The notes beneath the pieces were generated by a model. That model was given only the letters and a program-made list of their open reading frames with translations. It did not search any database and was not told the origin of the DNA. A DNA stretch of 64,000 nucleotides, taken from Blepharisma japonicum (taxonomy: Eukaryota > Ciliophora > Heterotrichea > Heterotrichida > Blepharismidae). The translations under genes were made by a program, and so were the position numbers. This document shows, piece after piece, positions 1-64,000 of the stretch (the first letter of the stretch is position 1; each line of letters begins with the position of its first letter). Location of the stretch: NCBI GenBank assembly GCA_949751835.1, contig CATKHK010000003.1:372001-436000 (forward strand). The letters run 5' to 3'.

Positions 1-936
1 CGTGATTCTTACTATTGGCTTGTTGAAGCTCTAGATCTTTATAAAGCCTCAGTCTGGGAGTACTCAAGACTCAATATCACCCATGTTATGATGTCAAAAC
101 GAAAACTCCAAGCTTTAGTTGAAGGCAAACTTGTTAAGGGTTGGGACGATCCTCGTTTACCAACCTTAAACGGCTTAAAGAGAAGAGGCTACACATCAGA
201 AGCCATCAATGAATTTGTCGACCTTGTAGGTGTCACCCGTAGAGGTAACGAAAACATCATTTCTATTAAACTTCTTGAGCACTGCATCAGAAAAGACTTA
301 AACGAAAGAGCTCCTAGAACTTTAGCTGTTATTGAGCCTTTATCAGTCACAATTGCTGGCTTAACTTCCCCACAAACTATTAGTGTCCCACGCTTTCCAC
401 AAAATCCTGAAAAAGGATCATATGATGTCACAATCACTTCTAACATTTTCATCGAAAGATCAGACTTCCACGAGGTTGATGACGCTTCTTTCTTTGGCCT
501 TGCTCCTGGAAAAACTGTTGGACTTAAATATCTCCCATTCAAAATCCGCTGTATTCGCTTCGAAAAAGATAACCGCACAGGTGTTGTTACTCGTTTAGAC
601 TGTGAAGTAGTTAACGATGAGGTCAAGCCTAAAGGTGTCTTACATTGGATTTCTTATGAAGATTCTGCTCCTTGCGAAGTAAGACTATATGATTACTTAT
701 TTTTATCAGAAAATCCAGCTGCTATTAAAGACTGGCAATCAGACCTAAACCCTAATTCACTACAGTCTATAGAGGGAGCCCTTATTAATAAGGATTTATT
801 AAGCGCCCAACATGAAGATAAATTCCAGTTCGAAAGAGTCGGGTATTTCTCAGTTGACTATGACTCTACCAATGAGAAGAAAGTGTTTAATAGGGTAGTT
901 ACTTTATTAGAAGGCAAGAAAAAACCTAAAGCATAA
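1..936 (+). CDS. QARS1: Glutaminyl-tRNA synthetase, C-terminal part (5' end outside window)
   Basis: This class I aminoacyl-tRNA synthetase charges tRNA-Gln in the cytosol. The frame is open from base 1, so the gene starts upstream; 311 residues are visible, ending at TAA 934-936. The first 30 codons read ..DSYYWLVEALDLYKASVWE and lead into VMMSKRKL, the GlnRS form of the KMSKS ATP-binding loop. WDDPRLPTLNGLKRRGY follows, typical of eukaryotic GlnRS rather than GluRS. From about residue 115 the protein is the two-barrel anticodon-binding domain. The Rossmann catalytic half and the HIGH motif lie outside the window. No in-frame TGA occurs here. The next gene is convergent, with only 28 bp between the stop codons. 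Identification is firm from the motifs; GluRS is the only realistic alternative and fits less well. Confidence 0.93.
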   Translation, partial: RDSYYWLVEALDLYKASVWEYSRLNITHVMMSKRKLQALVEGKLVKGWDDPRLPTLNGLKRRGYTSEAINEFVDLVGVTRRGNENIISIKLLEHCIRKDLNERAPRTLAVIEPLSVTIAGLTSPQTISVPRFPQNPEKGSYDVTITSNIFIERSDFHEVDDASFFGLAPGKTVGLKYLPFKIRCIRFEKDNRTGVVTRLDCEVVNDEVKPKGVLHWISYEDSAPCEVRLYDYLFLSENPAAIKDWQSDLNPNSLQSIEGALINKDLLSAQHEDKFQFERVGYFSVDYDSTNEKKVFNRVVTLLEGKKKPKA

Positions 937-964
937 TAAACACTTTTAATTAGAAATAAATTAA

Positions 965-1390
965 TTATACGGAATATGCTGTCATGCATAAAGAAATAGT
1001 CAAAATCAGCAGGTATATAAGAAAGGTATAGTATGGGAGATAGGGCAGCTCTATAATTGTGAGGGAAATTATCAGAATTAAAATGATAAATGTTGAGACG
1101 CATTCAAAGCAGAGCTCTTTGAGGCGTTTATATGTGTATAGGCTTGTAATAAATACTATAAAAGTTCATATAGAAATTGGGTAATAGCTGTATTCTCCTA
1201 TTTGAAATAAACAGAGAAGGATCCCTATAGAATGCATTGCTATTCCAAATATGCATTGAGGCATTGAGTGACCTATAGTTATTTTGTCCAGCACACAGAA
1301 GAATTTTCGTTTGTCAGACCTCATATAAGGTTTATGCAGAATAAAAATTCCTAGAAAATTCAGTATCAAAATCAATAAATTCCCTATCAT
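965..1390 (-). CDS. Small multi-pass membrane protein, 141 aa
   Basis: This frame is open only if TGA is read as tryptophan (one TGA, following ..YYPISI). It runs from ATG 1390-1388 to TAA 967-965. The product is very hydrophobic, with about four membrane spans: residues 3-18, a long one around 45-62, one around 75-88, and one or two in the last 45 residues. A charged loop (MRSDKRKFF) lies between the first two. The segment KITIGHSMPQCIFGIA faintly recalls the PSSH-type loop of PAP2 phosphatases, but the full motif set is absent, so no function is assigned. The start codon is 12 bp from the start codon of the divergent AP-4 beta gene, so the two must share a promoter region or one start is wrong. 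I do not recognise the family. Confidence 0.5.
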
Positions 1391-1402
1391 TTTTTATAAG
1401 TA

Positions 1403-3703
1403 ATGACTACCACTGCAAAGACCCAGCCTACTTCAGCGCCTCCCCAATTCTTTGTTGACAATAAAAAAGGCGAAGTAAACGAGCTTCGAACCCTTCTTAA
1501 AGGCATAATGAACCAACGCGATGTGAAAAAGCGGCGTGAAGTAATCAAAAAGGTTATTGCATATATGACACTAGGGATAGATGTATCTAAGCTGTTTACA
1601 GATATGGTACTCATATCATCAACTAATGATATAGTCCAGAAAAAGATGATTTATCTTTATTTAGTAACTTATGTCGAAGCAAACCAAGATCAAGCTTTGA
1701 TGGCAATAAATACTTTTTCTAAGGATTGCAGAAGAACCAATCCTGATGCAAAAATAAGAGGATTAGCTCTTAGAAGCTTGTGTTCTTTAAGATTTCCAGG
1801 AGCCATTGAATACATCCAAGGAGCTATCACAGAAGGCTTAGGAGATCCAGATCCCTATGTTAGAAAAATAGCTATTATAGGACTTATCAAGCTACATAGA
1901 TCTTCCAAAGAACATAGAATTGAAGATTTTTTTATCAATACTCTATATGATCTTATAAGAGATACAGACCATATAGTCTCTTCTAACGCAATAATCGCTT
2001 TGAATGAAATACTAGAAAATGAAGGAGGTATTGCAATCAACAGAAAAATGGTCGTTTACCTGCTTAATAGGATTCATCAATATAATGAATTCGGCCAAAG
2101 CACGATTTTTGATATAATATCTCGATATTCTCAAAAAGATGATGAAGAAATGCTAGACATTTTAAATATTTTGGAGGACAGATTAAGACATGCATCAAGC
2201 AGCGTAGTGCTAGGGTGCATCAAGGTTTTTATGAATATGACCAAAGACAACCCAGTGTTACTGAAACAAGTATTTTTAAGAGTCCAAGCTCCACTTATTA
2301 CGCTTTTTGTAGGTGGAGAAGTATCAGAAGCTTATGAACTATCATACTCCGTATTGGCACACATTAGCTTGATAATTTCAAGAGGAGCCGCTGAGGTGTT
2401 TGAGAATGACTATAAAAATTTCTTTTGTAAATACGATGAACCTACATATATCAAGTTTTTGAAAATTGATATACTTATGATGATTGCCACAGAAAACAAT
2501 TTAAATGATATCGTAAACGAGCTATGCGCCTATGTCACTGACGTGAATATAGAAATGAGTAAACAATCTATCAGATCAATTGCTTTGATTGCTATGAGAA
2601 TCCAATCTTCAAGCACCGCAGTCATCAGACAACTCATTGGCTTTCTAAGCTGTGGCATAGACTATGTTATTACCGAAACTTTAGTAGCTATGAAAGACTT
2701 ATTAAGGAAATATCGAAATTTAAGCGAAGAAATCGTCCCACAGCTTACCAGCACACTAGATGTAGTCAGTAACGATGAAGGAAAATCGACTCTCATTTGA
2801 ATAATCGGAGAATTTGGTAATCAAATAGACCAGGCTCCTTATATATTAGAAGGGATTATTGATAATTTTAACCCCAGTGAGAATCTGACCATAACCTATG
2901 CATTGCTAACAGCTAGCGTCAAACTCTTTTTAAAACGCCCTCCAGAGATGCAAAATGCGCTATCAACTTTATTTAAGCTACTATTTACTGATTGTGATAA
3001 TCCTGATATCCATGATAGGGCAGGATTTTATTACAAGCTTCTTCAAAATAGCCCAGATATAGCAGATCAAATAATAAATTGTGACAAGCATCCTATACAT
3101 ATGTTTTATGAAGATGATAAGACACAAGCTACAGAGGTTCTTTGTCAAGAATTTAATCAGCTGAGTGTTATTTATCAAAAGCCTGCAAAAGCATTATCAA
3201 AACAAAAAGCTCAGCAGGAAATTGAAGAAGTTGAAGCAGTAAATCCTTCAAAGATTCAAAGCGAGCCAGAACCACCTGATTTATTGTCACTGAATTTACT
3301 AGATCAAGATATAGTTCCGCCGCCCCTAGCTTATTTGATTCTTCATCCAGATCCATCAATGGATTCCATTGAATTTCAAAACCTTTGGGCAAATATTCAA
3401 GACGAAAGTCGGTTTGGTGAAAGACTAGTAAGAGCTATTAGTTTTGACGATGTAGAAAATCTTTTTGCCCAATTAAAAATCATCTGTATTGCCGGTGGGA
3501 GTGAAAATGATCATTTAAAATATTATTTCTATGCTAGAGAGCAGAACGAGGGAAGTCCATTTTTGGTAGAACTGAATATCTTTATGAGAACTGGAGAAGT
3601 TCAAATGACTATAAAAGCTCAAAATACAAGATGGATGCAAGATTTTGTAGGAATTGTTTATCAAGCACTAGCACCAATAATTAATAGAAGCTATTTAAAC
3701 TAA
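1403..3703 (+). CDS. AP4B1: AP-4 complex beta subunit (beta-adaptin)
   Basis: This is a large subunit of a clathrin-adaptor-type complex, 766 residues. It is read through one TGA (Trp466, in LIWIIGEFG, where beta-adaptins have a conserved WIIGE). The HEAT-repeat trunk fills about residues 25-590. A short, poorly conserved hinge lies at about 595-640, and a C-terminal beta-appendage at about 640-766 (..QNLWANIQDESRFGERLV). The trunk has KKVIAYMTLGIDVSKLF, RGLALRSLCSLRFPG, LLNRIHQYNEFGQS and KNFFCKYDEPTYIK. These match AP-4 beta better than the AP-1/2 forms (which have FFVKYNDP), and the short hinge without clathrin boxes also fits AP-4. AP-4 sorts cargo at the trans-Golgi network. It is convergent with thiamin pyrophosphokinase (27 bp between stops). 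An AP-1/2 beta identity is the alternative. Confidence 0.82.
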
Positions 3704-3730
3704 TATATCAGTTATTATGCAAATAAGTAA

Positions 3731-4414
3731 TTACTGCTTTGAGCATGTTAAAAGTATTGCTTTATCACATTCAATCAGTAAGTCATTCTCTATTGCTCCA
3801 TTTCTTACACTAATAAGCCCTCCAAATACTGACTCGATATTAGAAAGATTCCACTTAAACCCTTCTGTTGACAATTTTGTATTTCCTTGCACAGGAAATA
3901 GCCCAAAATATCTAAAATTTTCTCCTTTTATTAGACTTACCTTACTTTGCCCTTTTCTTATTGGTATAGCCAAACCTTCTTTGTTATAAATGAACATATT
4001 TTTATTTGCAAATTTTTCTTCAAAAATGATGCTCAGCATATATAAAGACTGATCCATTCTGCCAGCCAAGTCGCCAAGGATTATTACAGGTCTTTCATCA
4101 GAAGCAAAGCATAAGGCCTTTTCACAGTCAGTTGTGCATTGGTCAGGATCACAGATCAGTTGGACTCCAGAGAAAAATTGTTTTGTTTCTTGGCTAATAT
4201 GGTTCATGTCTCCTACTATTTTTGTTGGCAACTTATCAGCTGCTTTAGCAGCTAAACAATCTTTTAAAGAATTTGCAGCGGCATCTGTGACAATAATATT
4301 TTTCGCTCGGGGGTATAAGCTTAAGTAAAGATCTTCTAAGCCGCAAATTTCAAGGATGACAAGATCTATATCTTCGTCATTATAAATTCATGACAAGTTT
4401 ATTGATTTAAGCAT
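3731..4414 (-). CDS. TPK1: Thiamin pyrophosphokinase
   Basis: This enzyme transfers pyrophosphate from ATP to thiamin to make the cofactor TPP. The 227-residue length is normal for the family. The signature IILGDLAGRMDQ lies at about residues 109-121 (the G-D-xx-GR-x-DQ nucleotide/thiamin site). The N-terminal half has the conserved pattern ..VTDAAANSL..LPTKIVGDMNHI, the family's D-G-A-AN..D..GD.DS region in a variant form. The C-terminal thiamin-binding lobe contains GLFPVQGNTKLSTEGFKWNL. The start at 4414 needs one TGA read as Trp (SWIYNDE). The next downstream ATG falls after the DAAAN region and would cut into the catalytic fold, so 4414 is preferred. It is convergent with AP-4 beta. Confidence 0.88.
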
Positions 4415-4735
4415 TATAAAATTCCATTTTTTCTGGTCATATTATATGCTGGAAATTTAACACCAAGAGTGATGGTTTTACTAATGGATTAAGGATATTT
4501 AGAATAAATATTAACTTTAAAGATTTTTTCTGCTTATTTTTGAATTTAAACTTGTTTTATATAGCAATTCATTCAATTTTGAAATAAATTTTTGAATATC
4601 TGCTAACATAAGCTATATTAATTATCATGAAAACCCATAATAAATTAATAAAAATCTATACTTTCCCTTCCCAAGAATTTTCTTCAGACAATCTTTCAAT
4701 CTCTTCTTCTCACATTCTCATAAACATACATAAAT
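4415..4735. other. Intergenic, between divergent TPK and uS7 genes
   Basis: About 320 bases of AT-rich DNA with no open frame of note. The 60 bases before the uS7 start are pyrimidine-rich (cttcttctcac type runs), which may be a promoter or 5' UTR feature of a highly expressed ribosomal gene. That is inference only. Confidence 0.5.
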
Positions 4736-5395
4736 ATGGCACAGAGTGGATGGGAAGAGACGCCTGCTCAACAGGAAGCAACTATAGAAGCTCAACCAGC
4801 AGAAGCTAAGGAATTCGAGGAAGAAGTTAAGCTCTTTGGAAAGTGGACTTATTCTGATCTCGAGGTCCGTGACACCTCTCTTACCGATTACATCAGCATT
4901 TTCAACTCCAGAGCCAAAACATTCGTCCCACACACTGCAGGCAGATGGCAGAAGAAAAGGTTCCGCAAGGCTGCTTGTCCAATCATTGAAAGACTTGTAA
5001 ATTCTTTGATGATGCATGGCAGAAACACAGGTAAAAAACTCATGGCTGTTAGGATTGTGAAGCATACTTTAGAAATTATTCACTTGCTCACAGGCGAAAA
5101 TCCAATCCAAGTCGTCATCAACGCAGTCAGCAACGCTGGACCAAGAGAAGACTCTACAAGAATCGGAACTGGAGGTGTCGCAAGACGTCAAGCAGTTGAT
5201 GTGTCCCCTCTCAGAAGAGTCAACACAGGAATTTACTTGATTTGCATGGGCGCTAGAGCTTCAGCCTTCAGAAACGTCAAGACTATTGCAGAATGCTTAG
5301 CTGATGAGATAATGAACGCTGCCAAAGGATCAGCAAATAGCTATGCCATCAAGAAGAAGGATGAAATTGAAAGAATTGCTAAGGGCAATCGTTAA
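4736..5395 (+). CDS. RPS5: 40S ribosomal protein uS7 (RPS5)
   Basis: This structural protein of the small ribosomal subunit head binds the 3' major domain of 18S rRNA near the E site. The protein has 219 residues. A short acidic N-terminal extension (about 1-35) is followed by the full uS7 fold. Conserved blocks include [51 protein letters not shown] and [15 protein letters not shown], ending [12 protein letters not shown]. There is no in-frame TGA and no intron. Codon use is richer in C- and G-ending codons than in neighbouring genes, as expected of a highly expressed gene. The next gene starts 37 bp downstream on the same strand. Confidence 0.97.
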
Positions 5396-5432
5396 CTTAA
5401 TCAGCTTAAGTTTTTACTCTGGATTATTAAAT

Positions 5433-6416
5433 ATGGATATAAATTTACCACCCGTAAAGCCAATTGTGTCATCTAGAAATAAAATTGACTCTTCGAGGAA
5501 TACGCACTCTACAGAAAGTTTGTATGGAGTTTATACGCGAAATCATATGCAAACCCAAAAAAATTCCCTTTATGCTAAAGGGAATAATCTAGTAGAAAGT
5601 AAACCCAAGCTAAAAATCCCGAACTCCTACAAATCTTCGCGTTTAGTCCAATATGATAGTCAGCCTAAGACAGACCCAAAAATATTTACAAGCTTTGACA
5701 ATTCAGCTCAGCGCTCATTTACACCTATTGATAAACCAAAAATTGAAGTATGAAAAACTTCACCAAGAAAAATCCGGTCAGTTTTAAATGAAAATTCACA
5801 AGGTGAGCTAAAAATACTAAAAGAAGAAGTGGAAAGGCTAAATTTAGTTATAGAAAATATGAAAAAAATTCATAGTGAAGAGGAGAAAAAATTAATGAGC
5901 CTTATAGAAAAACTTGAAAAAGAGCTGGAAAGTATAAAAGCAGGGTATAAGGAGACTGTTAAAGCATTTGCAGAAACTGTAAATAAATATGTGGACGGTG
6001 AGAAGAATGCAGATGCAAGTAAAGAATTGATAAATGTGCTCAAAGAGCAGCAAGAAAGACTGAAAATAGAACTCGATGAAATCATTGAGATTGTAAATCA
6101 GCCTGATAAATCAGCTAAAACTTTATTAATTGAAGAAGGAGATAAACTATTTAATATAGTAAGCAACGAAAGTTTGTCAAGCACTGGAAAATTCCAAAAC
6201 TTTGAAGAAAATTTACCTCTTGAAACAAATTTAATAAGAAAGCCTATTCTTGAAGTAATTGCGCTATATGACTACCATCCAGGATTTTCTGATCATTTAA
6301 GCTTTAAAGCTGGAGATAGGATCTCTGTAGTGAGTAAAAATGAAGATGGGTGATGGCATGGAAAAATTGGAGGGAAATTTGGAAGATTTCCAAGCAATTA
6401 CATTTTGCTTGACTAA
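5433..6416 (+). CDS. Coiled-coil protein with C-terminal SH3 domain
   Basis: The product has 327 residues and is read through TGA codons as Trp. Residues 1-105 are basic, Ser/Asn-rich and probably disordered. About 125-235 is a charged coiled coil (..KKIHSEEEKKLMSLIEKLEKEL..). The last 55 residues form a complete SH3 domain: ALYDYHPGFSDHLSFKAGD, then ISVVSKNEDGWWHGKIG, then GRFPSNYILL. The ALYDY, WW and PSNY positions of the peptide-binding groove are all present. The first W of the WW pair is TGA (6352-6354) beside TGG, which shows directly that TGA is Trp. The likely role is a cytoskeletal or membrane adaptor binding proline-rich ligands; the partner is unknown. The start at 5433 is the first ATG after the uS7 stop. 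Confidence 0.85.
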
Positions 6417-7556
6417 TTTGAGCTATAAATAACGAGTACAAGAGTTATATTAATTTTAATATATTATTTCTTAAAAATTAATAAAAAATAAATAAGAGAC
6501 TTTGGATATCTTATTGAATATATTATAGGTTGACACTAAATAAAATATTTTAATATTGATGTTTATTAAGAAAGATCATTCAAAGTTTTATATACTCACA
6601 ATGAGGAATAACCTTTAAAATAGATGTTTAGAGATTGTGATTCTATTAGTAATTAATGATATTAATTTATATACTTACATATGTTTATACAATTATAATT
6701 ATTTTTTCTAAATTTGTAATTAAAGTGCAAATGCCTTCATCAATTATTTTCGAATAGGCGAATAAAATCACAATAGCTTGCTTATAATCAGATTATCATT
6801 CATTATTTGAAGAAAATTTTAAGTTGTATATGGCAGCTTTATAGGGCTTAAAAGCTCAATAACGGATATCATATAAGAGATAATGCAAGATCTGCATATC
6901 AAGAATTGATTTTAACTGATTTACTTAATATAAATAATTGTGATTTATAAGCATTTGTTTTTAAGTGCTTTATTTATTATCCAAAAAACTTTAAACTTCT
7001 TCATTAAAGGGTCGTATCGCGCTTAGAAACACACAGAAATCTTGTGATATTGAGATTCGGTGGAAAGCGAACAAGCCACCTTTTAGCAAGATCAATTAAT
7101 TGAAAAATAGTTTATTCATAAGGTAGTCATTCTAAAAGAACTCTAGTGGTTAAATGTATTTCATCCAGGGTTGTCTGCTTCCCATTTAATAACACCTATA
7201 GCCTAGGGAGCATATTTTTTCATCTTTAGAAAATTTAGTATTAAACGAAGAATCCATGTTGAAAATCCTTCACAAATTTCGTGAGCTTAATACCTTTTTG
7301 CACTTAAATCTTATAATTTCTTCAAAAATATTGACATTCTTTGAATATCCTTTTAATTTCTTCCCTATATATAAATTAAAAAAGTTTTATTACTCACAAT
7401 ATAGAAAGCCTTAAACCTTTAAGATTCAAACCTCGTCTAGCATCAATTTGTCAAAAATTCCAGCCTAAAAGCCAATCTTCATGAAATTTAAAATCCCCTT
7501 ATTTTCAGGAATTAATTATGATTTCGCTTCTAAAATTCAAAACGGATACAATAAAA
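6417..7556. other. Long gene-free tract, 1.14 kb
   Basis: This is the longest stretch without a gene in the window. TAA and TAG occur throughout in all frames, and I found no homologous protein segment. Most of it is strongly AT-rich. Two short islands are less so: about 7007-7085, which includes a GGTGG..CCACC inverted repeat with a 12-nt loop and a following TTTT, and about 7140-7215. These could be a non-coding RNA or an upstream control region of the acidic-protein gene that follows. Neither matches a tRNA or spliceosomal RNA that I can recognise. Confidence 0.4.
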
Positions 7557-10169
7557 ATGTCAGCGAAAATTGTAATTGCCTTGGTCCTGATAGCCTTAGC
7601 AAATACAGCCCAAGGATTGCAGGAAACCCAAAAATTAAGAGTTTTTACCTCTCCTAAACTATTTTTACAAGTCACTCAGGATACTACAACTACTGATGAG
7701 ACCTCCACCGATGATGCATCAACGACATCTGAGTCTGAATCAACAGAAGTAGCGGAAACTAGTGAGACATCTGATATACAAACTTTTGAGGAACTTTTTA
7801 TAACAGAGGAAACAACTGAAGATACTGGATCTGAGTCAACTGATGTAGAGGAATCCAGCGAAACCTCAGATACAACATCAACAGAAGAAACTTCGAATGA
7901 AGAAACTACAACTGAAACTGAGACTAGTGAAGTAAAAGAAACTAGTGATTCCGCAGATGCTGAAACCACTGAGGAGACTTCTAGCGAAGAAGATACTACT
8001 GAATCTCAATCAACTGAAGATGAATCTAGTGAGACTGAAGAAGCAACTGAGGAAACTTCCACAGAAGAATCAAGCGAATCTGAGACTACTGAAGTAGAAG
8101 AGTCTAGCGAGACTTCAGAAGATATTTTTGAGGAGATCTTTACAACTGAAGAAGAATCTACTGAAGATACAACTGAAAAGGAGACATCCACTGAAGAATC
8201 AAGTGAATCTGAATCTTCAGAGTCTAGCAGCAGCTCTGCAGACAGCACAAGAGAATATTTAGAAGTAGAAAAAATTGATGAGGATGACTCTGATCTTGAT
8301 GAAGAAGACGGAGACATCCAAGATGAATTCGAAGACTACGATGAAGAATTAGAAGACACTAAGGATGGAGAGCCAATAAGTGAAGATGATCTTGAAGACT
8401 TAGTTGACGAAGTCGAAGACATTGAAGACGAGTTAGATGACGACGAAACCATCACATATGATGGACAGGAAATCACTAACGAAGATCTTGATGAAGTTGC
8501 TGAAAGCTACGAACAAACTTTGGACGAGATGGACTACTATGACGCTGAATCAATTACTTACGATGAAGAAGGTGACATTGTCTACTATGATGAAGACGAA
8601 ACTGATTGGGCTGAAGCTGAGGCAGAAGCTAAAGAAGTTTACTCGTCTAATGGTGATTCAGTCACTTTGACATATGATGATGTCGATGAACTCATTGACT
8701 TCTGGGAGGAAACCAGAGACCAAGTTGAAAATGGATATACAGTTGAAATCAATGGCAATGCAGTTACTGTTGATGATTGCGATGAAGCCATTGAACAATT
8801 AGAAGAAATTGAAGATGATATGGACGAAGACGATCTTGTAACCGTTGACTTCTCATCTGGAAAATACACTTACACAAGAGACTATGATGAAGCTGTAGGA
8901 TATGAAGAGGAATATCAAGAAGCTGACTTAGAAGATGATGATGTAGAAGACGCTTATGAAGATTTAGTAGAGCTCTACAACAAAGGAATTGTTGACGCAG
9001 AGGATGGAACTGTTATCCTCAGTGCTGACGACATTGACGATATCATTGAAACTCTTGAAGACGCTGAAGATGAAATTGACTCTGACGAGTACTATGTCAT
9101 CAACGGCAAAAACTACACAGCTGAAGATTTGGATGAAATGATTGAAAGCGCTGAAGATCTCATTGATGAGATTGAAGACAACAACGCATATGCCGTTGTA
9201 TATGATACAGAATCCGGAGACCAATATTATATTTCTGAAAAAGACTATGATGAAATGAAGAGTTCTGATGAAGCTTCCACAGCAACTGGCACTACCACTA
9301 ATGGTGACAAAATTTACTCCAATGAGGACTTAGACGAAAACATTGAATTCTACGATGAAATATATGAAGATTTGGATGAAGGCGACACTGTCACAATTGA
9401 CGAAACAACTTACACCTATGAAGACATTGACGAAATTATTGAAAACTACGAAGATGCTGAGGACGATTTAGACGAAGATGATTACTACGTCGTTGACTCA
9501 GAAACAGGAGTCACCTATGCAATTAATGAAGATGAGTATGATTCAGTCACAACTGGGTCTTACTATCAAGACACAGCTCAAGTAGCCAGTGATAGTGGGG
9601 TCACTTACAGCTCAGGAGCCTCATCTGATGAAGACTTAGGTGAAATTGACTCAGATGTAACGATAGAAGCTTATGAAAGTTCAGCAATTTACTCAGAAGA
9701 TGAGGAAGTAGTTGAAGATGAAGAAGAAACAGAAGAAAGCACTAAAGAATATAACTATGAAGGAACTACTGATGAAGATGACTATGATGAAGTCGATCAA
9801 GACGAAGTCGAGGATCTTCAAGACCATTATGACGAGGCTGAAAAACAAGCTGAAACTGGAGTTATTACTGCAAGTGAAGATGATGTGGAAGATGTAGAAG
9901 ATGACTTAGAAGATGTTTCTGACGAACTAGAAGATGCTGAACCAGGAACAACTCTAACTGTAGGATCTTATGAACTTGACTATGAAGATGTCAAGTCTTT
10001 GGAAAATGAGGCTGAAAATGTGGAAGATATTTTGGACGATGATGACTATGAGTCCGTTAGCTATGATGTAGAAACAGAAAATGTTTCATATAATGATGAA
10101 GATGAAGCTGATGATTTATATGAAGACCAAGACGAATACTACGAGTGCCAGGAATGCAAGAATTCTTAG
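7557..10169 (+). CDS. Secreted, highly acidic repeat protein
   Basis: The product has 870 residues and no recognised family. The start at 7557 is chosen over an ATG 39 bases upstream because it places a clean signal peptide (MSAKIVIALVLIALANTAQG) at the N-terminus. About residues 40-240 are Thr/Ser/Glu repeats (TSETS, ESTEE), a mucin-like stalk. From about residue 275 the protein is dominated by Asp and Glu and consists of five copies of a roughly 75-residue two-armed module. Each arm is a helix of the type EDIDEIIENYEDAEDDLDED followed by two short hydrophobic, Tyr/Val-rich strands. There is almost no basic residue in the module region and two Cys in the final CQECKNS tail. A luminal calcium buffer (secretory granule, extrusome or cortical alveolus) or an extracellular matrix protein would fit, but this is inference. 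No TGA codon or intron was needed. Confidence 0.8.
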   Translation: MSAKIVIALVLIALANTAQGLQETQKLRVFTSPKLFLQVTQDTTTTDETSTDDASTTSESESTEVAETSETSDIQTFEELFITEETTEDTGSESTDVEESSETSDTTSTEETSNEETTTETETSEVKETSDSADAETTEETSSEEDTTESQSTEDESSETEEATEETSTEESSESETTEVEESSETSEDIFEEIFTTEEESTEDTTEKETSTEESSESESSESSSSSADSTREYLEVEKIDEDDSDLDEEDGDIQDEFEDYDEELEDTKDGEPISEDDLEDLVDEVEDIEDELDDDETITYDGQEITNEDLDEVAESYEQTLDEMDYYDAESITYDEEGDIVYYDEDETDWAEAEAEAKEVYSSNGDSVTLTYDDVDELIDFWEETRDQVENGYTVEINGNAVTVDDCDEAIEQLEEIEDDMDEDDLVTVDFSSGKYTYTRDYDEAVGYEEEYQEADLEDDDVEDAYEDLVELYNKGIVDAEDGTVILSADDIDDIIETLEDAEDEIDSDEYYVINGKNYTAEDLDEMIESAEDLIDEIEDNNAYAVVYDTESGDQYYISEKDYDEMKSSDEASTATGTTTNGDKIYSNEDLDENIEFYDEIYEDLDEGDTVTIDETTYTYEDIDEIIENYEDAEDDLDEDDYYVVDSETGVTYAINEDEYDSVTTGSYYQDTAQVASDSGVTYSSGASSDEDLGEIDSDVTIEAYESSAIYSEDEEVVEDEEETEESTKEYNYEGTTDEDDYDEVDQDEVEDLQDHYDEAEKQAETGVITASEDDVEDVEDDLEDVSDELEDAEPGTTLTVGSYELDYEDVKSLENEAENVEDILDDDDYESVSYDVETENVSYNDEDEADDLYEDQDEYYECQECKNS
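8385..10112 (+). repeat. Five copies of a two-armed acidic module
   Basis: Helix starts pair up at 8385/8481, 8676/8772, 9027/9123, 9324/9420 and 9888/9984. The two arms of every pair are exactly 96 bases (32 codons) apart, while pairs are 291, 351, 297 and 564 bases apart. Arm A is a 20-residue acidic helix plus a strand pair such as TVEINGNAVTV. Arm B is a helix plus a longer strand pair such as YYVVDSETGVTYAI. The nucleotide sequences of the copies have diverged, so this is an old protein-level repeat and not a recent tandem duplication. Confidence 0.8.
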
Positions 10170-10299
10170 AAATTTTAATACAATTAATAATTCATTTATT
10201 TTACTATTTAAATCTGACTTTAATTTAATCTATCAGTTAGGTTTATAAGAATATACTTCTTAAAAGATATTCAAAATTATTTTTAATATTAATTTTTTA

Positions 10300-11841
10300 T
10301 TATTCTTTTATTTCGGATGCACTTCCAAAAGATTTTCCTAGTGATTTTATTGTCGCCTTTATTTTTCTTGCTTCTTCTAAAGCTTCAGGTCTAATCAAGA
10401 ATGGCTTGATATATTTATTATCAAAATTCCTCCACTTCTGATGAAATGCTGATTTTTCTTCAAGATCCTCTTTTGAGATAACAACTTTTTTATATCCTAA
10501 AGCTTCTTCTCCAATAGACTTTTCAGGGTCTACAACTACAGTTTCCTCTTCTTTTGGATCAACCCACCATACCCACAAAGGCAAAATTGTGCCGAAACTT
10601 AGGATTGTTACAATAACCAAACCTAAAACTGTGATTTTCAAGAGCTTCTCATTTTCTCCATCAACGGTTAGCACTAATGCAAAGCTAATTGCCCCTCTAA
10701 TGATCCCTCCTATTCAACAAACTGCTAATTGCTTAATATTAAGTTTGTGCTTTCCTCCTGATAAAAATCTGACAATTAAACTCAGCCCAAATGTCCCACA
10801 AAGACGAGCAAGAATCGTTCCTATTACCATGAAGAACAAGAAAACCCATGAAATGCTGAAAATATCGTAGCTAAGGGTCGTCATACCCAAATAAGAAAAA
10901 ATTAATGCTTCTGCAGCATCTCCTATGAAATTCATGAATTTCATGCATACAATTCGAGAAGTCGGAGACATGTTATAGAAAGAGTAATGGCCAGAAATAA
11001 TTGATGCTATCAAAATACAAATAACGCCAGAAATTCCAAGCAGCTGAGCTATCGTGTAGCCTGCCCAAGAGACATATAGAAATAACCCAATCATCCTGCT
11101 TGGATCATCACCAATAGATTTAAATATTTTCGTCATATAGGTAGTCAACACCCCAAAGAAAATTCCACATAGAGAACTAGTAATACAGTTAAATAAAAAT
11201 TTCCCTATAAAAATCGCAACCTCTTTAATGCCAATGACGCTTAAATCCATGCTGCTTAAAGTTTGCAACAATAAGATCCCCACCGCATCATTAGTAACAG
11301 ACTCTCCTAATAGGATACTAAAGAGCTTGGGTGTGTTTTCCTCTTTAATCATGGCTAGCGTGCACGCAATATCTGTAGAAGACAAGACTGCACCTATCTT
11401 TAGCCCATCTTGAAGAGGGATATGATAGGTTTTCCCATTTTTTATTATCAAATCAAGCTCGCTGAAAAGGTATGCTTCAAGCCCAATGACTATAAAAGAG
11501 GTCAATGTGCCACCTATGCCGAATAAGAAAATTGAGCCAATGTTTTGGAAGAATCTTTTGCGTTTTAGGTTGTAGCCTGCGTTAAGAATTAGGAAAGGAA
11601 GCATAAAATTGAAGAAAATTGTTTCTTTGAATTCAGATGGGCTTCTTCAGGTCTGATTACAAATTACTGCTCCCATAAGAGATCCAATCGCAATTCCAAT
11701 CATAATTACGACGCCTGACTCATGAAGGAACCAAAACTAAGTAAGCATTACACCTCATTTCTGAAGATAAGTACCGAGGACCATAAAAAGAGTTACAAAC
11801 ATCAGGCATAAGAAAATCTCAAAAATGAGGACGTCGACCAT
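10300..11841 (-). CDS. Na+/H+ exchanger (NHE/CPA1 family)
   Basis: The product has 508 residues after removing one 15-nt intron and reading TGA as Trp. It is a multi-spanning transporter exchanging Na+ (or K+) for H+. After splicing, the N-terminus reads ..GTYLQKWGFWFLHESGVVIMIG, matching the H-E-(S/T)-G region of NHE6/7/9- and NHE8-type exchangers. The ion-binding core is GAVLSSTDIACTLAMIKEE (about 147-165) and ILLGESVTNDAVGILLLQ (about 175-192), with the family's essential ND pair. About eleven hydrophobic segments follow, then a glycine/arginine-rich span near LARLCGTFGLSLIVR. The cytosolic tail is short (about 70 residues), unlike the long regulated tails of animal NHE1. Subcellular location cannot be told from sequence. 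Confidence 0.9.
11737..11751 (-). other. 15-nt intron in the NHE gene
   Basis: On the coding strand the intron is GTAATGCTTACTTAG. It sits between codons, contains an in-frame TAG, and its removal joins KWG to FWFLHESG, restoring the conserved NHE motif. Position 10 is A. Confidence 0.9.
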
Positions 11842-12045
11842 ATTTTTAGTTGGTTTTTTGTGCTATCAAAATATTAATGAAAGTGCTACCTAATATAATA
11901 ATACTTTATATATAGTAACTTTGATAATTATAAATTTTGGTTTGGTTCATCTTGGCAGTTTTTATTCTAAACTTTTAGCTTAAAATAATATTTTCTTGGG
12001 AAATTATTTTATTAATGAATATTCTTATTTAATCTCAAAAATTTA

Positions 12046-13403
12046 TTAATAAGCATTTCTTCTATTATTCTTAGAATTAACCCATGCATTTAAGTACTGA
12101 GAAAACAACTCTTTTGCATTTTCTGGGACATTCGTCAGAAATGGGTGAGCTAAAAGCTCTTCAGAACTAGCGCGTTCTTCAGGACTTTTTACAAGGCAGC
12201 GATTTACAAAGTTGTTGAGGTTTGCGCTCCACTTGGCAGGATTCCTAAAAGTTGGCGGCGCTCCTGATGCAGTTAAGTATAAAGCTTTCATAGGATTCAT
12301 ATGAAGATTTGGTGGCTCCCCATCAGCCATCTCAAGAGCTACAATTCCAAGTGACCAAATATCTACTTTTACATCATATAAAGTTCCAGTAATCAGTTCA
12401 GGTGCCATTCAGCTTGGAGTACCTACAACTGTAGTCCTTTTATTTTGCTCATTTGTTAGCTGTGCTGCATATCCGAAGTCCCCAACTTTTACACTGCCAT
12501 CAAGAGCAATCAAAATATTATCACTTTTTATATCTCGATGAATCCTATGTTGTCTATGCAGGAACAATAACCCTCTCAAAATTTCTCTGAAAACATATGC
12601 CATCGTGTCTTCACTGATTTCTCCTGCTCTATCTAGCACCAAATCAGTCAAGCTTCCTTTCATCAACTCTACTACAATCCACAAAAATCCGTTATAATCA
12701 TAAGATTCATAATAATTAATCACATTTGGGTTCGCGCTCATAAGTGTCAAAGCAATTTCATTCAAAATTTGTTCCCTTTCTTTAAGATTTTTCGGTTTAA
12801 TTTTCTTCAACGCAAAAGATTCTGATGTTTCTTTATTTTCGACGTAAAATACAGCCCCAGATCCTCCTTCACCCAATTTGCCTTTTATTTGATACAATTC
12901 TTCAGGGTTATTTTTGATTAGTTCAACTCTTTCGTGTGATCTTATGGTGAACTAAATATGAAGCTTACACTTTCTCTATGTGGCATTGGGGCTACACCAT
13001 CGATTACTAGGCTCATGACTCTTCTTATATCTTCTTTATTTTCTTCAACTTCATTTGAAGGGATCCCTGCCTCTATTGCTATGACTTCCCAATCATCTAA
13101 ATTGATTTTGGAATTTTCAACAACTTTTGGGGATGAATCGGGCAGTGATGGCAATATCGAGCTCTGCGAATTTGCAAGCATAGATAAATTTCCTGAAAGG
13201 CCAGAGTAGCAAGCTTTACAGTATCGTCTAGCAGAGAGAAAACCTGATCTTTTTTCTTTTATGCTGCATTCTCTACAAAAAATAGTTTCTACATAAAGAT
13301 TACTACATATCCTGCATTTCCTTCGCTTGGAAGTCAATTTGAAGGTTTTTGCACACCCAGAGCACTTGTAGTGCGGATCAAAAATGCTAGCAAAAACATC
13401 CAT
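12046..13403 (-). CDS. FYVE-like zinc finger + PAK/STE20-type protein kinase (copy 1)
   Basis: The product has 446 residues after removal of a 17-nt intron and reading TGA as Trp in GTPSWMAPEL. Residues 14-66 form a FYVE-like finger: CSGC, RRKCRIC, FCRECS and RRYCKACY give eight Cys in the FYVE pattern with basic RR(K)C. Around 103-135, DDWEVIAIEAGIPSNEVEEN.. resembles the PAK autoregulatory segment, but no CRIB motif precedes it. The kinase domain (about 164-430) is complete: GEGGSG loop, ALKKI lysine, IHRDIKSDN, GDFG, then APELITG and DIWSLGIVALEM. It is probably an active Ser/Thr kinase recruited to phosphoinositide-bearing membranes; that role is inferred. A paralogue with the same domain order lies at 44642-45973. 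Confidence 0.9.
12952..12968 (-). other. 17-nt intron in kinase copy 1
   Basis: On the coding strand the intron is GTAAGCTTCATATTTAG. It lies at the same place as the 15-nt intron of the paralogue (just before the VELI / VQLI segment). Only 17 nt keeps the frame into ..FTIRSHERVELIKNNPEE. It is two bases longer than the other introns of the window. Position 10 is A. Confidence 0.82.
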
Positions 13404-13840
13404 TTTCTAATACAAATTAATTATAAGACAATCATTTTAAAATTCATTGGGAATTTTAGATTCAATTCTCCAGTTTATAAGAAAGCTCTGTATTTTTTTA
13501 TTGGGAATATTATTACACTCCATTATAATTGGTGAAATAAAATATTCAATAAAATAGAATTCATTCATATTTAGCAATAAATCCCAAAGCAATACTAAAA
13601 ATTATGGCTGATTAATAAATAATAATTCGAAGTTTTATTATAGTTCTACTTCTTCTTCTCCTTTGGCTACTTCTCTTTCAGCAGCTCATTATTAGTTCTT
13701 TTCTAGCTTCATTTTCATAATTTGAGTTCAGATGGGTTCTCAAGAGCTTTAATTTTGCTGCATGATTTCTATGCGCTTTGAATAAGTAATCTTGAACTTT
13801 GATCGAGCAATTACTATTATGTAAATTAAGTTGATTAAAA
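13404..13840. other. Intergenic, with weak coding-like frame on the minus strand
   Basis: There are 437 bases between the kinesin stop and the kinase start. With TGA read as Trp, the minus strand has a stop-free run of about 75 codons from about 13840 down to 13610 (..IKVQDYLFKAHRNHAAKLKLL..). It has no ATG near its beginning and no splice pair of normal size linking it to the kinesin. A 39-codon ATG frame also lies at about 13440-13560 on the minus strand. Either may be a gene remnant; neither is supported enough to call. Confidence 0.3.
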
Positions 13841-16800
13841 TTATATACTGATTTGTTCAGAATTAATATTTTCTTCTTGTGACTGCTCTATGCTCATGCT
13901 TGGCAAGAGACAGTTTTGCATCAAAATTGTTTTATATTCATCTCTTTCTTTGGCGATCTCCATGAGTTCTTGATTAAATTTAATTGTTTCTTTGGTTTCA
14001 ATATTCTTCAGTGGCTCGTTAGTTACTTGTTTAGCCTTGGCTCCATAATATAAAGAAATCTGAGTTTCATCTCTATTGAAATGTGCTGGACTTATATTTA
14101 CAATCATTAGGGTTTTAGCAGAGCCTCCTATAGAGTCACTCATAAGCATAGTTAGCTTATTGTCTCTATAAGGAATATGGCTATCTCCTCTTGCTAGCGC
14201 ATTTATAACGTTTCCTAATATAGTCAAGCTCTTATTAATCTCGTTGCCTTCTTTTAAGCCCTCAACTGTAACCTCTGTTTTTCCTATCCTTTCTGACCCA
14301 GCTAAATCTACAAAACTAAGCTTTCCTATTGTTTTTTGATCAGTGTTTCTATTAGTCACTTCTATTAACACACTAAAAATCGCGTGGGATCTAGAGCTTT
14401 GAGAATTCATTTTGGTATTGGAAACATGTCTGCCATCTATTCCTTTATTGTAAATCAAGTGGAGGTCTTCAGCATTTCTGGGATGCTTTATAGTGGTTTC
14501 TGGTATGACAACCATACCATGGGCATCTCTTACTATTGACAAGTTCACTCTTTCACTGTTTTTTTGATAAGGCTTTAGAAGATCAATGAGCGTCGTTTTA
14601 TAGAGCTCAACCATATAGCAAGATAGCTTGAATTCAAAATTTGGACCAAGCTTCCTCATCATGGAGTATATCTCATCAATTGCTCTTGGGACAAGCCCTG
14701 CATTAGTATTTCTATCTCCTTGAATTGTAAAGGTTTTACCTGACCCAGTCTGCCCATATGCAAAAATACATACATTATATCCATCAATTGCACTTTGGAT
14801 CAGATTCTTGGTGTCCTCAAACACTTCCTCTTGTGTAGATTGTGGCCCAAAAATCGAATCAAACGAAAACTGTTTAACAACCCCGCTTTTCATCTCAAAA
14901 AACAATGTAAAATCATCTCTAATTGTTACAGTGCTTGAACAGTTTCTTGCAAGCTCCATTTCATTCATTGGTCTAACTCTGCAAAATACCCTAATTTTCC
15001 CTTTCAAATCTTCAATATAGTTGTGTAGTAATTTTCTCTGTATAAAAGAGTCCTTTAAATCTTGCTTTAAATTCTGTGCATTTTTCAATGCGTCTCGCAG
15101 TTTTCCAGCCAAATTTTCATTTTGTTCTTTCATTTCTTCAACTTCAATGGTGAGTTTTTCCTCTTTCATCTTTTCTTTTTCTTCATATTCTTGGAGAATT
15201 TCTCGAAATGCTGCTTCTGTTTCAGTCTGGACTTGCTCTATTTCTTTTTTATGTTTTTCGTTTTCCTGGATTATTTTGGTGTCAAATTCTTTTCGTTGCC
15301 GCTTGTTTTCTTCTTCAACTCTTCTTAGTTGGTCTCTTACCATTTTTATTTCGCTTAGCAAAGAACTATTTTCTTCTTGTAGCTTCTTCAACTGGTTTAA
15401 AGCAGCGTCACTTTTTTCTTTTAGATATTGAGCGTTTGGATCTTTTTTTTCTCTGGCACTTTTTAATTCTGTAAGTCAGCCATGAAGCTGGGCTTTTAAA
15501 TTTGCGATTTCGCTAGTGTCAGCAACTGAAGATTCAGTCACTCTTGTAATAAAATCTTGGTTGTCATTTTTTAATACCTCCATCATTTCTAGATCTATTT
15601 TGTATTTTTTTTCCATTTCTGCTAATTTTTGCTTTAAATCTAAATTTTGTTTTTTTAAGTTATTCATGGCAATATCATAAATTTTGCTTCCATTTGCGGC
15701 TTCATTTTCAATAACTTGCTTTAATTTTTCTGTTTCTTGCCTATAATGATCTCTTTCTGACTTTAAAGCTTGCATCTCTTGAAGATTTGAGTTCGAAATT
15801 ATGCTGTTTGCGTCTAAAGATGTAGGGGTCTGGATATTTGGGCGCTTTATAAACTTGAATTTAGACCGAAGTTCTTTGCGTAGCTGGGCATTTTCTTTTT
15901 GCAGAGCATCAAGCTGCTCCTTATATTGAGGATCAGTGATGTCTCCTGACCTAAAAGACTTGTCTTTAGAAGGAGATGAAGAAAATGAGGTATCAACTGA
16001 AAGGTTTAATATATTTGAAGGGCTCTGGGAGCGAGCTCTCCTTGGTGTAGGAATTTTGTCTTCAATGCTAAGTCCATTTTCTGTAGCTTTTATCTTGGCT
16101 GCTTCCATCCTTTTTGCCATTGTATCTGTTTCTTTAAAAAAATAATCATAAGAGCTATAAAGCTCATTTATAGCTTCTTTATCATTTTTATCAGGCTTTC
16201 TTTTATTTTCCATTTCAAATGTTTTGTTTCATTTAAGAATCTGGTTACGAAAATAGTATTTTTGTTTTCTACATAATACATAAAGCTCTTTTTCTTTCTG
16301 ATAAATCTCATTACAAGCTTCACTATTAGGAATTTCTAGCTTCCCTATTAAACTTTCTAGTACAAGCTCACAGATTTCAGTCCTCATTTGATTTTCATGT
16401 TCCCTTGCTTTAGAAAGCTCAGCCAAAAGGTTGTCTTTTTCTTCAGAAATTTCTTTTACCATGAATTCTCTTTGTTCATACTCGTGCATTAGCTGCTTAT
16501 TGAAATTTTCAATATTTTCCCTGTCTGCATAAGCTTCTTCAAGCCTATGCTGAAGTTCTTTCTTATCGCTTTGAATATTACTTAACTGTTTTTCATATGA
16601 AACTTGCATAGAACTTATCGCTCTTTCTTTGGCAGCTTCTTTTTCATTCATATCATTTTTGTATTTCTGTAAAAGTTCTTTTTTCTCTTGCTGTAGTTTG
16701 CTGATTTTTTCTTCAAAATTGTTAATTTGGTTTTCAGAAAAGTCTTTAAGTTCCATCAATTCCATGCTTTTGTCTTCAATTGCTTTCCTATATTGCTCGA

Positions 16801-17248
16801 CCTTTAACTTTATTGCGTCTTTTCATTTATTTATAAATTCACAGTATCTTTCATGAGTCTCTTTTTCAATGTTTGAATAGTTCGTATCCATTTCTTTTAA
16901 AAGAGCGCAATGCCTTTTATGCATTTTTTTCATTTCGTTTTCTATCATTTTGATTTGGTCGCGGGCTAGATTTGAAGGGATAAATGCTGATTCTCGGCCT
17001 CGATATTGATGGGATCGGGGATGATCCCGCTCAGAGTCATTTGGAGATAAATCGGATGGGCGATCATTGGAACCAATATCGCTCGGAATGGGGGAACTGT
17101 CACTAGCTGAGTAAATAAGCAAGTTTGTCCCCCCAGAGACTTTACTGTTAGGAGAAATGTCGATATTATCTTGGTTTGTGCTCCGGAAAGGGCTTGGGGA
17201 TCGAAAATATTCCTCGCTTTCTTGAATTTCATATTGCTCTTCTGACAT
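13841..17248 (-). CDS. Kinesin-14 family motor (C-terminal motor)
   Basis: The product has 1135 residues without introns. Three in-frame TGA codons (read as Trp) lie in the coiled coil. Residues 1-110 are Ser/Asp-rich. About 110-740 is a long discontinuous coiled coil. The motor occupies about 750-1080 and is preceded by the class neck LLHNYIEDLKGKIRVFCRVRP, which identifies a minus-end-directed kinesin-14. All motor motifs are present: P-loop AYGQTGSGKT (about 830-839), switch I NSQSSRSH, switch II LSFVDLAGSE, and EINKSL with the microtubule-binding HIPYRDNKLT. The final 55 residues are a short acidic tail. Likely roles are spindle, ciliary-base or cortical microtubule organisation. The N-terminal SPSP sites could be Cdk-type phosphorylation sites. 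Identity is firm; cellular role is inferred. Confidence 0.95.
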
Positions 17249-17432
17249 TTAAAAGTTTTAAATGAAAATAGATTTTTACGGGAAATTAAAAGCTCTTAAT
17301 AAAGGTAAAAATAAAACCTCACTCATAAAATAATAAAAAATATCAATAATAGGATTCAAAATTTTTTTATTTTGAGTATTTTTGGCTCTTGACTTCATTT
17401 AATAGCCTCTTAAGCGTTCCAGATTTATAAAA

Positions 17433-17672
17433 ATGTCGGAGACTTCGGAGAGTGAGGTTAACATAAAGGAACTCGGCGAAATGTATGCAGAAATTACAAT
17501 TCAGTTTGAAGCAATTCCTGTAAAAGAGCCAGAAGTTAAAGAAATAATTCCCGATGTCCCAAGTCCGACTTATAGTGAACGAAGGAAGGCTTATCACTAC
17601 CAAAAGCTTTTAAAGGAATATGAAGTCGCTGTGCTAGAAGGACTTTCTGCAAAGAAAAACAATTTCAAATAA
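17433..17672 (+). CDS. Small acidic/charged protein, 79 aa
   Basis: The frame runs from ATG to TAA without TGA. The product is charged, acidic in its first half (MSETSESEVNIKELGEMYAE) and basic in its last 35 residues (SERRKAYHYQKLLKEYEVAV), with a helix-forming C-terminal half. No family is recognised. It lies in the promoter region of the divergent kinesin gene (184 bp between starts). The reverse strand carries a frame of similar length rich in Phe/Cys that looks like its shadow. Existence as a gene is plausible but rests only on composition and an ATG. Confidence 0.5.
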   Translation: MSETSESEVNIKELGEMYAEITIQFEAIPVKEPEVKEIIPDVPSPTYSERRKAYHYQKLLKEYEVAVLEGLSAKKNNFK

Positions 17673-18107
17673 ATTTAATGAATTTCATTGTACAGTTAGT
17701 GAAGATAATTTCTATTAGAAATTCTTATATATATTTATAACTAGTTCTACCTCAACAAATTGATACTTTGGGACCAAAAAATAATAAATAAAAATTGAAA
17801 ATTTAAGCTCCTTTTTCTTTTGATTTTATCGGGGAAATTATTGAAAAATCTATTTATATCAATTAAACAAAATTATGGCATTATAAAATGCTTATTAAAA
17901 GAAAAGATTTATTAATATTAAATACCCATCAAAATTTGATGAAAAATCTATTATAGAGCTATTTAAGAAATATTAGACATAATTAAAAATTTTAATGCTT
18001 TCTTCATACAAAGTTCATATCATTTTAGCATCCTTCTTTAGACGAAACCCTAGAAATTATAACGAATTCTTATAAATCCTTTTAAAATTATATAAAAAAC
18101 CTTATAA
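17673..18107. other. Intergenic, 435 bp
   Basis: AT-rich, stop-rich in all frames. Nothing recognised apart from several TATA-like runs shortly before the surface-protein start at 18108. Confidence 0.5.
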
Positions 18108-21100
18108 ATGGTCATCTCTCTCTTCTTCCTATTTTTGGCCCTTGCTTCTTCAAATATCGTGCCAGATCAATCTCATCCCTACCCCATTTCTCCTTCTAGC
18201 CCCAACGCATATGATACTGGTGTGGACTACTGATTTTACATTTCAATTGACAACCGCATTTCAAAGGGCGACTTTTTGAATATTATCTTTCCTTCACAAT
18301 TTTCTGATATCAGCATGGCAGGCATCACAGCCTGTTACATTAACGGTGTAAGCCATTCCTGCAGCAAATCTAGCACAAATCAAGCTCAAATTACAGCGTC
18401 CCAAATAATTCCAGGGAACTCCCGTTTACAAGTAAAAATTCCTGGCATTGCAAATCCTGCAAGCGAAACTGGGACTGGCTGGTTCCAGATATTTTCACAA
18501 TATGCTACTGGATTACAGATTATTGACTCAAATGATGCGTTTGGGGTGATTGGATTTGCCCCAGCAGTGTCTAGCGTTACTGGGACAATTGCAATCGATT
18601 CGACAGGCGGGACAAGTGTGGTGGCAGTTAGTGGGAATTATGTTTTTACTATTACCCTGACTAGTGCTATTTCAGCTGGAACTCAGTTTAGAGTTAAGGT
18701 TCCTAGCCCTTATAGCATCACTTCTACAGCTACTTGCACAGTGGTAACTACAACAACGCTGCTTGGAACTTTTTCATGTAGTAAAGTTAATGGGAATTTA
18801 GTTATTAGTGGATTAACTTCTACTGTAGCTTCAGGAACTGTGGTTACCATTAAGGTATCTGGAATTTTAAACCCTGGCTACGTAATAGCAGCCTCTACTG
18901 TTAATTTTATTATAGAAACTTTGAGAGAAAATACAATCATAGTCATCCACAGAGCTACAATACCGAATATTTTAGGAGTTGCAGGAACATTGACTGGAAT
19001 TACCTTGGCTCCGTTCACAACTAGCTCTCGATTTACTAATGGTAATTCTCTATATACAACTTTAACCTTTACAACGGCTACTGCAATCCCTCAAAGCGGA
19101 TCTATTATTTTAATATATGATGTTGCTACTCCTACTACTATTGATTCTTCATCATGCTTAGTCCTTTCTGGTGTTCCCAACACTTCCTCTGGCACTCGTC
19201 CTAGCTGCTCAATATCATCAGACACCACTGCAACTATTACAAGTTTTGGAGCTATAGCTGCAAAAACTACTATTAAGATCGTTAATTTGGTTTCGAGTCT
19301 ATCTGCTAGTATAGGGCAAGTCAAGGTCTATACTTATGACTCAAGTTCAAGACTCATTGATCAAGACTTGACTCATGGAGGAGTTACTATAGAATCAGTC
19401 TACTCTTTTAATTCGGGATCATCTGTCACATACTCACCACTCACTGCTTTAACACAAGGAACAATCACAATAGGAATTAACCCTTATTATAATGTAGCTG
19501 CAAATGATGTCATAAATATTTATCTGCCTAATAATTTTACAATAGCTTCAACTCAGACATATACATGCAAAATAGGAGCGAACACTCCAGCTGCATTTTC
19601 AGTAGTCAATGGGATTTTCAGCATAACTGTTGATTCAAGTACAACTTTTAGCACAGGAAGTGCTACATCAATTGTATTAAGCGCAAGTGGTTCTGGAATC
19701 CAGTTTCCACCAAACGCGACTTCGTACTCAAATATTATAGAATGAGTCATCAGCATCACCCATTCCGCAAGTTCAGAAGCAGGAACTTTGACATCATCAC
19801 TAACCGATGCTCCTTTTGTGACTGCTTCTGGCCATACAGAGCTTTTTTACTCTGGAGAATTATCAAAGTACTCTGCATATACTTTTAAAATCCAGACTGA
19901 TCTTGACCTTTGAAGCAGTGGAACTAGGAAATTTATGCTTTCTTTGACATTTCCAAGCGATTATGCTAGTGATTTAGGAACCGGACTTTCTTCATCTGGT
20001 AGTATTCCTATTTATCTTTCTTCTTTTACCACTACGAATTATACAACTCCATTAAGCTGCATCTTAACTCCAGGCACAAACCCAGTTATAGTAATATCTG
20101 GTTTTGATCCTATTAAGGCTGGCACAATAATTTCGTTTACTTTTTTTATTAAAAATCCTTCATCTGCTGGAAGTGGATCAATATCAGTGCAAACTTACTA
20201 TATAGATTACAACTCTATAACTACAAATTGTCAACAAGGAAATTTGGTTGTGAATTATGCATCATCAGCTGCAGCTTGAAGCACAATGACAGCTTCAACA
20301 AGAAACTCGACAGTTGCCAGTACTTCTACATGGTTTATATTGGATTTATTACTAAGTACAGCTTCTGTTGCTAATGATTATCTGATGATCAATCTTCCAA
20401 CTGGATTTACTATAGACACTAAAAATTTTGTTGCAATGATAGATGGAACTGCAGTCGATAAGTATGTGATTTATGCGAATTCATATCAGCCAAGTATTGT
20501 TTTAAGCTTAGGAACAATAATATTAAATGCTAGCCCATCTACTGATAATACACTTATACTTAAAGGAATTATCAATGCTCCATATGTAGGCTCTGGGTCT
20601 GGAAGTACAGGTGCAATTGGTTTAGGACTAATTGATGGGACTTCACTTCAAATACTAAGTTATTCAACAGAAACTTTGTCAGCTATAACTTCAGATGTAT
20701 TAAAAGTGACAATAATACCTAATAGCTACATAGCTAGCCAGTGTGATGTTACCTATAAGTTTAGTATTAATACGACCCATGGTATCCCATCTGGTGGGAC
20801 AATTCAGATAACTTTTCCAGTAGGATTTGACTTGACTCATTCTAGTTGCTCTTATTCATACTCCATATCAAGTACAAATACTGTCTGTGCAAAATCAGGC
20901 CAAACAATATCTGTGAGTGGTTTTAATGCCATCACAAGTGGAACTTCATTTAATGTTAATGTTCTGTCTGTTATAAATCCAAACGCAGGAGCTAGCGGAA
21001 CTTTTCCCGTTACAACTACCTATACGTCAAGTACATCAACTATTATTGAAACAAAGACAGTAGCTGGCTTTACTTTGACAACAACTAGCTCAGAGGAGTA

Positions 21101-24092
21101 CTCAAATATATATAAAATTTCATTCTACCCCAATACAACTGGAACTAAAGGCCAAATGCAGCTTGACTTTGCATTAAATTCGTCAGTTCCTACACAAGGG
21201 GACCTTTATATAGAGTTCCCTAGCAGTTTTTCATCTTTGCCATCTACAATGACAAACTTAAATTGCCTTTTAAATGTACAATATTCGTCTTGCTCTATAT
21301 CAGGGCAGAAGATCACCATTATTCCTGCTACAAGTTTCCCAACAGGCATTAATATGACTTTGATTATCCCTGAAATCACAGTACCATCTACAAGCTCGAC
21401 TCCAGTTAAAATTTCAGCTTACCTGGGTTCTACAATGATGGCAGAAAATCCTCCAAGCCCAGGAAGCTCATTTTACATCACAACAGGAACAGTCACTCCA
21501 GGAATAATCCAAGGAACCTTGACATCTTGGCCAAAGAATGCAGCAGAAATAGCATTTTACCAGTTCGTGCTAAAATCAGCGACTGGAATCACAACGACCA
21601 CTCAAATTTTGGTATATTTCCCATCAGAGTTTCCAAGAAACCTTGGAGACTTAATGGCATATTCCAACTGCAGTACTAGGATGGATGGGAAATTGCTGAT
21701 TTTATCTAAAAGTATGATTCATGGGGTGTTAATTCAAGGCTTTGTAACTGTCGCCTCAAATCAAGCCTTTACTATTTTATTTGAAGGTGTTAGAAACCCT
21801 ACATCGCCGACTTCGACTTCAACGTTTTCTATAGTAACATTGCTCAATGGAGCAATTATAGACTCTTTGTCTACATCTCTGACTGTCAGCATTTCATCGA
21901 TTCCATCTATTATGGATTTAGTAAGTATCAGTCTTGAAGATTATTCTATAAGAGCTACCACTAACTACACATTTTTAGCGAATCCTTCATCTATCCCTTC
22001 AGCTTTCCAAGTGTGGGTATGGTTTCCATTTCCGCAGTTTTCTATAGAGCTTTACGGACTAGGTGATATTTTTAGTTGTAGCAGTAAATCTGTTTCTAAA
22101 ACGACAGGAACCAGCACAACTTGGCTGACAGCTACTCCTTCTTGTTCAAATACCCATAAAAACCTTGTAGTTTTCGATGCAATTAACTCAGGGTTTTCTT
22201 CTTCAAACTACTTGCAAATCACTATAGAAAAACTAAAATCAACGGGCTCTGCTGGAATTGTTAATAACTTTGTGATGCTGATTTTTGATAAATCTTCATC
22301 ATCGGCTACATATAGAAATTATGGGATTGCTTCGACAGATGATAATGTTGAATATACAGAAGATAAAGCCCAGATTTTTGTTGGGTCTCAAGATGCAAGA
22401 ATTTCCGTTTCTCCAGGGACCACAAGCAATTTCACTATATACACATCTAGCGAATATATGCCAGCAAGACAAACATTGACGTTTACCTATACAATTTTAG
22501 GCATTAATGCAACCACCAATATAGCTATTGAGCCAAATATCATTCAAATCCTGCCAGGACAGTCATCAGTGACTTGTTTTGTGACTTGCTCTGCAGACAT
22601 TGTGAGAGGAAACTATACAATAAAATGGAATATGACTGGAGATACATATGGACTTTATAGTGAGCCTGCATTTACCTTATTAGATGTTTCTTCTAGACGA
22701 ATTATACAGAGAAAGGTGTCATTTGAAGGAATTCCTGCATTGATGATTGGAGGAACGTCAATACCTTTATATGTGTACTTAGAAGCTGCTCCCGAAGATG
22801 GCCTGACGATTATTGCCAAGCCGCCTAGCCTTATTACAGTATCACCCATATCATTTTTACCAGGCCAGTTCGTTACCAGTTTTACTGTTACTGTAGCTTC
22901 TACGGCATATGTAGGAAGTCAGACCATAAATTTCACCTTATCAGGAGCAAACTCAAACTGGTTTTATTTAGACTCTACCTCTATAAGTTTTGATTTAACG
23001 AACTATGATGTCACAGCTCCGTCTATATCTTCATTTATCGTAAATAATCCAAAAAATAGAAATTATATAGATATTACAATGCAGACCACTGAAGCATGCA
23101 CTATTTATTGGACTTTTGGAGAAAGAGGATTAGATGTGCCAAGTAATGCAACTTTGATAGGCTCAGCTAAAAATAATACAGCTGGGTATCATCTTGAATA
23201 TATTGGAGATAGTTGGCTTTATAACTTCAGGGTAAATAATCTAATAGCCGAACATGACTATGTTATGTATGGAATTTTGGTAGATTTGAATAATAACCAA
23301 ATGGATAGCGTTTTTGGTGTCGACTTATATACTGATGATCTCCCCGATTCTGTACAAATAACACTGAAATTTGGCAGCCTAACTCCAACTGCAGATCAAG
23401 CTCAGTCAACTGTGATAGCTGCTCTAAGCACCCTTTTAGACTACGACCAATCCTTAATTTCTTATGTCCAACCTACATCTAGAATGCTTGACGCTCTTAC
23501 ATCAGCTTCTTATATTATTTATAACAGTGCTACATCTACAGCATTAGCCCCACAAGAAATAGTTAGATACATGCTAAACTCCAATGATCTTAACAGACTT
23601 CTAGCACCATCAAGCATATCAATTGATACTACTTATAATATTGTAAAATCAATGGTTTATATATCAAATCCAAGGCCAGCATGATATTCATACCCAACTG
23701 TTAAGACAACAACAAATATTACAGTTAGTGTTGCTCTAGCAGTAACCACTTCAGGAACACTTTATGCTGAAATTATTCCAGATGGAACTGAAATTCCTTC
23801 ATCAAGGCAGGTAACTTTAGGACTAGATGCATTCGCAGATAAAACTACAGTGTATTCTCAAGCCATAGTGGCAAATACGTCAGTAACCGTGACGTTTACT
23901 GGTATGAGTCCAGCAAGCAGCTATACTATTGTGATAACAGCGAAAAATAATGATGTAAGACTTCCAAGAATTATGAGCGATAGAGTTATGGCAGCGCTAG
24001 AAATTATTACGCAAGCTACGTCTGCTACGACCACTACTACGAGTGAGGGGATTTATTTGCTTATTTCGTGCGCTTTCTCATTATTTTTATAA
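18108..24092 (+). CDS. Giant GPI-anchored-type surface protein with beta-rich repeats
   Basis: The product has 1994 residues in one frame, with four TGA codons read as Trp after the first exon-like stretch and one near the N-terminus (..GVDYWFYISID). It begins with a signal peptide (MVISLFFLFLALASS). It ends in a Thr-rich spacer plus a short hydrophobic tail (SEGIYLLISCAFSLFL), the layout of a GPI-anchor signal. About ten repeats of 105-150 residues fill residues 25-1350. Each shows the pattern: strands, FP.(G/S)F or LP.GF, a Cys pair, ..SG(F/L)..I..GT, and IxNPxxxG before a final strand. This is an Ig-like/adhesin-type beta-sandwich array. N-glycosylation sequons are frequent. The role is probably cell-surface coat, adhesion or mating contact; no specific family is claimed. 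Confidence 0.85.
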
Positions 24093-24705
24093 AATAAAAA
24101 TATTTATTTGCTAATATTATGGATAATAATCATGAAAAATTAATTAAAGTAAATTCAGAAAATCTTAAAGTCAAACTTATTCAAGTTGTTGATGAATTTT
24201 ATCTTCATATCGTTGTAATATACATTTGATATGAGGTATCAGAGAAAGCTGATTAAGCAATTTTTAAAAACTGCATAGTTGATTGTAGAAATTTCACAGC
24301 AATTTAATGGAATATGAAGGATTTACAGATTTTCACTTTGCATAAAAACAATAGAATATAGATACTCGATAAGGATTGGTCACTATTTTTGATGCTATCA
24401 CCCTTTATAATTATGACACAGCCATCATTATTTAATAAATTTTGCTCACTTTAGAAGGGAAAATTGGCTCATTAAAATGACAAGAATTCCATTATATCCT
24501 TAAGACACGAACAAAATTATAATCTTAAATAAATTTTAAATGAATCACAGCTAAGCGAGTCTTATTTTCTGCAAAAATGTAAAAAAGAGCAGCTTTCACT
24601 TTATCACCATTTAAGAATTTATCTAGGTAGATATTGGCTGAAATAATTACCAACTCTTTAGTTTGTAAAATTACAATAAAAAATATTAGTTTTAAATATT
24701 TTCAT
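24093..24705. other. Intergenic, 613 bp
   Basis: The tract lies between convergent genes. A 45-codon ATG frame at 24118 on the plus strand ends at TAA. Beyond it, stops occur in every frame at about the rate expected for this base composition. I see no supported gene, RNA or repeat. Confidence 0.45.
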
Positions 24706-25674
24706 TTATTCAACTAACTTCCCATTTATCCATTCTCCTTCAATCCGTTCTCCTCTGCTTCCAATATATGTCCCTTTGCCATGCTGTTTTCCATTTTTCC
24801 AATATCCCATATATTTCTTTCCGCTAGGCCATTCAAATTCTCCATACCCCTCTTTCTTATCATTCACATATTCTCCCCTATAAACTCTTCCATCAGGCCA
24901 TACAAATTTTCCACTCCCATGCATTTTATTATCCCTCCATTCACCTTCATATACTTTTCCGTCTTCCCATGTGTAAATTCCTCTACCATGTATGTTGTTA
25001 TAGAAGAATTCGCCTTTATATATAGAATTTTCTGCCCAATGGAATTCTCCATATCCATGCTTTAGGCCGTTAAGGTAATTTCCACAGTAAAAAGCTCCAT
25101 CAGTCCAAGTTTCAATACCACAGCCTTCTTGCTTGTCATCGACTCATGATCCTTCATAGGTTGCGCCATGGAAATGGATGTACTTTCCTCTTCCATGAGC
25201 TTTATCATTTTTTCATTCTCCTTCATATACATCTCCATCTGCGTGAATTAGTCTGCCATGGCCATTGGCTCTATCATCTTTTCAATAGCCAACGTATTTT
25301 GACCCATCTTCCCATAGGAAAATGCCTCGTCCTGATTTCTTGCCGAATTGATCAAGCTGGCCTATATAAGTTCATCCTTCTTTAGATCGAATAGGAGGGC
25401 CAAGGTCTTCTAAGCAATTATCATCAGATTTAAATTGATATTGACCTAACCTGGATTCGGCGGCTCTTGCTTTTTCGCTTGCAGAGGAATAGTAGTCTAA
25501 ATAAAGCTTCTTAGATGTGTCTTCAGTGAGAGGATTTGTAAGAACTGAGCCTGGAAGCTCACTTTCTTTAAGAGACTTTTCACGTTTTCGTTCGTTAGAT
25601 ATATTAACGATTTCCATATCTTGGTGCGCTTCATTTTTTGAACCATCTCCAAAGCAGCCACAGCTGTTTCCCAT
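24706..25674 (-). CDS. MORN-repeat protein with acylated N-terminus
   Basis: The product has 322 residues, read through several TGA codons (Trp in the repeats). It begins MGNSCGCFGDG, a good N-myristoylation site (Gly2, Ser5-type context) with Cys5 and Cys7 available for palmitoylation, so it is probably tethered to a membrane. From about residue 100 to the end there are about nine MORN repeats (YxGxWKxxxxHGxGxxxxxDG), including EGEWKNDKAHGRGKYI and YRGEYVNDKKEGYGEFEW. MORN arrays bind membranes and scaffold cortical and ciliary structures in alveolates. The first 98 residues carry SKLYLDYYSSASEKARAAES, the helical lead common in this protist subfamily. A second MORN gene lies at 27214. Confidence 0.92.
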
Positions 25675-25914
25675 TTAATGCTAGATTTATTTTATAACAT
25701 TATATTGGTGTTTAGATATTCATAAAGTTTACAAAATGGAAAATCAGATATATGCACACTCAATAAAACATTAATGATAAAATAATTAAATAATATTTTA
25801 TAATTTATGCAATTTGTCTTATAAATAAGGTCAAATGCTTCTAAAATACCAAATTTTTGATTATTTAGTATGCACAAATCTTAGAATTGGATAGACATAA
25901 TAAATCATAAAAAA

Positions 25915-26853
25915 ATGCAAAAAGTAATAAATATGCAAAAGCGCAGAGCAACGACAGAGCTAACCCGAGAAGGCGAAGTGATCCCTCAATACGAAGAAGA
26001 AACTGTTGGCGAGGACTCAACTCCTCAAGAAATCTCTCAACGAAAAATCTTCAGAGCACGAAGACCGCAAAAAGCAGCCCAAGCAGCCTCAACTGAGCCT
26101 ACCAGTTTTAAGCTGAAAACACAGCTAGTTTCCGAAGACCTTGAGTCGAAGCTGCTTGAAGCCAAGCCAGCACAATTTAGTTTTCTTGATCTTCCAGACG
26201 TTGAAGTGAGAGAAGCATCGCCTGTTAAAGCTCCTCCACCTCCTCCACCCAAGCCAGCTGAACCTATTATAAAGACTCCTACCATTTCAGCATTCTCTGG
26301 GATACTCAAAGATCTTAAAGAGAAAAAGGAAGACGACATAGTCAGCAGTTTTATAAAAACCGCGTCAAGTCAGGAAGCTGCCCCACCTTCAGAATCTCCG
26401 AAGTTCCAAGAGCCTATAAAGCAGACCAAAGCGAATCATTTTGTATTAGTAGAAGGCAAACTTAGTGTAAATGGAGCATCCAGAGGCGAAGGATTTATTG
26501 AAATTGCTAGAGCAGATGTAGGGGAAAAGAAAGTGAATTTATTAATTTTCAGGAACTCATTCAAGAGTATTATTTATCAAGCAGCTTTAGCAGAATCCTC
26601 TAGCTGAAAAGAGTGTAATAAACAAGAAGAGTCGGATGATGAAGAAGAGAAAGAGGAAGTTAGCATTGAAATTGTGGTTTATAGGAAAACAGACAAACTG
26701 AGGGCAGAAACTTGTAAAGTAAGGTGTGGGAAATTAAGCAAGATAAAATTGATGGAAGAGTTGGAAAAGGTTAAGAAAGAAGTTAAGAAAAACACAAATA
26801 AAGAAGAAACAAAAGCTCAAGAAAAAACTCTAGAAGAGAAGAAGGTCAAATAA
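25915..26853 (+). CDS. NUP50/Nup2-like nucleoporin with C-terminal Ran-binding-like domain
   Basis: The product has 312 residues with one TGA as Trp. The start may be 25915 or the in-frame ATG at 25933; the second gives MQKRRATTELTRE, the usual NUP50 opening. The N-terminal block with KRR..ELTR..E..ISQRKIFRARRP matches the NUP50 motif that binds importin alpha. The middle (55-180) is low-complexity with a PPPPPP run and conspicuously few FG dipeptides. From about 185, FVLVEGKLSVNGASRGEGFIEI.. is a shortened RanBP1-type domain with an acidic EESDDEEEKEE loop, followed by a Lys-rich tail. The likely role is in nuclear import at the nuclear pore basket. The match rests on two weak motifs at the expected ends, so confidence is moderate. 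Confidence 0.65.
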
Positions 26854-27213
26854 ATGTCATCTTTAGAATAATCATTTTTTAGAATCTAAAATTCATTAAA
26901 TATAATTAATTAAAAGCTGAAAATAATTTTAAAAGCTACAATTAATTACTTATGAAGAATGGAGCGAGAAAAAACATTTAAATAATTTTCTATCTTCAAA
27001 TACTAACGAAAACATGAGCTGCTAAAGATATTCTATCAAAATGGCAACTGAATAAATAATTTTTATAATTTTTGCACTACTCTGCTTTATCAATGGGAAT
27101 TAAAATTGCGTTCTCATAAATGAGTTGCTAGCTAGTATTAATAAACATAAGATTTTTTTGAGAGCTCAATCTTCCAGTGCAAAATCAGGTAAAAATAATA
27201 ATTTTTATCTATC
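26854..27213. other. Intergenic, 360 bp
   Basis: AT-rich, stop-rich; nothing recognised. Confidence 0.5.
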
Positions 27214-28119
27214 ATGGGAGAGGAGAACACAGGCTCTCTATCGAATGATTCACCATTTACTAGATCAAGCCTAAACCTTACAGAAATTCCAGAGGATCAA
27301 GTCCCAGATTATTCCACAGAAACAACTCGACAAATTTTATCTAGACTTGGCCCATACAATCCTCCTCCTGCTCCTGAAGATTTAGCCCAAAGGATAAAGC
27401 TTGGCCCTGTCCAAGTCGAGAACCGCGCAATTTATATTGGCGAATGAAACCAAAAACAGCAGAAATGCGGCTTTGGTATCCAAATTTCTGCAGATGGAGC
27501 TCGATATGAAGGCTATTGAAAGGAAGACAAAGCTCATGGGCAAGGAAGACTAATATACGCTGATGGAGATATATATGAAGGTGAGTGAAAAGAAAATAAA
27601 ATGCAGGGAGAAGGCACTTATTGGAGAACAGATGGCTCTAGATACAAAGGTACGTTCGAAGATGGCCTTGAGCATGGATATGGGCTGGAAGCTTATCCTG
27701 ATGGCGGACTTTATGAAGGCGAATATTTGAATGGAAAAAAGAACGGCAAAGGAAAATTTATATGGCCTGATGGAAGTGTATATGAAGGAGAGCTCCTTGA
27801 TAATAATATCCATGGAATTGGGACATATACTTGGGCTGATGGAAGAAAATACGTTGGGGAGTGGGCATTTAATAAGAAAAATGGTGCAGGAACTTTCACT
27901 ACAAGCGATGGAAGCATTTACATAGGAGATCATAAAGATGATAAAAGGCATGGCCATGGGATGCTGGTTTGACCAGACGGCAGCACTTATGAAGGCAGCT
28001 GAGTAAACGGAAAGCAGGATGGGCTTGGATTCTTCACAACAACTGCTGGAAAGAGAAAAGAAGGCGAATGGAGTGACGGAAAGCGAATAAGATGGATAGA
28101 AGATGCAAAACATAAATAG
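27214..28119 (+). CDS. MORN-repeat protein (second copy)
   Basis: The product has 301 residues. Conserved Trp of the repeats is often TGA (EGYW, EGEW, ..VWPDG). The N-terminal 75 residues are unlike the other MORN gene: disordered, with [29 protein letters not shown] and no myristoylation glycine context of note (MGEENTG does carry Gly2). Eight to nine MORN repeats follow, for example [18 protein letters not shown] and [16 protein letters not shown], ending in a basic tail. Opposite orientation and low nucleotide similarity to 24706-25674 argue for an old paralogue pair, not a recent duplication. The role is probably a cortical or ciliary scaffold. Confidence 0.92.
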
Positions 28120-28463
28120 TTTTTGCTATAGAATAAATTTTGTATTAGTTTAATTCTTGGTTTAGCAAGAATTTATATAGGAAGTATTCTGAGCCGTTTT
28201 ATAAGCAATGGATAATAAAATTGACCTCCCTTAGTTTGAGTATAGAAATTTTGATCTCCAACAAGCGAGAGAGAATATGCATGCATGTCAGTAAAATTAA
28301 AAAGCTAATAAGAGAAATACTGCTTATATTAAACTATTTCATTTTTAATATATAATGGTGCCAAATATTAAATTAAAATAAAATCGTGCCAAATACTCAA
28401 AGATTCAGTAAATTAAAAAATAATTTAATGATATAATTATATAAATTATTGCCTATAGGTGTC
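28120..28463. other. Intergenic, 344 bp
   Basis: AT-rich. It contains two imperfect copies of a gtgccaaata(t/c) sequence about 35 bases apart (near 28359 and 28387). No gene was recognised. Confidence 0.4.
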
Positions 28464-28937
28464 ATGTCAGATAAAGAATTATATCTTCACTTGAAGTATA
28501 GCAGGCACAGACGAAAATCAGTGATATCAAAAGCTTATGAATTCTTGTATGGATCAGGTGCTGAAAAATACTTAACAGCGTCAAAAGCTGAGAGACGTAA
28601 AAACTTAACTGAAAACTACCATCCAATTCTACTTCAAAAAGAAGAGGTTTTTATAGACTGTGAAGAAATAGAAAAGCCAATTTCAATTATAAAACCACGA
28701 GAAAACCTTCTGAAACCTCGAAAATCCAAAACTGAAACTGTAACTAGCATATATCAAGATAAAACGCTTTTAAATAAAAATAAAAATGCAAATTCCAGAT
28801 CTTCAAGTGCACTTAAAAGAAATATTCTCAACTTGAGTGTTTGCAAGCATCTCAAATTCAAAACCAACTATACTCGAATTGCTGCTCACACATTCCCTAA
28901 AAATTTAAACTATTGATATGCTGTCTATATATTATAG
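28464..28937 (+). CDS. Basic protein of unknown function, 157 aa
   Basis: The frame is open from ATG 28464 through one TGA (Trp, close to the end) to TAG. It is Lys/Arg/Ser-rich: ..LKYSRHRRKSVISKAYEFLYG near the start, a SKAERRKNL segment, and ..SRSSSALKRNILNLSVCKH in the last third. No membrane span and no recognised domain. It could be a nucleic-acid or microtubule binder on charge alone, which is too weak to assign. Confidence 0.55.
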
Positions 28938-29095
28938 TAGGGAACAAGTCAGCTCGGTCAATCTCTCCATTAATAAGCACAGTTTCTATATCTACTTTAC
29001 TTCTACATAGAAAAAAATCTGCCATTCAGTTCCGAGAATTTACTCCAGTTTTATTACGCAAAAAAAAAGCCTCAAATTAATGATAATTTTAGAAT

Positions 29096-29560
29096 TTAGT
29101 GAATGCTATTCATATTGACTGTTATCTTAGCTAGCCAAATCAGCCCAAAAATAAAAAAAACAAAAAATAGCAATAAGCCTATTTGTAGTTTTTCTTGCTT
29201 ATTTTCATCTATTTTTGCTGAGGTTCATATTATTGACTCCTCATTACTTGTTAATTCTGAGTCTTGCTTCTCTATCTCATCTTCTGGGAAATTTTCACTG
29301 TCCTCTTCAACAATTTCTTCATTTTCAAATGATAATTGCTTTTTGGATGAAGATAAAGGAGGACATATAATATTTTTTGCTAATCATAAGCCTAAAAGTA
29401 GCTTTATTTTTTTATTTGTTAAATCTTTGCATTCTTTGTTTTTGTTTTCAATTTCTCTTCTTTTACTTTTATACTCTTCTGGAGGAGGAAGTGTTTTTTC
29501 AAGACATTCATTAACTGCACCTAAAACATTGCCGGGCTTTCTGATTAAAGGGCTCTCCAT
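29096..29560 (-). CDS. Probable tail-anchored membrane protein, 154 aa
   Basis: The minus strand is open from ATG 29560 to TAA 29096 with two TGA codons as Trp. The first 60 residues are charged and helical (PPPEEYKSKRREIENKNKEC). Residues 75-125 are strongly acidic (VEEDSENFPEDEIEKQDSEL). The protein ends with one hydrophobic span, QIGLLLFFVFFIFGLIWLAK, followed by about ten residues. This is a classic tail-anchor layout, facing the cytosol. The opposite strand carries a longer TGA-free frame, but it is Phe/Ser-rich and reads like the antisense of this protein. Family unknown. Confidence 0.6.
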
Positions 29561-29967
29561 TTATATTTTGCATCATTTCATAATATAATAGAGGCAAAAG
29601 TAAATATAATTAATCTGAGGAGAAATATTAGATTAATTTATTCAAAAATATTTAGAATTCAAAAAAATACTCATTAATTTCACTAATTATATTGGCTTAT
29701 TGATTAAATTTAAAAATGATTTTATAAGTGGCTTATAAATGGTTCAAGATTTTGCATGTTTCTTACTTTTTTATTTAAGATTAGACTCCACAAACTCCAT
29801 AAAAGTGAATAAAGTAATTTACAATAAACTGATTATCAAGGCTATTCAAAATAAAAAGGCTATTCTTTTGTCATATCACAGCTATATAATACATTCTAAT
29901 TCAAATATGATCAGTTTATCCATAGATAATTATATTCTATATCACTCTATGCTAGAAAGTTCTAAAA
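29561..29967. other. Intergenic, 407 bp
   Basis: An 83-codon plus-strand frame (29739-29990) runs into the kelch-like pseudogene and is Ile/Ser/Asn-rich without features; I do not call it. Otherwise AT-rich DNA. Confidence 0.4.
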
Positions 29968-30986
29968 TTATAATATCACGCTTTTATTGAATAAGTCACA
30001 TATAGTATAGAATTTATCTTCAAATTTAGCTATAGAAGAGCAATGAGAACCTCATTCTCTAATATCATTATTTCCTACTACTTCCAATGTATCAAAGCCA
30101 TTTATCCCACTTTGATATATATTTCTCCCAAACTCGATAGCATATACTCTATTATCGGCTGTAACGATACTATTCTTAATTTAAGGTTAAAATAAGTCCA
30201 AGTGCTTGCTCAGACCTATCTTGCTGAATATCATAATTTAAAAGCTTCGCAATATAGCTGGATATAATCAAAATATGATTACTACATGAAACTGAGCATG
30301 AACCTCTATAATTTCCTTTGGGTATAAGAGCGCAAGAGCTTCATATTTGTCTTTCTAAATCATATTTCCTGATACTGCTTCATCATCTCCTCCATTGGCA
30401 TATACAAAATTATTATAATAAGCCAAGTTAGCAATACAACATGTAGGCTTTCAAAAGATGGAATGCGAAAGTGATTTCGATTTACTTAAAATAAAAGCTT
30501 CACCTACTCTGAAGAAAATTCCGTCTTCATCTGCATAATAACCTCCATAGAAAAAAATTTGGTCACAAGGAATAATAGTTTATCCCCTTGCATTTACACA
30601 ATTGGCGTGATTAGGAAGATAGAGACGCTTGGAGGATAATTTGAAGGTTTTTAAGTCCAAAGTTATTAAATCATTAAAGCCATGCTTAAGCCATGAGAGT
30701 TCGTCTGCTTCAATTGTGGGATCTAAGTCTAATCTATTGGGAGTCGAGATAGGATTAGAAATTCATTGATAGGATAATTTTGAGTTATTTGCCGAGAAAT
30801 TATTAAATGATCGAAATTTATCATAATTAGACATGTATTTACTAATTTTGTGTGATTCGATTTTTGTCTCTTCAATTTCCTTTTGAAGATAAAGATTTTC
30901 TTGCTGCAGTAAAATATTTTGCTCTTAGACTTTCTTGAGCTGCATTCTTAGAAACTCTAACTCCGATATCTTATTTTCAATAGCCA
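29968..30986 (-). pseudogene. Broken kelch-like gene
   Basis: Read on the minus strand from ATG 30986, segments of a protein related to the adjacent kelch-like genes follow in order. First comes a short coiled coil (LLQQENLYLQKEIEETKIES), then beta-propeller-like stretches such as YDLERQIWSSCALIPKGNY and VYAIEFGRNIYQSGINGFD, ending in ..FYTICDLFNKSVIL. They are interrupted by at least two in-frame stops (TAA, for instance after LKKV and after VNARG) and at least two changes of frame (near 30400 and near 30185). None can be removed as a 15-17-nt intron. The zinc-finger start of the neighbouring gene is missing. It is a host gene in decay, 97 bp downstream (on the minus strand) of the intact paralogue. 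Confidence 0.7.
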
Positions 30987-31083
30987 TTATTAGCGATTAA
31001 ATCTTGATATAATGATAATAAATATTAGATTATTTATTAATTTATTCTATATCAAAAGACCAAAAATCAAAGATCATTTTACT

Positions 31084-32865
31084 TTAGAGTTTAACCATAA
31101 TGTTTTGGGCTAAATTAAACTTGAAGTATCTCTCTTGCTTCAAGCTAGTCATAATATATATAGCTCCTTTATTATAAGAATAATAAACTTGAGCAGGGTT
31201 TTTACTAATCAGCGAGTTTCCTATTTGTTTCCAAGCATTTTCATCCCCTATTTCACTTTCGTATATTTTCCCACCGCATTCAATTAAATAAAATCTTTCA
31301 ATTTTAATCAATAATTTTCTTTTTTCTGCTGCGAAATTGTAAGATATTTTTGTAAAAGAATTGTTAGCAATTGAATATCTCAAAATATGTTTACTTGCGT
31401 GTCCAGAAATCAAAATATTACCATTATTAGCTACACAATGGCAATAACAATCGCCTTGTGGCAACGGATTTAAATTGATTCATCGGTTTCCATCCAAATC
31501 AAAACGTTTCGATAACGTTGAAATGTTACCATTAGGATTTAAACCCCCAAAAACGTAAACATTTCTATTGTAATAGATAGCTGATGAGATAGCGCATTGT
31601 TTTCCAACTGGTAATGTTCGAACTCTGAAATTCTCATCAATTATCAATGAAATTCCAGAAGATGGAGCTTTTCCATAGCAGAACAGCTCACAGTTGGGAA
31701 TTTGAGCTATACAAGTATCCCAATTTAATATTTCTGAACTTTCCAATATTTTTATCTCTTCTCTTTCACTTTCAGTGTCGAAAATCATCAAATTAGTCCT
31801 ATCGTTTTCTTCTTTTGTAAGATAAAGAGATGTTCTCTTATGAAAGGCCTTGATATAGTCTTTATAAGCTTGATTGAGTTCTTGACTTGAGTTGCAAATA
31901 TCTCTTAGCTCATTTTCATATAATGAGCATGTTTTTCTGAAGTCCCATTCTATTTCTGGATCAATTGTATTACCTAAAATCTCTGATGTTTTAATTTTAA
32001 GATCATTTATTTTTGAGCTTATAGAAGAGTTTTCTAGTATTAATTGCTTTTCATCAAGGCCTGATAATTTTTGATTGATTTCTTCTGAGAGGGCACGAAT
32101 TTTTGAGTTAAGAAAGTCCATTTCTTTTTTTCTTTTAAGCTTGCTTGCTTTTTTTCAGTCATCAAATTCTTTTTTGTTTTTCTTGACCTCTTTAAGAATG
32201 TCAGAATAAGAACTTTTTATATCTGGTGACTTATCATCAGGCATTTTCTTATTTGAATTGATTCGTTTACCATGTTTCTCTAAGACTTTTTCTATTTTTG
32301 AGAATCTGCTCTCGAAAAGGTTTTCTAGTTTTTCTTTAATATAGCTTTCTATCAATTTATCAATTTCTTGGCTTAGTCCGTACAAAGCATTTGCATTACT
32401 GTAAGAATCTGTGTTTATTGGAATCAATGCTTTAATTTTTTCAATAGCTTCATCAGGGCTTAACGATAATAATTTTAAAATTGGATCTTGCTCTAGCTTT
32501 GATAACTTTTTAGTTTGAGAGATCTTTTCAAACAAGTTATTTATCTCTGTCGAATTAGACTCCAATTTCTTTAAAAGGTTCTCAAAATTATTTTCTGAGC
32601 TTCAAAGATTTTGACTGAAGGAATTTAACATTTTCTCTTTCAATTGCTCATGTTTTAGCTTTTCTGCAGCGAGAAATTCAAGAATAGCTTCCTTTGTCTC
32701 TGCTGTAGGAATCAAAAATATTGGGGCAAATTTATGGACTCTTCCAGATATCTCGCAGTGGTTAATGAAGTGGATTTTGCATAAGTAAGCTTCAGGCGAT
32801 GTACATTGACATACATACTCAGCCTCATTCTTGCAATCTTGCTCTAAGCATTTCTTTGCCTCCAT
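31084..32865 (-). CDS. B-box-like zinc finger, coiled-coil and kelch-type protein
   Basis: The product has 593 residues, with three TGA codons as Trp. Residues 5-45 are a B-box-like zinc site: CLEQDCKNEAEYVCQC, then YLCKIHFINHC, with an H at the end of the finger. About 55-330 is helical and charged, with coiled coil (..KSSYSDILKEVKKNKKEF). About 345-593 contains kelch-type beta-propeller blades: YYNRNVYVFGGLNPNGNIST, then LSKRFDLDGNRW, then NGNILISGHASKHILRYSI. The layout recalls TRIM-like proteins but with a kelch end and no RING, so E3 activity is not implied. Its neighbour at 33604 has exactly the same codon length. The role is unknown; it is probably a scaffold. Confidence 0.82.
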
Positions 32866-33603
32866 ATTATAAGTGAGATGCTTAAGTTTAACTTATTTAT
32901 TTTGCTTATCAAGTTTGTGAAAATAAAAATAATAAGAAAATTTTCAAGGCTCGAAATTATTAAAGTATGTTTAAGTAAGCTCATGACATAGCAAGCCTTC
33001 TTATCTGCTATAAATATTATAACTTAACTTTCATAGCGTTGAAATTAAGAAATATAGCTTATGAATTTTGTTCCAACATTTAATTTTAAGCATTAGTACT
33101 TAAGAATCACTAATTATCTTCTTGATTGTCTATCAAATTGATTAAGCATGAAAATTGTCGTTTTATATATATATTTTTATTTACTACTCAGGACATAAAA
33201 ACAATAGTTGCATTGCAGATCATCAATATGGGCCAAATTTCTTAAGGCTTATTCCCCCACCATTGATTGAACCAATCGCGATTGTTCGACAAGAATAGAT
33301 TAATATCAGCTCGAAAAAAATTTAAATTAAAAACACTGCCCATATTATGATCATGATGAAGAACGAGTTGAAGAAGGAGTTTTAGAAGAAGATATGAAAA
33401 TCGTTTAATCAAAAATGGGTTTGTCTTGCTCAATCAAGAATTAAAAATATTATCTGGCTTATAAATATAAAATGTTTCGATAAAAATGCTATTCTTGGAA
33501 TACAAATAATACTAAAATTCATTATCAAGAAAAATCGATTTAAGGTGTAATTAAAAAATAACTATTATCAACTTGAAATGACAATATAGAACTTGATTAT
33601 AAT
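32866..33603. other. Spacer between divergent kelch-type paralogues, 738 bp
   Basis: A 63-codon minus-strand frame (33242-33433, ..NNRDWFNQWWGNKP) is open but does not start at a convincing ATG context and matches nothing I know. The rest is AT-rich and stop-rich. It may hold a further decayed copy, but I could not align one. Confidence 0.4.
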
Positions 33604-35385
33604 ATGGAGGTAAAGCAGTGCTTTGAGGTAAACTGCTTGGAAGAAATTGAATATATATGCCACTGCTCTTCTCCTGAGACTTACTTATGCAAGGTGCACT
33701 GAATGAAACATTGTGAATTACCCGATCGAGACCATGCCTTTGAGTCTATTTTCTTAAAGCCTTATAAAGGAACAAAAGAAGGAATTCTTAAATTAATTGA
33801 AAAAGAAAAATCTAAAAAAGAGAAGAATAAAAATAAAATCATTTCTTCATTTAGTAGAAATCTTTGCAATTCAGAAAATAATATTGAAGATTTTTGTAAA
33901 ATGTTGGATGCTGATTCAATTGAATTAGGAAATTTATTTGATAAGATTTCTCAAATCGACAAAATTTCAAGGTTTGATCAAGACCCAATTATAAAATTAT
34001 TGACTATGAAACCTGATGATGCTATTGAGGATTTTAAAAAATTTATACCGTCAAAGGAAAGATCATATAATAGCGTTAATTTATTTTGCGGTCTCAGTGA
34101 TGAAATCGCAAAAATGATTGAAAGTTTCATTAAAGACAAATTTGAATCCTTTCTTGACAAAAAACTTTTAAATTTAGAAAAGACTCTTGAGAGACATAAC
34201 AAAGAAATTGATTCGAATAAATTAATAGAATCTAATCAAATAAAAGAAGCAATGAACCAGATTTCTGATCTAATTAATAAAACTGAGAAAATTAATAAAG
34301 AATTCGAAGACTACAAACAATCATTAGAGCAAAAATTACAAAATGAATTAAATGACCTTAATGCTCAGTTACAAAAACTTAAAAATTGGTTGCCTGATTT
34401 CCAGCTTCATGATATAAGAAAAAAAGAATCTGAGATTTTAGATTTGCCAAATAATCTAAAAATAGAAAAAGATTTCAGAATAACGTGCCGATTATTTGAA
34501 GAAGAGCTATTGGCGCTTCGCAGCTTTCATCCGCCACTAAGCCAAGCTTATCAAAATTATTCAAAAGCTTATCATCAAAAAGTTTCTCTATATCTTATTG
34601 ATGAAGATAGTATCAGTAGCAAAACTAATTTATTTATCTCTGACACTGAAAACGAGAGAAATGAAGTTAAGGTGCTTAATACATTAGCACCATTAAAATA
34701 TGGCACATGCATTGCTCCATTACCAAATGGCTAATTGTTCTGTTTTGGGAATATTCCACCTTCTGGTATTACATTAATAGCTAATGAATATTGCGAGGTT
34801 CGAAGCCTGCCATTTGGAACTCCTTGCTATTGATCATCAGCTATTTATTTTAATAGAAGTATTTATTGCTTTGGAGGATTTAATAATGACTATCTGAGTT
34901 TATCTGAAAGATTTGATATAGATAGAAACAAATGAGTAAAATTAAACTCAATGCCAAAAGCAGATACTGGCTGCCATTCTTTAGTTTTTAATGGAAATAT
35001 TTTAATATCTGGTAGTGTTAACAGAAATCTTATTCGATATTCAATTGACAACAATACTTTCACAAAAATTAATTATGAATTCTCGGAATTTAAGAGAAAG
35101 ATTTTGATTAAAGTTGAAAGATTTTATTTGATTGAGTGTGGAAATGGATGGATTTATGAAAGCGAAAATTGCGATGACACTAGTTGAAGACAAATAGGAA
35201 GTTCTATAATTAGCTATAGCTGTCCTTATCAAGTTTATTGCTCTTATAATAAAAATGCAATACACATTGGAATAAATTTGCCTGGAAAGCAATACTATAA
35301 GTTTGATTTAGTGCAAAATCAACTAATAAGTATAACAGAAGAAAAAAATTGAATTTTTAATAGTAAAAATTGTTTATCTTGATAG
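33604..35385 (+). pseudogene. Kelch-type paralogue with one in-frame TAA
   Basis: The frame from ATG 33604 to TAG 35385 is 594 codons, exactly the length of the paralogue at 31084-32865. It is interrupted once, by TAA at 34732-34734 (after IAPLPNG and before LFCFGNIPPSGITL). The paralogue has a Glu codon there (IPNCELFCYGK). TGA codons elsewhere fall at conserved Trp. The zinc site, coiled coil and blades (ERFDIDRNKWVKLN, NGNILISGSVNRNLIRYSI) are otherwise intact, and the 650 bases after the TAA contain no further stop. No short intron removes it. The sequence could be a very recent pseudogene, a truncated 376-residue protein, or a gene using readthrough; sequencing error is also possible. 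Confidence 0.65.
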
Positions 35386-35472
35386 CTATAAGGTATTATT
35401 AAAAAAATGCTTAAAAGAAATTTGCATATTGAATAATCAATTATTTTAAGTTTGTCGAATTTAATTGCTCGA

Positions 35473-38151
35473 TTAAATTCCAAATTTATGAGATATCGAA
35501 TTCAGTTGATCCTCAATTTCTGAAATTTGATATTTCCTTTTAGAGTATTGAGCAAGATCTTTTTCAATGCTTGCGATTTTAGCGTTTGTTATTTCTTTTT
35601 CTTTCTTGAAATCATATATTTTTTTCTTTAGAATTCTATTTTCGTCTATAATCTGTCCCATATTTTTATGAGATTCTCCATAGCTATAAGTCTGCATTTC
35701 CTTAATAGTTTTTATTTCCAATTCTTTTTCTTTTCTTTGTAACCTTTCTTCCTTATATTTTAGCTTATTTTCAAGACTTTTCAATTCTTCATCCTTCACC
35801 AATAATTTCCCCTTCAATTCATAAATTTCTTCTTTTTGCATTTCTATCTCATTTTCCCTCCTATGTATTTCAATCCATTTCTCATGTATTATTTTTTCTT
35901 GCTGTAGCCTTTCTTCTATCAAAATTGATGCAGCTTCTTCTTTTGCCTTAATTTCATTCATTTTTTCATCAAAATTTGACTCATCCTTAACTCTTTTTAA
36001 CTCGAACTCTAATATCGATTTTTCAACTAGACAATTATCAAATTCCCTTCTCATATATTCCAATTCTTCTGAAGACTTTATAGTTTGGCTTCTTTGTCGA
36101 GAAACTGAGCCTATACTAATAAAAGAAAATTTTCTTGAGGCTTCACAGACTGGGCTTATACTTCTGGAAGGCGTTGAACAGAATGAGGAGTTTGGGGAGG
36201 TCATGAAAATACTAGATGTGCAGGATTGTTTGGGATTTCGAGACTGCCTTGACTTGATTCTTAGTTTTTCTTCTTTGTTGATCCATTCTTTTTCAATTAT
36301 ATATAAAGACTTGTTTAGCTTAGCGGTTGCCAGTGCACTATTTTCGATAGCTTTTTCTGTCTTGAGCTTAGAAATTTTAGTTTTGATAGAGTTTATAGAT
36401 CTACAAAGTTGATGGACTTGATGCTTATCAGAGCATACGGATATTTCGTGCTCTTTTTCTTTCAGTTCTCCTATTAGTTTTAAAATCTCAATATCTTTTG
36501 TAGTAGAACCTGATGGTTTTTTCTCTTCAGAACTACCAGATGAGCGATGAAATAATTTCTGAAGAGACTTAATTGCAGCTCTTAATTCTTTATTTTCATT
36601 TTTCAATTCCTGTATTTCCTCATTGCATTTTTTTAAATTTTCATCTAAAATTTTTTGATTTGCGATAAGAAATTCATTTTCATGCCTTGCTAGCTCTTCT
36701 TTTTCTCTATAGCTTTTAATTGATTCCTGCATTTCAGTCATCAGAGGTCCTTCAAAGCTCAGCCCATTCTGATCAAACGATAATTTCATTTTAGCAAACT
36801 CCGCCTCTTTACTCATTTGCTCTGCAATTTTTTCAATGTTTTCTGTGTCCAATCTCGACCTATCCATCATTTGTAGACTATATTCTTCACAAAAAGAATC
36901 AAATTCTCCTTCTGTGTTTACTTCTGTTTGATAAAAGAAAGCTGGCTGTGAAGCACTTTCATTGGTTTTTGGTAACGGAATTGTAGAGCTGCAAAAGTCG
37001 AAATCAGCATTTGTAAAGTCCCAGACTTCTGATGGCTTTTTAACTTTAATAGAGACTTGAAAGCTACCTATATTAAGCTTATATGCTTTTTCAGTCCCAC
37101 CTTCACTGATTAAGTCAATGATATCTTCTAATTGAGTAATGGAAGATTTTATGTCGTCTAGTCGGCATATAATTATTTCGCTTTCTGACTTTGTGCTTGA
37201 GCGTGCTCGTGATCGAGCTTTCTTGGCTGTTTCACCTACAACTTTTCTGACTTGGAGTCAGAACTCGGGGACTTGGATTTGCAAGTCTTTGTCAATTTGA
37301 GGAAGATCACAATCCAAGAGATTTTCGATATCAGTTTTTATTTTTATTAAGTGATGGTAGCACACATTTTCTACTTTAGGATCGTAGAGTTTTTTATAGT
37401 CTTCCAGCTCATTTTTAATATTATTTATTTCTTTTTCTTTTTGCTTAAGCTTTTCTTGATTATCTTCAATATCAGATATTTTGAGCATTTCTAAGCAATC
37501 TAAATCTGCTTGCAGTTGGTTGCACCTCACGCATAGACTATCGCTGCCAACTCTATTAAGAGTGTCATCATCAGAATTTGTAAACAAAATTCTGGAGTCC
37601 GGCTGTGAGCACTTAATCATTTTTTCATAGCATTTCCTGAGTGCCATTTCCAATTCAATATCAGAATAAATATCAATTGAAATATTGATCCACTTTTGAA
37701 TAGTTTTCTCAATTTCAGATTTAAACACAGAGATCCCATAATCAGGGTATTTATCAAACTGAAATAGATCATGGTTGAAATCCTCATTTCCCTTCATTAT
37801 GAGCCTAAGTATGCACCCTCTCAAATCTTCGTTTTCCATGGTCATTTTTGAAATTTCTTTGTGATCTGGCTTTTGGTATTTTCCCTCTAGTCAGTTTCGT
37901 ATTGTTTTGATTTCTTCGTAGATATTTGAAATCTTTTCTTGGATCAGCTCGTCCTTAGAGAAAGAATTACTTGAAAGAAAGGACGAAAGCTGCGAGCAGA
38001 CTGATTTAAAGAGATTGAAATCTGATGGAGGAGGGGATGGGTCCATAGCTCACTTTCTTTTTGCAAAAGAAGGAGGAGTTTTTACGGTAGACTCAGGTTC
38101 AGCTGTGATAAACTTGGTTTTGGGAAAGATTGGAGTCGTAGGCCTGCTCAT
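35473..38151 (-). CDS. Large coiled-coil protein, 892 aa
   Basis: One frame runs from ATG 38151 to TAA, with three TGA codons as Trp. The N-terminal 50 residues are disordered and proline-rich (MSRPTTPIFPKTKF.., PSPPPSDF). About 50-300 is a globular/helical part with HHLIKIKTDIENLLDCDLP. About 320-360 has a Ser/Arg segment (KARSRARSSTKSESE). From about 430 to the end it is heptad-rich coiled coil with two breaks, one containing a Ser-rich patch (SSIFMTSPNSSFCSTPSRS). No motor, kinase or known end motif was seen. The type is common among centriole, basal-body and cortical scaffold proteins, but this is composition, not homology. Confidence 0.75.
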
Positions 38152-38346
38152 GCGTTGAAATATGAATTAAGTTTTAATTTCATTTATGCTGTTAATTAAT
38201 AAATGCTGATCTTATTCAGAAAATTTTTTAATTATATTAGTATTGAATCGTTTAAATCCAAAATTAAATGCGACCATAGCTTCTCCATTTAAACCAAAAA
38301 AATACAGAAGAATAATCTAAATATAAATTCCTAATTTTATATAAAT

Positions 38347-39003
38347 ATGAAAGCCAAAGTCTTTTTTTACGCAGTTAGAGCAGGGCGAAGACCTGGGATC
38401 TATAAAACTTGAGAAGAATGTCTCGAACAAATACATAAATTTCGAGGTGCTGATTATAAAAAATTCCCTGATTTTGATTCTGCGAGGCAATTTTTAAGCT
38501 ATGAAACCAAAGAAATTCCGAAAAAGCCACAATTATCAGAAACTGAAAGCCATGAAGAAAAGAAAGAAATCTACGACAATGCTGGAATTGTATATACTGA
38601 TGGAGGATCTCGGGGTAATCCTGGGGTTGCTGGCTGCGGAGCTGCTCTTTATAATTTAAAGCACATAGAAGTAGCAAGTTCATATAAATTTTTAGGCAAG
38701 AAGCTTACAAATAACATTGCAGAATATGAAGGACTTCTTCTTGGTATGGAGCTTGCTAATGAGCATAATGTTAGAAAATTAGAAGTTCGCTCAGATTCTA
38801 AATTGGCTGTGTCACAAATTCAAGGAAAATGAGCTGTGCGACATCCTGATATAATGGAAATTTGGACTAAAACTATGGACAAAATTAAAGAATTTGAGTC
38901 TTTTTCAATTAAACACATTGAGAGAGAAATGAACTCTAGGGCTGATGAACTTGCAAACAAAGGAATGGACCTTATAATTGTTGAAAATAATGAAATACTT
39001 TAA
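38347..39003 (+). CDS. RNASEH1: Ribonuclease H1 with hybrid-binding domain
   Basis: The product has 218 residues. Two TGA codons (Trp) fall at conserved places, so a standard-code reading loses the gene. Residues 5-48 are the N-terminal RNA/DNA hybrid-binding domain: YAVRAGRRPGIYKTWEECL, then QIHKFRGADYKKFPDFDSA. Residues 80-215 are the RNase HI fold with all four catalytic acids: Asp in YTDGGSRGNPG, Glu in NNIAEYEGLLLG, Asp in VRSDSKLAV, Asp in NSRADELANKG. It removes RNA from RNA/DNA hybrids during replication and transcription. No mitochondrial presequence is visible, so it is probably nuclear. There is no reverse transcriptase nearby, so it is a cellular gene and not part of a retroelement. 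Confidence 0.94.
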
Positions 39004-39388
39004 CTCTTATGTTTGTAATAGAATTCTTCACAAAACTTCTCACTTAATCTTAGAGAGCAAAAATAAAAACAATTTTTAAAAGAATTAATCCATTTTGCAA
39101 CAAGCATAAGATAAACAACATAAAATTAATAAATATAATTATGGCTTCCTTTAATTTATTGCAAATAGAAAACTTTAAACCCAAAATCAGTTATTTATAT
39201 TATATTCAAAATATAAACCTCTTAATTTAATATCAAATTAATAAAATTTTCAATAAATTTGTTATATTTTCTAGTTTAAATTTGCAAGCATTACGCACTT
39301 TGATTAATTGATAAAACTTGGTAGTAAATTGCAGAAATTAGAAGAATAGAATTTATTTAAATATAAAGGTTCTATTAAATCATAATGA
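39004..39388. other. Intergenic, 385 bp
   Basis: The sequence lies between convergent genes and is extremely AT-rich (long runs of taat/aaat). Nothing recognised. Confidence 0.5.
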
Positions 39389-40108
39389 TTAATGACTTTT
39401 ATTATTAATTTCGAATTTTATGTCTTTACACACCTCTTGTGCCAGTGCAAAGCTTTTTTTAATCAAATCTGAATTTTTCTTTTCCCCCAAGAAAAATTCT
39501 TGAGGGTCAATTTTTGCAGCCATGAGTTCATAAGCTATCTTATATTTTTTAATGCTCTCAGGCTTTTGTATAAGTCTAGTGGCATCATGTATTTGTTTGG
39601 CCTTTGCTAATGGATTATCTACTACCATGATATATCCAATTAGTGCACCTTTAAGTTTGTGATGAGTGATTATATTATATTTTTTTTGTAATTCTGCCAT
39701 ATTAGCCAATATAGAATCAACATAAGTATTAGATGTTTCAAGGTATTTATAAAAGTTTATCCCCACGCCTTCTTGTATGTAAGAAATTCCTTTTAATAAA
39801 TAATTATGAGTTGGGTTGAAATTATCTCGAATTACTTTGAGCACAACGTTTGCTTGACGATCTGTAATATTTTTAAATGTGCTAACTTCACAATATCTCA
39901 GCATTGCCATAAAATCATTTATTGACGCTTCGTTTTTTAAGATTTTTTGGCTTATTGACACGATGTCGGGAAGATCATAATTTGGACGATTATGAAATGA
40001 ATATTCTTCCTTTAAATTTTGATCATTTGGATTTTGTGTAGCGAATGGCCGTACAAGAGCAGATTTGAGTTGCCAGAAATTCTTGGGAAAAAATCTTAGA
40101 AAAGCCAT
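39389..40108 (-). CDS. Probable mitochondrial protein of unknown function, 239 aa
   Basis: The frame is complete without TGA. The first 25 residues (MAFLRFFPKNFWQLKSALVRPF) have the Arg/Lys-rich, hydrophobic and acid-free character of a mitochondrial targeting peptide, with a plausible cleavage near ATQ. The remainder is alpha-helical (ISQKILKNEASINDFMAMLR; DRQANVVLKVIRDNFNPTHN) and could be a ciliate-specific mitoribosomal, respiratory-complex or RNA-processing subunit. No catalytic motif was recognised. The 3' neighbour RNase H1 is convergent. Confidence 0.75.
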   Translation of the reverse strand: MAFLRFFPKNFWQLKSALVRPFATQNPNDQNLKEEYSFHNRPNYDLPDIVSISQKILKNEASINDFMAMLRYCEVSTFKNITDRQANVVLKVIRDNFNPTHNYLLKGISYIQEGVGINFYKYLETSNTYVDSILANMAELQKKYNIITHHKLKGALIGYIMVVDNPLAKAKQIHDATRLIQKPESIKKYKIAYELMAAKIDPQEFFLGEKKNSDLIKKSFALAQEVCKDIKFEINNKSH

Positions 40109-40155
40109 AGATTTATTAAAGTTTAAATTAATTAATAACAGTCTATTTGTAAAAA

Positions 40156-40620
40156 TTAATAATCACTGAACTCATCTTCTTCAGGAGCATAAATAGGCGG
40201 GAGAGCGCCATGCGCGTAACCAGGCCCATCCATCGTTTCATTCTGAGGCAAATAACTCTTCTCTCTAAACAATATGAAAGCTCTTGTTAAAATTTTCCTC
40301 GACAAGTGCCTAAAAAGCTTTTTGTGTTTTTCCAGTTTGTTAATGCTTGGGCCTTTGCATTCTGATTTTCACTTATAAAAGGCATACTCTAGAGGTAGTG
40401 TTTGGGCCGCTTCAATTAATGGTATCATTCTCAGATGAAGTCCTACTAAATGAATATTCCCAAGTTTCCGTGTTCTCAATAAAGCTTGTTCTAGTTTTGA
40501 AGCGTCTCTGTTGTATCGGTATTCTGCAAGAGTTATCAAGTTCTCGTATCTGGCTATATCAGAGTTTTGGCCAGATCCTCGTGGCTGGTCTTTGAATTCA
40601 AGCTCTATGTCTTCATCCAT
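40156..40620 (-). CDS. Hypothetical protein, 154 aa
   Basis: The frame runs ATG 40620 to TAA 40156 with one TGA as Trp at the midpoint. The N-terminus is acidic (MDEDIELEFKDQPRGSG), the centre is a helix-rich stretch (ARYENLITLAEYRYNRDASK; ALLRTRKLGNIHLVGLHLRM), and the end is acidic (YAPEEDEFSDY). No domain is recognised. It is divergent from the 40754 gene with 133 bp between start codons. Confidence 0.65.
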
Positions 40621-40753
40621 GATAATTATTAAATTAAGCAGATTTGAAAACCAGCTATCATATAGGGATGTAAGTGAGATAATAATAAAACTGTTTAAAA
40701 ATAACGATTCTGGTACTTATATCAATCGTGGTATGCTATTATTAAATTAATTG

Positions 40754-41596
40754 ATGGGAAACCTTCCAGGCAAGCACATCACATTCAGAAATGACGTAAT
40801 GAACGTCCCTTCAAGCCCAGACTTCGTATATCGCAGAAAGAGCCAAGAACTAAGCGAGCTTACAATCACAAAGGTTTTGAATCTTCCAGAAGCTTCCTCT
40901 GCAACCTCTCCTTCAGTTGAGCCAAAAAGTTCAGATAAATCAGAAGGCTCCTCTGCAAGTGCTGAGTCCAGTTCTTCATCTGACTCCCAGTCGCAGACTT
41001 CAGAGTCAGAAGAGCCATCTGCTCCAGTCGAGCTGCTTCCTGATGGCTCCAAAAAGGTAAGGATAATAGAAACATCTTTAGTCCAGCTTCCTCACACAAA
41101 TAAGGACGCTTTTCGCAAGCACTCCAAAGAGTTCGATAAATCCGAATTCACAAAAGCAGTGAACGCTTTAAAGCTGCTAAAAACTCATGTAGAAATCATA
41201 GAAGACTCTGATCATAAAGAAACAAGCCCAAAGTTCAAGAACCAGATCCATGATTTTGAGGCTGGGGAGTATAAAATTGCGAAAAAATTCATTGAAGAAA
41301 ACCCATTAGAAGAAAACCCATTAGAAGAAGAAACTAAAGAAAATGCAAAAGTGCAAGAAGAAGTTGAGCCAAAAAGACCTATAATGCAGCATAGAAAAAC
41401 TGTTGTTTTTGAATCACCAGCTGACACAAGTAAGACCAATGCAAATTTTGCTGACAAATTGAGACAGTTCAATAAAAATGAATTTATTAATGCTAAAAAA
41501 ATGAGTATGAAAGACGATGAAATTGCTGATATATTAGACTCTAGCCGCAAAGAAGCCAAAATTCGCAGCAGAGGCCGCAGCTTAACATTGAAATAA
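40754..41596 (+). CDS. Disordered protein with three F-x-x-x-EF-x-x-AKK motifs
   Basis: The product has 280 residues. The start is ATG 40754 (an upstream TTG is in frame). Its opening MGNLPGKH could be N-myristoylated. Residues 45-100 are Ser/Glu-rich low complexity (SSASAESSSSSDSQSQTSES). Three related short segments follow: KEFDKSEFTKAVNALKLL, HDFEAGEYKIAKKF and RQFNKNEFINAKKM, spaced about 53 and 85 residues apart. They are separated by acidic linkers that include a duplicated EENPL. The motifs look like docking helices for one repeated partner. The stop is 15 bp from the stop of the convergent FMO gene. Function unknown. Confidence 0.75.
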   Translation: MGNLPGKHITFRNDVMNVPSSPDFVYRRKSQELSELTITKVLNLPEASSATSPSVEPKSSDKSEGSSASAESSSSSDSQSQTSESEEPSAPVELLPDGSKKVRIIETSLVQLPHTNKDAFRKHSKEFDKSEFTKAVNALKLLKTHVEIIEDSDHKETSPKFKNQIHDFEAGEYKIAKKFIEENPLEENPLEEETKENAKVQEEVEPKRPIMQHRKTVVFESPADTSKTNANFADKLRQFNKNEFINAKKMSMKDDEIADILDSSRKEAKIRSRGRSLTLK

Positions 41597-41611
41597 AATG
41601 TAAATTATTAA

Positions 41612-43156
41612 TTAAACCCTATGAGTTACCACACTCTTGTAGTCACTAGGTTTTATAGGCTCAAACCAAAATGAGAAATTATTCGGCTTTCTTTTAGTCT
41701 CCAGGCCCATATCTCTGACAAATTGGTCTATTGTAGGATATGTAAACCAGCTGAAACTTATTGTGTCTTCACCGTTTATAACTGTTCTTGTGTAGTCTCT
41801 TCTCTGTTTGATATCATCCACCATCCTAGGGTATCCTGGCAAGTTAACTCTTCCTCTAAGTACTTCAGAAAGCCAGACTGTCTGCATATTTGTATAAAGA
41901 GGGTTACAGTAGGTATTTGTGATCCCAACAACTGCAAAATTTTTCTTATCTGGGATAAGGGTGTTTCTATACATCCAGAGACCATCATTTTCTGTTGGTA
42001 GGCCAAAGTAGTTTCTGTCATAGCCTGTTGCGCAAACAACTAAGTCTGCTTCAACGAGTTTTCCACCTACAATTACTCCGTTCTCAGCAAGACCTTCTAC
42101 GCTGCCTCTGACGACTTTAAGGTTTCCATTTTTGATTTCATTAAAAATCTCGCGTTCTCTGCTGCCTCCTCTGAAAAATTTTTCATTCTTATAAGCAGCA
42201 GCAGGGACTAGCTCGCTTGGCAAGTCCTCGTTAAGTGCATTTTCAAGCATTTTCCAATAAGCGTCACCAAGCCACTTAAAGTACTTATGAATAAACGATT
42301 TTTCGCAGTAAAATGGGTATTGGAATAAAAATCCAAACCTGCTTGAAGCCAAATAGCCTAGCGGGATTCCATGCACTTTTTGGTCTATAGGGGTAAAATG
42401 GTGAGCTTTTCTCATGATGATTGTGGGCTGTGCCCCATATTTATAAGCCTGCCCAAGGACATCAAAAGCGCTTTTCCCACTCCCAATAATAACTACTTTC
42501 TTTCCTTGGCATCATTCTTTTGCATTTATAAATTCTGCATTGTGTATCACCCTCCCTTGAAAGTTTTCCTTCCAAGGTAAATTGGGCATATGAGGCTTAT
42601 TATAAGGCCCAGTGCACAGCACTAAAAAATCATAGTCTTTTTTTTCTCCTTTCTTGGTCTTCACGGACCATGTTTCATCAGGCTTTTGTGAAATTTCGAC
42701 AACTTCTGTGTTAAATTTAAAAAGAGGCCAGAGATTGAAGGTTGTCATATAGTCTTCTACGAATTTTTTCACTTTTTCGAGTCTTGGTAGTTCTTCAGTG
42801 CCTTCTGGAAATTCAAAATCTGGGAGATTGTAATGGGGATATGGGAGTTGAAGACCGCACCCATCGTAGTTTTTCCATCACAATCCTCCAGCACCTGGGT
42901 TTTGCTCGAGGACTTCTACATCGTAGCCTTGCTGGGTCAGAGTTTTCGCTACAATAGCTCCAGCGATGCCTCCTCCGACTACTCCTATTTTTTTCGGAAT
43001 TTTGGTTAGGAAATGTTTATTTGGGTGATCATGGTATGAAGCTTTAGGAAGAAGCTGATATGGAGGACCTTTAGGCTCTTCGTGAGATATGGGATATGCT
43101 AAGTAGGCAGCTGTCGCTCCTGCACAGAGAGGAATTGAGAATAGCAGTTTCTTCAT
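41612..43156 (-). CDS. Flavin-containing monooxygenase (FMO-like)
   Basis: The product has 514 residues, with two TGA codons read as Trp, including one in GGLWW. The N-terminus is hydrophobic (MKKLLFSIPLCAGATAAYLA), a signal peptide or anchor, so it probably faces the ER lumen or membrane. The FAD-binding GVVGGGIAGAIVAK lies at about 58-71. The FMO signature FQGRVIHNAEF is at about 200-210, and the NADPH-binding VVIIGSGKSAFDV at about 219-231. The later CATGYDRN (about 350) is the conserved LxxATGY block. It oxygenates soft nucleophiles such as amines or thiols using NADPH and O2. The protein is slightly shorter than animal FMOs (about 530). Substrate unknown. Confidence 0.92.
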
Positions 43157-43683
43157 TATTATTGGATCTAATAGGATTTACCATATATCCATGTATATCT
43201 GACGTGTCAATGGTTGGATGAAATAAATTATGTGCAATTTTAAATTTGGATTCGGATATACCATTAAAAAGGATTTAAATTTTTAACTGTTTAGCAAGTG
43301 CAGCTTTGTTAAAAAAAGCATAACAAATGTCCAAATTTTTTTAAGGCAATTTTTTCCTTTTTAATTCTCATTTCTGGTAATAAGGAAACTTAGAGTATCT
43401 ATGATTTTTTTTTCCATTTGCAATTGCTTCCGGCACCAATATATTCTTGCCGTATTTATTATGCAAAAATATCAATTTAAAAATTTGGTCAAAAATTGGC
43501 TTTTAAGAAATTCATAATATGAAAATTGATATCTCTTTTATTAGATCGTAATCAAATCAATGGCCAAAAAATTAAAGCTTCCATTGGTTTTTGCTAGTGG
43601 GCTGATTCAATCACATTTATAAATTACCCAAATACATAAGATTAAACTTCATCTTATTTTTACAAAGCAGCACTATAAAAAAT
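43157..43683. other. Intergenic, 527 bp
   Basis: The tract lies between divergent genes. It is AT-rich with two near-identical aaatttggtcaaaaa-type runs around 43480. No open frame of note. It presumably holds both promoters. Confidence 0.5.
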
Positions 43684-44325
43684 ATGAGCAAAGAAGAAAA
43701 AGGCTCCGAAGAGATGGATACTGGGAATAATGACAAAGAAAGTGACAGATACGAGCATTATGTACTTGTAGAGCATGACCATCAAGGCTCAGAAGAAAAA
43801 GAAGACGAAAAAGATGAAAAGCCCCAGAAGAAGCAAAAGCGAGAAGACTCCGATTTCCTCACAATTAAAAAAGGAGATGTAATCAAGGTAATTTGCAAAG
43901 ATGAGTCCGGATGGACCTGGGGCCAAAAATACAACACAAAACTTAAACAGGTAGAAGGTAAAGCAGGCTGGTTCCCGACTTCGTTCGCCAAAAACTACTT
44001 CACAGCAATCAAGGCTGAGCGCAATTCAGAACTCAACAGACTAGCCCAGTATCCAGCAGATTTTTTATCGTATTGTTATACCTCAGGAACAACCCCTGCA
44101 GAAGCAGCAGTAAAAGCAGCTGGTCAGCAAGAAACCCACTTTAGAGGGCTGCCTCTGCTTGAAGATGTCAAAGACGATCCAGATCCTCCTCAGAAGGCAG
44201 TTAAATTGATGAACCAGTATTTTAACTACGAAGAGTGGAATGACCATATGAATAAAATTGATCCTGCCAGAAGAAGGGCAAGGCCAAACCCAAAGCTGAA
44301 GAAGCAAAAGAAGATTAATTGGTAA
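43684..44325 (+). CDS. SH3-domain protein with a long charged insert
   Basis: The product has 213 residues, without TGA. An SH3 domain spans about 26-104: YVLVEHDH opens it, FLTIKKGDVIKVICKDESGW and GKAGWFPTSFAKNY close it (ALYDY, WW and PSNY positions in variant form). Between the first strand and the diverging turn, where the RT loop lies, there is an insert of about 25 residues that is half acidic and half basic (EKDEKPQKKQKREDSD). The C-terminal half is unrelated to the other SH3 gene and ends strongly basic (RRRARPNPKLKKQKK). The likely role is an adaptor. The WTWG in place of WWxG suggests altered ligand preference. Confidence 0.78.
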   Translation: MSKEEKGSEEMDTGNNDKESDRYEHYVLVEHDHQGSEEKEDEKDEKPQKKQKREDSDFLTIKKGDVIKVICKDESGWTWGQKYNTKLKQVEGKAGWFPTSFAKNYFTAIKAERNSELNRLAQYPADFLSYCYTSGTTPAEAAVKAAGQQETHFRGLPLLEDVKDDPDPPQKAVKLMNQYFNYEEWNDHMNKIDPARRRARPNPKLKKQKKINW

Positions 44326-44641
44326 ATTTCTGAAGGATATAGATTGATAAGATATATCTCCAATAGCATTTTAATAAATAGATATATTTAATTAAACATA
44401 GTCTGGGCAAATATTTATTTTATGCAGTGAGCTGCTTGTTGATAAATTTCATTATAAATAACTTAATTCCGTTCACATTTCTTTTAATCATGCGCTCAAA
44501 AATATCTATTGTTTTAAAAACAATGCTTAATTACTATTTAAAATCTATGAAAATTCATTTAAGTATGATGAATAGTCTTGCTGTTGTGAAGTATAGAAAA
44601 AGTAGTAAAAATGTAAATAAATCAAAATTTTCTCTCAGAAT
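44326..44641. other. Intergenic, 316 bp
   Basis: AT-rich. A frame at 44427-44651 lacks an ATG start and overlaps the kinase gene; not called. Confidence 0.5.
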
Positions 44642-45973
44642 ATGGACATAGTTGCAAGCCTTTTCAAAAATATCAAATGCTCAAACTGCAACGAGCGACT
44701 CAAACTAATAGCAAAACGCCGAAAATGCAAAATCTGCAGTATTTTTTATTTAGAATTCATATTCTGTGCAAAATGCAGTATCAAAGAAGTCCCTGCTCAT
44801 TTAGGATTCATGTATGCTCGCCGCTATTGCTACCGCTGTTACATCAATATAAAAGTGAATATAGAACCACGCTCCCACAACTCCATCCATGAAGAAGAAG
44901 AAAACAATTCTTACGAGTTTTTAGAAGACAAGCCCGAAGATGGAGTCAAAGTCATTGCAGAAGCTGCAGGGTTTCCTACCGAAGAGATTGAAAATAATCG
45001 CCAAAACATCATTGAAGCTATGGGTGCGCTTGTAAAAGGTGTAAAACCGCTACCTTCTCGACATAGTGTACCATTAAAATAGGTTGACAAGGTGTTAAGT
45101 CAAACAGTACAGCTTATAGAAGACGATCCCAATAACCATTACAAAACCATTAGAAAAATTGGTGAAGGAGGATCAGGCAGCATTTTCCTAGTCGAGCATT
45201 TAGAAACAAATGAAAATTTCGCAATGAAAAGAATTCGTATAAAAAATCCAAGACAAAAAAACCAAATTCTCAATGAAATAAACTGCACGATATTGAGCCA
45301 GAATCCGAATGTAGTGACTTATTATGAGTCTTATTTATTTGACGATTTCATATGAATCATTGTAGAAGTCATGAAAACAAGCTTAACTGAGCTAGTTATG
45401 GATAGATGGGGAATGATCCCAGAGCATCTCATGGCATACATTTTCAGAGAAGTTTTAACCGGCTTAGCTAATTTACACCATGACCATAGAATTCATCGGG
45501 ACATAAAAAGTGACAATATTCTAATTTCATGGGACGGAAAAGTAAAGCTTAGCGATTTTGGATACGCAGCACAGCTTACGACTGAAGAAGATAAAAGAAC
45601 GACTGTAGTGGGAACTCCTTGCTGGATGGCTCCAGAATTGATTATAGGGAGCAGATATGATACAAAGGTCGATATTTGGTCACTTGGAATTGTGGCATTG
45701 GAGGTTGCAGAACGAGACCCACCATTTTTAAAAGAAAACCCCCTGAGAGCGCTTTATATGATTTCTAATGCTCCTTCTCCTGCTTTAAAAAAACCCGAAG
45801 AATGAAGTGATGAGTATGTTAACTTCGTAAGTTTGTGTCTTGTTAAAGACCCAGAACATAGGCCGAGCTCAGATGAGTTGTTGGCCCATCCTTTTATTCG
45901 AAGTGCCCCTAGCGATGCAGAATCTCTCTTTTGTGAGTATTTCCAAGAATGGGCATTAAAAAGGAAAAAATAG
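44642..45973 (+). CDS. FYVE-like zinc finger + PAK/STE20-type protein kinase (copy 2)
   Basis: The product has 438 residues after removal of a 15-nt intron, with two TGA as Trp (DDFIWIIVEV and PEEWSDEYV). Residues 14-65 form the FYVE-like finger (CSNCNERL, RRKCKIC, FCAKCS, RRYCYRCY). About 100-135 holds the PAK-like segment VIAEAAGFPTEEIENNRQNI with no CRIB before it. The kinase (about 160-425) has GEGGSG, FAMKRI, IHRDIKSDNIL, LSDFG and GTPCWMAPEL, all catalytic residues intact. Domain order and intron position match copy 1 at 12046-13403, but the finger and linker have diverged, so the duplication is old. It is likely a membrane-recruited Ser/Thr kinase. Confidence 0.9.
45068..45082 (+). other. 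15-nt intron in kinase copy 2
   Basis: GTACCATTAAAATAG, between codons, containing an in-frame TAG at its end. Removal joins RHS to VDKVLSQTVQLIEDD. Position 10 is A. Confidence 0.9.
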
Positions 45974-46133
45974 TTTGTAATTCTTTTAAATATCCTATTT
46001 ACCTCAAAAATAGTGTGGAGTAATTTTTGATTCCCGATATCATCTAACTGCCTAATTCTCTTCTATTCTTGTTCTTCCTCCGTGCCAAAATCAAATTCTG
46101 GAATCTATAAATTAGATAAAGCCTAATAAAAAT

Positions 46134-49100
46134 ATGAGCGAAGAAGGAATTTGCTGTCCAGTGTGCATGGAAAGATTTAATGACAGCCGCCACTCTCCTC
46201 TCCTTTTAGGATGCGGCCACACCTTTTGTCGGGACTGTCTCTGCTCACTTCACAAAACCAAACAACAGCTTAAATGTCCCCATTGCAACAAAGTTGATCA
46301 CCGAGCGCCAGATCTGCTGCCTAAGAATTACATCTTATCTGAAGTCGTCTTAAAATCGCTGTACAATACAACCACTGAGTCAGACCCGTGGTCTTGCAAG
46401 TTGCACCCTGGGGAAAACATTGCTTTTATGTCTCAAAGTACCCGACAACTCTTCTGTTCTGAATGTTTGAATGGGAAAAACGTCAAAGACCTGATTATGC
46501 TGGAATCTCAGAGCATGGCATCTCAGCTAAAAGTTTTCAAAGATCTCTATGATGGCTGCTCTGTACATGACTTACATTTAAGGGCTGAGGTCTGTGGGCA
46601 GTTAAGTGAAGCTTTAGAAGGGCAAAAACTGCGAGTTATTACGACTATTGATTCTGCCTACATGAGTGCAGTGCAAGCTTTAGAAAATCAGTTTACAGCG
46701 TATAAACAGAGGATTGCTACGGCTTTTAATAAGGAAAGAGATAAGTTGACAGATACTAAAGATTTATTGAATTTGTTGAAAGAAATGAAGTCTGGAGGGG
46801 TTCCAATGAACAAAATCACTCAGAGCATGCCAGTACCGAAACAGCTGCAAATAATTGGGGCTTTGATGTCCATAAGTGAAATTGGGATTTCAGCTGACCT
46901 GAAAAAGCTCGCTTATACACCTTTTGAGTTCCAAAATAAGATTGAATTGCCTTCTAAGGCCTTTGATGTAGCAGTTGCAATTATTGAAACTCCAGTCCAT
47001 TTGCTTAAAGGAATTGGCGCATCTATGGATACAGCTGAAAAGAAATTAAGTAGATTTGGCCCTCCTACAAATAGATGGGGCATTTTTGAGGGCAGAAATC
47101 AAATAGAAGCAGTTACCTTTACAGTTAATAAAAAAATGTTCATAACTGGAGTGGGGATTGGAAATGCTTATCATGTAGGAAAAACTGTGAAAATTGAAAA
47201 CTTAAAGGTCATTAATGGTTCTACTACGAATTCTCCAGCAATTTATGAAGATACTAATATTGATTTGTTTTATGAAGCCAATTCTTCAAAAGTAGTCAAA
47301 ATTTCATTTAAAAAAGCTGTGGAGTTGGAATGTGACCATGATTATACCATAAAAGCAGTCCTCAAAGGAGATGCAGGTGTTTTTAGAGGTGGAACTACAA
47401 CAAGGACCAAAAATGGGGAAAACGGGATTATTTTTAAGTTTAAAAATACTACTTATGATGCTGATGATGTAAAGAATGGAGAAAACGCAGATGACGGACC
47501 GCTTTTTGATATTTACTATAAATTAAGTATAGATCAATCTAGCTCTGATATGAAATTTTCTAGGTTCGAAAGCGCACAAGGGCAATGGGGATTCTTTTCT
47601 GAGCATCAAGTAGAAGCTTTTACATTTAGCTTTGACAAGCCAGTAATGCTTTCAGGTTTTGGAGTTGCAAACCCTGTACAGGAAGGCAGCACTTGCACCA
47701 TCAACTCATTAAAAATCCTTAAAGGAAACTCAACTCAAGGTCAACTAGTCTTCGAAAATCCTGAAAAAATGACTTTGACAAATAATGGTGCTGATCCAAT
47801 CACAAAAATCCAGCTTTCAAGCTTAGTAAAACTCCAAGCAGGAGAAAAATATACAGTCCGAATCGAAATTAAAGGAAGCGACTGGGTATTTCGTGGCCAA
47901 ATTTTCAAAGGAAATGTAATTACAGTTAATAAAATAACTTTAACTACAGAAAAAGCTGAGTACGCAGGAGGGGATACCAAAGATGGGGACAATGAAAGAG
48001 ACGGGCCATTAATTGACATTTATATAGCCTCAACCGATGCAATTTCTGCCTTTGGCATGGGAGAAGTCCCTGAAAGACTTGTAGAGCTTGCTGGAGGGGA
48101 AACACAAATTTGCAGATTTGAAGAAACTGATAAGCAATGGCACCTTAATAGCGAAAATCAGGTAGAAACATTTAGTTTTTCTTTCAGTGAAGACGTCCTT
48201 CTTACAGCTTTAGGTTTAGGAAACTGTGTTAAGGTAGGTAATTTTATCACTGTAGAAAACGTTCAGATCCTCTCAGGGTCTTGCTCTATAGGCCCTATAA
48301 TCTATAACTCAACGCAACAAGTCTGCTTGTATAACCATACAGATACGAACCCAGTGGTAAAGGTGAAACTTGAATCTCCATTAAAAATAACAGGAAACAT
48401 TCCGTATACATTAAGAGTTATTATGAGAGGGGAAGGCAAAGCTTATAAAGGGAAAAAATTCAGAGGAGCTGCAATCACGATGTCTGATGGAATAGTATTT
48501 AAATCTATGAAAAGTCGACTTGGAGGAACTGATAAGCGAAATGGTGACAATGAATCAGCTGGACCACTATTTGACGTTTATTATATTCCACTAGAAAAAC
48601 CATACTCTCTTGACCAATACAATGAGCTACTTAACTTGTTGTTCCCCAAGTTTACTGAAAAAAAGAGTCCTGAAGTGCTGCCTGGAGAAGAAAGCAAAGT
48701 CTGCAGGTACGCGACGACAGGATCTAGTTGGCATATAAATACAGACGGTAAGCAGGTCGAAGCGATCTCCTTTAAAGTCTCCAAAAACATACGGTTAACA
48801 GCATTAGGACTAGGAAACGCCCACGAAGAAAGCAAAAAGGTGACCATCAGAAAAATACAAATTAGAGAAGGCAAAAGTACCCGCGGAAACAAGGTTTATA
48901 ATCACAGCGCAAAGGAAAAGCTCATCAATATAGGCGAGGAAAGCAAGTTTGTAAGAGTAGGGCTTGAAAATCCTGTAATTTTGGAGCCAGAAACATGGTA
49001 CACCCTTAGAATCAAGTATAAGCAAGGAGCTCCAGTGTGCAGAGGGACAACTGTGAATAACCACCCATCAGCGAATGGGGTGCAGTTTGACTTTGAAAAA

Positions 49101-49181
49101 GCCAAATTCGATGGAGGAGACATGGAAAATGGAAGCCATGAGGTTCATGGGCCTTTGAGGGATTTTTATTTCCATCTATAA
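46134..49181 (+). CDS. RING-finger protein with four PHR domains
   Basis: The product has 1015 residues, with no intron or TGA. Residues 7-47 are a C3HC4 RING: CCPVCMERF, LGCGHTFCRDCL, LKCPHC. A degenerate B-box-like patch (SCKLHPGENIAFMS..FCSECL) lies near 90-115, and a helical region at 120-290. Four PHR (MYCBP2/BTBD-type) beta-sandwich domains follow at about 305-465, 475-635, 650-810 and 855-1015. Each has a (Q)W start, an EAxxF strand, a TALGLGN-type turn, VFRGxxF, and a final GGD..NG..xxGPLxDxYY signature. It is probably an E3 ubiquitin ligase using PHR domains for substrate or membrane docking. I know PHR with RING in MYCBP2 (RING C-terminal, two PHR); this order and number differ. Confidence 0.9.
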   Translation: MSEEGICCPVCMERFNDSRHSPLLLGCGHTFCRDCLCSLHKTKQQLKCPHCNKVDHRAPDLLPKNYILSEVVLKSLYNTTTESDPWSCKLHPGENIAFMSQSTRQLFCSECLNGKNVKDLIMLESQSMASQLKVFKDLYDGCSVHDLHLRAEVCGQLSEALEGQKLRVITTIDSAYMSAVQALENQFTAYKQRIATAFNKERDKLTDTKDLLNLLKEMKSGGVPMNKITQSMPVPKQLQIIGALMSISEIGISADLKKLAYTPFEFQNKIELPSKAFDVAVAIIETPVHLLKGIGASMDTAEKKLSRFGPPTNRWGIFEGRNQIEAVTFTVNKKMFITGVGIGNAYHVGKTVKIENLKVINGSTTNSPAIYEDTNIDLFYEANSSKVVKISFKKAVELECDHDYTIKAVLKGDAGVFRGGTTTRTKNGENGIIFKFKNTTYDADDVKNGENADDGPLFDIYYKLSIDQSSSDMKFSRFESAQGQWGFFSEHQVEAFTFSFDKPVMLSGFGVANPVQEGSTCTINSLKILKGNSTQGQLVFENPEKMTLTNNGADPITKIQLSSLVKLQAGEKYTVRIEIKGSDWVFRGQIFKGNVITVNKITLTTEKAEYAGGDTKDGDNERDGPLIDIYIASTDAISAFGMGEVPERLVELAGGETQICRFEETDKQWHLNSENQVETFSFSFSEDVLLTALGLGNCVKVGNFITVENVQILSGSCSIGPIIYNSTQQVCLYNHTDTNPVVKVKLESPLKITGNIPYTLRVIMRGEGKAYKGKKFRGAAITMSDGIVFKSMKSRLGGTDKRNGDNESAGPLFDVYYIPLEKPYSLDQYNELLNLLFPKFTEKKSPEVLPGEESKVCRYATTGSSWHINTDGKQVEAISFKVSKNIRLTALGLGNAHEESKKVTIRKIQIREGKSTRGNKVYNHSAKEKLINIGEESKFVRVGLENPVILEPETWYTLRIKYKQGAPVCRGTTVNNHPSANGVQFDFEKAKFDGGDMENGSHEVHGPLRDFYFHL

Positions 49182-49301
49182 GGTAAAATTAGATTAAATT
49201 GAATAATTAATTAGGATTTATGGGGAAGTGACGCCATCTTATACTTCATGTAAAGCCACATTAGTGGGTAATTTAAAAAACTAACGCCCTAATAAAGATT
49301 T

Positions 49302-51224
49302 ATGTCCTCTTCATTTACAGTCAGTCCGCAGCCAGAAAGCCGCTTTCGTCCTCGAAGTTTGACTCCAATGGTGAACTTTTCTCGTAAAACTCCAGACCCT
49401 GGGCAATCTGTGATAGCAGATTTTTACCAAAATGCATATATTGTTCCCAAATCTAAACTTATCGCTTTATCTCCTCAAACTGCCCCAATCACCTCTCAAG
49501 ACTCTGAAACAATATCTAAATCAGCTTTAATCCACCGCGTATCAGATCTCGAAAGGCAGCATCGTCAAGACAAAGCAAGGATTGAAAATCTGGAAAAGCA
49601 ACTTATTGAGCTGACTATGAAATATGAAGAAATGAAAACTGCGAATAAAATGCTTTTAGAAAAAAATAGCTGCAACGGTGGAGAAGTCCACGCTCTGTAT
49701 CAAGACCTTTTCCTGACTGATTTGAAGCAACAAATGAATGAAAAAACACAAGAAGCGGCAAAAATCAGGTCAAAGCAAGTCCAAACTATGAAAGAGCTAG
49801 AAAGTTTAAAGCGGGATAATTTTCAGTACCAAGCGACTTTAAAAAGGTATAGAACGTTGTTAGCAGATGCATTAAAAAAGCCTCCTATGGACTTTGCAGA
49901 CTCTTCATCATTTGTTAGTGCAATAGAAAGTGATGCAAGCAGCCGTAAACAAGGATCAAATTCAAATAGAAGGTTTCAACATCTTCTAGTTCAAGATAGC
50001 AGAGCAAGTTCTCCAGTCGGTTTAAAGCTAAGCTTAGTTTCACTTTCAAAACTAGAAAGACTTGTACATATCCTGAGTGCGCTTAATAAAGCTCAGACAG
50101 CCCTTGAGATCTGTAAAATCATATCAAGAGGTTCAAAGTCTTTAACAAAATCACAGAAATTGACTCTTTTCCTAATAGGAGGCAAAATAAAAGATGACTA
50201 TATAAAATGCTTTGAAAAAACACCTGACTTCATAGGCAGAGTTAGGGTAGGGAATGAGTGGATAATGCTGCATACACACGATAATGCAGACCAAGAAGAG
50301 CCGATTTTCCGAAAACTTGATGATTTAAAGTTTTCATCAAGAGAGCATGATTCCCTTGTTGTCCCAATTCTTATAGAAGACCAGCTTTCTTTTGCAGTTC
50401 AATGCCAAGACAAAGTTGCCAAAGACAAAAAAAAATCCTTTACGGCTGCAGATGAAGTCATGATAAAAATAATAGGAATTTCAGTTGCTTCAAGAATAAA
50501 CACTATATGGGCTATGAGAGACCTACATATAGAATTCACCAAAGCTACACAAATAGCAAGCATTGCTTCAGAAATCGTTTTGGCGAAGAGCCATAAAGAT
50601 ATAGCGAATAGACTAAGAAAAGTGTTAGCTGGCTACTGTAATTTTGAAGTGGTTGGGATAGTATTTTTAGATTCTACAACAAAAGAATTTTTTGTAATGG
50701 TTCACGACCCAAATGCTGAAGAATTTTATAGTGAGGGTGTTTTAAGATTCCCGATGTCAATGGGGATTACTAGCGAAGCATTGAAAAAAGGGGGCGTGAT
50801 GCCAGTTCCAAACCCGAGACTTTTAGCTTACTATAACCCTGAAATTGATAATGTAGCTGGAGCAAGAGAAGTGAGGAATATCCTTTTTGGGGCAATCAAA
50901 GACTATAAAGGAAACCCTGCAGCTGTAGTTCAATTAATAAATAAAAAAGACAACGAAATATCTGAAAAGGACTGCAAAACTCTAGAATCACTGCTAGGAA
51001 TGCTTGGAGGCTGCGTGTCTGCAGCTAATATTACTATCGAGCAGTTTTCTTTAACAATTGAAGCTAAAAGAGGCATAGAAAAAGTTGTAGAAAGTCTTGC
51101 AATGTCTGATTTAGGCTTAGTGGGGACAGATACAGAAATATCATCTATGTTCAATCAAATGATGATGCTAAGACATCAGCTTTCTGAGTGGTCAAAGTCA
51201 AGAAAAATGAATGTATTACAATAA
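49302..51224 (+). CDS. Coiled-coil protein with two GAF domains
   Basis: The product has 640 residues, without TGA. The first 75 residues are disordered. About 80-185 is coiled coil (IENLEKQLIELTMKYEEMKT). GAF1 (about 250-400) is weak (..ALEICKIISRG..SLVVPILIEDQLSFAV). GAF2 (about 420-595) is clear: a RFPMSMGITSEALKKG block, then RNILFGAIKDYKGNPAAVVQ and LINKKDNEISEKD, the layout of cyclic-nucleotide phosphodiesterase GAFs. No kinase, cyclase or phosphodiesterase domain follows, so it is probably a ligand-sensing scaffold. Family unknown; cyclic nucleotides are a guess for the ligand. Confidence 0.85.
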   Translation: MSSSFTVSPQPESRFRPRSLTPMVNFSRKTPDPGQSVIADFYQNAYIVPKSKLIALSPQTAPITSQDSETISKSALIHRVSDLERQHRQDKARIENLEKQLIELTMKYEEMKTANKMLLEKNSCNGGEVHALYQDLFLTDLKQQMNEKTQEAAKIRSKQVQTMKELESLKRDNFQYQATLKRYRTLLADALKKPPMDFADSSSFVSAIESDASSRKQGSNSNRRFQHLLVQDSRASSPVGLKLSLVSLSKLERLVHILSALNKAQTALEICKIISRGSKSLTKSQKLTLFLIGGKIKDDYIKCFEKTPDFIGRVRVGNEWIMLHTHDNADQEEPIFRKLDDLKFSSREHDSLVVPILIEDQLSFAVQCQDKVAKDKKKSFTAADEVMIKIIGISVASRINTIWAMRDLHIEFTKATQIASIASEIVLAKSHKDIANRLRKVLAGYCNFEVVGIVFLDSTTKEFFVMVHDPNAEEFYSEGVLRFPMSMGITSEALKKGGVMPVPNPRLLAYYNPEIDNVAGAREVRNILFGAIKDYKGNPAAVVQLINKKDNEISEKDCKTLESLLGMLGGCVSAANITIEQFSLTIEAKRGIEKVVESLAMSDLGLVGTDTEISSMFNQMMMLRHQLSEWSKSRKMNVLQ

Positions 51225-51287
51225 AATTTTATTTGTAAATTATCATTATTTATAAACTTTTCTTTTCTTCAATGCCCATAAAATACA

Positions 51288-52169
51288 TTATCTTAATCTT
51301 TTAGGTGTCACAATGGAATCACCTATATGTGAAAAAGGACTCTTTCGAGACCTCTCTAAACTTTTGTTATTTCTTAGCCTATTTGGCGGCTTTACATCAA
51401 ATGTTGACCTTGTTGAAGAACTAGGTGTCCTCCCTCCAGTACTTATAGAATAAATCCACAGTTTCTTATGATCCTCGTACAGCGGACTTTTTTTTCAGTA
51501 CTCTTCGTCTTCAGCTGCATAAGGGTTATCTTCCTCTTCAAGTTTTGGACTCCTCCTAAGTTTAACAGCTCCTTTAAACGACTCTCTGAATATTTTTTAC
51601 AATTTTTCTAAAATTTCTTTTAAAACTTTGTCTTTTTCAGCTAGACAATCTTTGAGTGCTTTTATGTCTTCTTGATTTTGTTTAGCGAGTTTTTCCATTT
51701 CCTCAATTTTTTCTTGTTGAATTGTTATTTTAGGCTCTGGAGTTGAACTTTGTTTTGGAGTTGGAGTTAAATTTCGGCTTTGAGTAGAGCTGAGTCTTCG
51801 TTTTAAGTTTCTGATCAGTGGCTTTCCTATAGATGCTGGCTTTAGTGATAGAACAGTTTCGCTATTTTTCAATATGATAATTCATGGAGACTCATTGGCT
51901 CCTTGCCGTTTCCACTCAGTTAGATTTGAACCTCCTCAGTAAATTTTCATCATTTTAGGCTCTTTTTTGCTGAATGCTGATGCTTTAGAAATTTCATCTC
52001 CAACATAGATACCTATTGGATTTAATGAGTTGTCAGCGAGATCTTTGTTGATTTCTCTCATCATAAGGACATCTTTCATGCTAAAGAGGATGAGCAGTGA
52101 AGGCTTGTCGTCAGGAAGGTTAAGATTAATAGATTCCCTAGTTTGCAAATCAAAGAGTGGTAAATTCAT
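51288..52169 (-). CDS. Thioredoxin-fold-like protein with charged C-terminal tail
   Basis: The product has 288 residues after removal of one 15-nt intron, with several TGA as Trp. The N-terminal 110 residues have the strand-helix pattern of a peroxiredoxin/thioredoxin fold: LPLFDLQTRESINLNL, SLLILFSMKDVLMMREINKD, IGIYVGDE, and ESPWIIILKNSETV at the end. No CxxC or peroxidatic Cys is present. A coiled coil (EKIEEMEKLAKQNQEDIKAL) and a Ser/Arg/Pro-rich tail (STGGRTPSSSTRST) follow. A redox role is therefore unlikely; a structural use of the fold is possible. The fold assignment is from pattern only. Confidence 0.65.
51586..51600 (-). other. 15-nt intron in the thioredoxin-fold-like gene
   Basis: On the coding strand the intron is GTAAAAAATATTCAG. 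It starts within a codon (phase 2) and removes an in-frame TAA. The frame continues about 100 codons with a clear protein-like sequence after removal. Position 10 is A. Confidence 0.82.
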
Positions 52170-52233
52170 TATTATAAATCAGTTATCTAAATATATATTG
52201 ATACATTTTGTATCAGCCGACTTATACGTTTGC

Positions 52234-53226
52234 CTATATCTGCTTTTTAACGATTTTTGTGCGTCGGCCTTGATTATCATCGAGAAAAGCTTTGGAAATA
52301 GCATTGGGACTGATAACTCCTTTTTTAGGATAAGGAGGCAGCCGAAATGAAGGCTTTGTGGTGGAAAGCGACGATCCTTGTCTGTTATAAGAGATTGAAG
52401 CACTGATATTGTCAGTGCTTGGAATTCTCATTGGAGGATTTGGAGAGTTGTTTGAAGAGCGAATAATTGGGGTTTTGAATTTATTTTCATCAGGGCTTTT
52501 GCTGCCAGGAGAAAACTTGCCTTCTTCGTAGCTTGAAAATTTTGAATGATGCCTTTTAAGAATTAAGCTAAGAAGATCATGTGACTTATGTTCTTGATAA
52601 GAAATATTTTGCCATAGAGAACTTATTTCACTACTGTCTTGAATATGTGATTCTTCTCCATATGAAATATCATGCACTTTTGGCCTTTCTTCGCTGCTTG
52701 CCCATTTTTTGGGTCTCGACTCAGCTTTATCGTACGAAATTCTGTTGAGTCTCAGCCTTTGTTCAGTTAGTTTCGATCTATTATTCTTTTTATTCTCTTC
52801 TTTTCTATTTATTTCTTTTGATTCTTGCTCAGTAAGACTTTTCTTTATCCTTTTTGCGTAAAATTCATTATGCCTATCACTAATCTCATGCCCCAAGTCT
52901 TCTTGCCATTGCAAAGTTTTATTTATTGAAGCTTCTTGTATATGGCTGTACGTTGATGCTTCTTCTTGCTCTATATGATAGCCTTTCAATTTATTCGAAA
53001 CAATTGAGATTGAAGCAGAAGAAGGATGCTCATCTTCATCCATATAGTGCCACCCTGAATACAAAGGATGTGGTTTATCTGGGTTTTCCACTCTGGGAGA
53101 TTCTTTTTTTGGGAGATCAATTTTATTTTCAGGGATCATCAAAAAGTCTACTTCTGAGTCTTCTTCTAAGTCTTTTTCAAAATCTTTTTCTATTTTATTT
53201 CCCCAATCATTATTTCAAGCTTTCAT
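52234..53226 (-). CDS. Charged, mostly disordered protein, 330 aa
   Basis: The frame runs from ATG 53226 (with one TGA as Trp right after the start: MKAWNNDWGNKIEKDF) to TAA 52234. The N-terminus is acidic. The middle is helical and basic (KRIKKSLTEQESKEINRKEE). The C-terminal third is rich in Ser, Asn and Pro (SPGSKSPDENKFKTP) and ends QGRRTKIVKKQI. No domain was recognised. The composition suggests a phosphorylated scaffold. It lies 64 bp upstream of the thioredoxin-like gene on the same strand. Confidence 0.7.
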
Positions 53227-53611
53227 ATCTCGGTTTGGGATGATTTTTGATGCATTTTGCCTGCTGTATTTTCTATATATATATTACTTTAGATGACAAC
53301 AATTGCCCATTTAGTAAAATATCATTAATAATCATTTTAATTAAAAAATTAATAAATATTTTTGTGGAAAAACTGAGTTTTAAGAATTGATAATATAGGC
53401 AATAAAACAAAATTTAAAAGCTTGGCTAGCCATATTTACTGAACTTTTAAAGGCTCTATTTTATTAAATATTGTCAGATAAGAAAATGTCATTATTTCTT
53501 AATCATACTTGAGGAATATTTTTATTCAAGATTTATGTTAATTAGACACTGGCACGATTAAATAATTAATTTAGCATTTTTAATAATTGAGAGAGTGATT
53601 ATTAAATCAAT
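53227..53611. other. Intergenic, 385 bp
   Basis: AT-rich; a run of alternating TA lies just upstream of the 53226 start. Nothing else recognised. Confidence 0.5.
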
Positions 53612-54625
53612 TTAACTCATATTATTATTGAGCACATATGCTAAACTTCGTCCTTCAGATATCATAGCTGCGGCATATCCAAATTCAGAAATCACTTTAC
53701 GTGATCCTTCTTTATTGCAAACATCTCCTAGGTTTCTTACAGTTATAAAAGGATCCTTTATGCATATAATTTTGGTCCACTGATTCTTAATTGGCTTGCT
53801 CTCTTTCCGAACACGCTCCAACCTTGATATATCTACTATTGTATCATACCATCCAAACGATTCGTAAAACCGAAAATAATTATAAAGGAGCTCCCCAATT
53901 GTTTCTGTATTTCTCTGAGCAAATTCTATATATTTCTCATAATCTCTGTCAAATCCGCAATCAAATCCTTGATAAATATCGGAAACTTTGCTATCATTTT
54001 GTAAATTGGGGAGAATAGGAGGTTGTCTCCTTTGCAAAAAATATATCACTAATAATGAATATGCATATTGAGATAATGTATGCTGCTTGGTATCTGCAAT
54101 TCCCATCAATTTGGCCCAATGCTTTACTGTAACAACTAGTTTTGCGACTCTTTCATCAATTTTACTATAGGTATTGAGTAGCTCAGTGTTTCTTATCGCA
54201 AAATAATTGTTAAGAGAAATACTAGAATCTATATCAGGATGAGAAGTAAGACGAAAATTCACAATACGAGTTCTTGCTTCTATAATATTTGAACTTATAC
54301 AAGAATTTTTGATGGTCTTCTTGATCCTTTTCAACACTTCAAGCTCTTCTACAGCCTGAGGGAACGTCAAGTTAAGATCTAAATCGCTTCCTGCGATTCC
54401 AAAGCCACTCCTTGCAGAGCCATAAATTTCTACACTGCAATCACTCCTAATTCCTAGTTTCATCATTCTGTCTAATCGGGATCTAATTCCTTCATAAATA
54501 CTGATTGTTTCATTGCTGAGGCGAATAGTTGTAAAAATAACTGCGATTTCTTCAGAAAGTGATTCGAAATCAATAATGATATTTATACGGTTTGTAGACA
54601 TTGGTTCTATAAGGTTGCTTATCAT
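53612..54625 (-). CDS. Non-canonical poly(A)/poly(U) polymerase (TUTase/GLD-2 type)
   Basis: The product has 337 residues, no TGA, no intron. The nucleotidyltransferase core has the helical GS motif and first two catalytic Asp in SARSGFGIAGSDLDLNL (about 69-87). The third Asp is likely in HPDIDSSISLNNY (about 129-141). A PAP-associated domain follows: VVTVKHWAKLMGIADTKQHT, SQYAYSLLVIYFLQRR and ETIGELLYNYFRFYE. The histidine and nucleotide-specificity positions cannot be assigned by eye. It adds nucleotides to RNA 3' ends in decay, small-RNA or mRNA control. There is no RNA-binding or zinc-finger extension, so it is a minimal enzyme. Confidence 0.9.
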   Translation of the reverse strand: MISNLIEPMSTNRINIIIDFESLSEEIAVIFTTIRLSNETISIYEGIRSRLDRMMKLGIRSDCSVEIYGSARSGFGIAGSDLDLNLTFPQAVEELEVLKRIKKTIKNSCISSNIIEARTRIVNFRLTSHPDIDSSISLNNYFAIRNTELLNTYSKIDERVAKLVVTVKHWAKLMGIADTKQHTLSQYAYSLLVIYFLQRRQPPILPNLQNDSKVSDIYQGFDCGFDRDYEKYIEFAQRNTETIGELLYNYFRFYESFGWYDTIVDISRLERVRKESKPIKNQWTKIICIKDPFITVRNLGDVCNKEGSRKVISEFGYAAAMISEGRSLAYVLNNNMS

Positions 54626-54943
54626 TTTCTATAGAATATTATTAGGAATAAAGTGTAAAACGTCCATTAGATAATTAGGTGCTCAGGCTAGGCAAAATCT
54701 ATTACTTTCTAAAATTATTTATATCAGCATTGAATAAAGCATATCTACACATCGAATTATGAGCATGCTCTTGATTAGATTTTTATTGATTTTGCTACTA
54801 CTTCCAAATATTTTTCAATTTTCTAAGACGTTGATCATATTTTCAGTTTGATAGTCAACTTATAAATTTGTTATTCTTAAAATGAACAAAATTTATCAAG
54901 ATTTTAGTTGTGTGATCATTTAGCATGTCGAAATAAATTAAAA
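54626..54943. other. Intergenic, 318 bp, with a possible micro-ORF
   Basis: The plus strand carries an ATG frame of 31 codons at 54759-54854 (MSMLLIRFLLILLLLPNIF.. ending in a TGA-Trp and TAG), a single hydrophobic segment. It may be chance in AT-rich DNA. Otherwise nothing recognised. Confidence 0.3.
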
Positions 54944-55489
54944 ATGAACCCAATTTCTGGAAAACCTCTGCATAATAACAACAGCTTCGGAGTCAAAAAT
55001 AAGCAAGAATTCAACATAATTCAGTGGGACACCCCTGATCTTCACAAAAATAGCAAAAAATTTCCCTCCGATCTCAAAACCAACCGCATAGATTATGCAA
55101 CTGAAGAGCGACTCAGAAGGGAAGAAGAAAATAAGAGAAAAGCCTCAATTTATACCCAAAAACGAGAAGCAGCTATGAAGCGTGATCTTTTGATCTCCCA
55201 AAAAAATAATATTGAAGAAATAAAAGAAGCTGAAAAATTAGAGCAAAAAAGATTAAAATTCTCTGACTATAAATCTCATGCTGGGTTAGCTTATAATAGC
55301 ATTTCTCTTGAATATCACAATTCTCAGCGTGGAAAAGAGCTTCAGCGACAAGACGAATACCAGGAATATAAAATGGGTCAACGATTCCAGTCTTTAGATT
55401 CAAAAAGAAATTCTGGGTTTAATATTATAACTGGGGAGCCTCGATATAATCTGATCAAACAAATCCAGCCTTCTTTAAGAAGGTCTTAG
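54944..55489 (+). CDS. Charged coiled-coil protein with NPI(S/T)G-like ends, 181 aa
   Basis: The start ATG 54944 is preferred over upstream non-ATG codons. It begins MNPISGKPLHNNNSFGVKN and ends ..SGFNIITGEPRYNLIKQI, so a similar NxI(S/T)Gx(P) motif occurs at both ends. The middle (65-165) is a basic/acidic single helix (ERLRREEENKRKASIYTQKR). Short NPITGE motifs with a central helix are common in alveolate axonemal and cortical proteins, which is the tentative suggestion. The gene is convergent with the AlaX-type gene, with 14 bp between stops. Confidence 0.7.
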   Translation: MNPISGKPLHNNNSFGVKNKQEFNIIQWDTPDLHKNSKKFPSDLKTNRIDYATEERLRREEENKRKASIYTQKREAAMKRDLLISQKNNIEEIKEAEKLEQKRLKFSDYKSHAGLAYNSISLEYHNSQRGKELQRQDEYQEYKMGQRFQSLDSKRNSGFNIITGEPRYNLIKQIQPSLRRS

Positions 55490-55503
55490 ATTTTTAAACC
55501 TAT

Positions 55504-56256
55504 TTAATTATCTGCTAATTCATATGAAACTCGTAGATTTTTCCCTTTTTTCTGCAATTTTGTGACTATGACCCTTCCAATCTCTCTTATATGCTTCACA
55601 TGTGTCCCTCCGCATGGTCCGCCTGCATCAGCATTGCAGAGCTTCACAATTCTGATAGGCTTTCCTGGCTGAAAAAAGCTAGGAATATCAAAATTTGCCT
55701 TAGCTTCTTCATAATCATAGAGTCTTACACTTGTCCCTTCTTCAGTTTCCGCTATAAGTTTCTCCAGCACTTCATTAATCCTTGGAGCAGCAGTGTCTCT
55801 TTCCTCGTTTGGTATGAGCCCTAAATACTCAACATAAGCACCTCTTGGGAAATGAAAACCTTTTCCAGGAGGCAAGTTATACCCCAAACTATGCACAGCT
55901 AAGTCAATTAAGTGCCCAGCTGAGTGAAGCCTCGCAAAAAACCTTCTTTGATTTTCATCGATTTCAGCAATTACTTCACCAGAGTTATCAAAAGCGGTTT
56001 CTCCCAAATATTTTCCAACATGCCAGATATTTTCATCCTCTTTGTCATTTTCCAGGGTCGCTACTTGGAATTTTACGTCTCCTTGGGTGAGAAAGCCAGT
56101 ATCACTTGGCTGGCCACCCCCTTGTGGATGGAAGACAGTGCGGTCAAGCTTGATTTTCCAGCTTCCATCCGCACCCTGACTTGAGCCTAATATTCTTGAA
56201 TTGCATGAGAATTTGTAGGAATCTTGCAAAAATTCTCTAACTAATGTTGACTCCAT
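55504..56256 (-). CDS. AlaX-type alanyl-tRNA editing protein
   Basis: The product has 250 residues and is a free-standing relative of the AlaRS editing domain that deacylates Ser- or Gly-tRNA-Ala. The start MESTLVREF at 56256 is used; the longer upstream frame is a Phe-rich, poly-K antisense artefact. Zinc-site motifs are all present: HPQGGGQPSDTG (about 43-54), LHSAGHLID (about 110-118, the HxxxH), and GGPCGGTH (about 217-224, the C..H pair). There is no catalytic synthetase domain. The protein resembles the eukaryotic AARSD1 group. It is divergent from the 56296 gene with 39 bp between starts. Confidence 0.92.
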   Translation of the reverse strand: MESTLVREFLQDSYKFSCNSRILGSSQGADGSWKIKLDRTVFHPQGGGQPSDTGFLTQGDVKFQVATLENDKEDENIWHVGKYLGETAFDNSGEVIAEIDENQRRFFARLHSAGHLIDLAVHSLGYNLPPGKGFHFPRGAYVEYLGLIPNEERDTAAPRINEVLEKLIAETEEGTSVRLYDYEEAKANFDIPSFFQPGKPIRIVKLCNADAGGPCGGTHVKHIREIGRVIVTKLQKKGKNLRVSYELADN

Positions 56257-56295
56257 TCTAAATATTATTTTTAGCATATAATTACGTGCTAATAA

Positions 56296-57027
56296 ATGGG
56301 TAAAAGCAACAATCAGATAAATAAGCAGCATCGCAAATCCAAAGAAAAAAAAGAAAAAAAGAAAAGATCCAAAGAAGAGCACTTTAAGCGTAAGCACAAA
56401 GAACAAGAAAAAAAGAAAGCAGAAAAATTCGAAGCAGAAAGGTACGATTTAGATGATTTTGCTTACAAAAAGTTATTAAAAAATATCAGCGAGCTTTTAG
56501 CCTATAGTCAAGAAACCAAGGAAGCAATTCCACAGCTGTTTTCTATGCTCGACTCAGGACATGAAGTCGATTTAACAGACATTGAAGATGGCTTTGTTAG
56601 AGAGCATCTTGAGAAAATCATGGAAATCTTTGAAAATCAAGTCACAAAAACTGAAGATGAAGATGGACGATTCGTATATGTAAAATCAGGCAAAAAAAGC
56701 TTGGAAAACCAAATCAAGCTGTATATAGAAAACAGCAGTAGCGACTCTAAAAGAGAGCAATGGATGACCTCAATGTCATCCAGCCTAGATACTGCCTACA
56801 ATCTACCTGCTCCTAAGGCCAAAAAACAGGAGCCTGAAGAAGACCAAGAAAAAATCCGCAGCTATATGCACAATTATGATCATGAAAATCGGCCTAAATC
56901 TCTTATGGAGCTCCATCAAGAAAAGCACGGAATCTCCCAAGATTCCAACACAGACCAATACCTCTACGGCCACAAAACTCTTGACAAAAGGTTTGGGAAA
57001 GGGAAATTTTACACCAGTTTTTCTTAA
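56296..57027 (+). CDS. Lys-rich nuclear-type protein (DUF3752/GPALPP-like end)
   Basis: The product has 243 residues, without TGA. The first 50 residues are almost all Lys, Glu and Arg (KEKKEKKKRSKEEHFKRKHK), strongly suggesting a nuclear or nucleolar location. A helical domain at about 50-115 (KKLLKNISELLAYSQETKEA) is followed by an acidic loop. Near the C-terminus ENRPKSLMELHQEKHG resembles the RxKSLxExHQEK motif of GPALPP/DUF3752 proteins. That resemblance is one motif, so the family is tentative. The stop is 14 bp before the start of TRAPPC3. Confidence 0.65.
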   Translation: MGKSNNQINKQHRKSKEKKEKKKRSKEEHFKRKHKEQEKKKAEKFEAERYDLDDFAYKKLLKNISELLAYSQETKEAIPQLFSMLDSGHEVDLTDIEDGFVREHLEKIMEIFENQVTKTEDEDGRFVYVKSGKKSLENQIKLYIENSSSDSKREQWMTSMSSSLDTAYNLPAPKAKKQEPEEDQEKIRSYMHNYDHENRPKSLMELHQEKHGISQDSNTDQYLYGHKTLDKRFGKGKFYTSFS

Positions 57028-57041
57028 TAATTAATCATAAA

Positions 57042-57599
57042 ATGGCTAGAAAATCAAGTCAAGTCCAGGGTGAGCAAATTTGGAATCAGTCCGAAAAAGT
57101 CAACGCAGAACTTTTTGCTTTTACTTATGGCTCTTTGGTAGTCAAATTAATTAGAGAACTCGAAAACATCAGCGAAGTTAACAGGCAACTAGAAACAATG
57201 GGGTATAATATAGGACTTAGACTTATTGATGATTTTCTCAGCAAAAATGATGTGGCTTGTGAAACGACCAAAGACACAGCTGAAGTTATAGCGAAAACTG
57301 GATTTAGAATGTATTTAGGTGTTACCTGTGACGTTACCAATTGAAATGCTGATGAAAATGAGTTTTCCTTGATACTTGTTGACAACCCTCTAACAGAATT
57401 CGTAGAATTAAACGAAGATTATCGCGATTTAAAGTACCTGAATTTATTATGTGGAGTAATCAGAGGAGCTTTAGAAATGGTGAGGATCAAATCAGTCTGC
57501 ACATTGGAAAGAGACTCACTTAAAGGTGACGAGTTTACGGAACTTAGGGTAGTTATCAAGGAAAAAGTCCAAGACGAATATGAACCTGATGATGATTAA
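57042..57599 (+). CDS. TRAPPC3: TRAPP complex subunit 3 (Bet3)
   Basis: The product has 185 residues with one TGA as Trp (DVTNWNADENEF). It is the core subunit of the TRAPP tethering complexes acting on ER-to-Golgi vesicles and as a Rab exchange-factor scaffold. Family blocks are intact: IWNQSEKVNAELFAFTYGSL, RELENISEVNRQLETMGYNI and GLRLIDDFLSKN. The palmitoylated Cys region is represented by DYRDLKYLNLLCGVIRGALE with its central Cys. Length matches yeast and human Bet3. The end is inside a 40-bp tandem duplication. Confidence 0.96.
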
Positions 57600-57667
57600 T
57601 TAAAATTTACATAAATTAGCCTTTTCTAATGATGATTAATTAAAATTTACATAAATTAGCCTTTTCT
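57589..57667. repeat. 40-bp direct tandem duplication over two convergent gene ends
   Basis: A 40-base unit starting in the last codons of TRAPPC3 occurs twice, 57589-57628 and 57629-57667, with no mismatch in the 39 shared bases. It contains the TRAPPC3 stop and a copy of the stop region of the opposite gene. Removing one copy would leave the two stop codons only 16 bp apart. Confidence 0.95.
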
Positions 57668-59110
57668 TCTGCGGCTCAAGGTAAGCTTTATAAAATCGAG
57701 ATTTTCTGAACCGAATTTTAGCTCGTCTTCTGCAATTCTATCGATTAGCTTTGTGAATCTTCGTCTAGGAGTTCGTTGAATTGCTAAAGCATTTACTTTA
57801 TCTGGGCCAGTTGTGGCAGGCTTATTGAGTTTTCCTAATAAGAGTTTTGTGGCTTGCTGAGCAACATATGTGCCTGTTAAGGAGACTTGGGATGTTATAT
57901 CAGTCATTGACTGAACCATAGATTTAAGGTTATTGAAGCCTTCAGAATATTTTCGTTTAACGAAATTTTTGGCTGAGGCAATTTTTTCAGCATACTTTTT
58001 TTCAAGCGGCATGTCAGGGAGATGGTCTTCTCTTCTTTTGAGCCACTTCTGGTATGACATGAATTTCAGATAGGATATTTGGTCTTTTCCTATAAGTTTG
58101 TCGACTTCGTTTTCTATAACTTTTTGCTGATGGGTTGACTTAGTTTCAAGATTTAGTAAGAATGAAGTCGGTTTACTATTCCTGGAGCTAGGCTGTAGAG
58201 TTTTAGTAGAGTTTGCTTGGTATAAATCAGATCTTGTTCGCCTATGTGTCGTTCTAATAAACCTTTCACAAACTCTAGCTGTATTAATTTCATCATTTTG
58301 ATCAATACTACAGATTTTCAATGATGGAACACTAAGTCCGCTTTCTAATGAAAACCGCTTGGTGTTGAACTTATCCCCAGTTTTATATGAATGCAATCCT
58401 AGAAAATACCATTTGCGGTCAGGATTCTGTACGAAATCTAGTGACAATTTCATAAGTTTTTGCTTCTTAATCACAGTATTTTCTAATAGAATTTTCACAT
58501 ACTCTAAATACTCACACAGATCTACAGTTTCTGCAGACAATTTTATATACTTTGACTTGATTTCTTTGTTTATCAAAAATCTGACTTTATTCGCGTAATT
58601 TGTAAACAAAGGGTCATTTATGTCAGGGCTGTTGCTATTAAAAATTTGGTTAAATAGCGAAATTTGTGAAACTGAAGCATTAAATGGAAGCTGATTTCTG
58701 ATGAATTTTACCTGAACATGCTCTGGGGTCCTTCATTGAATTCTTGTTACTTGTGTACAGCTTCCAGTAGAAATAACGTATTTTTGGAAAGTGAAGGCTT
58801 TTTTTTCTTCAATTAATATTGATGCTATTAATAAAGCATCTTGGATGCACATAACAAGCTGGATTTCAGTTTCTGTTTTAAAGACGCCAAAAGGAATTTT
58901 TGGGTTTTCATGCTTAAATGCTTCGAGATTGGAAATTAATGATAAATCAGATAGTTCAATAAATTCAAGAAATTTTCCATTGTCTTTTATCAGCGTCAAA
59001 GTTTCAAAGCCAAAACCTTGAATTAATGTGTCTGGGATAGGCAAACTGATCTATATGGCCAATACTTTATTGTTCTTTGCTACAAGTTTCAGCAGTTTAA
59101 AGAAATGCAT
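57656..59110 (-). CDS. Protein of unknown function, 479 aa
   Basis: The frame includes a 15-nt intron near the start, giving MHFFKLLKLVAKNNK joined to ISLPIPDTLIQGFGF, and one TGA as Trp. The first 120 residues have a mixed alpha/beta pattern (ETLTLIKDNGKFLEFIELSD). The rest is helical and basic with Ser/Arg patches (RFIRTTHRRTRSDLYQANST) and an RRR-rich end. No domain was recognised. The start is 16 bp from the PCNA stop on the same strand, so transcripts of the two genes must nearly touch or overlap. Confidence 0.7.
59051..59065 (-). other. 15-nt intron near the start of the 479-aa gene
   Basis: On the coding strand the intron is GTATTGGCCATATAG, after codon 15. It contains the in-frame TAG that would otherwise cut off the only upstream ATG. 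Position 10 is A. Confidence 0.85.
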
Positions 59111-59126
59111 ACCTAATAATTATTAA

Positions 59127-59891
59127 TTAATCTTCAGACACCTTAGGTGCTAAGTAATATTTCAAAACTCCCAACTCAAAATTAAAAATCAAAACCAAGG
59201 GCAAGTCTGTAGCAATCATTAGCACAGCTTCATCTCCTAAACTAGCGCCTTTGTTGAACAAGTTCAAATATCTCAATGCATATGAGCAACTCACATTTTC
59301 ATTGACTTCTAAATGAACTTTATTTTTTCCATCATTTTTTGGCTTCAATGAGATTTTCCCTTCCCCAATATCTCCCCCAACTTTAAAATGGACACTTTGT
59401 TTTGTTACTTCAATGGCCAATGTTTCAGTCATTTGTGACATGTCTCGGCATATCCTTGTAAATTCTGCACTTGGGAGGGTAATAACGCAAGGATATTCTT
59501 GCTCTGGTATCCCCAAATGTTCTGAGTCTAAATTCAATAAATTAAGATTAAACTCAGATACTTTATCATCATCTTTTCCTTCAAAAATAAACGTAATTAC
59601 GCTTGCATTATCCTCGGCACGAATTTGAACACGGTCGTCATTTTCAGCGCACTTGAGAATCTTGCCTAAATTTGTAATTGAAAGCCCTAAAGTTTGGGCG
59701 CGATCACAGCGGAATTCGTCAAAGCCATTTGCGTCAAGGATAAAAGTGACTAAAGCGACATGAGAAGCATCCATTGCTTGAAGAGAAATGCCTGCAGGAG
59801 TACACTCGAAGTTTACGTCTGTAACAAGCTCTTTTAAGGCTTCAACAATCCTCTTTAGAATAAGCGCTTTGCTTAGTAATGCTTCGAACAT
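59127..59891 (-). CDS. PCNA: Proliferating cell nuclear antigen (PCNA)
   Basis: The product has 254 residues, close to the usual 258-261. It is the sliding clamp for replicative DNA polymerases. The two-domain clamp sequence is complete: VTDVNFECTPAGISLQAMDA and SHVALVTFILDANGFDEFRC open domain 1, and ATDLPLVLIFNFELGVLKYY ending LAPKVSED closes domain 2. The central loop region (LDSEHLGIPEQEY) is in place; the Lys164-type site cannot be judged by eye alone. No TGA, no intron. It follows the small 60059 gene in divergent orientation. Confidence 0.97.
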   Translation of the reverse strand: MFEALLSKALILKRIVEALKELVTDVNFECTPAGISLQAMDASHVALVTFILDANGFDEFRCDRAQTLGLSITNLGKILKCAENDDRVQIRAEDNASVITFIFEGKDDDKVSEFNLNLLNLDSEHLGIPEQEYPCVITLPSAEFTRICRDMSQMTETLAIEVTKQSVHFKVGGDIGEGKISLKPKNDGKNKVHLEVNENVSCSYALRYLNLFNKGASLGDEAVLMIATDLPLVLIFNFELGVLKYYLAPKVSED

Positions 59892-60058
59892 ATTAATATG
59901 ATATTCAGAAATAAATAGTAAATAGTAGGAAGCATAAGAGAAATTTCTAATTAGATTGCATAAATCTATTTAGATTTTTTTGATATGATTGCTATTAAAT
60001 ATTTATATATAAATAAAACAAATTTAAGATAACGCTCTATTTAGAGTTTAAAATAATA

Positions 60059-60280
60059 ATGGAAGACAATAGCAATCTAGACGAGCTAAAAGTCAAAGCT
60101 CAATCTTTAGAATTAACCAAAGAAAAACTTATGGCTGCAATCCAAGCAACGCGCCAATGCATCTTTAATTATCAGACATGAATCTCTCAGCTAGAAAAGC
60201 AAAACGAAGCTTTGGAAATTGAGTCATCCAAAAAGAAAGAAGAAATAAAAAATAAAAGAAGATCTTTGAGAGGCAGATAA
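60059..60280 (+). CDS. Small coiled-coil protein, 73 aa
   Basis: The frame is open from ATG 60059 to TAA 60280 with one TGA as Trp in the middle (YQTWISQLEKQNE), so it is invisible with the standard code. The whole product is one charged amphipathic helix (LKVKAQSLELTKEKLMAAIQ) with a Lys/Arg end (KKKEEIKNKRRSLRGR). It is divergent from PCNA, 167 bp between starts. It could be a small subunit of a centriole, kinetochore or prefoldin-like assembly; there is no specific match. Confidence 0.6.
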
Positions 60281-60338
60281 TACTTTATACATAATCATTG
60301 TGTTTTAGCTTTAAATTTATAATGAAATATTCACATTG

Positions 60339-62765
60339 CTATGCAATTGCTGTCTCTGCTTTAGTAGGAACTAGCCCCCGCTTTTTCATCCTGCTCTTTA
60401 TTACCATTATTTTCTCTCTAAGCGCAGGCGTGAGTGATAAAAATTTTCTTCTTTTAACGATAGAATTTGTATTTTTAACATTTTCTTGCCTCTTAAGCGG
60501 CGAAGTAGGTGCAATTTTGGGCAAAAAAGATTCTCGCATAATTTCATCGATTTTTACAGGCGAATTTGGAGCAGCTTGTATATTAAAAGCGTCTTTAAAA
60601 TTTTCAGTTGATCTGTTTCCATTTGAATTTCTGTCACTATTTGATTTTTGTGCAAAATTTTCTGTTTATTTCTTACCATTTCTTGAAAAAATGCTCCTTT
60701 CCCTTGGCATTTTTTCTAGATTCAGCTTAAACAGCTTCGGAGGACTTTCACTAGACTCTCTTTGTTTTAAAGTTTCAATGAATGGCAAAGCATAAGGCTT
60801 CTCATTATTGGATTCACTTCTTTCATCCTCAGAGTCCTCACTATCAGATTCATTGGTGTCGCTTTCTTCTTCCTCTTCATTGCATTCCATTTTAATCACA
60901 CTTATGATATCTTCTAAATTCCTTTTTGTATGATGATCTTTGTTGAAAGTCAAAGGGAAGATCTCATCCTTTGGCACTGAATTATAAATATATGTCATGC
61001 TTTTTGGATAGATAATAGCAGAATTATCGTGGATATGCTGAACTATGTCTTCATCATGAAGCTCTATAGCAGTGATTTCATTGACTTCAGTTTGAACATA
61101 GCTTAGTTGCTTTGATTTTTGGCTTCTGCGATGCTGAGCACGATGAAGTTTGAGCTTTTGCTCTGTTTTCAGCAAAGTATGGTACTCTAAAATAGTTCTT
61201 GCAACGTTTTCTCCTAAGCCTAGTAAGCTAGGAATTTCAAATGCAACAGTTTCTCTATGCTCGTCTAGATAGCCAAAATATGAAGTTTCTAGCGTGTAAG
61301 AATTAATTACATTAAATTCAGTAGAAATCACAACTCTTGCTGTCCTTTTTTTAGCCTTTTCTTTTACAAATCTTGATGAATGAAACCTAAAAATACAGTC
61401 TCTTTCGCTCAGCAGTTTAGGGATAACCCTGCATTTTAAATATAAAGGATTGTGCAATGGATAATATGGCCCATACATAAAAGCTCCTTTTCTGCAAAAA
61501 TGCCCATGCATATCTATGTACATAAAGACTTTTCTAGGGGATTCTCTAGTAAGCTCTTTTATTAATTCTTTTAAAGAACATACATTAGGGTGCAGCTTTT
61601 GGCTTGGAGATGTAAAGCAGCGATTTTGGTCATGGCCATTAAAATCAGTACGGGAATTCCCAAGAATAACTCCATCTGGATTTGTCATTGGGATTATCTT
61701 AAAAATGAACCGATTTCGCAACTTAGATGCCTCTATATGTTTACTGCAAATAAACCTAAGAAATCCTTCTACAGTCCAAGAGCCGACGGTTTCTGATGGA
61801 TGGATCCTTCCAGTGACTACTATGAATTTTTTAAATTGGTCATCTACCTTTGGATTTGTTATGGTCAGGATAGGAATGTCAATGAGGCTTAAGCTTTTGC
61901 ATAAAATTGAAGAAGATATGTGAGAAATTTCATAAGAATTGGAGTCGGTTGCTAATGTATTAAGAAATTTTGTTAGCCTTGTAAGGGTGTATGGTATTGT
62001 TGTTGCAAATCATACTTTATCATTGGGATACTCAAAATCATAATCAAAAGTAAGTTGATTATAAGGTTTTTTAGGGGTATTTCCAAAGCATTTATTGATT
62101 TTACTGCTTGTAAAACATAAGTTTTCTCCTCCATACTCCCAGCCTTTGCTTTTGTTATTCCGAACTCTTTCAATACTGAAAACTCGAGGCCTCAGCCCAT
62201 GCCGATATAAAGGTGAATTCCGTGAGAAATTTACTATATTGAATCTAACCCTCCTTTGTTTTGCAATCCCCATAACAGAAAAATAAAATCAATGCATATG
62301 TCCCAAAGTATTAGTATCTGGTCTCATATACAAATCATATTCATTCTCGTTAACCATATAAACCTGGTCTAAATTTCCCCCTTCAAAAACTGCGTCAAAA
62401 ATTAATGAATTTTCAGGAGCATCTTTAAGCATCCCAGTATCCACTGGAGATTCAGATTTATTCCGTTTAGATAAATATTCGTGAGCTCTTATAGATGGAT
62501 CAGAAAAATCAAATGGATAAGTTTCAGTAGAATTATTAGTTAGCTTGGAATGGACTTTAAAAGAATCAGATGGCTGTCAACCTTGATAAATCTGTTGGAG
62601 CTTTTGGCCTGGCTCATTGCATACAGGAAGCTCTAAATCGAAGTAAAGAGGAAGTGGGTCTTTTAAAAACTTTGGCCGCCAGCCCATAATCATATCAGAT
62701 TCAAGAGAATAGCCTTTGCTTGCTAAAGGAGTTGCTAATGGTAAACTGCTCTCATAATAGGACAT
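60339..62765 (-). CDS. Cytosolic carboxypeptidase (tubulin deglutamylase type, M14)
   Basis: The product has 803 residues after removal of one 15-nt intron, with three TGA as Trp. The N-terminal domain (about 105-190) has the CCP hallmark: IFDAVFEGGNLDQVYMVNEN, then ..MRPDTNTLGHMHWFYFSV. The M14 domain carries the zinc HxxE in TGRIHPSETVGS (about 314), FKIIPMTNPDGVILGNSR, the second zinc His in YIDMHGHFCRKGAFMYG (about 418), and the catalytic Glu in SYTLETSYFGYLDE (about 497). The substrate-binding motif reads GHDQNR where most have GxDLNR. After an acidic linker (EEEEESDTNESDSEDSEDE), the tail continues past the intron in a basic segment. It removes glutamates from tubulin, which fits a ciliate. 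Confidence 0.9.
60662..60676 (-). other. 15-nt intron in the carboxypeptidase gene
   Basis: On the coding strand the intron is GTAAGAAATAAACAG, phase 1, containing in-frame TAA. Removal extends the protein by about 107 residues in one continuous frame to TAG 60339. Position 10 is A. Confidence 0.88.
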
Positions 62766-62824
62766 ATTAGTGAGTTAAATACTTTTTTATGATTTCATAT
62801 ATTTACAGAATTATCTTATAATCT

Positions 62825-64000
62825 TTACCGAGAGGAAAGATGCTTAAGCAAATAGTCTTTGAGAGAAGCCACACTGATGATGCCTAAATGGCTTTTATCA
62901 ATTTCTTCTGAAAATTTCTCCCATTCAGCTTCTTCTAGCCTAAAAATGCTTCTTTTTAGTTCGTTTAAAGACAAATAGCCATCAGAGGTAATATTATATG
63001 CCTGGAAAGCTTTTTCAAATTCTTGTTTTTGGAATAAAAGGCTCCAATTAATTGAAGCGACAAGAAAATCTGAGTAGTCCATGCGTCCACTATTATCAGA
63101 ATCACAGTTCTCTATAATTTGATCTAAATCAATTTGCTGACATGTGGCAAGCAATTTCGACCCTTCTAAAATTTCATGTCTGCTAATTACTCCATCTCCA
63201 TTTGTATCTAAGCTTTTAAACAGTTTTCTTAGTTCACTTTCTTCTCTGAAAGTCTGTACTCTAGCAGCAATAAATGCCAAAATTCTTTTATCTAATTTTG
63301 ACTTTGCTCGGAAATTGCATAATTGTTCGAAAATTTGGTGATTTAGTGGGACATCTTCAATTTCATTAGAAATATGTTTTTTTATCCAAGGATGATCTAA
63401 TACTTCTTGTGCAGAAATTCGCTTTTCTGGATCAATTTCTATGGTTTTTCTTAATAAATCTTTTGCTTCTTGACTGACGTGGTTCCATATCCCTTTGCTT
63501 AAATCTATATTACCTTTTTTGATATATCCTATTACTTCTTGAGGAGTTGATCCAACAAAAGGAGGTCTCCCACATAGCATGAAATAGATGATAATCCCGA
63601 CGCTCCAGATGTCACATTTGCTGTCAAAAATCCCAGAAAATACTTCTGGGGCTTGGTAATAAATTCCTTCTGATTTTACAAAAAAATTTGTTTCTTCTGA
63701 CGGTTTTTGAGTAACTCCGAAATCAGTGATTTTTAATGGGGCATCAGGGTCTTTAGTTTCGAATAGAAGCATTTCAGGCTTCAAACAGCCAAATGTGACG
63801 CTGTTTGAGTGAGAATAGTTAACTGCAGTCATAATTTCTTGAGTGTATTTAGCTGCTAGTTTTTCTCCTAAGCGAATTTCAGATAAAATTTTTTTAGAGA
63901 GCTCACCGCCCATTAGCAACTCTGTCACGATGTAATAGCTAAACTCAGACTCAACAACCTCAAAAATTTTTATTATATTTGGGTGACGAAGACTCCTCAG
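62825..64000 (-). CDS. CDPK-like protein with degenerate catalytic loop (5' end outside window)
   Basis: Visible are 391 residues, from the kinase alphaC-beta4 region (LRSLRHPNIIKIFEVVESEF) to TAA. The C-lobe is CDPK-like: TDFGVTQ, YQAPEVF, CDIWSVGIIIYFMLCGRPPF, HPWIKKHI. The catalytic loop reads SNSVTFGCLKPEML where active CDPKs have HRDLKPEN, so the catalytic Asp is Cys and the Mg-binding Asn is Met. DFG is kept. After the autoinhibitory junction come four EF-hands. EF1 (DTNGDGVISRHE) is canonical, EF2 (DSDNSGRMDYSD) nearly so, EF3 and EF4 are degenerate. Probably a calcium-responsive pseudokinase or an inefficient kinase. The Gly-loop and VAIK lysine are off-window. Confidence 0.85.
   Translation of the reverse strand: MRSLRHPNIIKIFEVVESEFSYYIVTELLMGGELSKKILSEIRLGEKLAAKYTQEIMTAVNYSHSNSVTFGCLKPEMLLFETKDPDAPLKITDFGVTQKPSEETNFFVKSEGIYYQAPEVFSGIFDSKCDIWSVGIIIYFMLCGRPPFVGSTPQEVIGYIKKGNIDLSKGIWNHVSQEAKDLLRKTIEIDPEKRISAQEVLDHPWIKKHISNEIEDVPLNHQIFEQLCNFRAKSKLDKRILAFIAARVQTFREESELRKLFKSLDTNGDGVISRHEILEGSKLLATCQQIDLDQIIENCDSDNSGRMDYSDFLVASINWSLLFQKQEFEKAFQAYNITSDGYLSLNELKRSIFRLEEAEWEKFSEEIDKSHLGIISVASLKDYLLKHLSSR

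Follow-up and report, generated by a model that had tools for sequence, protein, structure and literature searches.

The window, a 64,000-nucleotide stretch of a Blepharisma japonicum contig, carries on its forward strand a single intact reading frame that runs from an ATG at 7557 to a TAG ending at 10169 and encodes a protein of 870 residues, as taken from the open reading frame listing and its translation. The start was set at 7557 and not at the in-frame ATG at 7518 because two complete paralogues begin with MSRKL and MSKL. A first-pass annotation of this DNA had described a gene for five acidic modules behind a signal peptide and a Thr/Ser/Glu stalk, and this description holds: the ten module arms lie in frame at the ten codons it had given, the N-terminus is hydrophobic by eye and residues 21-240 are 28% Glu, 24% Thr and 20% Ser. 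The features of the gene are as follows.

7557..10169, + strand: coding sequence, one open frame, 870 residues, TAG stop
7557..7616, + strand: hydrophobic N-terminal signal, residues 1-20, end approximate (sequence by eye; similar in the C90 and C1 paralogues)
7662..7682, + strand: leader motif FLQVTQD (FIQLSQE in C90, FLQLGQD in C1)
7683..8276, + strand: Thr/Ser/Glu stalk (composition)
8304..8603, + strand: module W1, aligned as three arms, with the two-arm core starting at 8379 (HMM and alignment)
8613..8915, + strand: module W2, aligned as three arms, with the two-arm core starting at 8670 (HMM and alignment)
8919..9272, + strand: module W3, aligned as three arms, with the two-arm core at 9021-9260 (this core was folded by itself)
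9255..9566, + strand: module W4, aligned as three arms, with the two-arm core starting at 9318 (HMM and alignment)
9567..9800, + strand: linker without a recognisable module (only a 13.9-bit HMM match, under the decoys)
9801..10124, + strand: module W5, aligned as three arms, with the two-arm core starting at 9873 and a cap spacing of 35

The layout is a hydrophobic signal, a leader with FLQVTQD, the stalk up to about residue 240, an acidic linker and five modules, where the limits of W3 slightly overlap those of W4. Besides the N-terminus, the protein is without a further hydrophobic segment by eye. Asp and Glu make up 38.7% of the whole protein and Lys and Arg 2.5%, for a net charge of −315; across the four module-bearing proteins of the genome, the Asp and Glu share is 34.7-40.8%.

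Next to the gene, a frame on the reverse strand at 10300-11736, which we take to be Na+/H+ exchanger-like, runs through TGA with table 4 and stops at 10714 with table 1. A repetitive protein of 1994 residues with a hydrophobic N-terminus (18108-24092, +) is a single open frame only if TGA encodes Trp. Blepharisma stoltei is described as reading UGA as Trp and as having mostly 15-16 bp introns and a somatic genome of 41 Mbp with 66% AT (PMC9942806). Six candidate introns of 15-16 nt were seen here; they came without a matched control and one of them lies antisense inside the gene at 7557..10169, so that we do not take them as proof. The translations, by eye, also include two STE20-like protein kinase frames that resemble each other and lie in opposite orientation (12046-12951, −, and 45083-45973, +) and two MORN-repeat-like proteins, again in opposite orientation (24706-25674, −, and 27202-28119, +). 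The frames at 31084-32892 (−) and 33562-34734 (+) are related and divergent, with CLEQDCKNEAEYVC and CFEVNCLEEIEYIC near their starts, and the former has a kelch-like appearance near its end.

Paralogues and the shared leader motif

The searches of the organism's own genome covered 45.2 Mb in 224 contigs; the member counts are lower bounds. All of the relatives found sit in this same genome: a C90 paralogue of 1281 residues with eight modules, a C1 paralogue of 303 residues with a single module and a C54 paralogue, a 674-residue frame cut by the contig start that holds one complete module (L010:1-2025). The number of modules per complete paralogue ranges from 1 to 8. Judged by their sequences, these proteins form a small family within one ciliate genome. 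Further weak matches were obtained in C33, C41 and C101 (E 0.4-1.1), and a match of C1 to C63 (E 0.034) falls in a GTPase-like frame and was taken as chance.

Over 126 codons of the C-terminus, the W5 end of the protein shares 75% amino acid identity with C54. In these codons the proportion of sites that differ between the window gene and C54 is 0.625 for synonymous and 0.140 for nonsynonymous sites, which for the C-terminal module gives a dS of 1.345 and a dN of 0.155 (dN/dS about 0.12). The C-terminal module is thus under purifying selection. In the module tree only one of the 12 inner branches, that of W5 with C54, is starred, and we therefore read no order of module duplication from it. 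In the tree, C90 modules 1 and 4 group together, as do 2, 5 and W2; neither grouping is starred, and the pattern hints at block duplication. The C90 paralogue (L011) also contains a simple D-x-DD-[IV]-DE repeat between two module blocks, at about residues 666-740, and the stalk of the C54 paralogue is a long SSEET-type repeat.

All three complete members have a hydrophobic N-terminus by reading of the sequence, and behind it, about 35 residues in, the common leader F-[LI]-Q-[LV]-x-Q-[DE]. When the leaders behind the signal were compared in pairs, 5, 6 and 36 of 2000 shuffles scored as high as the real pair, the last number being that of the C90-C1 comparison. A DNA pattern derived from the three leaders has 62 matches in the genome vs 18 for the pattern reversed. 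Thirty-six of the 62 were examined. Three of these are the family members and 33 lie elsewhere: one (C22) in frame in an acidic Thr/Ser/Glu protein, two in frame in other long frames (L071; L077) and 30 in frames that continue for no more than 116 residues past the match. Searched against the whole genome, the 53-residue C1 leader gave no match beyond itself. The C22 protein (G000:C22:346847-348112, −; locus L063 1110-2405) has 422 residues and its own signal, and contains FLQLSQD once exactly inside and a looser LFSQLSEED behind the signal. The leader motif may mark a sorting or processing class, to which the C22 protein possibly belongs as well.

Module arms and predicted fold

The arms had been proposed to be Asp/Glu-rich helices followed by short hydrophobic strand pairs, and both the sequence and the AF2 model of the W3 core bear this out. 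They had also been placed exactly 32 codons apart in all five pairs. Aligned by homology, the cap-to-cap distance is 32 residues in W1-W4 and 35 in W5 because W5 has three extra residues before its first hairpin; the start assigned to the fifth pair, 9888, does mark an arm, but lies three codons further downstream than the starts chosen in the other pairs. Across the 15 complete modules of the family, the spacing is 32 in ten and 31, 33, 34, 35 and 35 in the rest.

The gaps between the pairs are variable, as had been noted, but they contain another, weaker arm before each pair, and the original two-arm unit is thus a core within a larger one. HMMs of arm 1 and arm 2 match each other with mean scores of 17.0 and 18.8 bits, where shuffles reach at most 5.5 and 7.3. 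A joint HMM of the two arms matches this preceding arm 0 with a mean of 10.0 bits, vs at most 5.6 in shuffles (200 shuffles each); since the rows are related, these comparisons are not independent tests. Based on these matches and the aligned arm before each core, we take the unit as three arms with a length of about 100-118 residues.

Asp or Glu accounts for 33-51% of the residues in the 15 modules, and one may ask if this is plain acidic low complexity, with fold and repeats as artefacts of composition, which we consider most improbable. Such richness does inflate scores: with an HMM built from the five window modules only, the highest score among 603 decoys (shuffled, 5-mer-block-shuffled or reversed) was 35.6 bits, a level attained by block shuffling, and the three weakest C90 modules (36.9, 38.0 and 39.1 bits) exceed the decoys by only 1.3-3.5 bits. 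Nevertheless, all eight C90 modules, at 36.9-84.2 bits, lie above every decoy and the complete C54 module reaches 100.6 bits; a partial C54 match (32.2 bits) and several in C90 (34.8 bits at most) do not exceed the best decoy and were not counted. The same HMM gives the acidic, secreted C22 protein only 22.9 bits, under the best of its 100 shuffles (26.0), and no module was recognised in it. Over the 15 modules, 16 of 100 alignment columns are at least 80% hydrophobic, vs a mean of 2.7 and a maximum of 7 in 60 shuffled and realigned sets, and with C54 left out (14 modules) there are 12 mostly hydrophobic columns vs a maximum of 7 in 60 sets. These sets replaced within-sequence shuffles without realignment, which were dropped as too easy a null. 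A rotated and realigned control reached up to 15 mostly hydrophobic columns vs the 16 observed, and 14 vs 12 with C54 left out, and gives no support against low complexity; we gave it little weight because rotated true homologues stay alignable, which makes it a poor null. Low complexity is also hard to reconcile with the low dN/dS at the C-terminus and with the confidence of the fold prediction below. Hydrophobic autocorrelation is weak, with a best lag of 7 (z 3.7), while lags 97 (z 2.9) and 32 (z 1.9) stay under 3.3, the 95% threshold for the highest z over all lags. Support for the module comes from alignment and fold, and not from periodicity.

AF2 folded the 80-residue W3 core from a 14-row alignment with a pLDDT of 90.5 and a pTM of 0.74, in the order helix, hairpin, helix, hairpin, helix (H2-18, E25-27, E30-32, H34-53, E58-62, E67-71, H73-79). 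In a model of W3-W4 (216 residues, 12 rows; pLDDT 75, pTM 0.46), the arms run on through both modules as helices 9-24 residues long that are interrupted by strands. In this model, the block means for the W3 arm-0 helix are 43-60, with a single strand behind it in place of a hairpin, and in W4 the confidence drops to 57 where arm 0 lies. Neither arm 0 nor the position of one module relative to the other should be trusted in the model. AF2 does not model charge repulsion, and therefore the fold on its own may depend on cations, or its stability may be lower than its pLDDT implies. Taken together, the HMM scores above all decoys and the confident model of the core agree with the earlier claim of a defined alpha-beta-beta domain distinct from plain low complexity, and on this alignment and prediction the two-arm core is a real domain.

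Searches beyond the genome

The first-pass annotation knew no family with this pattern, and we found no convincing relative of the protein or the module in Pfam, NCBIfam, PDB sequences or PDB folds. The best match of the whole protein to Pfam-A has 15.8 bits, under a cut-off of 25, and the five single-module sequences with Pfam bit scores are all under the curated cut-offs; for the other modules, the best E-value among the matches listed (25 of 42 families) is 0.00057, to PF12503 and in one module. In a set of 5.8 billion proteins no homologue was found for P0001 240-870 (E 0.01; 7995 candidates scored), nor, at E 10, for P0001 480-670 (7987 scored) or C1 92-200 (254 scored), and the P0001 searches are weaker than they look because only the candidates sharing most words, probably acidic low-complexity proteins, were scored. 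Among prokaryote genome contigs 80 stretches matched a sequence pattern and none is a relative. A literature search, judged by titles and the opening of abstracts, found no paper on the 870-residue protein.

The strongest lead is a weak match of the modules to phrog_118, a phage head-tail adaptor family that we take to be gpW-like helix-hairpin-helix, with five of the 15 modules at E ≤ 10 (best 0.003) and residues 3-54 of the W3 core on profile positions 6-57 of 76 (E 0.0055). Six of the 15 modules match phrog_3550, of unknown function (best E 0.0009), and W4 matches Pfam Phage_attach, a head-tail protein, at E 0.47 and 11.5 bits (cut-off 26). Reversed modules reached a similar best E of 0.0057 to another family, although they matched 47 families vs 81 and with less recurrence. 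Since composition alone comes this close, we read the phage match as a shared simple helix-hairpin-helix arrangement and not as kinship. Among the closest known folds are the designed HEEH mini-protein 5uyo and other helix-hairpin-helix folds. Within the searches made, the fold and its multi-arm organisation appear to be new.

A possible role in a granule or coat matrix

The calcium-buffering or mineral/matrix role that had been suggested earlier is plausible and fits a net charge of −315 over 870 residues. The signal, the absence of an ER-retention end, the shared leader, the variable module number and the extreme charge all fit a bulk matrix protein, and the range of 1 to 8 modules between complete paralogues is in itself what such a protein could show. 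We therefore favour, at about even confidence and with ion binding and location as the inferred parts, a matrix protein that binds cations in a secretory granule or a coat. In such a mechanism, the protein would enter the secretory pathway by its N-terminal signal, and would then either be stored together with its paralogues in a secretory granule or be exported to a coat outside the cell. Divalent cations, most likely Ca2+, would neutralise its net negative charge of 315, and this neutralisation would let the folded arms pack into a dense matrix.

A more specific version, which we regard as quite doubtful, is that the fold is itself cation-gated. With a third to a half of its residues acidic and hardly any basic, the module would stay expanded until luminal Ca2+ neutralises it and would then collapse into helix-hairpin arrays, the granule being loaded by cation-driven folding and swelling on release. 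This would be an ionic spring evolved independently of the Grl and trichocyst proteins, with array length (1 to 8 modules) tuning its stroke.

Extreme acidity and an N-terminal signal would equally suit a resident, calsequestrin-like luminal calcium store of the ER or the cortical alveoli, serving contraction and ciliary reversal. However, the C-terminal ends of four members (ECKNS, SKES, VEVED and VTLDS) include none that is KDEL-like, which argues against an ER resident, although alveoli could use other retention signals, and we consider such a store unlikely. Calsequestrin is made of thioredoxin-like domains; no calsequestrin appeared among the sequence or Foldseek matches listed, which is weak evidence. 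The likeness lies in its being an acidic luminal protein, described as binding calcium with high capacity and low affinity (PMC7582152). A component of the cyst wall or surface coat, with a glycosylated or phosphorylated stalk and modules that bind cations or mineral, seems improbable to us as well. The Thr/Ser/Glu composition of the stalk is in its favour, as are the 88 S-x-E motifs of the C54 paralogue vs a shuffle mean of 45.5 (z 9.3), S-x-E being presumably the Fam20C kinase motif. In the stalks, however, S-x-E is not significantly enriched (window 15 vs 12.1, C90 13 vs 10.2, C1 1 vs 2.7). A search of the genome for Fam20C gave no match and is uninformative, since none of its 14 controls was recovered. 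Blepharisma stoltei is described as making walled resting cysts (PMC8891572), which again suits a cyst-wall component.

As an apparently undescribed folded domain with 33-51% Asp or Glu, the module is a good test case for hyperacidic folding and cation gating, and the single-module C1 paralogue keeps such a test small. If the protein is indeed that of a granule matrix, a ciliate lineage would have built its secretory matrix on a fold unlike the one reported from Tetrahymena. Acidic secreted proteins that serve as a matrix or a buffer are in themselves a known kind. The Tetrahymena Grl proteins and the Paramecium trichocyst matrix proteins are likewise ciliate, secreted and acidic, and the Grls are reported to be acidic, to bind calcium and to assemble into crystalline arrays within mucocysts (PMC6189453). 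The granule or coat matrix that we favour would work in a similar mode to these granule-lattice proteins, although with a different fold that is apparently undescribed: by their description the Grls have predicted coiled-coil domains (PMC6189453), whereas the protein presented here is predicted to repeat a short helix and a strand pair.
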